64,000 nt of DNA, taken from positions 1 to 64,000 of the forward strand of contig NZ_JABBOU010000069.1 in NCBI RefSeq assembly GCF_018853465.1, read 5' to 3'. The stretch is from Acidithiobacillus montserratensis. GTDB taxonomy: Bacteria; Pseudomonadota; Gammaproteobacteria; Acidithiobacillales; Acidithiobacillaceae. Positions 1-64,000 of the stretch are shown one piece after another (positions within the stretch are counted from its first letter, which is position 1; every line of letters begins with the position of its first letter). Under the pieces are notes generated by a model. The model saw only the letters and a program-made list of their open reading frames with translations, did not search any database and was not told where the DNA came from. Made by a program: the position numbers and the translations under genes.

Positions 1-90
1 TCGGTGAGAGTTGGGACTTTCATGCGGCAAAAGCTACCGCATTCATCCTGAGAAGTCCAGAAAAACCCTTTGTACTACTTCATCAGCAGC

Positions 91-354
91 TTAGATGGAA
101 GGTTGACAGGGCCCTGCCCGGGAGTCGGCATCGATATTTTTGGTATGTTCTGCGAGGTTGGATATGAGAATCAGGGGATTACCTCGGTCATCCAGGACAA
201 AAGGACTGACTGAAGCGAAGGGATAGCCTTCCAGTTTTTTGGAGAGGGTGCAGAGGGATCCATTATGATAGGCACGCACAAAGCGTCGTGCTTCGCTACC
301 GATGGCTAGGGCTTGATCTTCAGGGGGCATGGAGGCATCCGGGCTTGTCGACAT
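91..354 (-). pseudogene. Truncated pyridoxamine-5'-phosphate-oxidase-like (HugZ-type) flavin protein fragment
   Basis: The 87 codons from an ATG at 354 (a TTG at 363 is also possible) read like the N-terminal third of the split-barrel FMN-binding family that includes HugZ and PNPOx-like proteins. Recognisable pieces are an ARRFVRAYHNGSLCTLSKK segment, then PFASVSPFVLDDRGNPLILIS and SNLAEHTKNIDADSRA, which is the usual first half of the barrel. Right after DSRA the family similarity stops and eight unrelated residues lead to a stop. Full-length members are roughly 150-250 residues, so the gene seems cut at its 3' side. I could not find the missing part in another frame in bases 1-90, which suggests deletion or rearrangement rather than a simple frameshift. 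The family assignment is from memory of the motif pattern. Confidence 0.5.
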
Positions 355-480
355 TGAAATCAATATCTGCAGTCTAAACAGTGGTACCGGGTCTGTCGAT
401 AAGCGTGTTTATGGTGATCCTCTTGGCGAAAAGGCCACTTCGTTTTATCTTTCCCTAAAAATTGACTGAGCGTAAAACCT

Positions 481-1122
481 ATGGCTTCCACCCCTAACTT
501 CATCCTGCGCGCTGTCATGTCGTGCGCCTGCCTGAGCATTCCGCTACAGGCTTCGGCAGAAGATTCCTTATGGCAACAGGTTGTACATTGGGGTGAGGAG
601 CAGTGGTCCATGGCCACAGCCACGATGCCCCATTCACCGGTGACTGTTCCGGCGCAAGGGACGATAGAAGTGGCTTTTTCGCCGCCGGGCGGGGCAACAG
701 CAGCCATCGTCGCAGCCCTTGGTGCAGCGCGCCAGAGGGTCTGGGTGCAGGCTTACAGTTTTACCAGTGCGCCCATTGCCAAGGCGGTGTTGCAGGCGGC
801 GCGCCGGGGGCTGGATGTGCAGGTGCTGCTGGATAAAAGCCAGCGCACCCAGAAGTATTCTGTAGCGGATTTTTTTGCCAATCAGGGCGTGCCGGTATTT
901 ATTGATGACCAGCATGCCATTGCCCATAACAAGGTCATGGTCATCGACTCTGACACGCTGGTTACCGGCAGTTTCAATTTCAGTAAGGCGGCGGAGCAGG
1001 CCAATGCCGAAAATATGCTGATTTTCAGAGGAAATCCTGCGTTGCAGAAGTTATATGCCGAAAATTTTCGTTTTCATCTGAGTCATTCCACCCGATACGA
1101 GCCGCGTCATGGCCGGGATTGA
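481..1122 (+). CDS. Secreted phospholipase D-family nuclease (Nuc type, single HKD motif)
   Basis: A 213-residue protein. The first ~27 residues look like a Sec signal peptide (hydrophobic stretch ending PLQASA), so the enzyme should act in the periplasm or outside. The body is one PLD-like domain: a GG-TAAIVAALGAARQRVWVQAYSFTS start typical of the family (about residues 70-98) and the catalytic HKD motif HNKVMVID followed by TGSFNFS (about residues 149-168). One HKD per chain is the pattern of the Nuc/BfiI-like endonucleases, which work as dimers, rather than of lipases with two motifs. It stands alone, divergent from the broken gene before it and convergent with moeA. Substrate (DNA versus phospholipid) cannot be read from sequence. 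Confidence 0.85.
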   Translation: MASTPNFILRAVMSCACLSIPLQASAEDSLWQQVVHWGEEQWSMATATMPHSPVTVPAQGTIEVAFSPPGGATAAIVAALGAARQRVWVQAYSFTSAPIAKAVLQAARRGLDVQVLLDKSQRTQKYSVADFFANQGVPVFIDDQHAIAHNKVMVIDSDTLVTGSFNFSKAAEQANAENMLIFRGNPALQKLYAENFRFHLSHSTRYEPRHGRD

Positions 1123-1161
1123 CCAGAATAGACCGGAAAGGCACTTGCAGGGCTCAGAAAC

Positions 1162-2400
1162 TTAAACGAGCCCTTCCAGCAACTGCACATCCACGAGGCT
1201 CCCGGCCGGGGCGCCATCGGCCTCTGCGGCGAGGATGATCAGGCAGTCGGCATGGGCGAGACCGCTCATGATATGTGAGGCCTGCTGGCCAACTCCGGCG
1301 ACTTCAAGACCATTTTCTCCAGAGACCAGCACCCCGCGCTGAAAGTCGGTTCTTCCCGGTTTTTTCTGGAGGGCATGAGCCAAAGGCAGCTTGAGGATGG
1401 GTGCTGTCCAGGGCCCATTGCTGCCCATACGCTTGAGGATGCAGGGCCGAACGAACTGGTAAAAGGTCACCATGGTGGATACCGGATTGCCGGGCAGGCC
1501 AAAAAAGGTCGCCTCTCCTAGCTGGCCAAAGGCCAGGGGTCGACCGGGTTTCATGTTCATTTTCCAGAAATGAATGCTGCCCATGCGACCCAGCAGTTCG
1601 GCGATGTAATCGGCGTCACCGACCGAAACGCCACCCGTGCTGATCACCAGATCAGCCATCCCGGCGGCTTGCTGCAAGGCCGCTTCCAGACGCTCAGGAT
1701 CATCGGCAATCCGGCCCAGATCATAAATTTCACAGCCCAGACGCTGGAGCATGCCCTGTAGTGCATAGCGATTGCTATCATAAATCTGCCCGGCTGCGAG
1801 GGTGCTTCCGAGCGGCCGCAGTTCATCACCAGTGGAGAAAAAGGCGACCCGTAAGCGCCGCAACACCTTTACCTCTGCCATACCCAGGCTGGCCAGCAGG
1901 GCCAGATGGGCGGGACGCAGCAGGGTGCCGGCCTGGAGCGCCAGGGCACCGGCCTGCAAATCTTCGCCTGCCTGTCGAATATTGGCTCCCGCCCGGGGCG
2001 GTTGCTGGGGTACTACCTGCTCATCGTTGACCTCGGCGAGTTCCTGAATCAGCACGCTATCGGCCCCCTCGGGCACGACGGCACCGGTCATGATCCGCAC
2101 GCACTCACCGGGTCCTATCGGGTCTGTGAAGGGGTGGCCGGCAAAACAATGACCGATCAGGCGCCGGGGCCCTGCGCCATCGGCGCTGCGCAGGGCGTAT
2201 CCGTCCATGGCGGAATTGGGCCAGGCGGGCACCGCTTGCGCCGCTCGCAGGTCTTCCGCCAGCACGCGGCCCAGAGCATCGCCCAGGTGCAATATTTCCG
2301 TATCAACCAGGGCGGGGCTGGCCGCAAGAATGCTGGCCCTGGCCTCTTCCACGCTTTTCGCCAGGGGGTCATGTTCATTATCACTGCAGCAGTGCGCCAT
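1162..2400 (-). CDS. moeA: Molybdopterin molybdotransferase MoeA
   Basis: A 412-residue, full-length MoeA, which inserts molybdate into adenylylated molybdopterin in the last common step of molybdenum cofactor synthesis. Visible landmarks are PNSAMDGYA (about 61-69), the MoCF-type motifs STGDE (189-193) and STGGVSVGD (254-262), and GLPGNPVST in the catalytic domain, followed by the C-terminal domain IV. The N terminus carries an unusual HCCSDNEHD stretch, rich in possible metal ligands. The start codon abuts the mobB stop directly, so the two are co-transcribed in the order mobA-mobB-moeA. The cluster implies that the cell makes molybdoenzymes, though none is encoded in this window. Confidence 0.95.
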   Translation of the reverse strand: MAHCCSDNEHDPLAKSVEEARASILAASPALVDTEILHLGDALGRVLAEDLRAAQAVPAWPNSAMDGYALRSADGAGPRRLIGHCFAGHPFTDPIGPGECVRIMTGAVVPEGADSVLIQELAEVNDEQVVPQQPPRAGANIRQAGEDLQAGALALQAGTLLRPAHLALLASLGMAEVKVLRRLRVAFFSTGDELRPLGSTLAAGQIYDSNRYALQGMLQRLGCEIYDLGRIADDPERLEAALQQAAGMADLVISTGGVSVGDADYIAELLGRMGSIHFWKMNMKPGRPLAFGQLGEATFFGLPGNPVSTMVTFYQFVRPCILKRMGSNGPWTAPILKLPLAHALQKKPGRTDFQRGVLVSGENGLEVAGVGQQASHIMSGLAHADCLIILAAEADGAPAGSLVDVQLLEGLV

Positions 2401-2895
2401 TCAGGGTTCCTCGTATATCCAGCTATAGATGAATTCGGCAATGTTTTCGGGGGCTTTGAGGTTCAGTACAGGACAATGTACGGACAAAGGAGCATCGCTA
2501 GCCACGGCGATGATCTGTGAATCTTCCAGAGCCAGCAAGGGTTTTTGCAGGGAAGGGCGATGCACCTCTATTTTGGGTATGGGTAATCCCTTGTTTCCTT
2601 CCAGAAGCAACAAATCCGCAGAGCTGGGCAGAGCGGCAGTCATACTTTCCAAGTCTACAGTTTCTGGTGCCCGACAGGTCGTAAACCAGCGTTGGGGGCC
2701 TTGTAAGAGAACGGCTTCGGCACCCGCCTCGCGAAGGCGGTAACTGTCTTTACCGGGGGTGTCCCAGTCCACCTCATGGTGCGTAGATTTGACCACGGCG
2801 ATGCATAATCCTTTGGCGTGCAGTAGGGGTATCAATGCGCAGAGCAAGGTGGTTTTTCCGCTGCCGCTATATCCTACCACTCCTATCGTTTTCAT
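2401..2895 (-). CDS. mobB: Molybdopterin-guanine dinucleotide biosynthesis adapter protein MobB
   Basis: 164 residues. The N terminus holds a Walker A loop GYSGSGKTTL (about 8-17), followed by the HHEVDWDTPGKDSYR-type segment characteristic of MobB. MobB is a GTP-binding partner that assists MobA in attaching GMP to molybdopterin. It overlaps the upstream mobA by 4 nt (ATGA type) and touches the moeA start, so translation is probably coupled through the three genes. Length and motifs are normal for the family. Confidence 0.93.
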   Translation of the reverse strand: MKTIGVVGYSGSGKTTLLCALIPLLHAKGLCIAVVKSTHHEVDWDTPGKDSYRLREAGAEAVLLQGPQRWFTTCRAPETVDLESMTAALPSSADLLLLEGNKGLPIPKIEVHRPSLQKPLLALEDSQIIAVASDAPLSVHCPVLNLKAPENIAEFIYSWIYEEP

Positions 2896-3494
2896 AGCAG
2901 ATCCTCGGGGCTGTTGCAGTTGCGCAGCAGGACTTCATCCAGATGTAGTGTCGCGTAATCCATATCCTGGAACCATTCCTGGGCCTTGCGACCACCTTGA
3001 TCCAGATAGTGTTGCAGGTGCGGCAGCAGACGCCGATGACATAAGATGACTACGGCATGTAAGCCGGTATCGCTGTGGACCACCACCAGATCCTTGTCCA
3101 TTTTGGCTTGCCACAGCTGGCGCAGCAGGTCAGGGGGAAGGAGCGGGCTATCCACCGGAATGCTGGCCACCCAGTCCTCGCGAGCGGCCGCAAGCCCGGC
3201 ACTCAAGCCCATGAGGGGACCTTCAAAACCGTTGTTGGCATCGGTAATGACCCTGTGACCCAAAGCCCGGTATTGATCCAGATGACGATTGGCACTGATC
3301 AGAATCTCTGTACTGTCCGTCTGTATTATGTGAATAGCCTGTTTAATCAATGTTCTGTCGCGCCAATGAACCCAGCCTTTATCGACTCCGCCCATCCGTC
3401 GGCCTGCTCCGCCCGCCAGAATCAGGCCAGTTACCGGTAAGGATGAGGAAATGCTTTGCTGCTTGCACATAAGATTTGGCGGCTGCCCTGTCAT
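2892..3494 (-). CDS. mobA: Molybdenum cofactor guanylyltransferase MobA
   Basis: 200 residues. The nucleotidyltransferase signature LILAGGAGRRMGGVDKGW lies at about residues 24-41. It is followed by a typical MobA fold with PVDSPLLPPDLL in the middle (the metal-binding aspartate region). MobA joins GMP from GTP to molybdopterin, giving the dinucleotide cofactor used by DMSO-reductase-family enzymes. The 5' end is uncertain: the ATG at 3494 gives an N-terminal extension of about 20 residues before the conserved core, and a second in-frame ATG eight codons later (MCKQQ) is equally possible. First gene of the mobA-mobB-moeA operon. Confidence 0.93.
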   Translation of the reverse strand: MTGQPPNLMCKQQSISSSLPVTGLILAGGAGRRMGGVDKGWVHWRDRTLIKQAIHIIQTDSTEILISANRHLDQYRALGHRVITDANNGFEGPLMGLSAGLAAAREDWVASIPVDSPLLPPDLLRQLWQAKMDKDLVVVHSDTGLHAVVILCHRRLLPHLQHYLDQGGRKAQEWFQDMDYATLHLDEVLLRNCNSPEDLL

Positions 3495-3548
3495 AAAAGC
3501 CTATGCTATCCTTCCACAATTATCTGACAAGTAAAACCCGGAGCAGTT

Positions 3549-4106
3549 ATGTGGGATTGGTTGCGGGGCAGGTCGGGACCGAAGGTTCCTCCCCGTGGGG
3601 TGGTCGTGGATGCAGGTATTCCCAATCAGGACAGGGTCGCGGAATTACCGCTGCCCGAGGCCCTGTTTGTTCTGCATTATAATGGGTTTGCGCAACTCCC
3701 GGAAAATGCTGAATTGCGGCAATTGTTGCTGGATACCGCCCGGAATGGAGAGTTCCTGCGCGATCTTCCCCGGGTCAGTGCCCGGCGTCTGGAAGAAAGT
3801 CACGGACTGCAGTCCCGTTTTGGCGTAGAGCTGGAAAACGTCGTGCGCTTTTTCAAGGTGCTCCACAGTGAAATCACCCGGCGCATGTATATCGATGCGG
3901 CGCGCAAGCGCGAGGACGTAGCCGGAGTGCAATTTACTCTCCGCGATCCGGGCCAGGCCGATGTCGAGCAGCTGGCTATTGTCGAAGCGGATCCATCGGC
4001 TCTGGGCGCGGGTGTTTATCCCCTCAATCATATCCCCGAGAATCCGCATCCGGGAACCGAAAACCCCTTTATAATTCGTATTGTCTTGAAAAAGGATCTG
4101 GCATGA
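3549..4106 (+). CDS. Conserved hypothetical protein upstream of leuB
   Basis: 185 residues that I do not recognise. No signal peptide or membrane segment is visible. The start WDWLRGRSG is basic, and a long charged helical stretch occupies about residues 50-125. The C terminus ([13 protein letters not shown]) looks like a beta strand. It starts at an ATG with a GGAG-like site 6-9 nt upstream and ends in a 4-nt ATGA overlap with leuB, so it is translationally coupled to that gene. The coupling argues that it is a real gene and may be tied to leucine or aspartate-family metabolism, but that is guilt by association only. Confidence 0.75.
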
Positions 4107-5173
4107 AAAAAATAGCGATTTTCCCGGGTGACGGGATTGGTCCCGAGATTGTGGATGCCGCGCGGCTGGTGCTGGATGCGGTGGATCAGGCTGCTGGCTT
4201 GCAACTGCAATGTACGGTTGGACTGGTCGGCGGTGCAGCTCTGGATGCCGCCGATGATCCCCTGCCGGAAGCCTCCCTGCAATTGGCCATGGCGGCTGAT
4301 GCAGTCATTCTCGGTGCAGTGGGTGGTCCGCGTTGGGACAGCCTGCCCCCGGCCAAACGTCCCGAACAGGGACTGCTGCGTTTGCGCAAGCATCTGGATC
4401 TTTTCGCCAATTTACGGCCTGCGCAGATTTTTCCGCAATTGTTGAGTGCCTCGCCATTGCGCCCGGAACTGGTGCAGGACGTGGATATTCTGGTGGTGCG
4501 TGAACTCACCGGTGACATCTACTTTGGTCAGCCCCGGGGAGTAGAGATGGTCAATGGCAAGCGGCGCGGCCACAACACCATGGTCTATGACGAGGACGAA
4601 ATCCGCCGGATTGCCCATGTCGCTTTCAAGGCCGCCCAGGGTCGTCGTAAACAGCTGTGTTCAGTGGACAAGGCGAATGTGCTGGAAACCACCCGTTTGT
4701 GGCGGGAAGTCGTGACGGAATTAGCCCCGGAATATCCCGATGTCAGCTTGAGTCATATGTATGTGGATAATGCGGCAATGCAACTGATCCGTGCCCCTGC
4801 CCAGTTTGATGTGCTGCTGACGGGGAACATGTTCGGTGACATTCTTTCGGATGAAGCCAGTCAACTGACCGGTTCCATCGGCATGCTGCCCTCGGCCTCG
4901 CTGGGTGAAGGACGGGGCATGTATGAACCCATTCATGGTTCCGCCCCGGACATTGCCGGCCAGGATAAAGCCAACCCGCTGGCGACCATTTTGTCTATCG
5001 CCATGATGCTGCGTCATTCTCTGGGCACCGAACAATGGGCTCAGCGGGTGGAGTTGGCAGTTCAGAAAGTCCTGGATGCCGGCTTGCGCACGGCGGATAT
5101 TGCTGCACCGGGAGAAGCCGTGATCGGCACCCGCGCCATGGGCCAGGCGGTCGTTCAAGCCTTGCAACTCTGA
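4103..5173 (+). CDS. leuB: 3-isopropylmalate dehydrogenase
   Basis: 356 residues, the standard length. LeuB oxidises and decarboxylates (2R,3S)-3-isopropylmalate with NAD+ in leucine synthesis. The N terminus [14 protein letters not shown] and the signature around [15 protein letters not shown] (about 248-262), with the metal-binding aspartates, are clear. [11 protein letters not shown] (about 133-143) contributes the substrate arginine/threonine region. It overlaps the upstream unknown gene by 4 nt and is followed 11 nt later by asd. leuA, leuC and leuD are not in this window. The leuB-asd-fimV-truA order matches the arrangement known from Pseudomonas and relatives. Confidence 0.97.
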
Positions 5174-5184
5174 GGAAGTCGCTT

Positions 5185-6207
5185 ATGAAAAAATCCCATT
5201 ACAACGTGGCAGTGCTGGGGGCAACCGGGGCCGTCGGTGAAGTCATGATGCAAATTCTGGAGCAGCGGAACTTCCCCGTCGATAATCTCTATCTGCTGGC
5301 CAGCAACCGCTCTGCGGGGGGGCTTTTGCCATTTCGCGGCAAGCAGATACTGGTCCGGGACGCCACAGATTTTGACTGGTCCCAGGTGGATATCGGCCTG
5401 TTTTCTGCGGGCGCCAAGGTCAGTGCCCAATTTGCGCCCAAGGCCGCTGAAGCAGGCTGTGTGGTCATCGACAATACCTCCCAGTATCGTTATGACGATG
5501 ATATTCCCTTGGTAGTGCCGGAGGTGAATCCCCGGCGGATTGGGGATTATGTCAATCGCGGCATCATTGCCAATCCCAATTGTTCGACCATCCAGATGCT
5601 GCTGGCCTTGAAACCCATCGCCGATGCGGTAGGTATCGAGCGGGTGGTGGTCGCCACTTATCAGGCGGTCAGTGGCGCAGGCAAGCGCGCTATCGAAGAA
5701 CTCGGCCAGCAGACCATGGCGCTGTTTCGTCACGAAGAGGCGGTTTGCGATGTATTCCCCAAGCGTATTGCCTTTAACTGCCTGCCGCAAATCGATGTGT
5801 TTCAGGATAATGGGTATACCAAGGAAGAAATGAAAATGCTGTGGGAAACCCGCAAAATTCTGGAGCTTCCCGACATCGCTCTGACCGCTACCTGTGTGCG
5901 GGTACCGGTATTTTATGGACACTCCGAAGCCGTCAATGTGGTGACCCGCGACCAAATTACTCCCGAGGCGCTACGTGCTCTGCTGGAAAAAGCCCCGGGG
6001 GTGACGGTGGTGGATAATCAGGAGAAGTCTTTATGGCCTTCGGCACTGGATGCGGCCGGGCAGGATACGACCTATGTCGGCCGTATCCGGGGCGATTGTT
6101 CGCACCAGAACGGCATTAATTTCTGGGTGGTTTCCGATAATATTCGCAAGGGTGCGGCCTTGAACAGCGTGCAGATTGCAGAGATATTGATTCGCGACTA
6201 TTTATAG
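5185..6207 (+). CDS. asd: Aspartate-semialdehyde dehydrogenase
   Basis: 340 residues. Asd reduces aspartyl phosphate to aspartate semialdehyde, the branch point to lysine/diaminopimelate, threonine and methionine. The NADP-binding GATGAVG motif is at about 10-16 and the catalytic cysteine sits in NPNCSTIQ. The chosen ATG at 5185 has a GAGGAAG ribosome site 5-8 nt before it. The frame stays open further upstream into leuB, but that extension does not resemble the family. Downstream metZ and folC use products of the same amino-acid/one-carbon network. Confidence 0.97.
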   Translation: MKKSHYNVAVLGATGAVGEVMMQILEQRNFPVDNLYLLASNRSAGGLLPFRGKQILVRDATDFDWSQVDIGLFSAGAKVSAQFAPKAAEAGCVVIDNTSQYRYDDDIPLVVPEVNPRRIGDYVNRGIIANPNCSTIQMLLALKPIADAVGIERVVVATYQAVSGAGKRAIEELGQQTMALFRHEEAVCDVFPKRIAFNCLPQIDVFQDNGYTKEEMKMLWETRKILELPDIALTATCVRVPVFYGHSEAVNVVTRDQITPEALRALLEKAPGVTVVDNQEKSLWPSALDAAGQDTTYVGRIRGDCSHQNGINFWVVSDNIRKGAALNSVQIAEILIRDYL

Positions 6208-6272
6208 TGGCATCACGGGTCAAATCCGGCTCATAGCAGTACGCTTGCGCTACAGAAAAAGAGGAAAAAACA

Positions 6273-8696
6273 ATGGAGAGAAAGAGTTGGTTATGGGCCA
6301 TGGCCGGGATGGGGTTGCTGCTTCCGGGTATGGCCCAGGCGCTGGGCTTGGGATCTTTGCAGGTTCTCTCAGCCCCTGGAGAGCCCTTTCGTGCGGAAAT
6401 AGCCATACAATCGGTTACTCCCCAGGCGGCCTCCAGTCTGCATGCCAGTCTGGCACCGGCCAGTGCTTTTGCCATGATCAATCTGCCCCAGGCTCAGTCT
6501 CTGGAACATTGGCAATTTACGGTGCGACGTGGTGACCAGCCGGCCATTCTGATTTCCAGTCCCTTGCCGGTGAGTCAGCCCAATCTGCACTTTCTGGTCC
6601 AGCTGGATTGGTCGGGCGGTCAGCTGGTGCGCGAGTACAGCGCCAGTAATGCGCTTGCCCCTACGCCTTCAGCCAGTTCTGCTGCCAGTATGCCAATGGC
6701 TGCACCGAGCATGCCAGTAAGCACGCCAGCCCCCCGGACATTTGTTCCAGACAGGCTCTATCACGGCTGGTCTCGCGTCAGTCAGTACGGCCCGGTCCCG
6801 ATGAACAGCTCCTTGTATGATATCTCGCGATCCATTACCGATAGTAATGCGGTGACGCTGGATCAGGTCATGTCTGCAGTGGTCAAGGCTAATCCACAAG
6901 CATTCAAAAATGCCAATCCCACCTATTTGTATGCAGGAAGTATGCTGAACTTGCCGAGTCTGACGCAGGTGCAGGCAATGACACCTGCTCAGGCCACAGC
7001 ATGGCTGGCTACCCAAAGTCGTGGTGGAAGTGTAACCCCGACAGCCGTCGGTAAAACTGTTCAGGCTGCCGCCCCTGCAGCCAATAAAAAGCTGCAGCCT
7101 GAGAAAATTACGACCAGCCCTACTGAAAGTGCTACCCATCTGGTCTTGTCCAGCGCGCCAGCCAGTGCCGCTTCGGTCAGTGCCTCTACCAGCTCTACCA
7201 GCACAGCGCCTCTGACAGCAGATACCCTGGCGCTGCAAACAGAAAACCAGAAACTCAAAACGGAGCTGAGTGGCCTTGGCCAGCGTTTGAGTGCCGAAGA
7301 ACGTCTTCTGGAAAATCAGGGAGTACAACTGGCTACCCTTTCGCGCAACAGTGCGAATAACAGTCTGTTCAGCAATATTCCCCTGTTGCTTTCCCTGGGT
7401 GGAAATTTGCTGCTCCTGGTTCTGTTTATCTGGATGCTGCGGCGTCAGAAGGAATCCGAACGGCGTCAGCGCGAGGTGTCGCAGCGTCTGTCTACCTTGA
7501 ATAACGCCAAACCCAAGCCGGTTGTCGAGCCCCAGGTGGTATCGCCTGCCGTAACGCCTGCACCCGCTGTGGCAGCAGTTGCGGCTCCCGTTGCGGCATT
7601 CAATACGGATCCTGAGCCAGCGGTCAGCACCCCTTCAGTCGTTTCTGCCCCGGCATCGGCTATCACTGCTGCTCCTGAAACGGCGGGAATACTTGCTGAA
7701 GATGCAGCGGTTGCCGAGCCGGCCTTCTCGTCCGCATTCACTGCAGATCATGACGACGCCATGGAAATTGATCCCATTGAACAAGCGGATCTTTATCTGA
7801 CTTACGGCAAATCCGAACAGGCCATCGCCGTGATGAATGAGGCGCTGGACGAGAATCCTCGCCGCAAGGAGTTGTATGTCAAACTCCTGGATATGTATGC
7901 AACCTTGGATCGCCATGCAGATTATCTGGATCTGGCGGAACGCATGCGCGGTCGTTTTGGACCGCACAATGCAGCCTGGCAGGAAGTGGCTGCCCAGGGC
8001 GCACGGCTTTTCCCGGAAAATGCCTTGTTTGTCCCGGAGCCTGAAGCTGAAGTTACGGAAAGGGCCAGCCCTTCTGCGATGGAAGCCTCTGCGGCAGTAG
8101 TACAGGAAACGCCGGTTGCTGCCGAAGCGGATGCCGCAGACAAACTGGACTTTCATTTTTCTCGTGATGAGGCCGAAACGGCGCCTGTGTCCGGTAATGA
8201 TGCCTTCCCTTCAGAAGAAAAAGATCGCCTGCTGCACGATATTGACGAGCAATTCCGGCTGATGGACGAAGAACATCTCCATACCGAACCGGCAGGTGTC
8301 GAAACGACGGCTGCGGCGCCTGAATCTGGCGCAGTATCTGCAGCCGAAAACGTGCACCCGGAAGATACCCTGCCATTTTCTTTCGGGTTGACTCCCTTTG
8401 AAGAGGAACATGCCCCCCCTGCCTCTGCCCCTGCCCCGTCTACAGTACACCTAGCCGAAGCCGAGCCCGATCTTGAGTCTGAAGTATTCCACGAAACACC
8501 CAGGCCCTTTGTCGCCGATGCGTCCAGTTTGGCTGGCAGCGATGACTGGGATGCCGTCGGCACCAAACTGGACCTGGCGAAGGCATATGTGGAAATGGGC
8601 GACAGCGAATCCGCGCGGGACCTGCTCGAAGAAGTCAGCAAGGAAGGCAGTAGCAGCCAGCGTGAAGAAGCCCAGAAAATGCTCGAAGATTTGTAG
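6273..8696 (+). CDS. fimV: FimV-like motility/pilus hub protein (LysM, TM, TPR)
   Basis: 807 residues with the classic FimV layout. There is a signal peptide (1-23), the FimV N-terminal domain starting LGLGSLQVLSAPGEPFRAEI, a LysM-like peptidoglycan-binding part around residues 190-235, a coiled coil near 320-355, one membrane span at about 368-388, and a long acidic Ala/Pro/Glu-rich cytoplasmic linker. It ends in the short TPR-like FimV C-terminal domain (DLAKAYVEMGDSESARDLLEEV region). In Pseudomonas FimV organises the cell pole and supports type IV pilus assembly and cAMP signalling. The start ATG has GAGGAAA 6 nt upstream. Repetitive low-complexity linkers evolve fast, so functional detail cannot be transferred. 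Confidence 0.92.
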   Translation: MERKSWLWAMAGMGLLLPGMAQALGLGSLQVLSAPGEPFRAEIAIQSVTPQAASSLHASLAPASAFAMINLPQAQSLEHWQFTVRRGDQPAILISSPLPVSQPNLHFLVQLDWSGGQLVREYSASNALAPTPSASSAASMPMAAPSMPVSTPAPRTFVPDRLYHGWSRVSQYGPVPMNSSLYDISRSITDSNAVTLDQVMSAVVKANPQAFKNANPTYLYAGSMLNLPSLTQVQAMTPAQATAWLATQSRGGSVTPTAVGKTVQAAAPAANKKLQPEKITTSPTESATHLVLSSAPASAASVSASTSSTSTAPLTADTLALQTENQKLKTELSGLGQRLSAEERLLENQGVQLATLSRNSANNSLFSNIPLLLSLGGNLLLLVLFIWMLRRQKESERRQREVSQRLSTLNNAKPKPVVEPQVVSPAVTPAPAVAAVAAPVAAFNTDPEPAVSTPSVVSAPASAITAAPETAGILAEDAAVAEPAFSSAFTADHDDAMEIDPIEQADLYLTYGKSEQAIAVMNEALDENPRRKELYVKLLDMYATLDRHADYLDLAERMRGRFGPHNAAWQEVAAQGARLFPENALFVPEPEAEVTERASPSAMEASAAVVQETPVAAEADAADKLDFHFSRDEAETAPVSGNDAFPSEEKDRLLHDIDEQFRLMDEEHLHTEPAGVETTAAAPESGAVSAAENVHPEDTLPFSFGLTPFEEEHAPPASAPAPSTVHLAEAEPDLESEVFHETPRPFVADASSLAGSDDWDAVGTKLDLAKAYVEMGDSESARDLLEEVSKEGSSSQREEAQKMLEDL

Positions 8697-8698
8697 TT

Positions 8699-9526
8699 TT
8701 GATTGCAGACGTTTCGGTAGATGACCCAAGGCCCGGCAATCGCTGGGCCTTGGGCATTGAATATGATGGTAATGGCTTTTGTGGCTGGCAGCGCCAGTCC
8801 GGCCAGCCCAGTGTCCAGCAGTCACTGGAAGAAGCGCTCAGTCGGCTGGCGCAAACACCCGTTACGGTGACGGTGGCCGGACGGACGGATACGGGTGTGC
8901 ATGCTCTTTGCCAGGTCGTGCATTTTGATGCCCCGGTACTGCGCTCAGCGGAATCCTGGGTACGTGCCACCAATACCTACCTGCCTGATGGTGTCGCTGT
9001 GCGCTGGGCGCAGCCGGTCCCCGCGCATTTTCATGCCCGTTTTTCGGCAACGGCCAGGCGCTATCGCTACGTCATCGTGAATCGCCGGGAAAAATCCGCT
9101 CTGTGGCGGCATCATACCGCCTGGGTATACAGTCACCTGGATATTGAACCGATGCAGGCGGCTGCAGATTTATTACTGGGCACCCATGATTTTTCGGCCT
9201 TCCGGGCCTCTTCCTGTCAGGCTAAAAATCCGGTACGCCATTTACAGCGACTGTCGCTCAGTCAGCGCGGTGAGTTGATTGCCATCGATGCAGAAGCCAA
9301 TGGGTTTTTGCATCACATGGTGCGCAATCTGGCGGGAGTATTGATTGCCATTGGACGTGGCGATCAGCCACCGTCCTGGGCTGCCGCTGTTCTTGCCAGT
9401 CGGGACCGCTGTCAGGCCAGCATAACGGCTCCTCCCGGCGGATTGTATTTTGTTGCACCCCGATATCCCGATGCATTTGCCCTGCCGGTGGATGCGGTAG
9501 ATGCCGGATTTTTGACGGGAGAATAA
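8699..9526 (+). CDS. truA: tRNA pseudouridine(38-40) synthase TruA
   Basis: 275 residues. TruA isomerises U38-U40 in the anticodon arm. The catalytic aspartate lies in the family motif AGRTDTGVHA (about 60-69). GFCGWQRQ near the N terminus and the FLHHMVRNLAG motif near residue 205 are typical. The start is a TTG two bases after the fimV stop; no in-frame ATG precedes the conserved WALGIEYDGNGF, so the exact start is uncertain by about 15 residues. Close spacing suggests co-transcription with fimV. A structured repeat element follows before trpF. Confidence 0.95.
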   Translation: MIADVSVDDPRPGNRWALGIEYDGNGFCGWQRQSGQPSVQQSLEEALSRLAQTPVTVTVAGRTDTGVHALCQVVHFDAPVLRSAESWVRATNTYLPDGVAVRWAQPVPAHFHARFSATARRYRYVIVNRREKSALWRHHTAWVYSHLDIEPMQAAADLLLGTHDFSAFRASSCQAKNPVRHLQRLSLSQRGELIAIDAEANGFLHHMVRNLAGVLIAIGRGDQPPSWAAAVLASRDRCQASITAPPGGLYFVAPRYPDAFALPVDAVDAGFLTGE

Positions 9527-9529
9527 GCG

Positions 9530-9576
9530 AACGGCGCGAGCCAAAGTCGCAAAGAGCAGCCCACCTGTGCGCTGTT
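9530..9576 (+). repeat. Stem-closed element containing the GCCAAAGTCGCAA motif (copy 1)
   Basis: Four bases after truA an 8-bp stem (AACGGCGC at 9530-9537 with GCGCTGTT at 9569-9576, one G-U) encloses a loop carrying GCCAAAGTCGCAA. A second copy with the same 22-nt core, differing at one base, lies at 48015-48036 and is also enclosed by a stem. Both follow a plus-strand stop codon. The 3' side ends in GTTTTC, so a role in termination is possible, but the loop is far larger than in a normal intrinsic terminator. Confidence 0.5.
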
Positions 9577-9620
9577 TTCAGACTCATGCTTTATCCCCAT
9601 GGCGGTGTTAGAATGGGCCG

Positions 9621-10232
9621 ATGGTCAGAGTCAAAATTTGTGGCTTAACGCAGGTAGACGATATCCGGGCAGCGGCACGGGTGGGTGCGGACGCCATTGG
9701 TCTGGTTTTTTATGAGAAAAGTCCCCGCGCAGTGAGCATTGACCAGGCCCGGAAGATGCTTCAGGCATTACCCCCTTTTGTCAGTTCCGTAGGACTTTTT
9801 GTGAATGCCGATTCGGCTCGGGTAGAACAGGTTCTTGAACGCTGCCCTCTGGATATCCTCCAGTTTCATGGCGATGAAACTCCGGAGTTCTGTCGTCGTT
9901 TTGGGCGTCCTTATCTGAAAGTGCTGCGGGTGTCCGGCGAAACTGATTTGCGCCGTCCATTGGATGATTATGGGGATGCCCAGGGCCTGCTGCTGGATTG
10001 CGCGGTGCCGGGGCAGTGGGGTGGTTCGGGACAGCGTTTCGCCTGGTGGAGATTGCCGGAGCTGGGCAAGCCGCTGATTCTGGCGGGAGGGTTACAGGCG
10101 GATAACATCCAAGAAGCGGTGCGGATAGCCCAGCCCTATGGGGTGGATGTCAGTAGTGGGGTGGAGCGGTCGCCGGGCAGCAAGGATCATGGCAAAATGG
10201 CTGAATTTATAGCCCGATTGCAAGGGCTTTGA
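9621..10232 (+). CDS. trpF: Phosphoribosylanthranilate isomerase
   Basis: 203 residues, a complete single-domain TrpF barrel that isomerises N-(5-phosphoribosyl)anthranilate to CdRP in tryptophan synthesis. The N-terminal VKICGLT motif carries the catalytic cysteine, and GLVFYEKSPR follows. The C-terminal phosphate-binding part GVDVSSGVERSPGSKD (about 173-188) is also present. It starts a trpF-trpB-trpA-accD-folC run and lies 9 nt before trpB. The ATG has only a weak ribosome site, and a TAGAAT box ends a few bases before it, which could mean a very short leader. Confidence 0.97.
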   Translation: MVRVKICGLTQVDDIRAAARVGADAIGLVFYEKSPRAVSIDQARKMLQALPPFVSSVGLFVNADSARVEQVLERCPLDILQFHGDETPEFCRRFGRPYLKVLRVSGETDLRRPLDDYGDAQGLLLDCAVPGQWGGSGQRFAWWRLPELGKPLILAGGLQADNIQEAVRIAQPYGVDVSSGVERSPGSKDHGKMAEFIARLQGL

Positions 10233-10241
10233 GGAGAAAAT

Positions 10242-11441
10242 ATGGACAACTACACATTCCCGGATGCATCTGGACATTATGGCCCCTATGGTGGCCGTTT
10301 TGTGGCGGAAACCCTGATTCCGGCGCTGGATGAATTGAATCAGGCCTATCAGGAGGCTCAGTCCGATCCCGAATTCCGGGCTGAGTTACACAGCGAATTG
10401 CGCCAATTTGTCGGTCGCCCGAATCCTTTGTATCACGCTGAGCGCATCTCCCGCATGCTGGGTGGGGCCCAGATTTATCTGAAACGGGAGGATCTCAACC
10501 ATACCGGTGCCCATAAAATCAATAATGCCGTAGGGCAGGCGCTCTTGGCTCGGCGCATGGGGAAAAAACGGATTATTGCCGAAACTGGCGCCGGTCAGCA
10601 CGGGGTTGCCACAGCCACAGTGGCTACCCGCTACGGGATGGAATGTCTGGTCTATATGGGCGAAGAAGATATTCAGCGGCAGTCCAGCAATGTCTTCCGA
10701 ATGCGTTTGCTGGGTGCCGAAGTGGCGGCTGTGACCAGTGGTACCCGCACGCTCAAAGATGCCTTGAATGAGGCGCTGCGGGACTGGGTTACGCATGTGG
10801 ACAATACCTTTTATGTGATCGGTACCGTGGCAGGTCCCCATCCCTATCCGGCCATGGTCCGGGATTTTCATCGGGTGATTGGCGATGAGGCGCGGGCGCA
10901 ATGTCTGGAACTGACCGGGCGTTTGCCGGATGTGTGTATTGCCTGTGTGGGTGGTGGCAGTAATGCCATCGGCTTGTTCTATCCATTCATCAACGACCAG
11001 TCCGTACGCCTGATAGGCGTGGAAGCAGGTGGGTTGGGGCTGAGTACGGGGCAGCATGCGGCCCCCCTGACTACGGGCCGACCGGGCGTATTACATGGTA
11101 ATCGCACCTATCTGATGGAGGACGAAGATGGGCAGATCCTGCCGACCCATTCCATCTCTGCCGGTCTGGATTACCCCGGCGTGGGCCCGGAACATGCCTA
11201 CCTGAAGGATATTGGCCGCGCTGAATACGTGGCCGCTACGGACCAGGAAGCCTTGCAGGCATTTCACCAGCTCTGCCGCACGGAAGGCATCATTCCGGCA
11301 TTGGAAACCTCTCATGCCCTGGCCCATGCTTTTGCTTTGGCACCTACCATGCGTTCGGACCAGACTATCATCGTCAATTTATCGGGCCGGGGTGACAAGG
11401 ATATTCATACGGTGGCAGCGTTGGAGGGGATCCATTTATGA
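10242..11441 (+). CDS. trpB: Tryptophan synthase beta chain
   Basis: 399 residues. TrpB condenses indole and serine using PLP. The PLP lysine is in HTGAHKINN (K92), the catalytic glutamate in AETGAGQHG, and the phosphate-binding glycine loop in [18 protein letters not shown] site lies about 6 nt upstream of the ATG. The gene overlaps trpA by 4 nt, as expected for two subunits of one alpha2beta2 complex. In Pseudomonas the comparable truA-trpF-accD-folC string lacks trpBA, so here the tryptophan genes are more tightly grouped. Confidence 0.98.
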
Positions 11442-12253
11442 GTCGTCTGGCAACCATGTTTGCGGATTTGCAGCAGGAAAATAAAGCGGCTCTTATTCCT
11501 TTTATTACCGCCGGGGACCCTTCCCTGACAGTTACCGTAGACTTGATGCATACGCTGGTGGCCTCCGGCGCCGATGCCATCGAATTGGGCATGCCTTTTT
11601 CCGATCCCATGGCTGATGGTCCCAGTATTCAGCGAGCCAGTGAACGCGCGCTTGCCCGTGGGGTGAAGCTGCGGATGGTGCTGGAATGGGTCCGCGAGTT
11701 TCGCCGCAGTAACCAGCATACTCCGGTAATTCTCATGGGATACCTGAATCCTCTGGAAGCCATGGGCATGGCGACTTTTGCGGAGTTGGCCGCAGAGGCT
11801 GGTGTGGATGCGGTCATCATTGTGGACCTCACTCCCGAAGAAGCACGCCATGAGTCGGCGCTGCTCAAAGCCCGGGGCATTGATCCGGTTTTCCTGTTGG
11901 CACCGACCAGTGGAGCAGCCCGGGTCCAGACCGTAAAAGCACTGGGTAGCGGCTTTGTATATTATGTCTCCCTGCGCGGTACCACGGGTGCGGCCCAGTC
12001 CAACTGGGAGGAAGTATTGGGGCGGGTGCGCGACCTGCGCCAGGAACTGGCCATGCCGGTCGCCATCGGTTTTGGTATCCGCGATGCCGAGACCGTCGCG
12101 CGAGTTGCTCAGGGTGCCGATGCGGTGGTGGTAGGGAGTGCTTTAGTGGAAATACTGGCAGACTGTACCGATGATCAGGCAGCTCTGCTGGCGGCCAGCA
12201 ACTTTCTACAAGATCTCGCCGCTGCCACGGTCAAAAATCGGAGTGCCTCATGA
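11438..12253 (+). CDS. trpA: Tryptophan synthase alpha chain
   Basis: 271 residues. TrpA cleaves indole-3-glycerol phosphate and passes indole to TrpB through the tunnel. The catalytic glutamate and aspartate lie in [14 protein letters not shown] (about 48-61), and the phosphate-binding VAIGFGI and [11 protein letters not shown] segments come near the C terminus. It is translationally coupled to trpB upstream (ATGA) and to accD downstream (another 4-nt overlap). Confidence 0.98.
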
Positions 12254-13134
12254 GTTGGTTTGACCGGGTATTACCACCCAAAATCAAGAAAAATCCTACC
12301 CCGGAACCCCAATCCAGCGAAAATAAACGTACGGTTCCCGAAGGACTGTGGTCCAAGTGCCCGACCTGTCAGACGGTTTTGTATCGCACTGAATTGGAAG
12401 AAAATCTGTTTGTCTGTCCGAATTGCGGACATCATCAGCGCATTACCGCGCGGCAACGGCTGGATTTTTTTCTGGACGCCGAACCGCGTCTGGAAATTGC
12501 CAAGGAGTTTGTGCCTGTCGATCCTCTGCGTTTCAAAGATCAGAAGCGCTACAAGGAGCGTTTACAGGAAGCACAGAGCAAGACCGGTGAAAAAGATGCT
12601 TTGGTGGTGATGCGTGGCCAGTTGCAAGGTCAACCGGTGGTTGCCGCCGCTTTTGCTTTTGAATTCATGGGCGGGAGCATGGGGTCGGTAGTGGGTGCCC
12701 GTTTTGCCCGGGCTGCGGAAACGGCTCTGGTGGAACGCTGCCCCCTGGTCTGCTTCTCGGCCAGCGGCGGGGCGCGAATGCAGGAAGGTTTGCTGTCACT
12801 AATGCAGATGGCCAAGACTTCGGCTGCCGTCGAGCGCCTGGCTAAGGCGGGGCTGCCCTTTATATCGGTGCTCACCGATCCGACCATGGGCGGAGTTTCG
12901 GCGAGTCTCGCGACCCTCGGTGATGTGCTCATCGCCGAGCCCAAGGCCCTCATTGGTTTTGCCGGGCCAAGAGTCATTGAACAGACCATTCGCGAGAAAC
13001 TGCCGGTGGGTTTTCAGCGCTCCGAATATTTGCTGGAACATGGGGCTATTGACCAGATTGTGGATCGTCGCCAGATGCGGACGGTCATCGGTGAAATTCT
13101 TGGTATGCTGACCCAGTCCAGTAGCCATGCCTGA
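12250..13134 (+). CDS. accD: Acetyl-CoA carboxylase carboxyltransferase subunit beta
   Basis: 294 residues. AccD with AccA transfers carboxyl from biotin to acetyl-CoA, making malonyl-CoA for fatty acid synthesis. The N-terminal zinc ribbon CPTC-x15-CPNC (C37, C40, C56, C59) is intact. The crotonase-like body contains [11 protein letters not shown] and [10 protein letters not shown], the oxyanion loops. It overlaps trpA by 4 nt and precedes folC by 32 nt, the usual neighbour in proteobacteria. accA is not in the window. Confidence 0.97.
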
Positions 13135-13166
13135 GCTTTGAGCCGTTCAGGCAGCAGGATAGTGCT

Positions 13167-14453
13167 TTGACAGATATCCTCAGTGAGCGGGTGATCCGCA
13201 TGGCCGGGCCCCCGGAGCATATGGTCCTGGGTCTGGAGCGCATGCGTGCCGCCATGCTACTGCTGAATATTCCTGAACGTTTGCCCATGCCGGTGATCAC
13301 GGTGGGCGGGACGAACGGCAAAGGCTCCACGGTCGCCTGTCTGGAGAGCTTTTATCGGCAGGCAGGTTATCGGGTTGCCGCCTATACCAGTCCTCATATC
13401 TGGACTTTCAACGAACGCCTGCGGCTGAATGGCCTTGTTGCTCCCAACAGGGTCTGGGCAGAGGCACTGGATGAAATCGCTGCCTTGGCAGGCAGCGTTG
13501 CCCTCACTTTTTTTGAAATAACTACGCTGGCGGCAGTGAAAATATTATGCGCAGCCCGGGTCGATCTGGCGATTCTCGAAGTGGGGCTGGGAGGGCGTCT
13601 GGATGCGGTCAATGCTTTTACCCCCGACTGCAGTATCATCACCACCGTGGATATGGATCATCAGGATTGGCTGGGGCCGGATCGCCTATCCATTGGCCGG
13701 GAAAAGGCCGGCATATTTCGACCTGAAGTGCCCGCTCTCTACGGCGATGGAGAAAACCCCTGTGCCACGGTGCTGGAAAGCGCCGCACAGCAGCATGTCC
13801 CACTGTATCTCCTCGGGCGTGATTTTGATTTTTCGGTGCAACAGCGCCGCTGGCAAGGTTTCGGGCAGATCTTGCCCATGCCTGAGCCAGTCTGGGCGGG
13901 CGCTGGTCAGTGGCAGAATCTGGCGCTGGCCCTGGCCGCCGTTACTGTTTTGCAGCCAAAGTTAGCGGTGCCCGCGAGTGCCTTGAGTGACTGGCAGCTC
14001 CGTCCTGTTTTGTCAGGCAGGGCCCAGGAGCTGCGGCCCTGGGGGGCGGATGGACCCCGCCTGATTGTAGATGTCGCCCATAATCCCCAGGCTGTAGCAC
14101 AACTGGCCGGGCTGCTGGCCGGGCGGCGGGAAAGCTCCGAAGGCCGCTGCCTCGCCATAGTCGCCATGCTGGCAGACAAGGATATTTGCGGTACGTTGAA
14201 ATACTTGATCGAGACTGTGGAAGTCTGGCATGTTCTGGAAATTACCGACACCCCCCGCGCCGCCCGCGCCGAGCATCTGGCCGATTGCTTGCGGGAACTG
14301 GGGGCGAAGCAGGTGGAGCTTGGACACAATATGCAAAAACTGCTGCCGGCGCTGGGTAACCAGTTGTCGGAAGAGGATATCATCGTCTGTTTCGGATCAT
14401 TTCATCTGGTCAATCAGTTGCCCCGCCACTGGCTGGAAGATTCTGCACCATGA
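13167..14453 (+). CDS. folC: Bifunctional dihydrofolate/folylpolyglutamate synthase
   Basis: 428 residues. FolC adds L-glutamate to dihydropteroate and to folates. The ATP-binding P loop GGTNGKGST (about 49-57), the EVGLGGRLDAVN stretch and the Mur-ligase-type C-terminal domain (VDVAHNPQA near residue 302) are clear. The start is a TTG with an AGGA site upstream; no ATG or GTG lies nearby in frame before the conserved part. The SPOR-domain gene dedD that often follows folC in this cluster is absent, and cvpA begins with a 4-nt overlap. Confidence 0.96.
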   Translation: MTDILSERVIRMAGPPEHMVLGLERMRAAMLLLNIPERLPMPVITVGGTNGKGSTVACLESFYRQAGYRVAAYTSPHIWTFNERLRLNGLVAPNRVWAEALDEIAALAGSVALTFFEITTLAAVKILCAARVDLAILEVGLGGRLDAVNAFTPDCSIITTVDMDHQDWLGPDRLSIGREKAGIFRPEVPALYGDGENPCATVLESAAQQHVPLYLLGRDFDFSVQQRRWQGFGQILPMPEPVWAGAGQWQNLALALAAVTVLQPKLAVPASALSDWQLRPVLSGRAQELRPWGADGPRLIVDVAHNPQAVAQLAGLLAGRRESSEGRCLAIVAMLADKDICGTLKYLIETVEVWHVLEITDTPRAARAEHLADCLRELGAKQVELGHNMQKLLPALGNQLSEEDIIVCFGSFHLVNQLPRHWLEDSAP

Positions 14454-14947
14454 GTTACTGGCTGGATATTGTGGTCGTTGGTCTGGTGGTGCTCTCTGCG
14501 CTCTGGGGGCTGTTTCGCGGTATGGTGCGCGAATTTTTTTCTCTGGCAGCCTGGATAGGGGGCTTTTATGTGGCCTGGACCTGGGGCGGGAGCTGGCTGG
14601 CTCCGCAGTTGTCTCATGATATCCCTGCAGGATGGCGGACGCCTTTGGCTTCCTTTATTTTGTTTTTTGCGTGTTTGGTGGTCGGTACCCTGTGCGCTTT
14701 TGTCGTTCGTAAGTTATTATACGGCATTGGCTTTGGAGCAACCGACCGGTTTCTGGGAGCCTTTTTCGGGTTTTTGCGGGGTTTGGTGCTGATCGCTATT
14801 CTGGTCACCTTGGTACAATCTTCCGATTTATCCCGTGAGTCCTGGTGGAAAAACTCCTGGCTGGCGCAGGAGCCCATAAAACACTGGTCACAATCATTGA
14901 CGGCGCCAGCCGTGTCCTATTTGGAGTCGCAGAAAATTGCACACTGA
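14450..14947 (+). CDS. cvpA: CvpA family inner-membrane protein
   Basis: 165 residues with four predicted membrane spans (about 5-25, 29-48, 62-85 and 100-125), the profile of CvpA. In E. coli cvpA is needed for colicin V production and sits just before purF. Its biochemical role is still poorly understood and it has been linked to envelope stress. Here too purF follows, starting inside the cvpA reading frame. Coupled to folC by an ATGA overlap. Confidence 0.93.
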   Translation: MSYWLDIVVVGLVVLSALWGLFRGMVREFFSLAAWIGGFYVAWTWGGSWLAPQLSHDIPAGWRTPLASFILFFACLVVGTLCAFVVRKLLYGIGFGATDRFLGAFFGFLRGLVLIAILVTLVQSSDLSRESWWKNSWLAQEPIKHWSQSLTAPAVSYLESQKIAH

Positions 14948-16382
14948 ACGTTGGGAAGAACAATGCATAGAAGATGATCATTTCCATGATGAATGTGGAG
15001 TGATTGGCGTTTTTGGGCATCCGGAAGCCGCGAATCTGACTTATCTTGGCCTTTATGCCCTGCAGCATCGCGGTCAGGAGTCTGCCGGGATCGTCTCGGA
15101 AGATCAGGGCAAACTTTTCGTCCAGCGCGGCATGGGGCGGGTGGCGGATGTGTTCGGACTGGAGCAGATCAGTAAACTGCCCGGTGAGCAGGCCATCGGG
15201 CATGTGCGTTACTCCACGGCGGGTGGTTCGGTACTGCGCAATACTCAACCAATTTTCATTAATTACCGGCACGGCGCTTTTGCGGTCGGGCATAATGGGA
15301 ATCTGGTGAATGCCGACGAGTTGCGCGTTCGTCTGGAGCAGGAAGGGGCGATTTTCCATACGGATATGGACACCGAAGTGATCGTCCATCTGCTCGCCCG
15401 GGTGCCCGGAGAAGACCCGGGTACCCGCTTGGCGGCAGCTCTGAAACAGGTATCGGGAGCCTATTCGCTGGTCTGCCTCACCGAAACCCGTTTGATAGGG
15501 GTGCGCGATCCTATGGGTTTCCGCCCCTTGGTGCTTGGGCGGCTGATTGATTCCGGTGGTTTTGTGCTCGCATCGGAAACCTGCGCGCTGGACTTGATGG
15601 GTGCCGAATTTGTGCGGGATATCGAGCCGGGTGAACTCATCATCATTTCCCGGGAAGGGATTGAAAGTCGCAAGCCTTTTGCCGTTACCGAACGCAGAAT
15701 GTGTGTTTTTGAATATATTTATTTCGCCCGCCCCGATAGCGTTCTGGATGGTACCCATGTGTATTCCGCCCGTAAACGTATTGGTCAGGCTCTGGCTCGT
15801 CTGCATCCCCGGGAAGCCGACGTGGTGGTGCCGGTACCGGATTCCGGGGTGGCCGCAGCCATGGGTTATGCGGAAGCTTCAGGGCTGCCTTTTGAGCTGG
15901 GCCTGATCCGCAATCATTATGTAGGTCGAACCTTTATCCAACCCGCCCAGCGCGGCCGGGATTTTGGCGTCAAGGTCAAACTCAATGCCCAACCCAATAT
16001 TCTGCATGGCAAGCGGGTGATTCTGGTGGACGATTCCATTGTTCGCGGTACGACCAGTGCCAAAATCGTCAATCTGGTGCGTGCAGCAGGCGCCCGGGAA
16101 GTGCATTTTCTGGTCAGCTCCCCACCGACCACCGGACCTTGCTATTACGGTATTGATACACCGGATCGTTCCCAATTGATTGCTGCCCAGCATAGTATTG
16201 AGGAAGTACGCAAAATCATCGGTGCCGATACCTTGGGATATATCAGCCTGGAGGCGCTCTACGCGGCCGTGGGTTCCCGGGAAAAGGGCTTTTGCGATGC
16301 CTGTTTCAGCGATGATTATCCTTTACCGACTCCTGAAGGACACGGCTCCCGTCAGTTGCACTTGCTCAAGGAGGTGAAATGA
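14937..16382 (+). CDS. purF: Amidophosphoribosyltransferase (Fe-S, propeptide type)
   Basis: 481 residues. PurF makes 5-phosphoribosylamine from PRPP and glutamine, the first purine step. The glutaminase nucleophile should be Cys20 (DECGVIGV), leaving a 19-residue propeptide if the TTG at 14937 is the start. No in-frame ATG or GTG exists closer to the cysteine. The PRPP loop ILVDDSIVRGTTS is present. Cysteines in VCVFEYIYF-like context (MCVFEYIYF), PCYYGIDT and the CDACF pair match the four [4Fe-4S] ligands of the Bacillus-type enzyme, so an oxygen-sensitive cluster is likely. The start overlaps the cvpA stop by 11 nt; metZ overlaps the end by 4 nt. Confidence 0.96.
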   Translation: MHTERWEEQCIEDDHFHDECGVIGVFGHPEAANLTYLGLYALQHRGQESAGIVSEDQGKLFVQRGMGRVADVFGLEQISKLPGEQAIGHVRYSTAGGSVLRNTQPIFINYRHGAFAVGHNGNLVNADELRVRLEQEGAIFHTDMDTEVIVHLLARVPGEDPGTRLAAALKQVSGAYSLVCLTETRLIGVRDPMGFRPLVLGRLIDSGGFVLASETCALDLMGAEFVRDIEPGELIIISREGIESRKPFAVTERRMCVFEYIYFARPDSVLDGTHVYSARKRIGQALARLHPREADVVVPVPDSGVAAAMGYAEASGLPFELGLIRNHYVGRTFIQPAQRGRDFGVKVKLNAQPNILHGKRVILVDDSIVRGTTSAKIVNLVRAAGAREVHFLVSSPPTTGPCYYGIDTPDRSQLIAAQHSIEEVRKIIGADTLGYISLEALYAAVGSREKGFCDACFSDDYPLPTPEGHGSRQLHLLKEVK

Positions 16383-17590
16383 GTTCTGAACCTACAGATT
16401 GGAGCGCAGCACTGCGCCCGGAAACCCTGGCCATTCGTTCCGGTATTCACCGGACCCAGGAACAGGAGCACAGTGAGGCGATTTTTCCGACCTCCAGTTT
16501 TGTGTTCGCGTCTGCCGAGGAAGCAGCAGAACGTTTTGCCGGTCGAGTGCCGGGCAATATCTACGCGCGCTTCACCAATCCGACGGTACGCACTTTCGAA
16601 GAACGTCTGGCCGCTCTGGAAGGCGCCGAGGCCTGTGTGGCTACGGCATCGGGGATGGCCGCCTGCATGACCGCATTCATGGGCCTGTTGAAAGCAGGCG
16701 ATCATATCGTTGCCTCGCGGTCCATTTTCGGGACGACGGTTCAATTCCTCAGCACCATTCTCGGCCGTTTTGGCGTCGAGACCACCTATGTGCCCCTGGC
16801 AGACCTGGATGCCTGGAAGGCTGCCATTCGTCCCGAAACCCGGCTGTTGTTTCTGGAAACGCCGTCCAATCCCCTGACGGAAATTGGTGATTTGACGGCC
16901 TTGGCGGATCTGGCCCATGCGCACGACGCCTGGCTGGTGGTGGATAACTGTTTCTGTACCCCGGCTTTGCAGCAACCCCTGAAATTCGGCGCTGATTTGG
17001 TGCTGCATTCTGCCACCAAATATCTGGACGGACAGGGGAGAACCCTGGGGGGGGCTGTTTGTGGCAGCAATGCCCTGTTGAACAATGGCCCGCGCAATTT
17101 TGTTCGCACCGCCGGACCGAGTTTGAGTCCCTTTAATGCCTGGGTCCAGCTCAAGGGCCTGGAAACCCTGGCCTTGCGCATGGAAAAGCACTGCCAGAAT
17201 GCCCAACAGATAGCCGAATGGCTGGCTGCCCGCCCGGAAGTGGAAAAGGTCTATTTCCCTGGCTTGAAAAGTCATCCCCAACAGGCGCTGGCGGCGCAGC
17301 AACAAAGTCGTCCCGGCGCCATCCTGTCCTTCGATCTGAAAGGCGGGCAGGAAACAGCCTGGCGCTTCGTCAATGGTCTGCGTCTGCTGTCTCTGACGGC
17401 AAACCTGGGAGACGCCAAAACCACCATTACCCATCCCGCCAGTACCACACACAGCCGGGTCAGCCCCGAAGCCCGGGCCGCAGCCGGTATTGGTGATGGC
17501 CTGCTGCGCATCAGTGTCGGGCTGGAGCATGTGGATGATCTTCAGGATGATCTGCGCCGGGGTTTTGCCGCCGCAACGGCTGCGAGCTGA
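16379..17590 (+). CDS. metZ: O-succinylhomoserine sulfhydrylase MetZ
   Basis: 403 residues of the Cys/Met-metabolism PLP family. The PLP lysine lies in HSATKYLDGQG (about 205-215), and the SGMAA and DNTF-like (VVDNCFCTPALQQP) motifs are typical. MetZ uses O-succinylhomoserine and sulfide directly to give homocysteine, bypassing cystathionine. The family also contains cystathionine gamma-synthase and gamma-lyase, but position directly after purF is the standard setting of metZ in Pseudomonas and relatives. Direct sulfhydrylation would suit a sulfur-oxidising organism with abundant sulfide. Confidence 0.92.
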   Translation: MSSEPTDWSAALRPETLAIRSGIHRTQEQEHSEAIFPTSSFVFASAEEAAERFAGRVPGNIYARFTNPTVRTFEERLAALEGAEACVATASGMAACMTAFMGLLKAGDHIVASRSIFGTTVQFLSTILGRFGVETTYVPLADLDAWKAAIRPETRLLFLETPSNPLTEIGDLTALADLAHAHDAWLVVDNCFCTPALQQPLKFGADLVLHSATKYLDGQGRTLGGAVCGSNALLNNGPRNFVRTAGPSLSPFNAWVQLKGLETLALRMEKHCQNAQQIAEWLAARPEVEKVYFPGLKSHPQQALAAQQQSRPGAILSFDLKGGQETAWRFVNGLRLLSLTANLGDAKTTITHPASTTHSRVSPEARAAAGIGDGLLRISVGLEHVDDLQDDLRRGFAAATAAS

Positions 17591-17652
17591 TTTGCGCTAT
17601 GCTGAGTGAATAGTAAGCTGTTTCCTTTTACTTTACTGACGGAGAAAAAGAG

Positions 17653-18246
17653 ATGACAAGATTCCGTGCCTTACAACGTCATGGCCTCCAGCCCGACACC
17701 CGTGTTTGTTTGTTTGATAATGGCCTGCCCCTGAGCCTTACGCCGGAAGACTCCGCGCTGAAAAGCATGACCGACCTGCGACGAGTTCCGGCGGCATCCA
17801 TCAAACCTGAAGCCAGCATTGATCAGGCCATGCAACGCATGATTCATATGGGCGTGCGCCTGCTGCTGGTGCTCGATGAACTGGGAGTACTGGTGGGGCT
17901 GATTACCGCCCGGGACATTATGGGTGAAAAGCCGGTGCGTCTGGCTGCCGAAGAACATATCCCGCGCGAGAATATCCAGGTTCAGAGTATCATGGTGCCG
18001 CTCGGCCAGATTGATGTGCTGGACCTGCCGGAAGTAGAGCGCTCCACCGTAGGGGATATTGTTCTCACCTTGCGCAAGGCCAGTCGTCAGCATGCGCTGG
18101 TTCGCGAAGAAACACCCCGGGGCATTGAAATTCGCGGCATTTTTTCCGTCAGCCAGATTGCCCGGCAATTGGGGGTCACCCTGCCCAGCAATGATGTGGT
18201 GCAGAGTTTTGCCGGTCTGGAGCAGCTCATTGCCAGCGATGACTGA
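17653..18246 (+). CDS. CBS-domain protein
   Basis: 197 residues with a tandem CBS pair. The first repeat runs about 55-100 (SIKPEASIDQAMQRMIHMGVRLLLVLDELGVLVGLITARDIM) and the second about 112-175. CBS pairs bind adenine nucleotides and act as energy or ligand sensors. No catalytic or DNA-binding domain is attached, so this would be a stand-alone regulator. A GGAG site stands 9 nt before the ATG. The next gene also carries CBS domains and follows within 42 nt, so the two may work together. Confidence 0.85.
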   Translation: MTRFRALQRHGLQPDTRVCLFDNGLPLSLTPEDSALKSMTDLRRVPAASIKPEASIDQAMQRMIHMGVRLLLVLDELGVLVGLITARDIMGEKPVRLAAEEHIPRENIQVQSIMVPLGQIDVLDLPEVERSTVGDIVLTLRKASRQHALVREETPRGIEIRGIFSVSQIARQLGVTLPSNDVVQSFAGLEQLIASDD

Positions 18247-18287
18247 AGCCATCCGGAGTACGCTGCTGCAGATGGGGGCCGGCGCCG

Positions 18288-19613
18288 GTGACTGAAGCCA
18301 ATGGGCTGCTGCTGGCAGCCCTCTTGATTTTACTGAATGGTTTTTTTGTGGCGGCAGAGTTTGCCCTGGTCCGCCTGCGCAGTACCCATGCCCGTACCCT
18401 GGCCCAGGAACACGGTCTGCGTGGCCGCATTCTGGTGCGTATGCATGGCCGTCTGGATGCCTATCTGTCGGCCACCCAGCTGGGTATTACTTTCGCCTCC
18501 CTGGGCATCGGCTGGATTGGCGAACCGGCCATGGCCCGCTTGCTGGAGCCCGTACTGGTTTTTTTTGGGGTACGCAATCCAGCTATCCTGCAGTCCGTTG
18601 CCCTGGCCCTGGGCTTTGCCCTGGTGTCCTTTGTGGTCATTGTCATTGGCGAACTGGTACCCAAATCCCTGGCCATCCGCAAAGTCGAAGCGGTATCCCT
18701 GTGGACGGGGGCACCGCTCTATGCTTTTTACTGGCTGATGTATCCAGCCATTTGGGTGCTCAACGGGGCAACGCGCATTGTCCTCCGATTGTTCGCCTTG
18801 CGCCTCGATCAACATGCCGGAGATGCGCCCCATTCCCGGGATGAGCTGGCCATGATTCTGGCCCTCAGCCAGGCCCAGGGCACCCTGGGTCAGCGTACCG
18901 GGGATATTCTTGATCGCACCCTGGACTTCACGGAACTGACGGCCGGCGATTTGATGCGTCCCGCTGCCGACATGATCTGTCTGATGCGCGAAGACAGCAC
19001 CGCAGAAACCCGGACGCTGATGTTGCGCCATCGCTTTACCCGCTACCCGGTCTGCGAGGGCGACCGCCAGCACGTCATCGGCCTGCTGCATGTCAAGGAT
19101 GCTTTTGCCCGACTGGCGCGTCATGGGGATCTGGGCGATCTCAAAAATCTCTTACGCCCCCTGCCTTCGGTCAACAAGGCGCTGCCTGCCATGGATTTGC
19201 TCAGTCATTTTCGTTCCGGTCACCCCCATTTTGCCCTGGTGGTGGACGATCTCGGCACTATCACCGGATTTGTGACCCTGGATCACGTCCTGGAGAGTCT
19301 TCTCGGTGTCATTCCCGATGAATTCCGACACCAGCGCAAGGAATGGCAGCGGCGCCTGGATGGCAGTTGGGTGGGATCGGGCAGTCTTTCCCTCTATTCT
19401 CTGGAGCGCTGTCTGGATCGGGATATTGACGAGGATGCGGCAGATACCATCGGTGGACTGGTGATGCGGCAACTGGATAGAGTCCCGGAGGAGGGCGAGC
19501 GGGTGCATTTTCCGGACTTTGATGTGCTGGTATTGCGCAAGAAAGGCCCGCGCATTACCCAGGTGCAAGTGATTCCCCATCCGCCAGAAGATGAAACGGA
19601 CTGGTTTTCCTGA
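18288..19613 (+). CDS. HlyC/CorC (CNNM) family transporter with DUF21 and CBS domains
   Basis: 441 residues. The order is a DUF21 membrane domain (about 1-190, with four hydrophobic segments including LLLAALLILLNGFFVAAEFALV), then a CBS pair (about 205-325), then the CorC_HlyC transporter-associated domain (about 340-430). This is the CNNM architecture linked to magnesium/cobalt efflux; the old name hemolysin is misleading. The start is a GTG. It lies between the CBS protein and queA with short gaps, so it probably belongs to the same transcript. Confidence 0.88.
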   Translation: MTEANGLLLAALLILLNGFFVAAEFALVRLRSTHARTLAQEHGLRGRILVRMHGRLDAYLSATQLGITFASLGIGWIGEPAMARLLEPVLVFFGVRNPAILQSVALALGFALVSFVVIVIGELVPKSLAIRKVEAVSLWTGAPLYAFYWLMYPAIWVLNGATRIVLRLFALRLDQHAGDAPHSRDELAMILALSQAQGTLGQRTGDILDRTLDFTELTAGDLMRPAADMICLMREDSTAETRTLMLRHRFTRYPVCEGDRQHVIGLLHVKDAFARLARHGDLGDLKNLLRPLPSVNKALPAMDLLSHFRSGHPHFALVVDDLGTITGFVTLDHVLESLLGVIPDEFRHQRKEWQRRLDGSWVGSGSLSLYSLERCLDRDIDEDAADTIGGLVMRQLDRVPEEGERVHFPDFDVLVLRKKGPRITQVQVIPHPPEDETDWFS

Positions 19614-19624
19614 ATAGAGACAAT

Positions 19625-21783
<2,159 letters not shown>

Positions 21784-21824
21784 AGGCTACAATGGGCGCC
21801 CTCTAACCTGATCAGGAGTGGATA

Positions 21825-22160
21825 ATGAGTTTTTCACCGATTGCCAATGCCTATGCCGGAACTGCAGCCGGTGGGGGTTCAGACTCCGGACTGATCATGA
21901 TTGTGTATATTCTGGTTTTTGGCGCCATCATCTATTTCATGATGATTCGTCCGCAGATGAAAAAATCCAAAGAGCAGCGCCAACTCATGGCATCCATTTC
22001 CAAGGGGGACGAGGTCGTCACCCTGGGTGGACTCGCCGGCCGCGTCATGCAACTCGGCGACGAATATCTGCATATTGAAGTCGCTGAAGGCGTTACAGTG
22101 AAAGTCCAGAAAGCGGCGGTCACTTTGTTGCTTCCCAAAGGGACTCTGAAAAAACTTTAA
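21825..22160 (+). CDS. yajC: Sec translocon accessory subunit YajC
   Basis: 111 residues. One membrane span (about 22-43, IMIVYILVFGAIIYFMMIRPQ) is followed by the conserved RPQMKKSKEQR and GDEVVTLGGL stretches of YajC. YajC associates with SecDF in the holotranslocon. The ATG has an AGGAG site 8 nt upstream. It stands 42 nt after tgt and 9 nt before secD. Confidence 0.96.
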   Translation: MSFSPIANAYAGTAAGGGSDSGLIMIVYILVFGAIIYFMMIRPQMKKSKEQRQLMASISKGDEVVTLGGLAGRVMQLGDEYLHIEVAEGVTVKVQKAAVTLLLPKGTLKKL

Positions 22161-22169
22161 GGCCTGTTC

Positions 22170-23954
22170 ATGACCCGTTATCCGTGGTGGAAGTACCTGA
22201 TTATTCTCCTGGTGGTGATCCCGGCATTGTTATATGCACTGCCCAATTTTTATGGCTGGCATGCCGCTGTAGAAGTACGCGCACCCATCGGCACCATCAT
22301 TCCACCCGTAGCAACGCTGCAAGGCTGGCTGAAGGATGCCAAAATTCCAGTGACCCGGGTCAGCAGCGATGCCCAGGGCAGCACTTTTTTCTTCCCCGAT
22401 GATAATGCCCAGGGTCTAGCGGAAACCTTGCTGCAGAACAAACTGCCGGCTAATGCCCAGGTGATCCTGTCGCAAATGTCTGCCGAACCTGACTGGCTGA
22501 AATCCCTGGGTGGCAAGCCGGTCAACCTGGGTCTGGATTTGCGGGGCGGGGTGTATTTGCTGCTGCGGGTCGATACGGATGCCGTTATCAAACACGCCCT
22601 GGAACAGGATAGCGGTAGCTTGCGAACCTTCCTGCGTCACAAGGATCTCCAGTATCTCGCCGTGAACAATACGAGCCCCATTTCTCTGGATATTGAAATG
22701 GCCAGCCCGGCCCTGGCCCAGCAGGCACAAAAAGCCATTGCCCAGCAGTACCCCGATTATGCGGTCACTGTTCAGCCCAAAGGCATTATCGAGGTGACCA
22801 TCACTCCGGATGCCGCCAAAAAAATGAAAGATGATGCCCTCCAGCAGGCCATCGTGGTGATCCGCAATCGTATTGATGAACTGGGGGTTTCGGAACCGGT
22901 CATTCAGCGTCAGGGGATGGAGCATATTGCGGTACAGTTGCCGGGTGTGCAGGATACCCAGCGCGCCAAGTCCATTATTGGTTCCACCGCGCAATTGGAG
23001 TTCAAGATGGTGGATGATCAGGCTAATATGGCCGATGCCCTGAAGGGCCAGCTTCCACCTGGAACTGCCCTTTATTACGGTCTGCATGGTTCACCTTATG
23101 TACTGTATACCGATACGGTACTAACCGGCCGTTATTTGAGCAATGCCAGTGCCGGAGTGGATAACAATAATGGCGAATCCATCATTAACGTCAGTTTTAA
23201 TAATGCCGGTACCCGCATTTTTGGTGATCTGACCAGCAAAAATGTGGGCAAGCGCATGGCGATTCTGCTCGATAACAAAGTGGTGACGGCCCCCGTCATT
23301 CGTGAAGCCATCACCGGTGGCAGAGCCCAGATTACCGGCTTTGCCAACCTCAAGGCGGCCAGCAATGCCGCCATTGAACTGCGGGCAGGGGCGTTGCCGG
23401 CGCCCGTCCATATTTCCGAGGAACGCACCGTAGGTCCCACCCTGGGCCAGGATTCCATTCATGACGGCGTCATGGCCGTGCTGTTTGGGATGGTTTTTGT
23501 GGTCGCATTCATGACCATTTACTATCGGGCCTTTGGGCTGATTGCGGATCTGGCTATTCTGGTCAATATTCTCGCCATTCTGGCGGTACTTTCCTTGATG
23601 GGAGGGACCCTGACCCTGCCGGGTATTGCCGGTATTGTGCTGAAAATCGGCTTGGCGGTGGATGCCAACGTACTGGTTTTTGAACGCATCCGTGAGGAAT
23701 TACGCCATGGCATGAGTGTGCGGGCAGCCATTGACGCTGGATTCAAAAAAGCCTTTGCGACCATTGTGGATTCCAATATTACGGTGTTGATTGCCGCACT
23801 GGTGCTCTTCCAGTTTGGTACCGGAGCCATCAAGGGATTTGCGCTGGTGCTGACTATCGGGGTAATCACCTCCATGTTTACCGCAACCATGATGAGTCGC
23901 GGGATTATCGAACGTGTCCTCGGTAAGCGACGCGTCCAGAAACTCTATATTTGA
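22170..23954 (+). CDS. secD: Protein translocase subunit SecD
   Basis: 594 residues. SecD has an N-terminal span (about 8-25), a large periplasmic part with the LGLDLRGGVYLLL motif (about 114-126), and five C-terminal spans holding the RND-type DSIHDGVMAVLFG and IGLAVDANVLVFERIREEL segments. With SecF it uses the proton gradient to pull proteins across the inner membrane. Length and domains are standard. Confidence 0.98.
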   Translation: MTRYPWWKYLIILLVVIPALLYALPNFYGWHAAVEVRAPIGTIIPPVATLQGWLKDAKIPVTRVSSDAQGSTFFFPDDNAQGLAETLLQNKLPANAQVILSQMSAEPDWLKSLGGKPVNLGLDLRGGVYLLLRVDTDAVIKHALEQDSGSLRTFLRHKDLQYLAVNNTSPISLDIEMASPALAQQAQKAIAQQYPDYAVTVQPKGIIEVTITPDAAKKMKDDALQQAIVVIRNRIDELGVSEPVIQRQGMEHIAVQLPGVQDTQRAKSIIGSTAQLEFKMVDDQANMADALKGQLPPGTALYYGLHGSPYVLYTDTVLTGRYLSNASAGVDNNNGESIINVSFNNAGTRIFGDLTSKNVGKRMAILLDNKVVTAPVIREAITGGRAQITGFANLKAASNAAIELRAGALPAPVHISEERTVGPTLGQDSIHDGVMAVLFGMVFVVAFMTIYYRAFGLIADLAILVNILAILAVLSLMGGTLTLPGIAGIVLKIGLAVDANVLVFERIREELRHGMSVRAAIDAGFKKAFATIVDSNITVLIAALVLFQFGTGAIKGFALVLTIGVITSMFTATMMSRGIIERVLGKRRVQKLYI

Positions 23955-23963
23955 GGCGAGGTC

Positions 23964-24914
23964 ATGGAATTATTTAAGGCACGTACCCATGTGGATTTCA
24001 TGTCGAGGCGCTGGATATTTCTCGTCATATCTGCGCTGCTGATTGTGGCCTCCGTGGCGGTTTTTCTGGTGCGTGGGCTGAATTACAGTATTGATTTTAC
24101 CGGCGGCACCTTGGTGGAGCTGGCTTTCAGCAAAACTCCGGATCTAGGTGCGGTACGAGGGACACTGACGGCGGCAGGATTTCACAATGTGGTGGTGCAA
24201 ACCTTCGGCGGAGATCGCGACCTGTTGATTCGTCTGCGCACGCAGCCGGGGGAGAGCAGCGCCATAGGCACCCGCATTTTGCAGGTCTTTCAGAAAAATC
24301 AGGCAGCCTATCCTGATGTACAGCTCCGGCGCACTGAGTATGTGGGCCCGGAAGTTGGCAAAGAGCTCCGCAACAAGGGCATCATGGCCTTGATTATTGT
24401 GACGCTGGGGATTCTGATTTACGTGGGGTTCCGCTTTGAATGGCGCTTTGCAGTGGGTGGGGTGCTGGCCATGCTCCATGATCCTATTCTGGTGGTGGGC
24501 TTTTTTGCCATCAGTCAGGAAGAGTTTTCCTTGACGGTCATCGCTGCCTTGTTGGTGATCATGGGTTATTCCCTGAACGACACCGTGGTGGTGTTTGACC
24601 GCATGCGTGAAGACCTTCGCGCCTCGCGCAGCGGGGATGTGGCGGGAATTTTCAATGTAGCCATCAATGAAACCCTGTCCAGAACCGTCATCACCAGCTT
24701 TATCACCTTCATGGTGGCGCTCTCCCTGTTTTTGTTTGGCGGACCGGTCATTCATGGTTTTGCCACAGCCCTGGTAATTGGCGTGGTGGTCGGCACCTAC
24801 TCTTCCATATTTGTCGCCAGCCCTATTGCCCTGTGGCTGGGGTTGAAGCGGGAGCATGTGCTCAAACGCCAGTTCATCAGCTCCAAGGATCGTAACGATG
24901 GCGCCCGTTTGTAA
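23964..24914 (+). CDS. secF: Protein translocase subunit SecF
   Basis: 316 residues. There is one N-terminal span (about 14-34), the SIDFTGGTLVEL motif (about 42-53), then five more spans with GYSLNDTVVVFDRMRE (about 203-218), the SecF counterpart of the SecD conduction motif. Nine bases separate it from secD. A GC-rich hairpin follows about 57 nt after the stop, then tRNA-Ser. Confidence 0.98.
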   Translation: MELFKARTHVDFMSRRWIFLVISALLIVASVAVFLVRGLNYSIDFTGGTLVELAFSKTPDLGAVRGTLTAAGFHNVVVQTFGGDRDLLIRLRTQPGESSAIGTRILQVFQKNQAAYPDVQLRRTEYVGPEVGKELRNKGIMALIIVTLGILIYVGFRFEWRFAVGGVLAMLHDPILVVGFFAISQEEFSLTVIAALLVIMGYSLNDTVVVFDRMREDLRASRSGDVAGIFNVAINETLSRTVITSFITFMVALSLFLFGGPVIHGFATALVIGVVVGTYSSIFVASPIALWLGLKREHVLKRQFISSKDRNDGARL

Positions 24915-24970
24915 GGTGTGTTACTGGCAGCAGAATTGATACTATCCGAACGCTCGGGTTTTGAAGTTTA

Positions 24971-24990
24971 GAGGGCTTGCCGAAGCCCTC
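24971..24990 (+). terminator. Hairpin after secF
   Basis: A perfect 8-bp stem (GAGGGCTT / AAGCCCTC) with a GCCG tetraloop. It lies between secF and the tRNA gene. No T-run follows, so it may stabilise the 3' end of the message or act with Rho rather than being a classical intrinsic terminator. Confidence 0.4.
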
Positions 24991-25015
24991 ATGAAAGCTT
25001 AATGTATGCCTCCAC

Positions 25016-25107
25016 GGAGAGGTACCGAAGTGGCCATAACGGCGCCGACTCGAAATCGGATGGGGGTTAATAGCCCCACGTGGGTTCGAATCCCACCCTC
25101 TCCGCCA
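25016..25107 (+). tRNA. tRNA-Ser (anticodon CGA)
   Basis: The 92-nt sequence folds as a class II tRNA. The acceptor stem is GGAGAGG / CCTCTCC with G73 and an encoded CCA. The anticodon stem CCGA / TCGG holds the loop CTCGAAA with anticodon CGA at 25051-25053. A long variable arm TGGGGGTTAATAGCCCCA and the T-loop GGTTCGAATCC complete the fold. The long variable arm and CGA anticodon mark a serine tRNA reading UCG. It lies only 5 nt from the 3' end of the convergent outer-membrane gene that opens the AT-rich region. Confidence 0.97.
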
Positions 25108-25112
25108 TTTTT

Positions 25113-26585
25113 TCAAAAGGGGATCGTAAAGTTGGCCCCTACATAACTCCGGTGATAACCTGATCCTCCTCCATACGCGCTAGCTATCTCGGTATAACCT
25201 CCAGTAAGACTGATTTGTAAATAATGTGAAACAATATCGGTGATGGTACCGTAAAAATCAGCTACTGGTGTCGTTACGTCATCTACGGTCTGACTACCGT
25301 AGCCCGCATAAAGACGCATCACAGAATAAGGCGAAAATTTCTGCACATATATGACGTACCCCAATGCTTCCAGATAGTGATGAGGGTTGAAATAGCCACC
25401 ATTAACGATACCCACGCTGCTGGTATATGTTCGGAAATATCCCTGAACCCCGAGGCTGATGGGTAGGCTACTGAAACTGTAGAATTCCGGAGTAACACGG
25501 GCTACAACGCCGTCACGTTGAATAGCATCACTAAAGGCTTGATGGAAATATGCTACACCCAATGTGCCAATATTCCTGAGACGACCGAAACCACCTATGC
25601 TGACGGTGTTTACCAGAATTCTATTTTCCACAGCGGTGACTGTGCGAATGGGACCACGGTCATAACTGAGATTGAGTCCCCAAGAATCAGTGGGTTGGTA
25701 ATTGATTTGAGCATTTACATCACCAAAAGTCCACCTTCTTGCAGTGCTGATCCCCCCGATGATACTGTACTGCCAGTTAGTATTCAAAGGAGCTGACCAT
25801 CCACCGTCTAGCGACGAAAAGCCGATCTGACCATTGCTATCGTTGATCTGGGTTTGGCGAAAACCTGCATACCACATGGTTGGACTAAGAGTATTATCCC
25901 CTAGGCCATAGCCTGGAATGGTGACGCCAGCCTGATATATTTGATTAATGTTGTGGTCGCTATCACTGCTGTAATGGTAGCCCAAATTAATTCGATCGTG
26001 TAGAGGATAGTATACATAATCCGAAGTTTGCCTAAAAAGCTGTGCTTGCCATTGGGGTCCAGGGTAAACCTCATGGGGTGCGGAGAGATCCAGATGTTTT
26101 TGGGCAACGGTATCCCAATTTAGTAAAGAGCTGGCAATGGCAGATTGTAATTGTGGGTCCGCACCCATACTGCGAACTGGTTTTAAAGTGTCATAGGCTT
26201 CTCTTGGACGTCCTAAATTGATAAGTGCCCTAGCAAGTCCTACTCGCATGGTTTTCTGGTCTTCAGAACTGCGGGCGATGGATATGCCTTCAATGTAGGC
26301 ACGTTCTGCTTCATGAGAATTGCCGACCCATAGTGCGGCATAACCCAGGCCGGCCAAGGCAGCAAGTCGATCCGCCTGATATTTTTCAAGATTGAGATTG
26401 ATTTCGTTACGCGCTTTACGAAAATATGATAAGGCCAATTGAGGATGTTCTTGTGTTAAAGACTCGCGCCCCAGCCGGATGTTTTGGCTTGGGTCGGCGG
26501 CGGCAATGGTGGCACCAGACAACAAAAACAGTCCACCAATGGCAACCATTATTAGAATAGAGCAATTTTTCACTTGGTACCCCAT
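25113..26585 (-). CDS. TPR/beta-barrel outer-membrane protein, probable exopolysaccharide porin
   Basis: 490 residues with a signal peptide (cleavage near residue 29-31, ATIAAADP). Residues ~35-155 form TPR-like helical repeats (ALSYFRKARNEI, ALAGLGYAALWVGNSHEAERAYIEG, VGLARALINLGRPREAYDTL). The rest, from about 185 to the end, has alternating aromatic strands and ends in F, as in an outer-membrane barrel. This layout (periplasmic TPR plus barrel) is that of PgaA/BcsC-type polysaccharide exporters, though smaller. It overlaps the glycosyltransferase gene by 16 nt, which supports a synthase/exporter pair. Function is inferred; a NfrA-like or PgaA-like annotation would also fit. The 3' end is almost flush with tRNA-Ser. 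Confidence 0.7.
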   Translation of the reverse strand: MGYQVKNCSILIMVAIGGLFLLSGATIAAADPSQNIRLGRESLTQEHPQLALSYFRKARNEINLNLEKYQADRLAALAGLGYAALWVGNSHEAERAYIEGISIARSSEDQKTMRVGLARALINLGRPREAYDTLKPVRSMGADPQLQSAIASSLLNWDTVAQKHLDLSAPHEVYPGPQWQAQLFRQTSDYVYYPLHDRINLGYHYSSDSDHNINQIYQAGVTIPGYGLGDNTLSPTMWYAGFRQTQINDSNGQIGFSSLDGGWSAPLNTNWQYSIIGGISTARRWTFGDVNAQINYQPTDSWGLNLSYDRGPIRTVTAVENRILVNTVSIGGFGRLRNIGTLGVAYFHQAFSDAIQRDGVVARVTPEFYSFSSLPISLGVQGYFRTYTSSVGIVNGGYFNPHHYLEALGYVIYVQKFSPYSVMRLYAGYGSQTVDDVTTPVADFYGTITDIVSHYLQISLTGGYTEIASAYGGGSGYHRSYVGANFTIPF

Positions 26586-28003
26586 TTTTTTCTAAGGCTC
26601 AACAATTCAGAACCATATCCGGCTAAAGAGGCTGGTGACATGAGTAGTTGAGAAAGGAAAACATAAAGAAACATGCCGCGAAGATTTTTGCGAATATGTA
26701 TCCCTCGTTCTTTAAACATGGTGCTTTGCACAGAAAAAATTACCACGTTATTAATTGCTGCTAAAGGTAATAGTAAGAGAGTTATTGGTCCGGCAAGCAG
26801 GAAAAACCCGAAGCAAGCGGCAATTATTCCTGGGATAAAAAATAAAAGGTAACTAATATCCAGCCAGGGAAATAACATATTTATAAAAACAAACTGCAGA
26901 GTTATTCTCCTTTTTAGGAAAATTCCGGGATGAGCTCGTATTGCTTCAAACATGCCGCGCGCCCAACGTCGGCGTTGTTGAAAAAGCTGTTTATAGGTTT
27001 CTGGTACGTTGGTAAATACAATAGCATTTTCCGCATAACCAATCCGATATCCTTGCTTTAGCAATCCCCAGGAAAGGACAATATCTTCACCAACACAGGG
27101 GGCCCATCCTCCCATCTCCATAACCAGGTCACGCTTATACAGGGAGAACGCACCCTGGGCAACCAGGGTGCCCTGATAAAGACTTTGAACTCTTTTGACA
27201 ACTGCAATACCATGAAAATAATCCCATTCCTGTATCCTGGTAATCCATGATTTTCTTGAGTTGCGTACAGCGATAGCTCCAGCAACTGCGGCAGTACCCT
27301 CTGGATCGCCAAGATAACGACCCACAATATATTTTAAGGCATCTTTGTACAGAAATGTATCGGCATCGACGGTAATGATGAGGCCATGCGAAGCTGCAGC
27401 CAATCCTGCATTAAGCGCACTGGCTTTCCCTTGATTTTTCTTTTGCTGAATAATTTTTATTCTTGGATCAGTTACTGTCTCGACAATATCTATCGTTTTA
27501 TCGGTAGATCCATCGTCAATAACAATGATTTCTATGATTCCGGAGTAAAATTGATTGAGAATGGATTTTAGTGTGTCTTCAATGGCATTCTCCTCATTGT
27601 ATGCAGCAATTAATATGCTTACTGCTGGCAGTTCATCCGGTGTGCTTATGGGTGGTCTACGATCCAGCAAAATACTGAAAATAATAATGCCAGAAATATA
27701 ACCAGGAACGATAGCTATGCCACCAATTGCGAAAATGGTCAGCACCCATCCAAATGATTTGGCAAGGCTATCCATCCAGGGTAAAGCAACCCAGATGCTG
27801 AATAGCACCCACAAAATTGCTCCGAATTGTGCAATGAGAAATTTGCTATAAACAGGAATATAAACTTTCTTTGCATTTTGGTTGTTCGCTTCTGAGTTTT
27901 CTTTAGTTGCAGCGTTTGTGTTGATAAGTGTTGCACACTTTCGTGTAGGCAATGTGGCAGCCACATTTTTATTTAGATCTTTCTCGGTTTGTGTTTCTAG
28001 CAT
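26570..28003 (-). CDS. Membrane family 2 glycosyltransferase (processive polysaccharide synthase type)
   Basis: 477 residues. Two N-terminal spans lie at about 55-77 and 86-113, followed by a cytoplasmic GT2 domain and about three to four C-terminal spans from residue 367 on. The processive-synthase motifs are all present: DDGS (163-166), DAD (213-215), GED (305-307) and QRRRW (343-347). PgaC (poly-GlcNAc), hyaluronan and cellulose synthases share these. No PilZ domain or PgaB-type deacetylase is seen. A TTG at 28057 would add 18 residues, but the ATG at 28003 is preferred because a sigma-54 promoter overlaps the upstream alternative. It forms an operon with the TPR/barrel gene. The sugar cannot be deduced. 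Confidence 0.85.
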   Translation of the reverse strand: MLETQTEKDLNKNVAATLPTRKCATLINTNAATKENSEANNQNAKKVYIPVYSKFLIAQFGAILWVLFSIWVALPWMDSLAKSFGWVLTIFAIGGIAIVPGYISGIIIFSILLDRRPPISTPDELPAVSILIAAYNEENAIEDTLKSILNQFYSGIIEIIVIDDGSTDKTIDIVETVTDPRIKIIQQKKNQGKASALNAGLAAASHGLIITVDADTFLYKDALKYIVGRYLGDPEGTAAVAGAIAVRNSRKSWITRIQEWDYFHGIAVVKRVQSLYQGTLVAQGAFSLYKRDLVMEMGGWAPCVGEDIVLSWGLLKQGYRIGYAENAIVFTNVPETYKQLFQQRRRWARGMFEAIRAHPGIFLKRRITLQFVFINMLFPWLDISYLLFFIPGIIAACFGFFLLAGPITLLLLPLAAINNVVIFSVQSTMFKERGIHIRKNLRGMFLYVFLSQLLMSPASLAGYGSELLSLRKKWGTK

Positions 28004-28040
28004 GTTTATCCCAACCCGTTGGTTTTGTTCTAGAAGGAAA

Positions 28041-28056
28041 AGCAAATAATATGCCA
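28041..28056 (-). promoter_or_regulatory. Sigma-54 (-24/-12) promoter before the polysaccharide operon
   Basis: On the minus strand TGGCATATTATTTGCT matches the RpoN consensus TGGCAC-N5-TTGCW: GG and GC are exactly 10 nt apart, the -12 element TTGCT is perfect and the -24 TGGCA is intact. The expected transcription start is near 28030, giving a leader of about 27 nt to the ATG at 28003. Confidence 0.65.
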
Positions 28057-28406
28057 ATTAAAAAACTAATATTTTCAGTATGATACAATTTTTAGGTAAC
28101 ATTGACCGTGAAGATAATAACAAAAATAAAACAGTAATGCATGAATGCGGCCCATTAATTCAATTTTTTCAAGTGGTTACAAATTTATTTTTAGTGTTGC
28201 ATCCACGTTACAGTATTTTTTTAATTTTTTGCTTATCAATCATGCAGTACAGATGGGTAGTGCAAACGGGTTGTCTGGTGTTGATTCTCCGGGTATCCAA
28301 AAAATTCTGTTTGGGGTATCATTTTGATCAAAGAATGAGATTGGCAGAAAGTGTACCACATTAGATCTATGGCTCTAGAAACAGAAATATTAGGAGTGTC
28401 TTAAGT
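28057..28406. other. AT-rich intergenic region between divergent GT2 and barrel genes
   Basis: About 350 bases without a convincing gene. It is AT-rich, with short open frames that show no protein-like character. It probably holds upstream activator sites for the sigma-54 promoter on the left and the promoter of the barrel gene on the right. No perfect -24/-12 pair faces right; TTGGCAGAAAGTGTACC at 28341-28357 has a good -24 half but AC instead of GC at -12. Confidence 0.5.
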
Positions 28407-29462
28407 ATGCGAAATCGATTTGTTCTTGGTCTTGTTCTCACAGTGTTGAGTGGATTGACCTCAGAAGCTAGTGCGGCTGACCAAACTCTGAAAGCCCCGC
28501 CCGAGTCCGCCAGCAAAAAAGCGATTTTGCAACAAAATTCAGATTTCTTTTATCCGCAATTAACGCTGCAATCCAGTGTTTCTTATGCTTACTCTGATCA
28601 AAACACGTTGAATCTCAATGGCTTTCTTGCTCTGGGTGCCATTTTTCTTGGAAATATAAATATTTCAAAAGTCAATTCAAGTATTTATACATTCACTGAA
28701 TCAGCCTACTATCCCATAACTAATCGTTTGCAGTTAGTGCTGAACGTGCCGATTGTCTATCGCCAGAGTGTTTATCAAATTGGTGGTGCACAGGATGCAT
28801 CCAAAAGCTACAGCCAAGCGACCGTTTCCTCGCATGGTCCTCGCCTTGGCGATATCAGTTTTGGTGGTTACTACCAGATTTTCAAAGAAAGCAAAAGGTT
28901 ACCAAGTTTAACAGCTAGTCTTTTGGTTACTGCACCTACTGGCATAAATCCCTATGGAATAAAGGTCTATCAACCTGATGCCGGCAACTCAAATCTCATC
29001 GTCCCGACTAATTTGCCTACTGGTAATGGCGTTTGGACCTTGACCCCGGGGCTCTCTTTTGTAGCCACCTCTGATCCAGCGATTTTTTTTGGAAGTGTGA
29101 GTTACTATTATAATTTCAATAAAAATTTTCCTGATATCAGTACGACAATGGATCAGGTCCAGCCCGGCGAAGTTGCACTAGGAAATGCATTTCAATACAG
29201 CCTGGGAGTTGCTTTTGCCTTGAATGATCGACTAAGTTTGAGTACTTCATTTGCGGATCGTATTCAGTCCGACACGCAAATTCGCACACCAGGTGGTCCA
29301 TGGACGACACTGGTTGGAAGTGGGGCTAATGTGGCTATTGCCAATGTAGGAATGACCTATGCTTTCAACTCGAAAACCTCATTGATTATGAATCTCGGTG
29401 CCGGAATTACAAGCAGTGCGCCAAGTTTTCAGCTTACGGCCACTATTCCTTATAATTTCTGA
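28407..29462 (+). CDS. Outer-membrane beta-barrel protein, FapF-like candidate
   Basis: 351 residues. The signal peptide ends near residue 23 (EASAADQT), and a short linker (about 24-48) is followed by a chain rich in alternating aromatic strands ending in NF, as in porins. Conserved-looking pieces are RLQLVLNVPIVYR, GPRLGDISFGGYYQ and LLVTAPTG, the pattern of the 'transporter / meta-pathway phenol degradation-like' barrel family. In the Fap system FapF is the barrel that secretes amyloid subunits, and this is the only barrel beside the Fap-like genes here. It lacks the long N-terminal coiled coil of Pseudomonas FapF and is convergent to the other genes, so the assignment rests mainly on context. 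An AGGAG site precedes the ATG. Confidence 0.55.
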   Translation: MRNRFVLGLVLTVLSGLTSEASAADQTLKAPPESASKKAILQQNSDFFYPQLTLQSSVSYAYSDQNTLNLNGFLALGAIFLGNINISKVNSSIYTFTESAYYPITNRLQLVLNVPIVYRQSVYQIGGAQDASKSYSQATVSSHGPRLGDISFGGYYQIFKESKRLPSLTASLLVTAPTGINPYGIKVYQPDAGNSNLIVPTNLPTGNGVWTLTPGLSFVATSDPAIFFGSVSYYYNFNKNFPDISTTMDQVQPGEVALGNAFQYSLGVAFALNDRLSLSTSFADRIQSDTQIRTPGGPWTTLVGSGANVAIANVGMTYAFNSKTSLIMNLGAGITSSAPSFQLTATIPYNF

Positions 29463-29486
29463 TGTTAACCAATATTATACAATATC

Positions 29487-29523
29487 AGGAGAGATAACTA
29501 ACACTATTTATCTCTCCTTTTTT
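29487..29523 (+). terminator. Intrinsic terminator of the barrel gene
   Basis: A perfect 11-bp stem, AGGAGAGATAA (29487-29497) with TTATCTCTCCT (29508-29518), and a 10-nt loop is followed directly by a run of Ts. It lies between the convergent barrel gene and fapE-like gene and separates their transcripts on the plus strand. Confidence 0.85.
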
Positions 29524-29535
29524 AATTCACAAAAT

Positions 29536-30306
29536 TTATTGTGTTCCAGCTAATCCATGCATGGCGCCCAAAATTGACTGCAATTGCGCAAGGTTCTGAA
29601 CGTTCTCTTTGTTTTGATTGACACCCAAGGTAAGTTTCATTTGATTTTGTATGATGTTTAAATTCGTACCAACCTGAGCTATTTGGAACAGTCCATTGGT
29701 TCCTATTCCTTGACGAACAGATGAACCCCCATCATTGATTAACATGGATAACTGTCCATTTTGTACAGTCATGGTAGTTGTGTTGTTTATATTGTGTGTT
29801 CCTTCCGCCAGGGCTGTGCCTGAAATGGGTGTGTTCGGTGTACCTTTAATCACATTCAATGACATTCCGTTCTGAATTGAATTGCTATTACCCGCAATTT
29901 GAATGGCTTGCGTTACTCCCTTGGTGTTATTAAGTCCGCTACCATCAACTTGATTATTGATACTCTGGGTAGCTTGAGGAAGGGTACCATTTACTGAATA
30001 GGTAATAGTGGGCAAGAAAATATTCCCAGAACTGTTTAGTGCGACATTCATGGTGCTGCGCATGGGTGTTTGGTTCTTTCCGGATGTCCAGTTGGTTTGC
30101 ATTTCAACGCCAAAGTAAACGATGGAGCCACCAATGACGCCGCGACCTACTATTTTGGATAAGGATTGATCAGAAACTGGTTTGAAACTGACGGGTAGTA
30201 CCTGTGTGAAAGGGAGTGCAAAAGCTACGGTACTAAGAAGCAGTGACGAAACAACCACACAACAACCTGCCACTGCAGCAGTTTTATGGTATAGGTATTC
30301 GTTCAT
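29536..30306 (-). CDS. Secreted FapE-like protein of the amyloid locus
   Basis: 256 residues with an N-terminal hydrophobic signal (about 10-30, ending TVAFA). Residues 44-60 read VSDQSLSKIVGRGVIGG, followed by SIVYFGVEMQTNW; I recall a similar 'LSD-x-L-x-x-V-x-G then FGV-M-x-W' start in FapE proteins. The C-terminal half is Asn/Gln/Thr/Ser-rich with repeated xxIxQxxxxNxIQNxMxLxV strands (IAGNSNSIQNGMSLNV, VGTNLNIIQNQMKLTLGV), a beta-solenoid-like pattern that fits amyloid companions. It is the last gene on the minus-strand run and follows the C39 peptidase by 28 nt. Substrate of that peptidase is a plausible role. Confidence 0.55.
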   Translation of the reverse strand: MNEYLYHKTAAVAGCCVVVSSLLLSTVAFALPFTQVLPVSFKPVSDQSLSKIVGRGVIGGSIVYFGVEMQTNWTSGKNQTPMRSTMNVALNSSGNIFLPTITYSVNGTLPQATQSINNQVDGSGLNNTKGVTQAIQIAGNSNSIQNGMSLNVIKGTPNTPISGTALAEGTHNINNTTTMTVQNGQLSMLINDGGSSVRQGIGTNGLFQIAQVGTNLNIIQNQMKLTLGVNQNKENVQNLAQLQSILGAMHGLAGTQ

Positions 30307-30334
30307 GATAAGCCTCTCTCAAGTATATTTATGA

Positions 30335-31051
30335 TTAAAAATAATTAGCCTGATCAAAACCAAAGTGCGCCGGAGATATTTTTGTGCTTGGTAAAATACC
30401 ATGCAGAAGTTTAAGTGCGCTTGGTGGTTCTGGCGGGGTAAGAAGTACCGAGTTGGGTTCAAAGCTTTTCCCAAATACAGCAAAAACAATCTTGTTCCAA
30501 TCCTTGAGAAATTGTTCTTTAGGCATGATGCGATTCCCGAGTGCCGGATCCGCCAGATAAACATGTTTTGATCCCGTTTTTTCAAGAACAACAAAGTGTT
30601 TGTAACCGCCAAGATCCAGAAGCACTATGACCGGAATATGAATTTTTTCGAGCTCCGCGGGTGTGACGACGTATCCCTCGCCATTTAGCCCGATCTTGTC
30701 TACATACTTTTTAAGATCCAGCATGGAAAATCCGACTTTTTTAACTTCTGCTGGATTGCTCACGGTGAACAGGCCTTTTATGACCTCTTCTTCGTCAACA
30801 TTCTGGCCGAATGCGTATTTGAGGATAGTTGCTAATGAAGCGGCTCCACAAGAAAAATCCGTGCGTTGCCGAACTACATGAATAAAATGCATCCCTATCA
30901 TGTTGGTGACAGGTAGATGAATGACGCCCGCTCCGGGAATTATACCGCCAAAGGCTGCTCCCTTTGCATCATTGCTTTGGATGGTAGTAAATACCGCTGC
31001 CATGATTAGGCTGGAAAAGATAAAAGGACGAATTGCCTTGGAATTAAACAT
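30335..31051 (-). CDS. Secreted C39-family peptidase, FapD-like
   Basis: 238 residues. The N-terminal signal (about 8-32) should send it to the periplasm. The peptidase domain has the C39 catalytic cysteine in RTDFSCGAASLATIL (about residues 62-76), the histidine in GGYKHFVVLE and the aspartate in VYLADPALG, so the triad is complete. C39 enzymes usually cut double-glycine leaders of bacteriocins while fused to ABC transporters. Stand-alone secreted versions are found in Fap operons as FapD. Position between the amyloid repeat gene and the FapE-like gene is the same as in fapC-fapD-fapE. No transporter domain is attached. Confidence 0.8.
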   Translation of the reverse strand: MFNSKAIRPFIFSSLIMAAVFTTIQSNDAKGAAFGGIIPGAGVIHLPVTNMIGMHFIHVVRQRTDFSCGAASLATILKYAFGQNVDEEEVIKGLFTVSNPAEVKKVGFSMLDLKKYVDKIGLNGEGYVVTPAELEKIHIPVIVLLDLGGYKHFVVLEKTGSKHVYLADPALGNRIMPKEQFLKDWNKIVFAVFGKSFEPNSVLLTPPEPPSALKLLHGILPSTKISPAHFGFDQANYF

Positions 31052-31083
31052 GATGATGGCCTCATGATGAGTTTGGTAAAGCT

Positions 31084-31103
31084 GCCACCCCGTTGGGGGT
31101 GGC
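31084..31103 (-). promoter_or_regulatory. Hairpin between fapC-like and fapD-like genes
   Basis: A perfect 8-bp GC-rich stem (GCCACCCC / GGGGTGGC) with a 4-nt loop lies in the 69-nt gap after the major repeat protein. No T-run follows, so partial termination or 3'-end protection is more likely than full stop. Such a device would keep the major subunit message more abundant than the downstream genes. Confidence 0.55.
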
Positions 31104-31120
31104 GAGGTTTCATCTAGTGC

Positions 31121-32854
31121 TTACTGAGCGCTGGCAATCGCCATGGTATTGGACTGCTGGTTGCCGTTGCCGGCAGCGACATTCAGTCCGATGTTTCCGG
31201 ATGCGTTCTGCAAGGCATTGCCACTGACGCTGCTGGTATAGGTTGAGGCCACGGTTCCACCAAGATTGGCGTAAGCCACTTGGCTCACTGGTGCGCTCGC
31301 GGTAGCCATGGCGTGGGTAGAAGCCACTGAAACCAGAGCTAGCCCGTTCTGCTGCTGGTTTTGAACCCCAGTAGCCACGTTTATGCCGATATTGCCGCTG
31401 GCATTTTTTGCTGCATTGCCGTTGATAAAGCTGGAATCAGTGGTGTTGGTATCAGAGGCAATGTTGCTGACGGAAAGCTGATTGGCAGCAGCTGTGGCGG
31501 AGGCCCAAGAATGACCCTTTCCTTTGCTGACATAGCTTAGAGCAGTAGAGTTACCCTGTTGGTTATTGGCGCCAGAAGCCAGATTCACGCCGATGTTGCC
31601 AGCGGCATCTTTCAGAGCGTTGCTGCCGACCCCAGCAGCATTATTCTGGTAGGACAGATACCAAGCCAAGGGGCCAAAAATCACAGGGACGCCCTGTGAA
31701 CTGAGGATTCCACCCATAGACTGGCTGGTACCCGCAGTGGCGGTGGCACCGTTGCTTTTGTTGCCGGTGGCAATGGCCAGAGAGTTGCTCTGCTGATTGC
31801 TGATACCGGCAGCCTGATTGAGACCGATGTTGCCAGCAGCGTTGCTCAGTACATTCCCATAAAGACCAGTTTCATTGCTGCCACCAACCATGTGGCCATA
31901 GTTCAGGGTGCTGAGGTTGGCCTCATTGCCCATGTTCTGGTTGGTATAGCTCGCAGAGTTGACCATGCTGGCTTTCTTGGCAGCGCTGGCGATGGAGGTG
32001 CTGTTCTGCTGCTGATTGAAACTACCAGAAGCCATGTTTACTCCGATGTTGCCTGCGGCTCCCCGTAAGGCGTTGGCTGTCAGGTCTACAGCGTTGGCAC
32101 CACCCACCACTTGTATAGCGAGGTTTTGCCCCTGATTCTGCGCGGTATTGGTGGAAGCGTCGGAATTTGACGTTTTCTTGCTGACTGAGGCCAATGCCAT
32201 GGAGTTGCTCTGTTGGTTGCTGATACCAGCAGCCTGGTTGACACCAATGTTGCCAGAAGCGTTGCTCAAAGCGCTTCCGCCGATTTGGGTATTGTTGGCA
32301 TTTCCCTGGCTGCCGTAGTTGTAGACGCTGGCGCTTAAATTCTGACCAAGATTCTGGCTGGTGCTGGTAGCTGCAGAGGAATTTCCAGCTTTCTTGGCAG
32401 AGGATACTGCCAGATTGTTCTGCTGTTGGTTGAAGATGCCAGAGGTCATGTTGGCACCAATATTGCCTGAGGCGCCAGAGAGAGCATGATCGCTCATGTT
32501 GACATTGTTGCTGCCGTTAATCATCTGGATAGCAAGATTGCTGCCCTGATTTTGGGTGGCAGAGACAGCAGCGGTTGATGTAGCATGGGTCTTACCGTTG
32601 GCGGCCAGAGAACCGGCGTTGGACTGCTGGTTTTGGTTGCCAGTGGCGATGTTGACACCAACGTTACCAATGCTTCCATCGCCAGCATTACCAAGCATAT
32701 TGGCATTGTTAGTAGAGTTCAGAACGGAAATTTGAGTGTTGCTTTGGCTCATCTGCCCGTTGTTGACACTGGCACCGGCGGCGAAAGCCATGGGAGCGGC
32801 CACGAGGGCAGCGATGGCAATGGCAACTGGACTTAACTTGATATAACTTTTCAT
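31121..32854 (-). CDS. fapC: Repeat-rich functional amyloid subunit, FapC-like
   Basis: 577 residues: a signal peptide (1-25, ending AFA), then eight repeats of about 65-75 residues, each opening with a version of GNIGxNxAxGxxNQQxN and followed by an Ala/Ser/Lys stretch and a TxQNxGxNL strand. The last copy ends the protein. Asn, Gln, Ser, Ala and Gly dominate, there is no cysteine, and charged residues are few. The GNIGVN-AAG-NQQ unit is what I recall from Pseudomonas FapC/FapB, the fibre subunits of Fap amyloid. The missing C-terminal CxxC would differ from Pseudomonas FapC. Expected role is the main cell-surface fibre. A GAGGAGAA ribosome site lies just upstream of the ATG. Confidence 0.72.
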   Translation of the reverse strand: MKSYIKLSPVAIAIAALVAAPMAFAAGASVNNGQMSQSNTQISVLNSTNNANMLGNAGDGSIGNVGVNIATGNQNQQSNAGSLAANGKTHATSTAAVSATQNQGSNLAIQMINGSNNVNMSDHALSGASGNIGANMTSGIFNQQQNNLAVSSAKKAGNSSAATSTSQNLGQNLSASVYNYGSQGNANNTQIGGSALSNASGNIGVNQAAGISNQQSNSMALASVSKKTSNSDASTNTAQNQGQNLAIQVVGGANAVDLTANALRGAAGNIGVNMASGSFNQQQNSTSIASAAKKASMVNSASYTNQNMGNEANLSTLNYGHMVGGSNETGLYGNVLSNAAGNIGLNQAAGISNQQSNSLAIATGNKSNGATATAGTSQSMGGILSSQGVPVIFGPLAWYLSYQNNAAGVGSNALKDAAGNIGVNLASGANNQQGNSTALSYVSKGKGHSWASATAAANQLSVSNIASDTNTTDSSFINGNAAKNASGNIGINVATGVQNQQQNGLALVSVASTHAMATASAPVSQVAYANLGGTVASTYTSSVSGNALQNASGNIGLNVAAGNGNQQSNTMAIASAQ

Positions 32855-32896
32855 GCTATTCTCCTCAATTGGTTGAAAGATTAAAGTTGGTACTAC

Positions 32897-33322
32897 CTAC
32901 TGAATTACCCCGGGCGCTATCCCAAGGGTGAAGCTGTTTGCTGATGTGTTGCCTGAACCTGCTACTTGGTTGATTTGGGCAATACCTTCAGCTCCTTTGA
33001 AAGCTGTGGGACTGATGACCACATTATTCAAACTGTTGGGTGTTGACGATGGAACCTTCTTTGCTGTATTAGTAATATTTTGCGATAAAGTGCTATTTGA
33101 TACAGGTCTGATAGCACCAATAACCATTTGGATGCTGTTGGCTTGAGCATTACCTACGCCTGCAACTTCATTAATAGCCATTACACCTGTACCGTTTACA
33201 AACGCATTACCTTCAATAACGCTGCTTGATTGATTTACGGGTGCAATCTGAGGGGCGGCTGCAGCATTCATGGAAAACCCGGTAAATATCAGGGTCAATC
33301 CTAAAAGAAATTCTGGCTTCAT
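32897..33322 (-). CDS. Small two-repeat secreted protein, FapB-like (possible nucleator)
   Basis: 141 residues, with a signal peptide of about 23 residues (NAAAAPQ). Two copies of a repeat are visible: GVMAINEVAGVGNAQANSIQM (about 46-66) and GIAQINQVAGSGNTSANSFTL (about 114-134). The spacing of N, G, Q and N resembles the GxNxAAGxxNQQxN unit of the neighbouring 577-residue protein. It lies 42 nt upstream of that gene, where fapB lies before fapC. A nucleator or minor-subunit role is inferred from position and repeats only. Confidence 0.55.
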   Translation of the reverse strand: MKPEFLLGLTLIFTGFSMNAAAAPQIAPVNQSSSVIEGNAFVNGTGVMAINEVAGVGNAQANSIQMVIGAIRPVSNSTLSQNITNTAKKVPSSTPNSLNNVVISPTAFKGAEGIAQINQVAGSGNTSANSFTLGIAPGVIQ

Positions 33323-33352
33323 TGCTCTCGACTCCCCTCGTCTAAAAATTTA

Positions 33353-33757
33353 TTAGCGATTTGTGGACATGCTGATGCTTTGCAAATTGTTTCCACCGCC
33401 CAATTCAATAGAGCTTTTACCGCCGCCAGAGCGATTCTGCATTTCATCCCAGAGAACAACGCTATTACTGTTGCGTGTAACAGAGGGTAAATTGACTGGA
33501 ACACCCTTGCCAGCAATTTCACCAAGCATTTTGTCGGACAGAGAGTTGTCGCGCCCGATGAATGGATCTGACTGGATGGCTTCTGAAGAAGTTTTACTAA
33601 AGGTTTTTTGTTGAATGATTGTGCCCGTTATTTTTAAATGGTCTATTTGCTTCACGGCAGTTCCTGCATGGGCAAAACCTATGCACAGCGTCCCGCACAC
33701 AAGACCCACCAAAAATGATGAACGTTTATGTATGAACTGATATTTTTTAGCATCCAT
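33353..33757 (-). CDS. First gene of the amyloid operon, secreted protein with LSxxxLxxIxGxG motif (FapA position)
   Basis: 134 residues. A signal peptide is plausible (hydrophobic 14-30, GFAHA). Residues 73-85 read LSDKMLGEIAGKG, which resembles the end of a double-glycine leader (LSxxELxxIxGG) and matches a motif in the FapE-like protein. The C-terminal 50 residues are Ser/Asn/Gly-rich and end in LQSISMSTNR. I do not see clear sequence similarity to FapA, and the assignment is positional. The ATG lies about 29 nt downstream of the predicted sigma-54 start site; its ribosome site is weak. Confidence 0.55.
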   Translation of the reverse strand: MDAKKYQFIHKRSSFLVGLVCGTLCIGFAHAGTAVKQIDHLKITGTIIQQKTFSKTSSEAIQSDPFIGRDNSLSDKMLGEIAGKGVPVNLPSVTRNSNSVVLWDEMQNRSGGGKSSIELGGGNNLQSISMSTNR

Positions 33758-33796
33758 TTCGTATGCACCAATAAGTAGTGGTTACGGGATACCCAA

Positions 33797-33812
33797 AGCA
33801 GCTATCGTGCCA
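33797..33812 (-). promoter_or_regulatory. Sigma-54 (-24/-12) promoter of the amyloid operon
   Basis: On the minus strand TGGCACGATAGCTGCT has the full -24 element TGGCACG and GC at the correct 10-nt spacing; the -12 element CTGCT differs from TTGCW at one base. Transcription would start near 33786, about 29 nt before the first ATG at 33757. Confidence 0.65.
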
Positions 33813-33820
33813 GCCATTAA

Positions 33821-33842
33821 AACATATATATATCAATATGTT
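33821..33842. promoter_or_regulatory. Perfect inverted repeat AACATAT-N8-ATATGTT upstream of the amyloid promoter
   Basis: Seven-base arms with an 8-nt AT-only-but-one spacer, 8 bases upstream of the -24 element. Activators of sigma-54 promoters usually bind farther upstream, so this could be a site for an additional regulator or a bending protein. Confidence 0.35.
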
Positions 33843-34129
33843 GTATATTCTTGTGGTTCAGACCCTCTGATACTTTTTGTAATGCAGGAGTAACACGATC
33901 ATATGTCCATCCGTGCGATGCTTTTCTGCTCAGAAAAAATAAATCATATTTATCAATGTGCTATTATTTATTTTGAGGGTATGCAAAAGGTGTGTTGAAA
34001 GTGTAAGTTCTTTAGTACAGCCAATCTGCTTGGACGGTCTGAGGTTGTCTTTTGAGCCTGATCGTCAGTTTCTATAAAAATCTCATCTTGGGAATGCAGA
34101 TATGGACAGAGTTTTTTTGTGCCATGACA
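33843..34129. other. AT-rich upstream region of the amyloid operon
   Basis: About 290 bases between the amyloid promoter and the groEL terminator, without a protein-like open frame. The base composition is as AT-rich as the amyloid genes and changes sharply at the groEL terminator. It is the natural place for enhancer-binding-protein sites. Confidence 0.45.
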
Positions 34130-34160
34130 ATAAAAACCGGCCCCCAAAAGGAGGCCGGTT
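34130..34160 (-). terminator. Intrinsic terminator of groES-groEL
   Basis: On the minus strand AACCGGCCTCC and GGGGGCCGGTT pair around a TTTT loop and are followed by TTTATTG. It lies about 33 nt after the groEL stop. Confidence 0.88.
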
Positions 34161-34192
34161 CTCTGACAGTACCGACGTCTGGATGAAAAGGC

Positions 34193-35857
<1,665 letters not shown>

Positions 35858-35894
35858 TCAAAATAGATGAATGTGGGTGACTATTCAGCAATGA

Positions 35895-36185
35895 TTACTT
35901 TTCGATAACCGCCATGATGTCGTCTTCACGCATCACCAGCAGCTCTTCACCTTCCACCTTGATTTCGGTGCCGGCATATTTGGCAAACAGTACCTGGTCG
36001 CCTTTTTTGACATCCAGGGCGCGGACTTTGCCATCTTCCAGAATCTTGCCGTGACCGGCAGCGACGATTTCGCCACGGACCGGTTTTTCCTTGGCGGTGT
36101 CGGGGATGATGATCCCGCCAGCAGTTTTCTGCTCTTCTTCCAGACGACGAATTACGACGCGATCATGTAAAGGACGCAGTTTCAT
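35895..36185 (-). CDS. groES: 10-kDa co-chaperonin GroES
   Basis: 96 residues, the standard length, beginning [14 protein letters not shown]. The mobile loop ([20 protein letters not shown]) that docks on GroEL is intact. The gene is preceded by a vegetative promoter and a CIRCE operator, so HrcA control is expected. A GAGGAAA ribosome site precedes the ATG. Confidence 0.99.
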
Positions 36186-36237
36186 TGATCATTTCCTCGT
36201 GTTTACCAGTGAATGGATGACTTCATCCTGGGTGTTG

Positions 36238-36264
36238 TTAGCAGTCACACCCATCGAGTGCTAA
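36238..36264 (-). promoter_or_regulatory. CIRCE operator (HrcA binding site)
   Basis: The nine-base arms read TTAGCAGTC and GAGTGCTAA with a 9-nt spacer; only one base in one arm departs from the TTAGCACTC-N9-GAGTGCTAA consensus. It lies immediately downstream of the -10 box of the groES promoter, the usual repressing position. Confidence 0.93.
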
Positions 36265-36291
36265 TCATAGGCGCTGAGATTTCGCTGTCAA
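36264..36291 (-). promoter_or_regulatory. Sigma-70-type promoter of groES-groEL
   Basis: On the minus strand a perfect TTGACA and a TATGAT box are 16 nt apart and directly precede the CIRCE operator. Confidence 0.85.
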
Positions 36292-36314
36292 GGGGGACGG
36301 GCTGTTGGCTGGCC

Positions 36315-37073
36315 TTATTCCGCTGGCCAGAGGCGCTGCAGGCTATGGAGCAAGACCCGGTCGGCACCCTGCAGGCGGTGATGGATACCGGGCAGCGGGC
36401 GCAAGACCAGTTGCTCACAGCGGGTGCAAGCCGCGAACTGATAGCTGAGCGACAAAGGTACCGCTTCGTCCTCGGTACCATGGAGGATTTCAACGGGGCA
36501 GTGCAGGTACGCCGGAAAGCGCAGCAGATCATACTGCCAACTGTCGGCCACCAGATCGAAGTGCATGCGCAATTCTCCGAGTCCATAATGATCCTGCCAG
36601 CAGCGGAGATTGTTATCCTGCCAGTGCTGCTGATCTTCCGGAGAAAGAGTCTGAAACAGGGTTTGAATGAAGTTGAAGGCGGGTGCGATGAGGAGGAGAG
36701 CGCGCACCCGTTCGGGCCAGCGTGTGGCAGCAATCGTGGCCAGCCATCCGCCCATGCTGGAACCGACCAGAATGACGGGCCGGTTTTCCAGCATCTGCAG
36801 AACCAGGTGAAGATCTTCCAGGTAGCGACTCAGGGTCAGTTTCTCAAAAACGCCGTCAGAACGACCAACCCCACGTGGATCAAAGCGTACCCAGGACCAA
36901 TCTTGCTGCCGGGCATAGGCCGCGAGCATCCGGGATTTGGAACCCTGCATATTGGAGGCAAAGCCGGGCAGAAAAATACCCACCGGATCCTGGTGATTTT
37001 CATGGATAAGGCCGGAGAGCCGCTCACCGCTGGCATGTACGAGGGTAAAGGAGCGTTCGGCAGAAGTGGTCAT
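36315..37073 (-). CDS. Alpha/beta-hydrolase
   Basis: 252 residues with the alpha/beta hydrolase fold. The nucleophile serine is in GSSMGG (about 104-109), the acid in HGTEDEAVP (about 200-208) and the histidine in PGIHHRL near residue 231. FLPGFASNMQGSK and RFDPRGVGRSDG are the oxyanion and DxRGxGxS regions. Similar proteins (YqiA/YheT-like or palmitoyl-thioesterase ABHD10-like) are esterases or thioesterases; the substrate is unknown. It is co-oriented with groES-groEL but separated from them by their promoter, and divergent from the small-peptide cassettes upstream of dsbD. Confidence 0.82.
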   Translation of the reverse strand: MTTSAERSFTLVHASGERLSGLIHENHQDPVGIFLPGFASNMQGSKSRMLAAYARQQDWSWVRFDPRGVGRSDGVFEKLTLSRYLEDLHLVLQMLENRPVILVGSSMGGWLATIAATRWPERVRALLLIAPAFNFIQTLFQTLSPEDQQHWQDNNLRCWQDHYGLGELRMHFDLVADSWQYDLLRFPAYLHCPVEILHGTEDEAVPLSLSYQFAACTRCEQLVLRPLPGIHHRLQGADRVLLHSLQRLWPAE

Positions 37074-37094
37074 GGCTGTGTCTCCATGTAAAAA

Positions 37095-37140
37095 AGGGCG
37101 ACCCTATAGTCGCCCTAAAACCACAAAGGAGGAAAGAAAC
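37095..37140 (+). promoter_or_regulatory. Leader cassette A: hairpin plus strong Shine-Dalgarno
   Basis: The stem AGGGCGAC / GTCGCCCT (37095-37102 with 37109-37116) is followed by TAAAACCACAAAGGAGGAAA, a near-perfect ribosome site, and an ATG at 37141. The same arrangement recurs at 37240. On the minus strand the hairpin is followed by six Ts, so it may also terminate leftward transcription. Confidence 0.6.
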
Positions 37141-37215
37141 ATGCGCTCGCAATCCAAAACTACGGAAGCAGATTGCCAGATTATATTAGCAAATGCTGTG
37201 GCTTTGTGCAAATAA
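37141..37215 (+). CDS. Small ORF A, 24-residue peptide starting MRSQ
   Basis: A 24-codon frame behind an AAAGGAGGAAA ribosome site with ideal spacing. The peptide starts MRSQ, holds two cysteines, and ends ALCK. It has no hydrophobic membrane segment and no run of one amino acid typical of an attenuation leader. A paralogous cassette with the same first four codons lies 148 nt downstream. Translation is likely from the ribosome site; the function is unknown. Confidence 0.5.
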   Translation: MRSQSKTTEADCQIILANAVALCK

Positions 37216-37219
37216 CATC

Positions 37220-37231
37220 CCGACCGGTCGG
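37220..37231. promoter_or_regulatory. 12-bp perfect palindrome CCGACCGGTCGG
   Basis: It lies 4 nt after the stop of small ORF A and just before cassette B. The core GACCGGTC is of the type bound by many TetR-family repressors. No TetR gene is nearby in the window. Confidence 0.3.
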
Positions 37232-37239
37232 AAAAAAGA

Positions 37240-37288
37240 AGGGCGAAATCCGAAGATTCGCCCTAAAACCACCAAAGGAGGAAGAAAC
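37240..37288 (+). promoter_or_regulatory. Leader cassette B: hairpin plus strong Shine-Dalgarno
   Basis: The stem GGGCGAA / TTCGCCC (37241-37247 with 37257-37263) is followed by TAAAACCACCAAAGGAGGAA and an ATG at 37289. Compared with cassette A, the last stem pair changes from C-G to A-T on both sides, so base pairing is preserved while sequence differs. Confidence 0.6.
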
Positions 37289-37357
37289 ATGCGCTCGCAA
37301 CCTATCACAGCCGCTTGCAAAAGATTGGAACATGGGTATTCCAAAAAGTTCCAGTAG
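37289..37357 (+). CDS. Small ORF B, 22-residue peptide starting MRSQ
   Basis: A 22-codon frame behind the second copy of the strong ribosome site. It shares MRSQ with ORF A, has one cysteine, and is basic (AACKRLEHGYSKK). After the shared first codons the two peptides diverge. It stands 139 nt before the chosen dsbD start and could be a leader for that gene. Confidence 0.5.
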   Translation: MRSQPITAACKRLEHGYSKKFQ

Positions 37358-37496
37358 CGTTCTCAAACGATCCAAAAACTTTAGTACGGCCCGTCTAATA
37401 TTAAGATGGCCTGCTTGTTGCTACTTTCAGAGACGAGTAGGCTGCCATAATTTCCCCTCCGGGGGCGAATCTACAAGCTGCGGGGGTAAAATCAGC

Positions 37497-39314
37497 ATGG
37501 TTGTTCGGCAAACACATAGGACTCTTTGGGCCAGATTCATGGTTTTCTGTAGTGCCCTTCTGTTATGGGGCTTGATGAGTCCCCTGTCATCTGCCGAACA
37601 TTTTCTCAGCCCGGATCAGGCATTCCATTTTTCCGCAACGCTGGCCAGCCCCAATCACCTGCAGTTGCATTGGGATGTCGCCCCCGGATATCACCTTTAC
37701 CGGGATCGCATTAAAATCGCCTTGCTTCCTGACAACATCGTGCCGGGAAAATATACGCTTCCTCGTGGAGTGATGCTGAATGACCCCGCATTCGGCAAAA
37801 TGCGGGTGCTGGAAGGCGAAAATACGGTGACGGTGCCTTTTGCAGTGAAAGGCACCGAACCCCATTCGCTGGTAGTCAAGGCGACTTATCAGGGCTGTGC
37901 CAATGCCGGAGTCTGTTATCCCGAACAGAGCAAGACGGTGCAGGTACCTCTGCAGGCAGCCCCTTCCTCTGCGCCGCCTGCAGAACCCACTCCGCAGCCC
38001 CATCCTGCGGAATTGCATCCTTCCAGTAATGCCGGAGCCTTGGCGGGCGCCCTGCAGGACAGCTTCTGGTTGACCCTGGGATTGTTTTTCCTTTCCGGTC
38101 TGGGCTTGGCCTTTACGCCCTGCATTTTTCCGATGATTCCCATTTTATCCGCGTTGATTGTCGGTCAGGAGGCAAAACGTGGAGGACAAAAGTCCCGGGC
38201 TTTTGCTCTGTCTTTAGCTTATGTGCTGGGCATGGCCTTGACCTATACCATCGCCGGTGTGCTGGCCGCGATCACCGGCGCCTACCTGCAGGCGGCTTTC
38301 CAGAACCCCTGGGTGCTGGGGGCTTTTGCCCTGATTTTTGTGCTGTTATCCCTGTCCATGTTTGGATTTTACGAGTTGCAAATGCCGAGCAGTCTGCAAA
38401 CCCGTCTTTCCCGGATGGGGAGGGGGGGGCATCTGTTCAGCAGCTTTATCATGGGGGCCTTGTCGGCGTTGATTGTGGGGCCTTGTGTGGCGGCCCCCCT
38501 GGCTGGGGCTTTATTGTTCATTTCCCAGACGGGTAATGTGTTTCTAGGGGGGCTGTCTCTGTTCGTTCTGAGTCTGGGGATGGGGGTACCCCTGCTGATT
38601 ATCGGTACCTCGGCGGGGCGCCTGCTGCCCCGGGCTGGAGCCTGGATGGATGCGGTCAAGGCCATTTTTGGCGTACTGATGCTGGGAGTCGCCATCTGGC
38701 TGCTGGCCCGGGTGCTGCCGGGACCGGTCAGTCTCGCGCTCTGGGCTGCTTTGGCCATCATTTCTTCCATCTATCTGGGGGCACTGGATTCCTTGACGGC
38801 AGAAGTTGCAGGGTGGCGGCGCTTCTGGAAAGGGATTGGCATTGTTCTGCTGGCTTATGGTCTGGTCATGGGGGTGGGTGCACTGAGTGGCGCCAGTGAT
38901 CCGCTGCAGCCTCTGGCGCGTTTCCTGCAGGTTACCAAGGGTCCGCAAGCAGCACAGTCGTCATCGGCGGCGCTGCATTTTACGGTGGTCAAAAGTCCGG
39001 CAGCTCTGGATACTGCCTTGCAGCAGGCCAAGGGTAAGCCGGTGCTGATAGATTACTGGGCCAGTTGGTGTGTGGAGTGTGCGCGGATGGACCGGGTTAC
39101 CTTTGCGACACCAGCAGTGGAAAAAGCCCTGGGAAACCGGGTGCTGATCCGCGTCGATGTCACTCAGGATGATGCCAGTAGTCGGGCATTATTGAAACGC
39201 TATAACTTGGTGGGTCCACCGGCCTTTATGGCCATAGGTAGCAACGGGCAGGTACAGGCACAGCAGGAGGGCTATCTAGGCCCCCAGGCATTTCTGCACT
39301 GGTTGCCTCATTAG
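37497..39314 (+). CDS. dsbD: Thiol:disulfide interchange protein DsbD
   Basis: 605 residues. DsbD carries electrons from cytoplasmic thioredoxin to periplasmic DsbC/DsbG and cytochrome-c maturation proteins. A signal peptide (1-33) is followed by the alpha domain with its cysteine pair in GCANAGVCYPE, then a membrane domain of eight spans with one cysteine in FTPCIFPM and one in GPCVAAPL, and a C-terminal thioredoxin domain with WCVEC. All six redox cysteines are present. The frame extends upstream, but the ATG at 37497 gives the family's normal N terminus; an ATG at 37539 is also possible. The two hairpin/MRSQ cassettes lie upstream. Confidence 0.95.
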   Translation: MVVRQTHRTLWARFMVFCSALLLWGLMSPLSSAEHFLSPDQAFHFSATLASPNHLQLHWDVAPGYHLYRDRIKIALLPDNIVPGKYTLPRGVMLNDPAFGKMRVLEGENTVTVPFAVKGTEPHSLVVKATYQGCANAGVCYPEQSKTVQVPLQAAPSSAPPAEPTPQPHPAELHPSSNAGALAGALQDSFWLTLGLFFLSGLGLAFTPCIFPMIPILSALIVGQEAKRGGQKSRAFALSLAYVLGMALTYTIAGVLAAITGAYLQAAFQNPWVLGAFALIFVLLSLSMFGFYELQMPSSLQTRLSRMGRGGHLFSSFIMGALSALIVGPCVAAPLAGALLFISQTGNVFLGGLSLFVLSLGMGVPLLIIGTSAGRLLPRAGAWMDAVKAIFGVLMLGVAIWLLARVLPGPVSLALWAALAIISSIYLGALDSLTAEVAGWRRFWKGIGIVLLAYGLVMGVGALSGASDPLQPLARFLQVTKGPQAAQSSSAALHFTVVKSPAALDTALQQAKGKPVLIDYWASWCVECARMDRVTFATPAVEKALGNRVLIRVDVTQDDASSRALLKRYNLVGPPAFMAIGSNGQVQAQQEGYLGPQAFLHWLPH

Positions 39315-39426
39315 CCCCCTGCCAGGGCCTTCTGCACGCTGTGGCAGTGCGCAGGTGCGGCGCCCAAGTGGTCTAATCCTGCAATCTGCATCCGTGCTGT
39401 CTGCAAATGTCTGCCGTGACTCGGGC

Positions 39427-39639
39427 TTAATGCCCCGCCGCTTTTTTTAACGGTCCACCCTTCAGTACATAAAGGGTGCCACAATAGGGGCAGCGGGCCT
39501 CGCCGCTTTCCTCAATTTTGAGAAACACCCGGGGGTGACCATTCCAGCGGCTCATCCCCGGTTGTGGGCAGTATAGAGGCAACTGCCGGGGTTCCACCTC
39601 CGTAAAACCCCGGTTGCAACAGTGAACAGTCTCTTTCAT
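39427..39639 (-). CDS. Zinc-finger CHCC-domain protein
   Basis: 70 residues. The CxxC pair in ARCPYCGTLY together with upstream CCNRG and LYCPQPG supplies zinc ligands; the VFLKIEESGEARCPYCGT stretch is the signature of the zf-CHCC family, which includes the NDUFS6 subunit of complex I. Bacterial members are small and of unknown role. It lies 3 nt after ilvE, so it belongs to the glnE-ilvE operon. Confidence 0.85.
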   Translation of the reverse strand: MKETVHCCNRGFTEVEPRQLPLYCPQPGMSRWNGHPRVFLKIEESGEARCPYCGTLYVLKGGPLKKAAGH

Positions 39640-39642
39640 GGT

Positions 39643-40566
39643 TCAGCCTGCCAGATGCAGCCATTCCGGATGATCATCCCGACGCCCGGCCACCGTGTCA
39701 AAATAACGGCTTTGTAGTTGCGTGGTGATGGGTCCCCGGCTGCCGCTGCCGATGATTCTGCCATCGATTTCGCGAATGGGCGTCACTTCGGCGGCGGTTC
39801 CGGTAAAGAAGGCTTCGTCGGCAATGTAAAACTCGTCACGGGTAAGCTGCTTTTCGACAATAGGAATGCCGGCATCCCGGGCAAAGCGCATAATGGTGTC
39901 GCGGGTAATGCCTTCCAGGGCGCTGGTCAGGGTGGGGGTATATAAAGTGCCGTCCCGCACCATGAACACATTTTCACCGGAACCTTCAGCCACATAACCC
40001 TCACGGTCCAGCAACAGGGCTTCATCATATCCGCAGGACGAGGCCTCGCGCTGGGCCAGCATGGAATTCATGTAGTTGCCGGTCGCCTTGGCTTTGCACA
40101 GGTGAATATTTACCTGATGACGATTGAAAGAGCTGACCTTGACGCGAATACCCTTTTCCAGAGCCTCCTGTCCCAGATAGCTGCCCCAACTCCAGGCTGC
40201 AATCAGGACATGCACTTTCAGCCCCTTGGCAGACAGTCCCATGCCTTCAGCACCATAAAAAAGCAGTGGGCGGATATAGGCGGATTCCAGTTGGTTGACG
40301 CGAATGACTTCTTTGGTGGCGGCGTTGATTTCCGCTTCGCTGAAGGGGACTTCCATCTGCAGGATTTTGGCGCTGTTGAAAAGCCGTTTGGTGTGTTCCG
40401 GCAAGCGGAAAATGGCCGCACCCTGAGGAGTGGCATAAGCCCGTTCACCTTCGAAGCAGCCCATGCCATAGTGGAGGCTGTGGGTCAGTCCATGGACTGT
40501 AGCTTCTCTCCAGGGCACCATTTTGCCATCAAACCAGATAAAACCGTCGCGATCTTCCATGGACAT
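39643..40566 (-). CDS. ilvE: Branched-chain amino-acid aminotransferase
   Basis: 307 residues of PLP fold type IV. The PLP lysine lies in CKAKATGNYMNSM (about 155-167), and EGSGENVFMV and TSALEGITRDT are standard motifs. The enzyme makes valine, leucine and isoleucine from their 2-oxo acids, complementing leuB elsewhere in the window. An AAGGAG site stands 8 nt before the ATG. It starts 12 nt after glnE. Confidence 0.96.
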   Translation of the reverse strand: MSMEDRDGFIWFDGKMVPWREATVHGLTHSLHYGMGCFEGERAYATPQGAAIFRLPEHTKRLFNSAKILQMEVPFSEAEINAATKEVIRVNQLESAYIRPLLFYGAEGMGLSAKGLKVHVLIAAWSWGSYLGQEALEKGIRVKVSSFNRHQVNIHLCKAKATGNYMNSMLAQREASSCGYDEALLLDREGYVAEGSGENVFMVRDGTLYTPTLTSALEGITRDTIMRFARDAGIPIVEKQLTRDEFYIADEAFFTGTAAEVTPIREIDGRIIGSGSRGPITTQLQSRYFDTVAGRRDDHPEWLHLAG

Positions 40567-40578
40567 CCTGACTTCTCC

Positions 40579-43482
40579 TTAATCCGTATAACTGCCAATC
40601 CATTCCTGCCAGACGTGTCGCACTTGTTGAGAGGCCTCCTGCAAAGCGTCCCAATGCGTGCTGTCATCGGCATGTACGTTATTTTCCTGCAAATTCAGCC
40701 AGCGTTCATTTTCTACTTGCCGGTAGAGCTGCCAGGCGTGAAGCAATGCTGCACCTCGCTGCAGATCCCATAAACCGGATTTCATCAAGGCACGGATGGC
40801 TGCAGCGGTACCGGTATTCTGACACAATTCAGGCTGCTGCGGGCAAGCACTTAGCATAGCAAATTGTACCAGAAACTCGATATCTGTCAGTGCGCCCGGA
40901 CTGAGCTTCAGATGAAATGCCCCCGACGCTATGTTTTTGTTGTCAAAAATGCGCTTGCGCATGTCCCGCACGGCGCTTTGCAAGGTAGTGGAGTCACGGG
41001 GATTGCACAGGATTTCCCGGCGGAGTGCCTCAAAATGGACTCCCAGTTGTCGATCTCCGGCGACCCAGCGGGCCCGGGTCAGGGCTTGATGCTCCCAGAT
41101 CCAGGCCGATTGCTGCTGATAATGGCGGAAGGCTTCCAGACTGCTGACCAAAGGCCCTGACTGACCGCTGGGGCGCAGGCGCATGTCAATCTCATACAGC
41201 ACGCCCGCGCGGGTCAAGGTGCTGAGGAGGTGGATGAGCCGTTGCCCGAGGCGTGCAAACCAGGTGGACGCGAGGAGAGGGGCCGGTCCGTCGCTTTCGG
41301 CATCGGGCGGGGCGTCATAGATATAAATCAGATCGAGGTCCGAGGCGAAGCCCATCTCCTGCCCTCCCAACTTGCCCAGGGCGATGACCGCGAAAGCTGC
41401 TGGCTGACCATCACCGGCGCAGATGCAACCATGGCGCCGCTCCATCTCTTCCTGAGCCCAGCCCAATGCCGTCTGTAAGGATAATTGCGCCAGGGTACTG
41501 AGTTGACCTAGCAGATCTTCCACGGGTAATTGCCGGGTCCAGAAGCTGGCGGCAAGTCGCACCTGTTCACCATTTTTGAAGCGTCGCAGGGTATCCATGC
41601 GTTCTTCCTGGTCTTCCGCATTGGCTAACTGGGCCTGGAGAATGCTTGACCATTCTCCGGACGGATGCTGCGGGCTGAACATGTCATCCAGCAGCAGAGG
41701 GAAACGCGCCAATTGTTGGGCCAGCCAGGGACTGTGCAGCAAGGCACTGCAATGCGCAAGGTAACGGGGATTTTCGGCCAGGAGCGCGAGGTAATTGGCT
41801 TTGCTGAGAATGGCTTCGAGCAGGTTCAGAAAATGCTGGAGGAGGGCGTCAGCGTTTTCTTCCTGACCGCATATTTCCAGAATCTGTGGCAACAGTTGAT
41901 CCACGCGCTGACGTCCCAGCGTGGAAAGACGCAGCGAAACATCCCGGCTATGGGCAAAGCGCCAGAGCCGCGCCCAGCTTTCGGAGGGGCAGGAAAAATG
42001 CAGGCTCTGCAGCAGTTCCTCAGGAAGCAGGTCCAGCGCATGATTCTGGGCGTACTGCCAGAGTTGCTGCCCTTGTTCGACGGCGTTGCTGGAGAGCCCA
42101 TCTTGCGGAGCCAGGGTCTGCACAAAAATCTGATGGACCTGCTGACGCAACTGGTCCAGGTCGGCACGAAAGCTGTTCACCTCCGGGTAGTGCATGGCAC
42201 AAGCCAGACGCTGCCATTCGCATTCGCTGCGCGGCAGTTGCTGGGTTTGCTGATCCTGCACCATTTGCAGGCAGTGTTCGGTATTGCGTAAAAAAGCGTA
42301 GGCCTTACCCAGTAAATGAAAATCCGCTGCGGGTAGCAGCCCCATTTCATTCAGGGTATTCAGGGTGCTGAGGGTGTTGCTGTCGCGTAATTGCGGGTGA
42401 CGGCCACCGTGAATAATCTGCAGGGACTGGCAGATGAACTCGATTTCGCGGATGCCACCCTGACCTTTTTTGATGTCCTGACGGCTTTCGCCCTGCTCCG
42501 CATCCATCAACGCCTTGACCTCACGTAGCCCCTGCAGGGCGGTAAAGTCCAGGTAGCGGCGATATACAAAAGGGCGGAGCATGTCCAGTAGCCGCTTTCC
42601 GAAGGACAAGTCTCCGGCTACGGGGCGGGCTTTGATGAAGGCGTAACGTTCCCAGCCCCGACCATGCACCTGATAGTAATGCTCCATGGCTGTCGCACTG
42701 ATACACAAGGGGCCGGCCTCGCCGAAAGGGCGCAGACGCATGTCCACGCGAAAGCAGAAACCCTCAGCCAGCTGTTGATCCAGGGTCTGGATCAGCCAAC
42801 GTCCCAGGCGACTGAAATATTCGCTGTTTTCCAGAGGGCGTGGGCCATCACTGCAGCCATTTTCGCTGAAGCAGAAAATGAGATCGATATCGGAGGACAC
42901 ATTCAGCTCTTTCCCGCCCAGTTTTCCCATGGCGATGACACTGAAATAGACGGGTTCTCCAGCAGCATTCAAGGGCCGTCCATGTTTGTTTTCCAGCAAT
43001 TTCAGGCCATATTCACAGGCTTGCTGCAGACAGGTTTCGGCGAGGTTACTCAAAGCCGCAACGGTGTCTGAGAGCTGTTCACCGGCCATGCGGTCCTGCC
43101 AGAGAATTTCGATCATCCGCGCATTGCGGTAGCGACGCAGCGCCGTGCCAAAGGTTTCTGCATCAGCATTTTCGACGTCAGGAAAGGGGGTGATATGGCC
43201 TTCGGCCAGTTCCAGAAGCCGCGCCGGATAGCGCTGCAGATATTGGCGCAGAAAGGGGCTGGCGCAGGCCACTTGCAGCCAGTGCCGGAAAAAATCTGCG
43301 GGGGCATTCAATAAAACCTGGCGTTGTGAGGAGGATAAGGTTTTCCAGACCGTGTTCGCCATCTCACTAATGATGTCCTGATCTACAGGGATCGATGACA
43401 GACCTTGGGTAAGCAGGGCGGGTAAAGTGCTTTCAGTCATCGGGCTTTCCTCGGCAGTGGAAATGACAGCGGAGATGTTCAC
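40579..43482 (-). CDS. glnE: Bifunctional glutamine synthetase adenylyltransferase/deadenylase GlnE
   Basis: 967 residues, the usual two-headed layout. An N-terminal nucleotidyltransferase (adenylyl-removing) domain has SSDIDLIFCFSE near residue 200. A C-terminal adenylylating domain has ASDLDLIYIYD near residue 715. Each is followed by a GlnD/PII-uridylyltransferase-like helical part. GlnE switches glutamine synthetase activity in response to PII. The start is either the ATG at 43482 or an in-frame ATG 14 codons on (MTESTLP). First gene of glnE-ilvE-zf-CHCC. Confidence 0.97.
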   Translation of the reverse strand: MNISAVISTAEESPMTESTLPALLTQGLSSIPVDQDIISEMANTVWKTLSSSQRQVLLNAPADFFRHWLQVACASPFLRQYLQRYPARLLELAEGHITPFPDVENADAETFGTALRRYRNARMIEILWQDRMAGEQLSDTVAALSNLAETCLQQACEYGLKLLENKHGRPLNAAGEPVYFSVIAMGKLGGKELNVSSDIDLIFCFSENGCSDGPRPLENSEYFSRLGRWLIQTLDQQLAEGFCFRVDMRLRPFGEAGPLCISATAMEHYYQVHGRGWERYAFIKARPVAGDLSFGKRLLDMLRPFVYRRYLDFTALQGLREVKALMDAEQGESRQDIKKGQGGIREIEFICQSLQIIHGGRHPQLRDSNTLSTLNTLNEMGLLPAADFHLLGKAYAFLRNTEHCLQMVQDQQTQQLPRSECEWQRLACAMHYPEVNSFRADLDQLRQQVHQIFVQTLAPQDGLSSNAVEQGQQLWQYAQNHALDLLPEELLQSLHFSCPSESWARLWRFAHSRDVSLRLSTLGRQRVDQLLPQILEICGQEENADALLQHFLNLLEAILSKANYLALLAENPRYLAHCSALLHSPWLAQQLARFPLLLDDMFSPQHPSGEWSSILQAQLANAEDQEERMDTLRRFKNGEQVRLAASFWTRQLPVEDLLGQLSTLAQLSLQTALGWAQEEMERRHGCICAGDGQPAAFAVIALGKLGGQEMGFASDLDLIYIYDAPPDAESDGPAPLLASTWFARLGQRLIHLLSTLTRAGVLYEIDMRLRPSGQSGPLVSSLEAFRHYQQQSAWIWEHQALTRARWVAGDRQLGVHFEALRREILCNPRDSTTLQSAVRDMRKRIFDNKNIASGAFHLKLSPGALTDIEFLVQFAMLSACPQQPELCQNTGTAAAIRALMKSGLWDLQRGAALLHAWQLYRQVENERWLNLQENNVHADDSTHWDALQEASQQVRHVWQEWIGSYTD

Positions 43483-43594
43483 AGTGTACCTGAAGATGGT
43501 TATGATATGACCCTGGATATGCCGTATATCTTCTCGTCTTGTTCAGGAATCTCAAGCATTTTTTCCGCTATTTTCTCGCCAGGAAGCAAATTCC

Positions 43595-46500
43595 GTGGCT
43601 GATGCTCCGTCCGCCTCAGGACCGCGACAAATCCTGGGCCGGGCGCCTTTCCTCCTGGTCCGGATTGCAGCGGCGTTTTTAGTGCTGGTGTTGCTGTTGA
43701 TCGCTGCGGTATGCCTGCTCTTTAACTTCAGGCCGGAGCTGCTCCAGGTCTGGTTGCAGTCTACCCTGTCCGAGCAGTTTTCCGGACCCGTGTACCTGAG
43801 CGCCATCCGCACAGGATGGGATAATGGGCCAAGCTTGCGCTTTCAGCAGCTGCGGGCAGGGCCTCCAGCGCACCCGGATTTGTCCCTCAAGCAGGTGGAT
43901 GTGCAGCTTTACCCCCTGCCGCTGCTGTGGGGAAGTCTGGTAGTCAGGCAGTTGACGGTGGTCAATGCTTCGCTACAAGCCTGCAAAAATCCTCAAGGAT
44001 ACTGGCAGTTGAAAGGGCTGCGCCACCGCCAGGCCAGCAGCTCCTGGCTGCCCGATCTGGATCCGGCACGTCTCGACATTCGCCATGCGACCATTTCCAT
44101 GGAGGATGCAGGAAGGACGACGCAGCTTCGGATGCAATGGCGCAGTACGGGTGGATTGCGTCCGGAAATGCAGGTGCATCTGGACTGGGCGAAGGGCGGA
44201 TATCTGGATTATTCTGGAGCGGTGCAGGGGGTTTTTACCCATCCTTCCCGTTCGGCTGGCCATGGGCAATGGTCGTTGCATGCGCTGCCCTTGGCCTGGC
44301 TGCATGGCTTTGATCCGCGTTTTCCAGTGTTGCACGGTCAGCTCAATGCCCGGGGCAATCTACTCTGGCAGGACGGCTTGCCTAAAATGCTGCACGGCCG
44401 TTTCCAATGGCAACATCCAGGGCCGGGTCCGGATGCTGCGGGGCAGTTACAGTGGCACGGAGCTGCCCGCTCCGGTGTGTTGCAGCTGGTCGTGCTCAGA
44501 GGACTGGGCACCAGGCCGCTCTCCGCCCAGCTGCAACTCGACTGGCAGCGGCAATGGCAGGGCAACTTGCATATTCAGCAAATCCCCGCAGCGGTTTTAA
44601 TGCGCATCGCTGGTCCCTTCTTGCCGCAGGCGTGGCGGCAGGTATACCGGCAAGTCTGGCAGGGAAATTTGCGGAATTTTCAGGTACATTTCCTGAAATC
44701 AACACATTCCCGGAAGATCCAGTGGCAATTAAAAACCCGGCTGGACGATCTGGGTATTCCGGCCCTGGGCAAGACTCCCCATCTACAAGGGCTGACGGGA
44801 GATCTGACGGCGCAAGCCCAGCATTTCTCTCTGCACCTGCAGAGTCCGCAACTGGAACTGCTCTGGCCCCAATACTTTACCCACCCCTGGGTTTTGCAAG
44901 GCGTGTCTGGCCACATATCCGGTCGATGGCAGGGTCAACAGTGGTCCCTGCAAGCATCGCCACTGCGTATCCAGGGACCGGGTCAGTTGCAACTTCAGGG
45001 TCACTTGACGCCACGTTATCTGCGGCTGCAAGCCGAGCTCCAGAAGCTTCCGGTACGCGATATACCCACCTTTGTGCCTCACAAAGGAATTTCACCGGCT
45101 CTCCAGCACTGGTTTTCCAGGGCTTTTCAGAGCGGGACACTAAAACAGGCGAAGTTGCGCTGGCAAGGTCCCTGGCAGCGACTTCCTGAAAACCGCCACG
45201 GGCAACAACTGAATTTGCAGGCCGATTTCGAGAATGTGCATCTGCATTTTGCCCCCCGCTGGCCCGCACTGCAGCATCTGGAGGCCCGTCTGCAGTGGAC
45301 GGGAAACAATTTGGCGATCAGTAGCCAGCATGGCGACATGGCCGGCGTGCCGCTGCACGATGTCCGGGTGACCATGAGTGCTTTACGCAGCAGGCGTGCT
45401 TCCCCTTTGGAGGGCACAGTGAATACCACCCTGCCATTGGCGAAACTTTTGCCCTTTTTGCGTCAGACACCCATTTTAGGACATGCACATACTTTGCCTT
45501 TGCAGCTTTCCGGTACTGCTCAGTTGAATCTTGCCCTGCAAGTGCCATTTCATCATGAAAAAACCTGGGTACAGGGGACCCTGAAGCTGCAGGATGCAGG
45601 TATGCAGCTGGGGGGATGGCAGGCCCGGGCTGTTTCTGGAAGGGTGAATTTTCAGCGGCATCGACTGGATGCCCGCGATTTGCAGGGCCAGTTTATGGGC
45701 GGTCCTGCCCAATTAGAGATCCAGGGGGATGATCGCCAGCAGCAAGTGAATCTGCAATGGCATCTCCATGGAGACATGCAAGCCGGTAAATTACCGTTGT
45801 TGGCACGGTGGCAATCGCGGCTGCAGGGCGTCATTCCTTACCAGCTGTCTGGAAGTTTGCGGCAGGACAGTATGTATTTGTCTGGAGAAGCCGGATTGCA
45901 ACGCAGCCGCAGCACCCTCCCGGCGCCATTGGCCTGGAATTATGGGTGTGAAGCCCCGGTCAGATTACTGGGACAGGGGCTTTGGAATCGGGCTTTTATC
46001 CTGACCATACAAGCCCCGCAGGGCCATGCTCAACTCTCATGGCAACACAGGACGACCCATTGGCAGTGGCGAGGCGCAGCCGTGCATCTGGGGGCGGGAC
46101 CACTCCCCACGCTCCCGGATAAAGGCGTGATCGTCACTGGACAGGGCAGGGACTTGCCGGTGGATGCCTGGTTATCCCTGCTTCATGAGGATAGTTCTGG
46201 GGGCGACTGGCCCCCAACCCGTTTTGATCTGCATTGGCAGACCATACATTGGCTGGGCCAGGTTTTGCAGCACGCCCGTCTGCAGGGTGGATTGGATGGC
46301 AGAAAAGGGTACTTGCACTGGCAAAGTCCCCAGTCTATCGGCAGGCTGGTCTATCAGGGCGCAAAGGGGCCAGTGGCGAGGGCAGCGGATAAGCCCTCGA
46401 ATTTGTTTGCCCACCTGGACTATCTGGATTGGCATGGACATCCACTGCAGAATGTCAGCCTGGAGGCCGAACGATCCGATCAGGGCTGGCACATTTCTAC

Positions 46501-47173
46501 CTTGCGTGGGAACTGGGCGGGAAGTCAGTGGAATCTCAGCGGCGCCTGGCAATCCCGCCCTCGCGCCATGACCACGCTGCAGGGGACGGTTAAAAGTCCG
46601 AATATTGCCCCCGCTCTGGAAGCGCTGGGTATGCATAGTCTGGATTACGGCCATGCCCTCTATACCGGGAAAATTTCCTGGCCGGGAGCGCCCTGGGATT
46701 GTCATGTGCAGCAATTGCAGGGGAATATCCGCTCCACCATCAAAAATGGGCGACTCCAAAAAATCGGTACGGAGCTATCCTGGCTGGTTTACGTGAATCC
46801 CACGACCTTGCTGAAAGACCTGTTCACCTTTGACTATCGTCCACTATTCGGAGAAGGACTTTTTTTTCATGAACTTTCGGCAGATTTCACGCTGGCTCAT
46901 GGTGTCGCCCGCAGCAAAAATATTCGCTTGCATTCCAGTGCCCTGGCCATGCACGGGGCGGGCGCTCTGGACATGGTCCATAAGGAAATGAATCTGCATC
47001 TGCGGGTGTATCCCCTGCAGAGTTTTGACTGGCTGCTGGGCCGCTTGCCATTGGTGGGGCCAGTGTTGTTTGGACATTCGGGGAAGGTGCTAGAATTAAA
47101 TTACCGTGCGGAAGGCTCATGGGCCCATCCGCTGGTCACCCGCATTTCATCTTCATTCCAAAAGGATCAATAA
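43595..47173 (+). CDS. yhdP: YhdP family AsmA-like protein (phospholipid transport to the outer membrane)
   Basis: 1192 residues. An N-terminal membrane anchor (about 22-45) is followed by a very long periplasmic part rich in amphipathic beta strands and Trp/Gln, ending in the AsmA-like C-terminal region (VYPLQSFDWLLGRLPLVGPVLFG, then LELNYRAEGSW). This is the YhdP architecture; YhdP, TamB and YdbH are bridge proteins that carry phospholipids across the periplasm. The start is a GTG with an AGGA site. It is divergent from glnE and 4 nt upstream of the amidase gene, an arrangement also known in other proteobacteria (yhdP-nit-tldD). Confidence 0.88.
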   Translation: MADAPSASGPRQILGRAPFLLVRIAAAFLVLVLLLIAAVCLLFNFRPELLQVWLQSTLSEQFSGPVYLSAIRTGWDNGPSLRFQQLRAGPPAHPDLSLKQVDVQLYPLPLLWGSLVVRQLTVVNASLQACKNPQGYWQLKGLRHRQASSSWLPDLDPARLDIRHATISMEDAGRTTQLRMQWRSTGGLRPEMQVHLDWAKGGYLDYSGAVQGVFTHPSRSAGHGQWSLHALPLAWLHGFDPRFPVLHGQLNARGNLLWQDGLPKMLHGRFQWQHPGPGPDAAGQLQWHGAARSGVLQLVVLRGLGTRPLSAQLQLDWQRQWQGNLHIQQIPAAVLMRIAGPFLPQAWRQVYRQVWQGNLRNFQVHFLKSTHSRKIQWQLKTRLDDLGIPALGKTPHLQGLTGDLTAQAQHFSLHLQSPQLELLWPQYFTHPWVLQGVSGHISGRWQGQQWSLQASPLRIQGPGQLQLQGHLTPRYLRLQAELQKLPVRDIPTFVPHKGISPALQHWFSRAFQSGTLKQAKLRWQGPWQRLPENRHGQQLNLQADFENVHLHFAPRWPALQHLEARLQWTGNNLAISSQHGDMAGVPLHDVRVTMSALRSRRASPLEGTVNTTLPLAKLLPFLRQTPILGHAHTLPLQLSGTAQLNLALQVPFHHEKTWVQGTLKLQDAGMQLGGWQARAVSGRVNFQRHRLDARDLQGQFMGGPAQLEIQGDDRQQQVNLQWHLHGDMQAGKLPLLARWQSRLQGVIPYQLSGSLRQDSMYLSGEAGLQRSRSTLPAPLAWNYGCEAPVRLLGQGLWNRAFILTIQAPQGHAQLSWQHRTTHWQWRGAAVHLGAGPLPTLPDKGVIVTGQGRDLPVDAWLSLLHEDSSGGDWPPTRFDLHWQTIHWLGQVLQHARLQGGLDGRKGYLHWQSPQSIGRLVYQGAKGPVARAADKPSNLFAHLDYLDWHGHPLQNVSLEAERSDQGWHISTLRGNWAGSQWNLSGAWQSRPRAMTTLQGTVKSPNIAPALEALGMHSLDYGHALYTGKISWPGAPWDCHVQQLQGNIRSTIKNGRLQKIGTELSWLVYVNPTTLLKDLFTFDYRPLFGEGLFFHELSADFTLAHGVARSKNIRLHSSALAMHGAGALDMVHKEMNLHLRVYPLQSFDWLLGRLPLVGPVLFGHSGKVLELNYRAEGSWAHPLVTRISSSFQKDQ

Positions 47174-47177
47174 GCCT

Positions 47178-47981
47178 ATGGACGCCCAGCTTGCCGTCAT
47201 TCAGATGGTTTCTACAGATAGCCTTCCGGAAAATCTGGAACAGGCCGCCAGACTGATCCGCGAGGCTGCCGGTGAGGGGGCTAATCTGGTCCTGCTCCCC
47301 GAAAATTTTGCTTTCATGGGCCGCCATGAAACAGACAAGCTGGCCCTCATGGAAGCCGATGGAGAAGGGATTATTCAGTCCTGGCTGGCAGCCCAGGCCC
47401 GTCAGCATGGCTGCTGGCTGGTAGGGGGCAGCATCCCGCTGGCAGCACCCGATGGGCGCTGTTTCGCTGCCTGTCTGGTTTACGATGAACAAGGCCTGCG
47501 CCGGGCGCGCTATGACAAGATCCACCTTTTTGATGTGGATCTTGCCGATGGAGAAATGTACCGGGAGTCTCGCAGTATTGCTCCCGGAAAAGCGCCGGTG
47601 CAGGTCGAAACCCCCTGGGGTGAGATGGGTTTGTCGATTTGTTATGATTTACGCTTTCCCGAATTGTATCGGCGTTATGCCGGCGCGGAAATCCTGGTAG
47701 TGCCGAGCGCCTTTACCCGTCAGACCGGCAGCGCCCACTGGGAGAGTCTGCTGCGCGCCCGGGCCATCGAAAACCAGGCGTATGTGCTGGCCGCCGATCA
47801 GGGCGGACTTCACCGGAACGGTCGCCAGACCTTTGGTGGCAGCATGATCATTGATCCCTGGGGGCAGGTCCTGGCCCGCATGGAACAGGGGCCGGGCTGG
47901 GTGATGGCTGGAATGGACAGGGAGTTCCTGCAGCGCTGCCGCAAGCAGCTGCCGGTTTTGCAGCATCGGCAACTGGATTAA
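47178..47981 (+). CDS. Carbon-nitrogen hydrolase (Nit/deaminated-glutathione-amidase-like)
   Basis: 267 residues of the nitrilase superfamily. The catalytic triad is visible: Glu in LLPENFAFM (about 43), Lys in RYDKIHLFD (about 113) and Cys in LSICYDLRFPELYR (about 155). This branch (Nit1/NitFhit) hydrolyses deaminated glutathione, a metabolite repair function. The chosen ATG is 4 nt after the yhdP stop. The motif element copy 2 follows the stop. Confidence 0.9.
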   Translation: MDAQLAVIQMVSTDSLPENLEQAARLIREAAGEGANLVLLPENFAFMGRHETDKLALMEADGEGIIQSWLAAQARQHGCWLVGGSIPLAAPDGRCFAACLVYDEQGLRRARYDKIHLFDVDLADGEMYRESRSIAPGKAPVQVETPWGEMGLSICYDLRFPELYRRYAGAEILVVPSAFTRQTGSAHWESLLRARAIENQAYVLAADQGGLHRNGRQTFGGSMIIDPWGQVLARMEQGPGWVMAGMDREFLQRCRKQLPVLQHRQLD

Positions 47982-47986
47982 CAGAT

Positions 47987-48061
47987 AAACGGCGGGATTT
48001 CACCAAGAACAAAGACGGCGCGGGCCAAAGTCGCAAGAAAAACCTCCCCTCCCCGCCGTTT
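47987..48061 (+). repeat. Stem-closed element containing the GCCAAAGTCGCAA motif (copy 2)
   Basis: A perfect 10-bp stem, AAACGGCGGG (47987-47996) with CCCGCCGTTT (48052-48061), encloses a 55-nt loop. The core at 48015-48036 is the same as copy 1 at 9531-9552 apart from one base. It sits between convergent genes. Confidence 0.5.
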
Positions 48062-48081
48062 CACATGGATTCGTGGCCAGC

Positions 48082-48564
48082 TTACCAGGCGATATAGGTA
48101 TAACCCTTCTGCTGCAGGGTGATGAGATCCACTGCACCGCTAAAAACCGGAACCGCCTGGGGGATCAGGTCTGCCTTGTCGATGTGAATGGTTTTCATGG
48201 TCTGCTCGCAGGCGTTGAAAACCACCCCATACATATGCAGGCTTTCAACCTGTTCCATAATGAATTTTTCATAATGCTGATGGTTTTTCGGGGCTTTGAC
48301 GAGTAACCAGATGCCTGGTCCAAAGCAGTCGATGACGATGTCGGCATCGCTGTTGAAGTGCCCGAGGACGACCGCAGCACTATGCAGAATATCCAGTACA
48401 TAAGCCGGATCCGATTTGTTGAGCTGAAAAACCACCTTGTTTTTGGTGGGTCCCATCAAGCCTTCAGCATTACCCTGGGCACTGATGGCCAGGGCTCCCG
48501 CTCCGGCAACAGCGGCCATACCTCCGATAAACTGACGACGGGAATGGTTTTTGGATTGGGTCAT
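48082..48564 (-). CDS. Tat-exported DsrE-like protein
   Basis: 160 residues. The N terminus SRRQFIGG followed by a hydrophobic Ala/Gly stretch is a twin-arginine signal, so the folded protein should be exported. The body (NKVVFQLNKSDPAYVLDILHSA, ADIVIDCFGPGIWLLVK, VVFNACEQTMK) has the DsrE/F-like fold, a family linked to sulfur trafficking. The single ACEQT cysteine is where DsrE-like proteins often carry theirs. In a sulfur oxidiser a periplasmic sulfur-handling role is tempting but not shown. The ATG at 48564 has a GGAG site. The frame is open further upstream without family likeness. Confidence 0.78.
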   Translation of the reverse strand: MTQSKNHSRRQFIGGMAAVAGAGALAISAQGNAEGLMGPTKNKVVFQLNKSDPAYVLDILHSAAVVLGHFNSDADIVIDCFGPGIWLLVKAPKNHQHYEKFIMEQVESLHMYGVVFNACEQTMKTIHIDKADLIPQAVPVFSGAVDLITLQQKGYTYIAW

Positions 48565-48687
48565 GTTATTCTCCAGAATTTTACGGATTAAGATATCCCC
48601 TGAAGCATAGCAAGAATTGCGCCGGGGGAGGTGCAGAGGCTGGAGGAGCGTAGGGATGAGCCAGATGGTAGCGGCTGGAGAGAATGC

Positions 48688-50454
48688 ATGAAGCAGTTTA
48701 ACGGAGCCTTTTTTCGCGACTTGTGGCGAATCAGCAAGCCCTACTGGTGGCACTCTGAAGAGCGCTGGAGTGCCCGGGGTGTTTTTGCGCTGATCATTTT
48801 GCTCAATTTGTTCATGGTGTTCATTTCCTACCGGATGACCCAGTGGTATGCGGTTTTCTGGAACGCCTTGCAGCATTTTGCCGTTGATGCAGCCTGGCAT
48901 CAGATGCTGATTTTTCTGCTGTTGGCGACGGCATACATCATTGCCGCCGTATCCCAGACTTTTTTTACCCAGATGCTGGAAATACGCTGGCGACGGTGGC
49001 TGACCCGGCATTATCTCGATAACTGGCTGTCCAAAAGTACTTTTTACCACATGCAGGTACTCGGCGATGGAACGGATAACCCCGACCAGCGTATCAGCGA
49101 AGATCTGGCCAGTTTTACCAACCAGACCCTGAACATCATCATCGGCCTGCTGAGTTCGGTGACCACTCTCGCGGCCTTTGTCTTCATGCTCTGGGAATTG
49201 TCGGCCATGATTACCATTCCCTGGAATGGAGCTTTATATACCATTCCCGGTTATCTGGTTTGGGCGGCCCTGATCTATGCCGTGTTTGGCACGATTCTGA
49301 CGGCCCTGATCGGTCGCCCGCTGATCAAACTCAATTTCAACCAGGAACGCTATCAGGCCGATTTTCGTTTCAGCATGATGCGTCTGCGCGAAAACAGCGA
49401 GAGCGTGGCTTTATACGGCGGTGAGAGTGAAGAGCGCCACCATTTCCTCCAGCGTTTCGCCAGTGTATATGCCAATTACTGGCGGATTATCTGGCGATCC
49501 ATGCGCCTCAACTGGTGGGTGTCGGGTTATGGTCAGGCCGCCATTATTTTCCCCATCATCGTCAGTATGCCCGCCTATTTTGTAAACAAGGCCATTGGTA
49601 TTGGCGGGTTGCAACAAATTGCCTCTGCTTTTGCCCAGGTGCAGGGTGCTCTGTCCTTTATTGTCAGCAGTTACAGCAGTCTGGCCAACTGGCATGCGGT
49701 GGTCGATCGTCTGCGCTTTTTTGAACAATCCATGGAAGAAGTGCGGGTCATTCGCGAAACCCACTATCAGATTGAACGCCGTGATGCCCCCTGTTTGCAG
49801 GTCAGGCAACTCAATGTCCGTTTACCTGACGGTCGGGAGCTGGTGCATGACCTGAATCTCGACGTGCAGCGGCGTGAAAGGCTGTTGATCATGGGGCCTT
49901 CCGGGGGTGGTAAAAGTACCCTGATCCGGGGGCTGGCAGGTATCTGGCCATTTGGTGACGGCGAAATCGGACTACCCAAGGCCGAACGTCCCTTGTTTCT
50001 TCCCCAGAAGCCCTATCTCCCCCTCGGTACCCTGCGGGAAGTGCTGGTTTATCCTTTTGGCGTGACGGACATGGATGACCGGCGCCTGCAGCAGATTCTC
50101 GGTCTGGTGGGGATGTCCGGGCTGCAGGACAAGCTGGAGGACTCCCGGCTCTGGTCCCATGTGTTATCCTTGGGGGAACAACAGCGGCTGGCCTTTGCGC
50201 GGGTGCTGGTGCAAAAACCCCGGTGGCTGTTTCTGGATGAGGCCAGTTCGGCCCTGGATGAGCCCGCTGAGTGTCAATTGTACCAGCTACTCATAGAGGC
50301 TCTGCCGGAAACGGCCATGATCAGTGTGGGGCATCGCTCCAGTTTGTTGCGTTTTCATCAGCGTTGTCTGCGTCTGCAGGGAAATGGTACCTGGGTACTG
50401 GAATCCTTGCCGGAGCAGGACTCGTCTGGAGGGCTGCAACCAGCGCCCGCATGA
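48688..50454 (+). CDS. ABC transporter, fused permease/ATPase (YddA/SbmA-BacA-like)
   Basis: 588 residues. An ABC_membrane_2-type domain with about six spans (about 1-330) is fused to an ATPase. Walker A GPSGGGKST lies near residue 401, the signature LSLGEQQRLAFARVL near 492 and Walker B WLFLDEASSALDE near 512. This half-transporter type resembles YddA and peroxisomal ABCD-like proteins and is related to SbmA/BacA peptide uptake. Substrate unknown. The ATG at 48688 with a GGAG site 9 nt before is chosen over an upstream alternative. Confidence 0.88.
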   Translation: MKQFNGAFFRDLWRISKPYWWHSEERWSARGVFALIILLNLFMVFISYRMTQWYAVFWNALQHFAVDAAWHQMLIFLLLATAYIIAAVSQTFFTQMLEIRWRRWLTRHYLDNWLSKSTFYHMQVLGDGTDNPDQRISEDLASFTNQTLNIIIGLLSSVTTLAAFVFMLWELSAMITIPWNGALYTIPGYLVWAALIYAVFGTILTALIGRPLIKLNFNQERYQADFRFSMMRLRENSESVALYGGESEERHHFLQRFASVYANYWRIIWRSMRLNWWVSGYGQAAIIFPIIVSMPAYFVNKAIGIGGLQQIASAFAQVQGALSFIVSSYSSLANWHAVVDRLRFFEQSMEEVRVIRETHYQIERRDAPCLQVRQLNVRLPDGRELVHDLNLDVQRRERLLIMGPSGGGKSTLIRGLAGIWPFGDGEIGLPKAERPLFLPQKPYLPLGTLREVLVYPFGVTDMDDRRLQQILGLVGMSGLQDKLEDSRLWSHVLSLGEQQRLAFARVLVQKPRWLFLDEASSALDEPAECQLYQLLIEALPETAMISVGHRSSLLRFHQRCLRLQGNGTWVLESLPEQDSSGGLQPAPA

Positions 50455-50540
50455 AAGTGTATGTGTCACCGGGTATCCAGTGACCCATGCGATGCTTTTC
50501 AGTCAACATGATGTATCAGGAATTTCAAGGAGACATAACG

Positions 50541-51116
50541 ATGGCGATGACAGCAAAAGATTTACCCATAGGTGGGGCCATGCCCGCTTTTACTCTGCCC
50601 GTGGGCGGGGATAAAACGCAATGGTCCAGCAGCTCTGCCCAGGGCAAGCCATTATTGGTGCTGTTTATCTGCAATCACTGTCCCTATGTATTGCATATCA
50701 GTCAGCAGCTCGGGGAACTGACCCGGCAGTGGCAGCGTCAGGGGTTACAGGTGGTCGCCATCAACAGTAATGATCCGGAAACCTACCCCGAAGATGCCCC
50801 CGAGAAAATGCCGGCGGAAGCCCGGCGAGCCGGTTATGATTTCCCGTATCTTTTTGATGGGGAACAAAGCGTGGCAAAAGCCTTTAACGCGGTATGTACC
50901 CCCGATATTTTTCTGTTTGATCAGGCCGGCAAGCTTTTTTACCACGGACAGTTTGATGATAGCCGTCCCAAGAACACGCTGCCGGTCACTGGTAACGATC
51001 TGTCAGCAGCCGTGGCCGCCGTGCTGGATGGCCGTGATCCTCCCGCAAAAACTTTGCCCAGCGTCGGCTGTAGCATCAAATGGCGGGCGGGTAATGAACC
51101 GGAGGGCTGGGCATGA
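50541..51116 (+). CDS. Thioredoxin-fold AhpC/TSA-type protein
   Basis: 191 residues. The thioredoxin fold has the redox motif CNHCPYV (about 48-54), that is a CxxC, in the FICNHCPYVLHI context typical of the 'thioredoxin family protein' group related to AhpC/TSA. No signal peptide, so it is probably cytoplasmic. An AAGGAG site stands 8 nt before the ATG. It overlaps the following SDR gene by 4 nt, so the two are coupled. Likely a peroxide or disulfide reductase; the partner is unknown. Confidence 0.85.
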   Translation: MAMTAKDLPIGGAMPAFTLPVGGDKTQWSSSSAQGKPLLVLFICNHCPYVLHISQQLGELTRQWQRQGLQVVAINSNDPETYPEDAPEKMPAEARRAGYDFPYLFDGEQSVAKAFNAVCTPDIFLFDQAGKLFYHGQFDDSRPKNTLPVTGNDLSAAVAAVLDGRDPPAKTLPSVGCSIKWRAGNEPEGWA

Positions 51117-51859
51117 GTACGTCCAAAGCCTGCGCCGTGGTCACCGGTGCTTCTTCTGGGATTGGTGCGGAAACAGCCCGCCAACTGGCGCGGCAAGGCT
51201 ATCAGGTCTATCTGGGTGCCCGGCGCCTGGAGCGACTCCAGGCCCTGGCTGCGGAAATCCAGGGAGTGGCTTTGGCTCTGGATGTCACTGACCCGGAAAG
51301 TGTCCGTCAGTTTGTGGATCAGTTACCCGAAACTGTTGATGTGCTGGTCAACAATGCGGGTGGGGCATTGGGTCTGGAAGCCATTGCCGATATGGAAGAA
51401 TCTCACTGGCAACGCATGTGGGACAGTAATGTCCTCGGCCTGGCGCGCATGAGTAAGGCTCTGTACCCCCGACTTCTGAAAGCCGCTTCGGGAACTGGGC
51501 ATCTGATCAATATCGGCAGTATTGCTGCCCATGAAACCTACGCCGGCGGTGGAGGCTACACGGCCTGCAAACATGCGGTGAAAGCCATTACCGAAACCCT
51601 GCGCGTGGAATGGCTGGGTCAACCCGTTCGAATCAGCCAAATCGACCCGGGTCTGGTGGAAACCGAATTCAGTCTGGTGCGCTTTGCCGGAGACGCGGAA
51701 CGGGCGGCCAATGTGTATGCCGGTATGGAACCCCTGGTTGCAGCAGATATTGCCGAGGCGATTGTCTGGGTAATCAGCCGCCCCGCCCATGTCAATATCG
51801 ATGAAATCATCATCAAACCCCGGGATCAGGCCCGAGCAGGGCTGGTTCACCGGCGCTGA
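51113..51859 (+). CDS. Short-chain dehydrogenase/reductase (YdfG-like)
   Basis: 248 residues of the classical SDR fold. The cofactor loop is TGASSGIG (about 10-17), NNAG lies near residue 80, the catalytic serine in NIGSIA and the catalytic YTACK near 146-150. The overall pattern (ALYPRLLKA, EFSLVRFAGD) is like E. coli YdfG, which oxidises 3-hydroxy acids and reduces malonic semialdehyde with NADP. Substrate not certain. Coupled to the thioredoxin-fold gene. Confidence 0.9.
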   Translation: MSTSKACAVVTGASSGIGAETARQLARQGYQVYLGARRLERLQALAAEIQGVALALDVTDPESVRQFVDQLPETVDVLVNNAGGALGLEAIADMEESHWQRMWDSNVLGLARMSKALYPRLLKAASGTGHLINIGSIAAHETYAGGGGYTACKHAVKAITETLRVEWLGQPVRISQIDPGLVETEFSLVRFAGDAERAANVYAGMEPLVAADIAEAIVWVISRPAHVNIDEIIIKPRDQARAGLVHRR

Positions 51860-51893
51860 GTGTCTTCATGTTCAGCGTGCCTGTGTTTGAAGT

Positions 51894-52109
51894 TCAGTGA
51901 AAAATCTGTTGCAGGAAACCGCCAGCCAGCTGTTGCTGTTTTGAGACAAAACCGTTTCGCTGGCCCTGTCTTTGCCGCCGTAAACGCAGCAGACGTTTCT
52001 GTAGCTCCCTTTTGATGCGCTGTCTTTCATGCCCCGCCATGAAGGATGAATAGCTGGGGAAGCTGCGAACCCGGCGCAGAGCGGCCAGTAAGTTAGTGCT
52101 GCTTTCCAT
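51894..52109 (-). CDS. Small basic hypothetical protein
   Basis: 71 residues, strongly basic in the middle (RQRIKRELQKRLLRLRRQRQGQR). A GAGGAGA ribosome site with ideal spacing precedes the ATG, which supports real translation. The sequence is not recognised. The arginine-rich helix could bind RNA or membranes. It stands alone between the SDR gene and lspA. Confidence 0.55.
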   Translation of the reverse strand: MESSTNLLAALRRVRSFPSYSSFMAGHERQRIKRELQKRLLRLRRQRQGQRNGFVSKQQQLAGGFLQQIFH

Positions 52110-52344
52110 GGTGATCTCCTCAAATTTTCGTGTGCTCCAGAGGAGTAAGCAAGGAGTGTGCCAAAAATATTATCCTATGCGAAACAAAGGCGTAAATTTT
52201 AAGCACGCGTCGATGTGCCGAAATTTGTCACGATTTGACGACAGTGGCGGAGCTGTCAATAGCCCTTTGTAGGTGGAACCCCATGTTTGGTCAGGGGGAT
52301 ATTGAAAGCATCCCTCTGCCAGGTGTAGAGCTTCCAGGCATCAC

Positions 52345-52803
52345 TCAGTGACGGCGAAAAGCATCGAGAATCAGAATGACGGCACCGATGCTGATGGCAC
52401 TGTCGGCAATATTGAAGTACGGCCAGTACAAAGTGCCCCAGTGGGCACCGATAAAGTCCACCACGTAGCCAAGGCGAATGCGGTCAATGAGATTGCCTAC
52501 CGCGCCGCCGAGAATGAGAGCGAGAGCTACGGCCGTCCAGGTGCTGCCGGGCTTGAGGCGTCGCAGGATGGCGACGATGACCACCACCACCAGCAGGGCA
52601 ATCCCAATCAGCAACCAGCGCTGCCAGCCACCGGCGCCGGCCAGAAAGCTGAAAGCCGCACCGGTATTGTGGACCAGACGAAAATTGAGCAGACCGGGAA
52701 TCACCACCACCCCCTGACCCACCCGCCAGATGTGGCTCAGCCAGAGCTTGACGCCCTGATCAACAATGATGACGGCGAAAGACAGCCAGAGATAACGTAA
52801 CAT
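52345..52803 (-). CDS. lspA: Lipoprotein signal peptidase (signal peptidase II)
   Basis: 152 residues with four membrane spans. The two catalytic aspartates lie in GNLIDRIRLGYVVDF and FNIADSAISIG near residues 112 and 131. LspA removes signal peptides from diacylated prolipoproteins. The ATG overlaps the ileS stop by one base (TGATG), the usual ileS-lspA coupling. Confidence 0.96.
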   Translation of the reverse strand: MLRYLWLSFAVIIVDQGVKLWLSHIWRVGQGVVVIPGLLNFRLVHNTGAAFSFLAGAGGWQRWLLIGIALLVVVVIVAILRRLKPGSTWTAVALALILGGAVGNLIDRIRLGYVVDFIGAHWGTLYWPYFNIADSAISIGAVILILDAFRRH

Positions 52804-55625
52804 CAGCAAAACTCCCGATTTTCGCCAGGTAATTCCAGGTTGCTCACACATCGCCCACAGATTTCCGGATGTTCGGCATGCTCTCCCACATCAGCACGCC
52901 GATGCCAGCAGCGTGCGCATTTGCGGGCCGAACTGCTTTCTACCTCCAGGGCCACTCCGGGAAGCGGTTCCGCACAGGCTTCCGGCCGCGCTGAATAGGC
53001 CAGAATGCTGCAGGCTGAGGTCATTAAAAAATAGCGGAGTTCTTCTCCCAATGGGCGTAAGAAGTCCTCCCAGTCTTGGTTGGCATAAACACGCAGTTCC
53101 GCGTCCAGGCCCGAGCCGATTTTCTTGTCCTGCCGCAAGGGTTCCAGCGAGGCGTTCACGGCCTCCCGCAGCTGACTGAGGCGATCCCAGCGGGCGTTGA
53201 GCGCAAGCGTATCCTCCGGCAAGGACAACGCCGGATATTCCCCGAAAAACACGCTGGGAGCAAAACGGTTGCGCATCTCCTGCCAGATTTCTTCCGCCGT
53301 AAAACTCAGGATGGGCGCCATCCAACGGACCATGGCTTCGAGCATCTGCCACAGCACCGTCTGTGCAGAACGACGGGCGCGGGATGCCGCTGGTGAAGTG
53401 TACAGACGATCCTTAAGGACATCCAGGTACAGCCCGCCAAGATCCACGGAGCAGAAATGATGCAGTTTCTGCTGCACTTTCAGAAACTGATACTCTGCGT
53501 AGGCGGCGCGGATTTCTTCCTGCAGCAGTGCCGTGCGTGCCAGCATCCAACGGTCCATTTCCAGCAATTCAGCAGCAGGCAGGGCATCTCTGGCGTAGTC
53601 AAAATCATGGGTATTGCCGAGAATATAGCGAGCGGTGTTGCGGATGCGCCGATAGCTGTCTCCCAGTTGTTTGACAATGGCATCGGAAATGGGGATTTCG
53701 CCCCGATAATCTGCCGAAGCCACCCAGAGCCGGAGAATGTCGGCACCGTAACGGTCGATGATACTCTGGGGGGCAATGACGTTACCCACCGACTTGCTCA
53801 TTTTGCGACCTTCACCATCCACCGTGAAACCGTGGGTGAGTACCGCCTTGAAGGGTGCGCGGCCGCGACTGGCCACCGATTCCAGCAGAGAAGACTGGAA
53901 CCAGCCGCGATGCTGGTCAGAGCCTTCCAGATACAAATCTGCGGGGCTCTGCAGCTCGGGGCGTTGTTCCAGGACAAAGGCATGGGTCGAACCGGAGTCA
54001 AACCAGACATCGAGAATGTCGGTACCCTTGTGGAAATGGGTATGCCCACAGGCAGGGCATCGGGCATCCGCCGGGAGGAAATCCTCTGCGGGTTGATTGA
54101 ACCAGGCATCGACGCCATTGGCTTTGACGGCTTCCGCAATGCGTGCAAAAGTCGCCGCGTCGCGGAGCGGTTCACCACACTGCGCGCAGGAGAACAATGC
54201 TACTGGTACTCCCCAGGCCCTCTGCCGGGAAATACACCAGTCCGGACGTTGCCGGACCATGCCGGCGATCCGTTCTTTGCCCCAGTCGGGAATCCAGCGG
54301 GTATCCTCAATGGCGCTCAGGGCCTGCTCGCGCAACTGGTTGGCGGACATGCTGATAAACCATTGCGGCGTCGCCCGAAACAGCAGGGGTGTCTTATGGC
54401 GCCAGCAGTGGGGATAACTGTGACGGATTTTTTCCAGATGCAGCAGCGTCTTGTTTTCTTGCAAGAGTTCGATGATGCGCTCGTTGGCCTGACGGATATT
54501 CAGACCGCCGAGTCCATGGGGCAGGTCATCGCGCAGGCGGCCATTATCCTGCAAAGGACTGTCCACGGGCAGATGATAGTGGCGACTGGCTTCATAATCT
54601 TCTACGCCGTGGGCGGGGGCGGTATGTACGCAGCCGGTTCCCGCTTCGAGGGTAACATGCTCGCCGAGGATGACAGGAACCTGGCGATCCAGAAAGGGAT
54701 GCTGCAGCAGCAATCCCTCAAGTTGCGCACCGGCACATTCCGCGAGTACGGCAGGAGCAGCTTGCGCAGCCTCACCATAGCGGGCGAGGGTGCTTTCCGC
54801 GAGATCGGCGGCCACCAGAATATAATGATGACCGCTGCGCAACAGCACATAGCGGTATTCAGGATGCAGGGCCACCGCCTGATTGGCGGGTAATGTCCAG
54901 GGGGTGGTGGTCCAGATCACCACGCTGGCCGCCATTGCTTCATTCAGTCCCAAGCGTTGCTGCAGGTCGGCAGGGTCAGCTACCGCAAAGGCCACATCTA
55001 TGGAAGGATCGTTGCGGTCCTGATATTCCACTTCGGCTTCGGCCAGAGCGCTGCCACAGTCCACACACCAATGCACCGGTTTGGCGCCACGCACTACCTG
55101 GCCATTGACGGTCAAGCGGCCCAGCTCCCGCAGAATGTTGGCTTCTGCTGCAAAATGCATGGTCAGATAGGGATGCTGCCAATCCCCGAGAATGCCCAGG
55201 CGCTCAAAATCCCGGCGCTGTCCGCCAATCTGGCCTTCCGCATAGCGGCGGCAGGCATTGCGAAATTCCTGGGCGCTGACTTTTTCACCGGGACGCCCCA
55301 GTTCCTTTTCTACCTGGATTTCAATGGGCAGCCCATGACAATCCCAACCCGGTACATAGGGTACCCGATAGCCTTCGCTCAATTTGCTTTTGTTGATGAT
55401 ATCCTTGAGGATTTTGTTGACGGCATGACCGATGTGGATGTTGCCGTTGGCATAAGGCGGGCCATCGTGCAGGATAAATACCGGCGCTGTGCTGCGCGCT
55501 GCCTGTAGGGAAGCATATAAATCATGCTCCTGCCAGCGTACCAGGGTAGCGGGTTCACGTTCCGGAAGTTTGCCCTGCATAGGGAAATCCGTTTGGGGGA
55601 GGTTCAGTGTGAGCTTGTAGTCCAT
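52803..55625 (-). CDS. ileS: Isoleucyl-tRNA synthetase
   Basis: 940 residues. The class I signatures are PPYANGNIHIGH (about 56-67) and KMSKSVGN near residue 603. The C-terminal zinc finger CARCWHR ... CGRCVSNL is the hallmark of the bacterial IleS type. An editing domain lies between the signatures. The start overlaps the end of ribF by 22 nt. ribF-ileS-lspA is a very common order. Confidence 0.98.
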   Translation of the reverse strand: MDYKLTLNLPQTDFPMQGKLPEREPATLVRWQEHDLYASLQAARSTAPVFILHDGPPYANGNIHIGHAVNKILKDIINKSKLSEGYRVPYVPGWDCHGLPIEIQVEKELGRPGEKVSAQEFRNACRRYAEGQIGGQRRDFERLGILGDWQHPYLTMHFAAEANILRELGRLTVNGQVVRGAKPVHWCVDCGSALAEAEVEYQDRNDPSIDVAFAVADPADLQQRLGLNEAMAASVVIWTTTPWTLPANQAVALHPEYRYVLLRSGHHYILVAADLAESTLARYGEAAQAAPAVLAECAGAQLEGLLLQHPFLDRQVPVILGEHVTLEAGTGCVHTAPAHGVEDYEASRHYHLPVDSPLQDNGRLRDDLPHGLGGLNIRQANERIIELLQENKTLLHLEKIRHSYPHCWRHKTPLLFRATPQWFISMSANQLREQALSAIEDTRWIPDWGKERIAGMVRQRPDWCISRQRAWGVPVALFSCAQCGEPLRDAATFARIAEAVKANGVDAWFNQPAEDFLPADARCPACGHTHFHKGTDILDVWFDSGSTHAFVLEQRPELQSPADLYLEGSDQHRGWFQSSLLESVASRGRAPFKAVLTHGFTVDGEGRKMSKSVGNVIAPQSIIDRYGADILRLWVASADYRGEIPISDAIVKQLGDSYRRIRNTARYILGNTHDFDYARDALPAAELLEMDRWMLARTALLQEEIRAAYAEYQFLKVQQKLHHFCSVDLGGLYLDVLKDRLYTSPAASRARRSAQTVLWQMLEAMVRWMAPILSFTAEEIWQEMRNRFAPSVFFGEYPALSLPEDTLALNARWDRLSQLREAVNASLEPLRQDKKIGSGLDAELRVYANQDWEDFLRPLGEELRYFLMTSACSILAYSARPEACAEPLPGVALEVESSSARKCARCWHRRADVGEHAEHPEICGRCVSNLELPGENREFC

Positions 55626-56566
55626 GGGTTTGGTGAATCCTCAGGGTGTTCGGCAAAAAAACGTCGAGTATGGTGGATATCCCGGGCAATGGCGGCCTTG
55701 AGGGTATCGAGGTCCGGGTATTTTTCTTCGTGACGAAGCTGGTGGAGCAGCTCTACTTGCACGCGCTGACCATAGAGGTCGGGATTATCGGCATCCAGAC
55801 AGTGCGCCTCCAGCACCATCTGCTTGCCACCGACGGTGGGCCGCAAACCAATGCTGATTGCTGCTATCCAGCTTCCCCGCTCGCTATGCAGACGTCCGGC
55901 AAAAATCCCCTGGACCGGAACAGGGCGGCGATTCAGGGGAATATTGGCCGTCGGAAAACCCAGTTCCCGGCCGAGATGGTCACCATGGACAATTTTTCCG
56001 CAGAGAGTATAGGGTCTGCCCAGCCATTGACTGGCCTGATCGAGATGACCTGCCTGCAGGGCTGCACGAATCCCGGTACTGCTGACCCGATGCCCGTCCA
56101 GGCTGAATGCCGCCTGTTCCATCACCGTAAAACCGTATTGCCGACCATAATGCTGGAGCATGTGCAGGTCCCCGCGTCGGCCGGCGCCAAAACGGAAGTC
56201 ATGGCCCACCACCAGAAAACGGCACTGTAACTGTTGTACCAGGATCCGGGAGATGAAATCTTCCGCAGAAACTTGTGCCAGTGTCTGATTAAAAGGCAGG
56301 CAATAGACCTGATCGACACCATAATGACGCAGGGCCAGCACTTTCTCGCGGAGGCTGCTGAGTCGTGGTGCGGCTTTGTCTGCCTGAAAAAATTCCCGGG
56401 GGAGTGGTTCAAAAGTCAGTACGGCAGTGGGCAATCCTGCTTGCTGCAAAGACTGCAGTAGAGCCTGGTGTCCTCGATGAACCCCATCAAAATTGCCGAT
56501 GCTGACCGCCAGTTCCGAACTGGCAGGGCAATGGCTGCGGCGATGGAAGAAGCCTGGGAAATTCAT
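55604..56566 (-). CDS. ribF: Bifunctional riboflavin kinase/FAD synthetase
   Basis: 320 residues from the ATG at 56566. An N-terminal FMN adenylyltransferase domain (GNFDGVHRGHQ near residue 25; VGHDFRFG) is followed by a C-terminal flavokinase domain (GRELGFPTANI, then VQGIFAGRL). An ATG 14 codons earlier is also open; neither has a strong ribosome site, so the start is uncertain. The gene supplies FMN and FAD, and precedes ileS as in many bacteria. Confidence 0.96.
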   Translation of the reverse strand: MNFPGFFHRRSHCPASSELAVSIGNFDGVHRGHQALLQSLQQAGLPTAVLTFEPLPREFFQADKAAPRLSSLREKVLALRHYGVDQVYCLPFNQTLAQVSAEDFISRILVQQLQCRFLVVGHDFRFGAGRRGDLHMLQHYGRQYGFTVMEQAAFSLDGHRVSSTGIRAALQAGHLDQASQWLGRPYTLCGKIVHGDHLGRELGFPTANIPLNRRPVPVQGIFAGRLHSERGSWIAAISIGLRPTVGGKQMVLEAHCLDADNPDLYGQRVQVELLHQLRHEEKYPDLDTLKAAIARDIHHTRRFFAEHPEDSPNPWTTSSH

Positions 56567-56632
56567 GGGAGATCTGTATACGTCCGTTTTGCAGAAAAAT
56601 GGCGACATCTTAACGTAAATTAGTGGATAACC

Positions 56633-57082
56633 CTAGATCATCGGTGTGCAGTCTGCCCATTCGGGCTGCTTTTCCCGAATGACTTCCAGCAGGGGGCGGC
56701 GTTGCCCGAAGCCCTGGGCATGGCCATGGTAGTAAGCCAAGGTCGGTTCCGGGTGGCGCCAGCACAAATATCCATCGCCTGTGTCAAAGTCCACCAGCCA
56801 CAAGCCGGACACGACTACGCCCAGGCGCTCCATTTTGTTGATCCAGCGTTGCACAATTTCTTCGTAAAGGTTTTCCTGATGCTGTAAAACCGGGTGATTT
56901 TCCATGTTGGCGCGCATGGCATCGAGAATGGGCGCGAGTTCATCAACAGCCTGGGCGGTAATGTTGCGCACCAGGGGGAAAATCTGTTGTGCTTCCAGAA
57001 GCGTGAATATCCGAATCTGGCCGGGTCGCTGAATGGCCAGGACGGAATCACCATGTCCATGTAATCCGTCAGTGTCAGACAC
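56633..57082 (-). CDS. DUF2203 family protein
   Basis: 149 residues from a GTG at 57082. The pattern IRIFTLLEAQQIFPLVRNI, a middle helical part, and LWLVDFDTGDGYLCWRHPEPTLAYYHG are typical of the DUF2203 family, whose function is unknown. The GTG has an AAGGAG site 8 nt upstream inside the end of murJ and lies 8 nt before the murJ stop, which makes it a better start than the ATG at 57118 that would need a 44-nt overlap. Confidence 0.8.
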   Translation of the reverse strand: MSDTDGLHGHGDSVLAIQRPGQIRIFTLLEAQQIFPLVRNITAQAVDELAPILDAMRANMENHPVLQHQENLYEEIVQRWINKMERLGVVVSGLWLVDFDTGDGYLCWRHPEPTLAYYHGHAQGFGQRRPLLEVIREKQPEWADCTPMI

Positions 57083-58625
57083 GCTCAGTTCTCCTTCGGA
57101 CAATGTCGCGCAGCTCATGGATGCCCAGTCCCCAGGTGCCGCCCAGATAGATGAGTGCTGCTAAAGCTACCAGGCCCAGCACCCGCAGCAGCCTTTCCCA
57201 CAAAGGCAGGGCAAGCCACAGTGCGGTATCCCCACGCAGAAAAAATAACACCAGACCCATGATAACCGCCATGCTGCTTGATTTCAGCAAAAAGGGCAGC
57301 CACCCGGCTTGCAACTGGTAGAGGCCATCCCGATGCAGGCGGCGCCAGAGCAGGGCGGCATTGACCAGAGCTGCGGTACTGGTGGCCAGGGCTAGACCCA
57401 ACTGCTGCAAAGGCCAGGCGAGCACCAGACTGATGCCCATATTGACGGCGACGCTGATCATCCCGAAACGCACGGGCGTACGGGTATTTTGATGGGCATA
57501 AAAAGCGGGCGCCAGAACCCGGGCGGCAATAATGGGCAAAATGCCAATGCCGTAGCCCATCAGACTCAAACTGCTTTGCGCCGCATCTGCGGCACTGTAG
57601 GCGCCGTAGCGGAACAGGCTGATCAACAGCGGTTCTGCCAGAATCAGCAGGCCGATGGTGGCGGGCAGGCCGATCAGCCAGGTCAGGCGCAAGGCCCAGT
57701 CCAGGGTTTCCGGAAATTGTGCAGAGCTTTCTGCCGCCTGCCGGGAAAGCAGGGGGAGGACCACCGTGCCGAGGGCCACGCCGAAAACTCCCAGCGGAAA
57801 TTCCACCAGGCGGTCGGAATAATATAAATAAGAAACCACATTAGCCCCAACCAGAGAAGCCAGAATGGTATTCAGAAACAAATTGACCTGGGCGACCGAT
57901 GCCCCGAAAGCGGCCGGTCCCATCAGCCGCAGCACCTTGGCGACGCCCGGATCCCGGCGGCGCAGCCGTGGCCAGCGCAGATAACCCAGTTTTTTCAGGG
58001 AAGGAAACTGAAACAGCAATTGCACTACGCCACCAATGAGCACCCCCCAGGCTACGGCGATGACCGGCTGTTGCAGATGTGGCGCCCAGAGCAGGGCGGC
58101 GGCGATGATGCTGAGATTCAGAAAAACCGGGGTGAAGGCGGGTACGGTAAAATGCCCGTGGGTGTTGAGAATGCCCCCGGCCAGAGCCACCAGGGAAATC
58201 AGGAAAAGATACGGAAAAGTGATCCGCAACAATTCTACCGTCAACTGAAATTTGCCGGGATCAGCGGCGAAACCGGGAGCGATGGCATAGACGACAAGGC
58301 TGGCACCGAGTATGCCAAGCAGGGTGAAAATGGCCAGGCTGAGTGCCAGCCAACCGCTGACATCAGCGATAAAGGCCTGAGTTTCCGCCGTGCTGCGCCG
58401 GGCACGATATTCGCCCAGCACCGGAACAAAAGATTGGGAAAATGCGCCCTCTCCAAACAGCCGCCGAAACAGATTGGGGATCCGGAAGGCCACAAAAAAA
58501 GCATCAGCCATTTCTCCCGCACCAAATAGATGGGCCAGAATGATGTCCCGGGCAAAACCGAGAAGTCTGGAAAGCAGGGTGTTGCTCCCCACTTTCAGTA
58601 CGCTGCGCAGGGGATGTTTACTCAT
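57075..58625 (-). CDS. murJ: Lipid II flippase MurJ
   Basis: 516 residues with about 14 membrane spans, the MurJ/MviN size. The N terminus (NTLLSRLLGFARDIILAHLFGAGEMADAFFVAFRIPNLFRRLFGEGAFSQSFVPVL) is very conserved. MurJ moves lipid II to the periplasmic face for peptidoglycan synthesis. The DUF2203 gene begins inside its 3' end, and ribF follows, so murJ may lead a long envelope/tRNA-charging transcript. Confidence 0.97.
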   Translation of the reverse strand: MSKHPLRSVLKVGSNTLLSRLLGFARDIILAHLFGAGEMADAFFVAFRIPNLFRRLFGEGAFSQSFVPVLGEYRARRSTAETQAFIADVSGWLALSLAIFTLLGILGASLVVYAIAPGFAADPGKFQLTVELLRITFPYLFLISLVALAGGILNTHGHFTVPAFTPVFLNLSIIAAALLWAPHLQQPVIAVAWGVLIGGVVQLLFQFPSLKKLGYLRWPRLRRRDPGVAKVLRLMGPAAFGASVAQVNLFLNTILASLVGANVVSYLYYSDRLVEFPLGVFGVALGTVVLPLLSRQAAESSAQFPETLDWALRLTWLIGLPATIGLLILAEPLLISLFRYGAYSAADAAQSSLSLMGYGIGILPIIAARVLAPAFYAHQNTRTPVRFGMISVAVNMGISLVLAWPLQQLGLALATSTAALVNAALLWRRLHRDGLYQLQAGWLPFLLKSSSMAVIMGLVLFFLRGDTALWLALPLWERLLRVLGLVALAALIYLGGTWGLGIHELRDIVRRRTERV

Positions 58626-58718
58626 GCAGTTTTAGAACGGACGGAGACATCGCGGAATAATGGCACGGCTGCCGGGATCGGCCAAGATAAAACCGCATTC
58701 AGCATGTCTCTGAAGAAT

Positions 58719-59615
58719 TCAGTAGTGACCCTGCAGCAAAAAATCCATGAATTTTTGCGCGACGGCGGTCAGCCGTTTGTTTTTGCGGTAGACCGCATGC
58801 CAGTGTCTGAGGATCGGAAAGCCGATCACATCCAGCACCGCAATATTACCCGCATTGGCTTCTGCGGCAATGGTATTGCGCGACAGGACACTCAAGCCCA
58901 ATCCGCCGGCAACCAGCTGCTTGACGGCTTCATTACTGCTCATGGTCATTCTGACTTTGAGCTGAATGCCCCGCTCCTGGAAAAAATTCTGGGCAGTCAG
59001 GCGGGTGCCTGAGCCTTCCTCACGAAGAATAAAAGCTTCGTCGCGCAGTTGCTGGGGGAGAATACGGGTTTGTCCGGCCAGTGGGTGATCGCCGGGGGCC
59101 AGCACTACCAGCGGATTATCCATGAAAGGGCGGGCAACGCCATCAATATCCTCAGGCACCTGCCCCATAATATAGATGTCATCCAGATTCTGCTTGAGCC
59201 TTTCGAGGATACTGTCGCGGTTGGCAATTTCCAGATGCGCCTCGATGCCGGCATGTTCCTTGCAAAAGGTGCCAATGAGACGGGGCGCGAAATATTCGGC
59301 AGTGGAAATGATGGAAAGATTCAGCGTGCCGGATTCAAGATTACGTTGGGCATCCAGTTCCTGATTGAGGGCATCCAGACGGCGCAGGATGTCATGACCT
59401 GCCCGGGCCACAGCCTCGCCTGCAGAGGTCAGGTAGAGCTTTTTGCCCATTTGTTCGTAGAGCGGCTCACCGGCGGTTTCGGAAAGTTGCTTGATCTGTA
59501 TGGACAGCGCCGATGGCGTCTGGTGTAATTCCGTCGCAGCGCGGGTCATGTTAAGGTGTCGCGCAAGCACCGTGAATATCCGTAATTGGTGCAGGGTCGG
59601 ATGGCGGGTTATCAA
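58719..59615 (-). CDS. cbbR: LysR-type regulator CbbR
   Basis: 298 residues. A winged helix-turn-helix domain fills about 1-65 (LHQLRIFTVLARHLNMTRAATELHQTPSALSIQIKQLSE), and the C-terminal co-inducer domain follows. It is divergent from cbbL with a 125-nt gap, the classical position of CbbR, which activates Calvin-cycle operons. The start is a TTG at 59615; no in-frame ATG lies before the DNA-binding helix. Its own start region overlaps the first TTA site of the operator, so autoregulation is likely. Confidence 0.93.
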   Translation of the reverse strand: MITRHPTLHQLRIFTVLARHLNMTRAATELHQTPSALSIQIKQLSETAGEPLYEQMGKKLYLTSAGEAVARAGHDILRRLDALNQELDAQRNLESGTLNLSIISTAEYFAPRLIGTFCKEHAGIEAHLEIANRDSILERLKQNLDDIYIMGQVPEDIDGVARPFMDNPLVVLAPGDHPLAGQTRILPQQLRDEAFILREEGSGTRLTAQNFFQERGIQLKVRMTMSSNEAVKQLVAGGLGLSVLSRNTIAAEANAGNIAVLDVIGFPILRHWHAVYRKNKRLTAVAQKFMDFLLQGHY

Positions 59616-59664
59616 GGTTTTATTTTTCCAAAAGGTAACATTAATATCTTTTTACTTTACCTTA
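59609..59664. promoter_or_regulatory. Probable CbbR operator in the cbbR-cbbL gap
   Basis: TTA triplets recur at LysR-type spacing: TTA-N8-TTA (59609-59622) and TTA-N8-TTA-N7-TTA (59641-59664). This fits the TNA-N7/8-TNA pattern known for CbbR sites. A possible vegetative promoter for cbbL, TTTACC-N17-TACATT, overlaps and follows the second block. Confidence 0.45.
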
Positions 59665-59740
59665 TGGAATGGGCTTTGTACATTCGTCAAGGGTTACAGC
59701 TTTGCAGGTCAAGTTAGACTGATACTTTAGGAGGAATCTT

Positions 59741-61159
59741 ATGGCTGGTAAATATCAAGCCGGCGTCAAGGAGTACCGCCACACATACTGGGCTCCGGAC
59801 TACGTGCCGCTGGAGTCGGATCTTTTGGCGTGTTTCAAGATTATCCCGCAGCCCGGTGTAGATCGGGAAGAAGCGGCGGCGGCGGTGGCAGCAGAATCAT
59901 CTACCGGCACCTGGACTACGGTCTGGACTGACCTGCTAACCGACATGGACTACTACAAAGGTCGCGCATATCGCATCGAAGACGTTCCCGGTGACGACGC
60001 GGCCTTTTATGCGTTTATTGCTTACCCGATTGATCTTTTTGAAGAAGGTTCAGTCGTCAACGTATTTACCTCACTGGTCGGTAACGTCTTCGGCTTCAAG
60101 GCGGTACGTGCCCTGCGTCTGGAAGATGTGCGCTTCCCGCTGCACTACGTCATGACCTGTAATGGTCCTTCCCACGGTATTCAGGTGGAACGCGACCTGC
60201 TCGACAAGTACGGTCGGCCGATGCTCGGATGTACCATCAAACCCAAGCTGGGTCTGTCTGCCAAAAACTACGGCCGGGCCGTGTACGAAGCCCTGCGCGG
60301 TGGTTTGGACTTCACCAAGGACGACGAAAACGTCAACTCTCAGCCCTTCATGCGCTGGCGTGATCGCTTCCTGTTCGTGGCAGATGCCATTCACAACGCC
60401 GAAGCCCAGACCGGTGAACGCAAGGGTCACTATCTGAACGTGACCGCACCTTCTCCGGAAGAAATGTATGAACGTGCCGAGTTCGCCAAGGAACTGGGTA
60501 TGCCCATCATCATGCACGACTTCCTGACCGGCGGTTTCTGCGCCAACACGGGTCTGGCCCGTTGGTGCCGCAAAAATGGCGTATTGCTCCATATTCACCG
60601 CGCCATGCATGCCGTGATCGACCGTAATCCCAACCATGGTATCCACTTCCGGGTGCTGACCAAGGCTTTGCGTTTGTCCGGTGGTGATCACCTCCATACG
60701 GGTACGGTGGTCGGTAAGCTGGAAGGCGATCGTGCTTCAACCCTGGGCTGGATCGATCTGCTGCGTGAATCCTACATTCCTGAAGATCGTAGTCGCGGTA
60801 TTTTCTTCGATCAGGATTGGGGTTCCATGCCCGGCGCCTTTGCCGTAGCCTCCGGTGGTATTCACGTATGGCACATGCCGGCTCTGGTCAGCATTTTTGG
60901 TGATGACTCCGTACTGCAGTTTGGTGGTGGTACTCTGGGTCACCCCTGGGGTAATGCGGCAGGTGCAGCGGCCAACCGTGTGGCTTTGGAAGCCTGCGTG
61001 GAAGCCCGTAACCGTGGCGTAGAGATCGAGAAGGAAGGCAAGGAAGTGTTGATGAATGCAGCCCGCCATTCCCCAGAACTCAAAATCGCTCTGGAAACCT
61101 GGAAAGAAATCAAGTTTGAGTTCGATACGGTCGACAAGCTCGACGTGCAGAACCGCTGA
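59741..61159 (+). CDS. cbbL: RuBisCO large subunit, form IA (carboxysomal)
   Basis: 472 residues. The catalytic KPKLGLS (about 167-173), the carbamylated lysine in [11 protein letters not shown] (about 187-197) and loop 6 [11 protein letters not shown] (about 322-332) are intact. The sequence start ([20 protein letters not shown]) is the form IA type, and the neighbour csoS2 shows that it belongs to an alpha-carboxysome. It fixes CO2 onto RuBP inside the shell. An AGGAGGA site precedes the ATG; cbbS follows after 40 nt. Confidence 0.99.
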
Positions 61160-61199
61160 TTTCTGAACATTCATCGACTCATTCAGGAAGGAGGTCATC

Positions 61200-61532
61200 A
61201 TGGCCGATGTGCAAGATTACAAGCAAGTCCGCCGGTATGAGACATTTTCATACCTGCCCCCCATGTCTGCGGAACAGATCCGGGCTCAGATTCAGTACAT
61301 TGTTTCTCAGGGCTGGAACCCAGCCGTAGAGCATGTTGAGCCCAGTCGTTCGTTCACGCATTACTGGTATATGTGGAAGCTCCCCATGTTTGGTGAAAGA
61401 AGTGTGGATACCATTCTGGCCGAGCTGGAAGCCTGCCACCGCGAATATCCGGGTCATCTGGTGAAGTTGATCGGTTACGACAACTATACCCAGAGCCAGG
61501 GTCTGGCATTTGTGGTGTACCGGGGCTCCTGA
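61200..61532 (+). CDS. cbbS: RuBisCO small subunit
   Basis: 110 residues, standard for form IA. It contains [14 protein letters not shown] at the N terminus and the [19 protein letters not shown] segment, then [18 protein letters not shown] at the end. Eight CbbS cap the L8 core. A perfect AAGGAGGT ribosome site lies 4 nt before the ATG, expected for a subunit needed in equal number to CbbL. Confidence 0.99.
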
Positions 61533-61552
61533 TCAGGAGCAACAGTGACGAT

Positions 61553-61579
61553 GCCGCCGTGTTCAATTTGCACGGCGGC
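61553..61579 (+). promoter_or_regulatory. Hairpin between cbbS and csoS2
   Basis: A perfect 9-bp stem, GCCGCCGTG (61553-61561) with CACGGCGGC (61571-61579), has a 9-nt loop. No T-run follows. It ends 7 nt before the csoS2 ribosome site AAGGGAGG. It may protect the cbbLS message or lower csoS2 expression. Confidence 0.65.
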
Positions 61580-61597
61580 GACTCCAAGGGAGGCAAT

Positions 61598-64000
61598 ATG
61601 TCTGAATTATCCGCTTCCGGTCACTTGCGTGGTCGGGCTTTGGCGCAGAAGATGCGGCGCCAGCAGGCCGTGCGCAAGCAAACCGAGAGATCACGGTCAG
61701 TGCCAGCAGCTGCTGAGCCAAAGTCTGTACCCCCAACGATGCGGACAGAATCCACGGCTGTGGTGATGTCCCCATCCATTCAAATCGAGAACATGGCGCA
61801 AAAACCTTCGGGAAGAGAAGCGGCACTGGCTCATCGTGCATTACGCTGTACAGGTGCGCAATGCTGGTCTAATCCGGAAGAGCGGCGCCCGCGTGGGCGT
61901 CGTCGTATGGCGTCTGCAGAAAACAATCAACCGGTTACTGCGGTTGAAAACGCCGAGCCAGCTTTGATTCCCGGTGTAGAAGAATCCTTTCTGGATTCTG
62001 TCTGTGAAATGGTCGATAGCAACCCCACGGATTTCGCCTGGCGGGAAAATTCGGTGCGCCAGCTCTGCAAGGCGCGGCGACAGACGCTTGCTCAAAAAGG
62101 GAAAGTGGCATTGACGGTGATGCGTGGGCTCAGTTCTGCATCAGCTCGGCTGCGCTATCTGCAAAATGGTAGCGGCCGTGAATTTGCCCGTCTTCATCGT
62201 CAGGAGCAGGCGGAACATGGCCGGGGTCGTACTCAACCTGCCCAGGCTGCTGGTCAGCTGCGGTCACGGAAATATCGCGCACCTCAGAAAGTCGAAGCCG
62301 ATACCACTTTATCCGGTTCGGAAGTCACTGGAACCCAGGTGTCCCGACAACTTTCGGTGACTGGCAATGAAGCCGGTTCCTGTCGCGGAATTACCGGTAC
62401 GGAGTATGTGGGCACGGACCAGTTTGCCAGTTTCTGTGCCACCCGCCCGGCAGCCAATCCTGCCAAGGTAGGGGTGACAAGCACGTCGACCCGCCAGTCC
62501 GTTTCGGGCACGCAATTGGGTCGTTCCACCGAAGTGACTGGTGATGAAGCCGGTACCTGCTCGGCGGTGACGGGGACGGAATACCTGAGTATGGAAAACT
62601 TTGGTGCTTTTTGCCAGTCGGAACTCCCCGCTCACCCCCAAAAGGTGGCTATGGGTATGTCGGCCAAACAGCGTCTGCCCATTAGTGGCTCTGATGAAGC
62701 CAGGTCCGTCGCTGTGACAGGTTCTGAATCCGGTGTGCAACAGCGGATTACTGGTTCACAGTATTCTGATGCTGGTGTGGCGCGGATGACCATTAACGGG
62801 GCTCCGGCAAAAGTCGCTCAGACCCACACATTTGCCGGTGAGATGATTTCCGGCACCGCAGTGGATAGTTCACCGAAAATTACGGGCCTGGATTCCGGAG
62901 AATGCCGGCCGGTGACGGGAACCGAATATCTGAGTCAGGAAACCTTTCAGTCGCTCTGCCGTACGGCGGCACCGGAACCTGTTCCAGCCAAGGTAGGTAT
63001 CAGTAGTACCGACAAGGGGCAAAGGATTACCGGTAACCTGGTGGACCGTTCTGAAAAGGTGACTGGTAATGAGCCCGGGAGCTGCCAGCGGGTGACGGGT
63101 ACGGGTTATGCCTTAGCCAATCTTTGCGGTGGCGGTGTGGATAAAGTGGGCATGATGTCCAGCTTGTCAGGAACCACCCTGACCGGAACAGGAGTCAGTG
63201 CACACCCAAAAATGTCTGGTGACGAGCGTGGAGAGTGCTTGCCCGTCACCGGCACGGAATATTATGGAGCAGAGCACTATACTGCGTGTGAGAGCACTCC
63301 ACATGCTGAAGCTCCCAAAGTGGGCTTAACCAGAACTGCCACGGGCCTACTGGTCAGTGGGCCTGTGCTGGAGCCCTCAGAGAGTGTGACCGGTAATGAA
63401 GCCGGCGCTGATCTGCCAATTTCAGGAACTCCCTATTCCGGAGAGCCTGTCAGCAGTATGGCGGATATATCTCCTTCATCTAAGGCCTTACCCGGAGGAG
63501 ATGCTGCTGTCTCCCCGGCGACGGCAGAGCCTGCCTGTTGCAGTAATTGTGCGCTCAAAAAGCAGGCGATGGCACAGGGTGTGGCGGCACCGGCATCAAT
63601 GGCAACCCCAACCAGTACAAGGTTTGTGGCGCCAGCCGTACCCCCTCAGCCTGCCCAGATGGCGGAAACGCGTGCCCAGGCATTCAGTATTGTTCCACCG
63701 TCGCGACAGTTTGCCAGTCGCATTACCGGCAACGGCGCCGACCAGAATGATCGGGTCACTGGTCCGGTGAATCTGGCGAGAGGTCTGGTTACGGGTACGC
63801 CGGAATTCCGGACCCGTGAGGCTCCGCAAAATTCGGCGCCTGCTCTGCAGCCTGCAGTAGCAGCTCAAGCAGAAACCTTTGCTCCGGAAGCTGCAGTCCC
63901 GGAACGGGGGGCTTGGCAGATTACCGGTGACGATTGGAGCCGGAGTCAACGTGTGACCGGAACGGAGGGACACTGGGCGCAAAAGCGGAATCCCACGCAA
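61598..64000 (+). CDS. csoS2: Carboxysome assembly protein CsoS2 (partial, runs off the window)
   Basis: 801 codons are open up to the window end without a stop. CsoS2 is a disordered scaffold linking RuBisCO to the shell. The N-terminal domain (1-237) has four Arg/Lys-rich helices near residues 7-28, 71-88, 152-171 and 192-212, the RuBisCO-binding repeats. Residues 238 to about 645 form the middle region of repeated VTGxExGxC...ITGTEYxxxxxFxxxC units. From about 646 the C-terminal shell-binding part begins, ending here in VTGTEGHWAQKRNPTQ. The third middle repeat lacks its cysteines. The ATG has AAGGGAGG 5 nt upstream. Full-length proteins are roughly 800-900 residues, so only the extreme end is missing. 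Confidence 0.95.
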   Translation, partial: MSELSASGHLRGRALAQKMRRQQAVRKQTERSRSVPAAAEPKSVPPTMRTESTAVVMSPSIQIENMAQKPSGREAALAHRALRCTGAQCWSNPEERRPRGRRRMASAENNQPVTAVENAEPALIPGVEESFLDSVCEMVDSNPTDFAWRENSVRQLCKARRQTLAQKGKVALTVMRGLSSASARLRYLQNGSGREFARLHRQEQAEHGRGRTQPAQAAGQLRSRKYRAPQKVEADTTLSGSEVTGTQVSRQLSVTGNEAGSCRGITGTEYVGTDQFASFCATRPAANPAKVGVTSTSTRQSVSGTQLGRSTEVTGDEAGTCSAVTGTEYLSMENFGAFCQSELPAHPQKVAMGMSAKQRLPISGSDEARSVAVTGSESGVQQRITGSQYSDAGVARMTINGAPAKVAQTHTFAGEMISGTAVDSSPKITGLDSGECRPVTGTEYLSQETFQSLCRTAAPEPVPAKVGISSTDKGQRITGNLVDRSEKVTGNEPGSCQRVTGTGYALANLCGGGVDKVGMMSSLSGTTLTGTGVSAHPKMSGDERGECLPVTGTEYYGAEHYTACESTPHAEAPKVGLTRTATGLLVSGPVLEPSESVTGNEAGADLPISGTPYSGEPVSSMADISPSSKALPGGDAAVSPATAEPACCSNCALKKQAMAQGVAAPASMATPTSTRFVAPAVPPQPAQMAETRAQAFSIVPPSRQFASRITGNGADQNDRVTGPVNLARGLVTGTPEFRTREAPQNSAPALQPAVAAQAETFAPEAAVPERGAWQITGDDWSRSQRVTGTEGHWAQKRNPTQ

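Follow-up and report, generated by a model that had tools for sequence, protein, structure and literature searches.

Genes and borders of the locus

The window analysed here, a stretch of 64,000 nucleotides of Acidithiobacillus montserratensis DNA, carries at 25113..33812 all eight open reading frames that the original prediction had placed there, comprising a two-gene polysaccharide unit (25113-28057) and a Fap amyloid system (28407-33757). The first gene of the polysaccharide unit encodes an outer-membrane polysaccharide exporter of 490 aa (25113..26585, minus strand) with an N-terminal export signal as judged by eye and a predicted fold, consisting of a TPR domain and a 16-strand beta barrel, that is nearest to PgaA, BcsC and PelB, in agreement with the TPR/barrel exporter first proposed. 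It overlaps by 16 nt with the gene of a PgaC/IcaA-like GT2 polysaccharide synthase (26570..28057, minus strand), processive as proposed, which matches PF00535 (1.4e-34) and has the motifs DDG, DAD, GED and RRRW. Its true start is probably the ATG at 28003, since the listed TTG lies within a stretch shared with a sigma-54-like site and two of five loci with the same gene order have a different start called.

A processive GT2 enzyme paired with a TPR-barrel outer-membrane secretin is, by sequence and predicted fold, the arrangement of synthase-dependent polysaccharide secretion. With its PgaC-like GT2, TPR domain and PgaA-type barrel the unit resembles PgaABCD, which makes poly-GlcNAc, but the locus lacks PgaB and PgaD and the exporter is only 490 aa long. 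PNAG was dropped as the product because the GT2 scores 198 bits against the PgaC family cut-off of 422 and the search of the genome for the PgaB deacetylase returned only a partial match of 35.4 bits (cut-off 321.9). The logic of a GT2 enzyme with an outer-membrane barrel is likewise common to BcsC/BcsA (cellulose) and YaiO/GT2 systems, and YaiO barrels occur in the alternative modules of relatives; unlike these systems, the window has an exporter nearest to PgaA and without a YaiO match, and a GT2 without a PilZ domain match.

Among the five Fap proteins with NCBIfam scores, only the major amyloid subunit FapC (31121..32854, minus strand) passes its curated cut-off (NF058558, 196.2 bits against 195). 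It was rightly described as an eight-repeat, NQ-rich fibre protein, with eight GN(I/V)GxN repeats and 23% N+Q, and the repeats lie far beyond chance since a 51-nt DNA repeat occurs in eight copies. FapB (32897..33322, minus strand; 64.3 bits, cut-off 190) is the small two-repeat amyloid subunit that had been expected, and by analogy would be the nucleator. FapD (30335..31051, minus strand) reaches 222.4 bits of a cut-off of 330 and is the predicted secreted C39 cysteine peptidase, with an export signal and the catalytic Cys68, His152 and Asp168 all kept. FapE (29536..30306, minus strand) scores 83.8 bits, below a cut-off that is passed in none of 369 class genomes and, among 398 phylum genomes, in 7 that all belong to family f161. 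FapA (33353..33757, minus strand) found no match in the profile libraries searched and is named by its position and its conservation in relatives, which extends to a VVLWDE motif. FapF (28407..29462) is encoded on the plus strand. The genes expected in the order fapA-B-C-D-E(-F) are present, fapA as a candidate by position and conservation, but fapF is inverted and sits between fapE and the GT2 gene.

The block had also been described as AT-richer throughout than its surroundings, and this holds by GC3 for seven of the eight genes (0.35-0.43, compared with 0.56-0.71 for ten flanking genes) but not for fapC (0.60). A tRNA-Ser (25016-25107) ends 5 bases from the exporter stop codon and is the only element to reach its gathering score in an RNA-element search of 24800-34300. 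Insertion of an island at this tRNA was rejected: no direct repeat of at least 16 nt involving the tRNA end was found, and a profile search revealed no integrase among the eight locus genes. Two genomes assembled as single contigs and lacking a strong FapD (G003 and G007) gave no clean empty site, as their secF and groL genes lie at a distance from each other. Terminator-like sites numbered 16 compared with 9.7 expected from shuffles, and sigma-70-like sites 11 compared with 16.4.

Linkage in relatives and the short FapF

Twelve genomes of the family encode the exporter, and in 11 of them it shares a locus with fap, the gene order taking several forms; the linkage of the pair with fap persists in three genera. 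The original prediction had turned on FapC, FapD and FapE matches and on synteny in relatives; FapB to FapF all gave significant NCBIfam matches, and neither a lack of such matches nor an unlinked pair in most relatives, the two outcomes named as counting against it, was observed. In four genomes (G017, G021, G026, G027) the GT2 and exporter genes run directly on from fapE. One exporter, on an 8.6-kb contig (G020), has no fap nearby, and no polysaccharide module was seen in the fap-bearing family genomes G009, G023 and G024. Two other modules occupy the fapE-fapF junction of relatives, namely TPR-YaiO/HEAT/GT2 in 2 loci and epimerase/GT2/bactofilin-like in 11 loci.

The FapF of the window is a short form composed of an export signal, a plug-like segment and a barrel, and matches the crystallised FapF (5o65) at 7.6e-83 in phmmer. 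NCBIfam NF058560 (345.8 bits, below cut-off) covers it at profile positions 91-420 only; the N-terminal periplasmic coiled coil and the linker are absent, and signal and barrel are separated by 52 residues compared with 112-177 in long FapF. According to the available portions of two reports, all FapF homologues possess an N-terminal coiled coil (PMC6173795), and in Pseudomonas the secretion of FapC depends critically on it (PMC5557850). Despite its absence, the system is filed as a Fap variant because the other components match.

Twenty-four short FapF form a single clade (support 96/98), and a polysaccharide-synthase module of one of the three kinds is present in 22 of these 24 loci compared with none of the 22 measured long-FapF loci, within the roughly 10 to 19 kb surveyed for GT2 at each locus, less at contig ends. 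Counting all short FapF, the module is found in 22 of 26 loci; the exceptions are L061 and L156 inside the clade and L093 and L139 outside it. The spacing count leaves out five FapF without an anchor, L055 (a fragment), L064 (divergent), and L089, L099 and L135 (long and without GT2). The FapF of L148 and L149 are identical, and of the loci found through FapE, those of G525, G686, G720 and G614 and a second one in G787 were left out of the set. Because all fall in one FapF clade, the module-bearing loci are not independent. Convergent coupling, in which three modules arose independently with a short FapF, was rejected given the single clade, and we read the distribution as one short-FapF lineage that has probably exchanged modules.

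Promoter-like sites and a leader motif

Sigma-54-type -24/-12 sites, each with one mismatch, lie upstream of the GT2 gene (TGGCATATTATTTGCT, 28041..28056, minus strand) and of fapA (TGGCACGATAGCTGCT, 33797..33812, minus strand). Of 17 fapA loci in the family, 14 have a site of this type, and eight of nine perfect matches fall at fapA in 701,728 strand-bases covering the window and 20 family loci that had been chosen for fap or exporter. In all five loci of the window's order, with an inverted fapF between GT2 and fapE, which come from close relatives, GT2 has a one-mismatch site of its own; no site with at most one mismatch was found at the eight other scanned family GT2 loci of the same type. 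When up to two mismatches were allowed anywhere in the window, sites were not enriched (61 compared with 50.6); the case for sigma-54 is built on where the sites lie and on their conservation. In P. fluorescens, fap is activated by RpoN according to the accessible part of PMC8202526.

C39 peptidases recognise double-glycine leaders with hydrophobic residues at -12, -7 and -4, Gly at -2 and Gly or Ala at -1. A motif of this kind, ending in G(K/R) and rarely in GG, is present in 58 of 58 FapE and 23 of 26 FapA; in the window it reads VSDQSLSKIVGR, followed by G, at residues 44-56 of FapE and LSDKMLGEIAGK, followed by G, at residues 73-85 of FapA. Alignments of both show the hydrophobic positions and Gly at -2. 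Against a leader reading, position -1 is K or R in both window motifs, whereas G or A is usual there in classical C39 sites; GG does occur in divergent relatives (FapE and FapA of L064, a probable FapA of L147). The two window motifs take the top two places in the 20-kb window set but, measured against 4750 decoy ORFs, stay slightly short of the 99.9th percentile, with a training set that included one wrong 12-mer (L140) and decoys that included at least one probable FapA (L147). Homology of FapE and FapA along their full length was rejected, as their profiles could be aligned over no more than 18 columns, corresponding to the motif. We read this as a common short signal rather than a common domain, and the motif makes FapE and FapA candidate substrates of FapD. 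The export signal of FapD implies that it would cut in the periplasm, which sets it apart from classical C39 peptidases.

A putative two-arm matrix locus

The locus probably serves to build a biofilm matrix through two secretion arms under common RpoN control; judged from sequence, the most likely explanation appears to be that amyloid and polysaccharide are secreted under joint regulation into one matrix. By analogy with Pseudomonas Fap, from which the export route and subunit roles are taken, FapA to FapE would reach the periplasm through Sec, where FapD may cut FapE and FapA between G(K/R) and the following G, and unfolded FapC, FapB and FapE would leave through FapF and assemble into amyloid on FapB. 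The GT2 enzyme would polymerise a polysaccharide and extrude it across the inner membrane, the TPR-barrel protein would take it through the outer membrane, and RpoN may switch on both arms so that fibre and polymer would be deposited at the same time. Consistent with this proposal, every part save FapA has a profile or structure match, GC3 is low in both units, and two other module types occur at the same junction in relatives. The missing FapF coiled coil, the absence of the pair from some fap genomes and the one exporter without nearby fap speak against it.

The original prediction regarded the combination as not a described system. Its Fap half is in print for Acidithiobacillus and F. caldus (PMC3792158, PMC6173800, PMC10853474): the available portion of Dueholm 2013 (PMC3792158) describes Acidithiobacillus Fap with a separate fapF, a two-repeat FapB and a FapC of 4-16 repeats, as in the window, and FapF and FapD were detected in F. 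caldus vesicles. The polysaccharide linkage was not found in the open literature and, like the coil loss and leader motif, goes unmentioned in the portions of these three reports available to us; these three features are what goes beyond print as found. The window shares with the Pseudomonas system (fapABCDEF) all six genes, counting the candidate fapA, the C39 FapD, repeat fibre proteins, the FapF barrel and the link to RpoN, and differs from it in the inverted, separate and coil-less FapF, the eight repeats of FapC and two of FapB, and the polysaccharide pair.

We also propose, as a tentative but quite conceivable generalisation, that a distinct Fap branch of acidophilic sulfur/iron oxidisers, among them Acidithiobacillus and an Acidiferrobacter-like family, lost the coiled coil of FapF and came to link the secretion of amyloid with a polysaccharide synthase-exporter that can be exchanged, under at least partly common sigma-54 control, forming a combined protein-polysaccharide secretion locus, and that across Fap systems FapD matures FapE, FapA and, where present, FapF linkers at the G(K/R) double-glycine-type leader. 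The motif makes the question of FapD substrates testable at residue level, and the short FapF provides a test case for whether the coiled coil is truly needed in amyloid export. In bioleaching it is important how Acidithiobacillus attaches to minerals, and a biofilm study, in its available portion, left filamentous, probably proteinaceous material without identity after no curli genes were found (PMC5852609); the locus is a candidate for both the fibre and the polymer of such a biofilm.

The two units could instead be neighbours only, with the Fap system intact and the exopolysaccharide unit unrelated to it, acquired together on one AT-rich segment with no common function or control, as the low GC3 of seven genes, the abutting tRNA-Ser and the occurrence of either unit without the other would allow; we consider this unlikely, as linkage is kept through several gene orders, three genera and different modules at one junction, sigma-54-type sites stand on both units, and integrase and tRNA-end repeat are lacking as described above. 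Less probable still is that the exporter serves Fap directly, its TPR replacing the docking role of the lost coiled coil in one coupled machine, an idea that fits the restriction of modules to short-FapF loci and the TPR of type I and type II exporters but is at odds with the four short FapF without a module, with the confinement of every linked case to one FapF clade, and with the one type III exporter examined (L092), the only one in which a YaiO barrel was confirmed, which has no TPR match.

Organization of the locus and linkage of fap to a polysaccharide pair

The window belongs to contig C145 of a 2.83-Mb genome, among named organisms closest to Acidithiobacillus species, and contains eight genes between secF/tRNA-Ser and groL. 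The genes fapA-B-C-D-E run from 33757 to 29536 on the minus strand with intergenic gaps of 28-69 nt, followed by fapF (28407-29462, plus strand), opposite in strand to the other seven, and by genes for a PgaC-like processive synthase (GT2) and a TPR/16-strand barrel exporter (28057 to 25113, minus strand), which overlap each other by 16 nt. The tRNA-Ser (CGA) gene (25016-25107) ends 5 bases from the stop codon of the opposite-strand exporter gene. FapB, C, D, E and F are recognized by NCBIfam profiles, and the window FapF matches the crystallized FapF at 7.6e-83; FapA, which has no match in the library, is so named because of its position and of conserved relatives in the same place. The original prediction, which joined a Fap-like amyloid system to a polysaccharide synthase and exporter, was right in the content and grouping of the genes. 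Judged from sequence, the eight genes probably constitute a biofilm-matrix locus for co-regulated secretion of amyloid and polysaccharide.

Fap in Acidithiobacillus has been published (portions of PMC3792158, PMC6173800 and PMC10853474), and the Fap half of the locus is known in the genus; the new parts are the polysaccharide coupling, a clade of short FapF and a candidate FapD leader. Within the accessible portions of the open-licence literature, subscription papers being outside its scope, polysaccharide linkage of fap, FapF lacking a coiled coil and a G(K/R) leader were not found; 1172 fap clusters have been surveyed, and one section of that paper makes no mention of neighbors (PMC12392863).

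A search of 29 family genomes for the C39 peptidase FapD and the exporter returned strong FapD (E below 1e-50) in 15, divergent FapD (34-37%) in three, only a weak C39 match in one and none in ten. The exporter is present in 12/29, and in 11 of these (G000, G001, G010, G012, G015, G016, G017, G018, G021, G026 and G027) it shares a locus with fap genes; in G010 a contig end cuts fapF, the first 45 residues of which remain adjoining GT2; G020 carries GT2-exporter without fap on an 8.6-kb contig. The pair occurs in ten of the 15 genomes with strong FapD, two others (G002 and G022) having instead a different module, in which a TPR-YaiO exporter and a HEAT protein accompany a GT2, and no module was seen in G009, G023 and G024, the G009 contig stopping within fapF. 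Linked loci are found in three of four genera and in four gene orders: groL-fapABCDE-fapF(inverted)-GT2-exporter; fapABCDE-GT2-exporter-fapF(inverted); GT2-exporter-fapF facing fapEDCBA (G012); and fapF ahead of fapA with a fapF fragment past the exporter (G026). The exporter family is narrow: among the 7996 candidates scored, 20 proteins reach an E value of 0.001 or lower. The window exporter shares 44% identity with two of these 20 and 25% with another.

In G018 (L057:6849-12370), GT2, exporter and fapF are retained despite a truncated fapC and missing fapD and fapE, and the polysaccharide arm may outlast the amyloid arm. G016 has, beside a full locus elsewhere, a second fap copy (L047, G016:C1:2311000-2326500) without the polysaccharide pair, in which fapF matches only as separated pieces. 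In G026, ~1.3 kb splits fapD in one copy (L052:7850-9875); a small contig of this genome carries a second, incomplete locus (L053), in which the fapD and exporter genes are broken.

A clade of short FapF

Profile NF058560 matches the window FapF from position 91 onward only. Across the loci, with five FapF dropped, the distance from export signal to barrel anchor is bimodal, at 50-67 residues (n=26) or 112-177 (n=22); short FapF seemingly retain a plug-like segment, as judged by eye, and lack the coiled coil and linker. Coiled coils are stated for all FapF homologues in part of PMC6173795, and the domain is reported critical to FapC secretion in part of PMC5557850. GT2 modules accompany 22/26 short-FapF loci versus 0/22 long-FapF loci.

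In a tree of 51 FapF, 24 short FapF group as one clade (support 96/98), made up of families f1 (Acidithiobacillus and its relatives) and f168 together with the second copy in genome G291. Polysaccharide modules are present in 22/24 clade loci, nine window-like, two TPR-YaiO/HEAT/GT2 and 11 epimerase/GT2/bactofilin-like. Two f168 FapF are 75 and 77% identical to a FapF labelled Acidiferrobacter sp., and on that one label the f168 lineage is probably Acidiferrobacter-like.

A candidate FapD leader motif

Double-glycine leaders of C39 substrates have hydrophobic residues at -12, -7 and -4 and glycine at -2. A motif in FapE, typically L(S/T/K/P)DxELxxMRG(R/K), fits this pattern save for K/R at -1, and occurs in 58/58 of the FapE so labelled across the loci: a strict script finds 53, and five more, which fail only its downstream filter, were recognized by eye in its output. 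In the window FapE the motif spans residues 44-56, VSDQSLSKIVGRG, about a dozen residues past the export signal by eye. FapA carries the motif in 23/26 cases by script, the remaining three showing L, T or no G(K/R) at that place. When the FapE and FapA profiles are compared, the alignment is confined to the 18 columns of the motif (E 1e-4, probability 57%). A divergent Fap-like system of the same genus (L064:5405-7146, G014), with a FapF-like gene near, has a true, canonical GG in both its FapE-like and its FapA-like protein, and the probable FapA of locus L147 has RGG. Similar motifs lie in the FapF linkers of L090, L091 and L144; the remaining long FapF linkers have none of such form, looser matches aside.

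A scoring matrix trained solely on FapE from outside the family ranked FapA first (13.1) and FapE second (11.7) in the 20-kb window set, ahead of FapC (7.7) and the best unrelated ORF (6.3). As both scores fall below the 99.9th percentile of 4750 decoys (13.6), the leader claim rests on conservation, not score. According to the sections available, Fap proteins are without a canonical C39 sequence, the FapD substrate is left open and FapE N-terminal peptides are noted as missing (PMC5557850); a 2025 review has FapE and FapF thought to be processed by FapD (PMC12822426). A Paraburkholderia protein labelled peptidase C39 (P0025) resembles a FapE bearing the leader motif, its label probably being a transferred name.

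Sigma-54-type sites

The window and 20 family loci picked for fap or exporter (701,728 strand-bases) were scanned with a -24/-12 pattern allowing at most one mismatch, with GG and GC fixed, giving 37 matches, nine of them perfect. Sites precede fapA in 14/17 family loci (11 directly, three near differently called starts), and eight of the nine perfect matches sit at fapA; the ninth (window 52148-52163, minus strand) is outside the locus, with no obvious gene starting just downstream. Partial text of PMC8202526 places fap of P. fluorescens under positive RpoN regulation.

A one-mismatch site lies at GT2 in 5/5 loci sharing the window's gene order and in 0/8 other scanned family loci with this GT2, where the gene is either directly after fapE or relocated; the split GT2 of L054 was counted as one, and the different GT2 of L060, L063 and L064, where the site is likewise absent, was excluded. 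Because the GT2 site is confined to five close relatives, confidence in a co-regulated matrix locus is slightly lowered. At the GT2 start (window 28001-28057) the listed TTG overlaps this conserved promoter-like site, and the ATG at 28003 is the likelier real start; since the TTG is not the called start in 2/5 of these loci, reading the site as promoter is favored over coding. In L063 and L092, fapF has VpsR-type sigma-54 activators on its flanks; in G000, two VpsR-domain matches lie away from the locus, one in a stop-containing frame.
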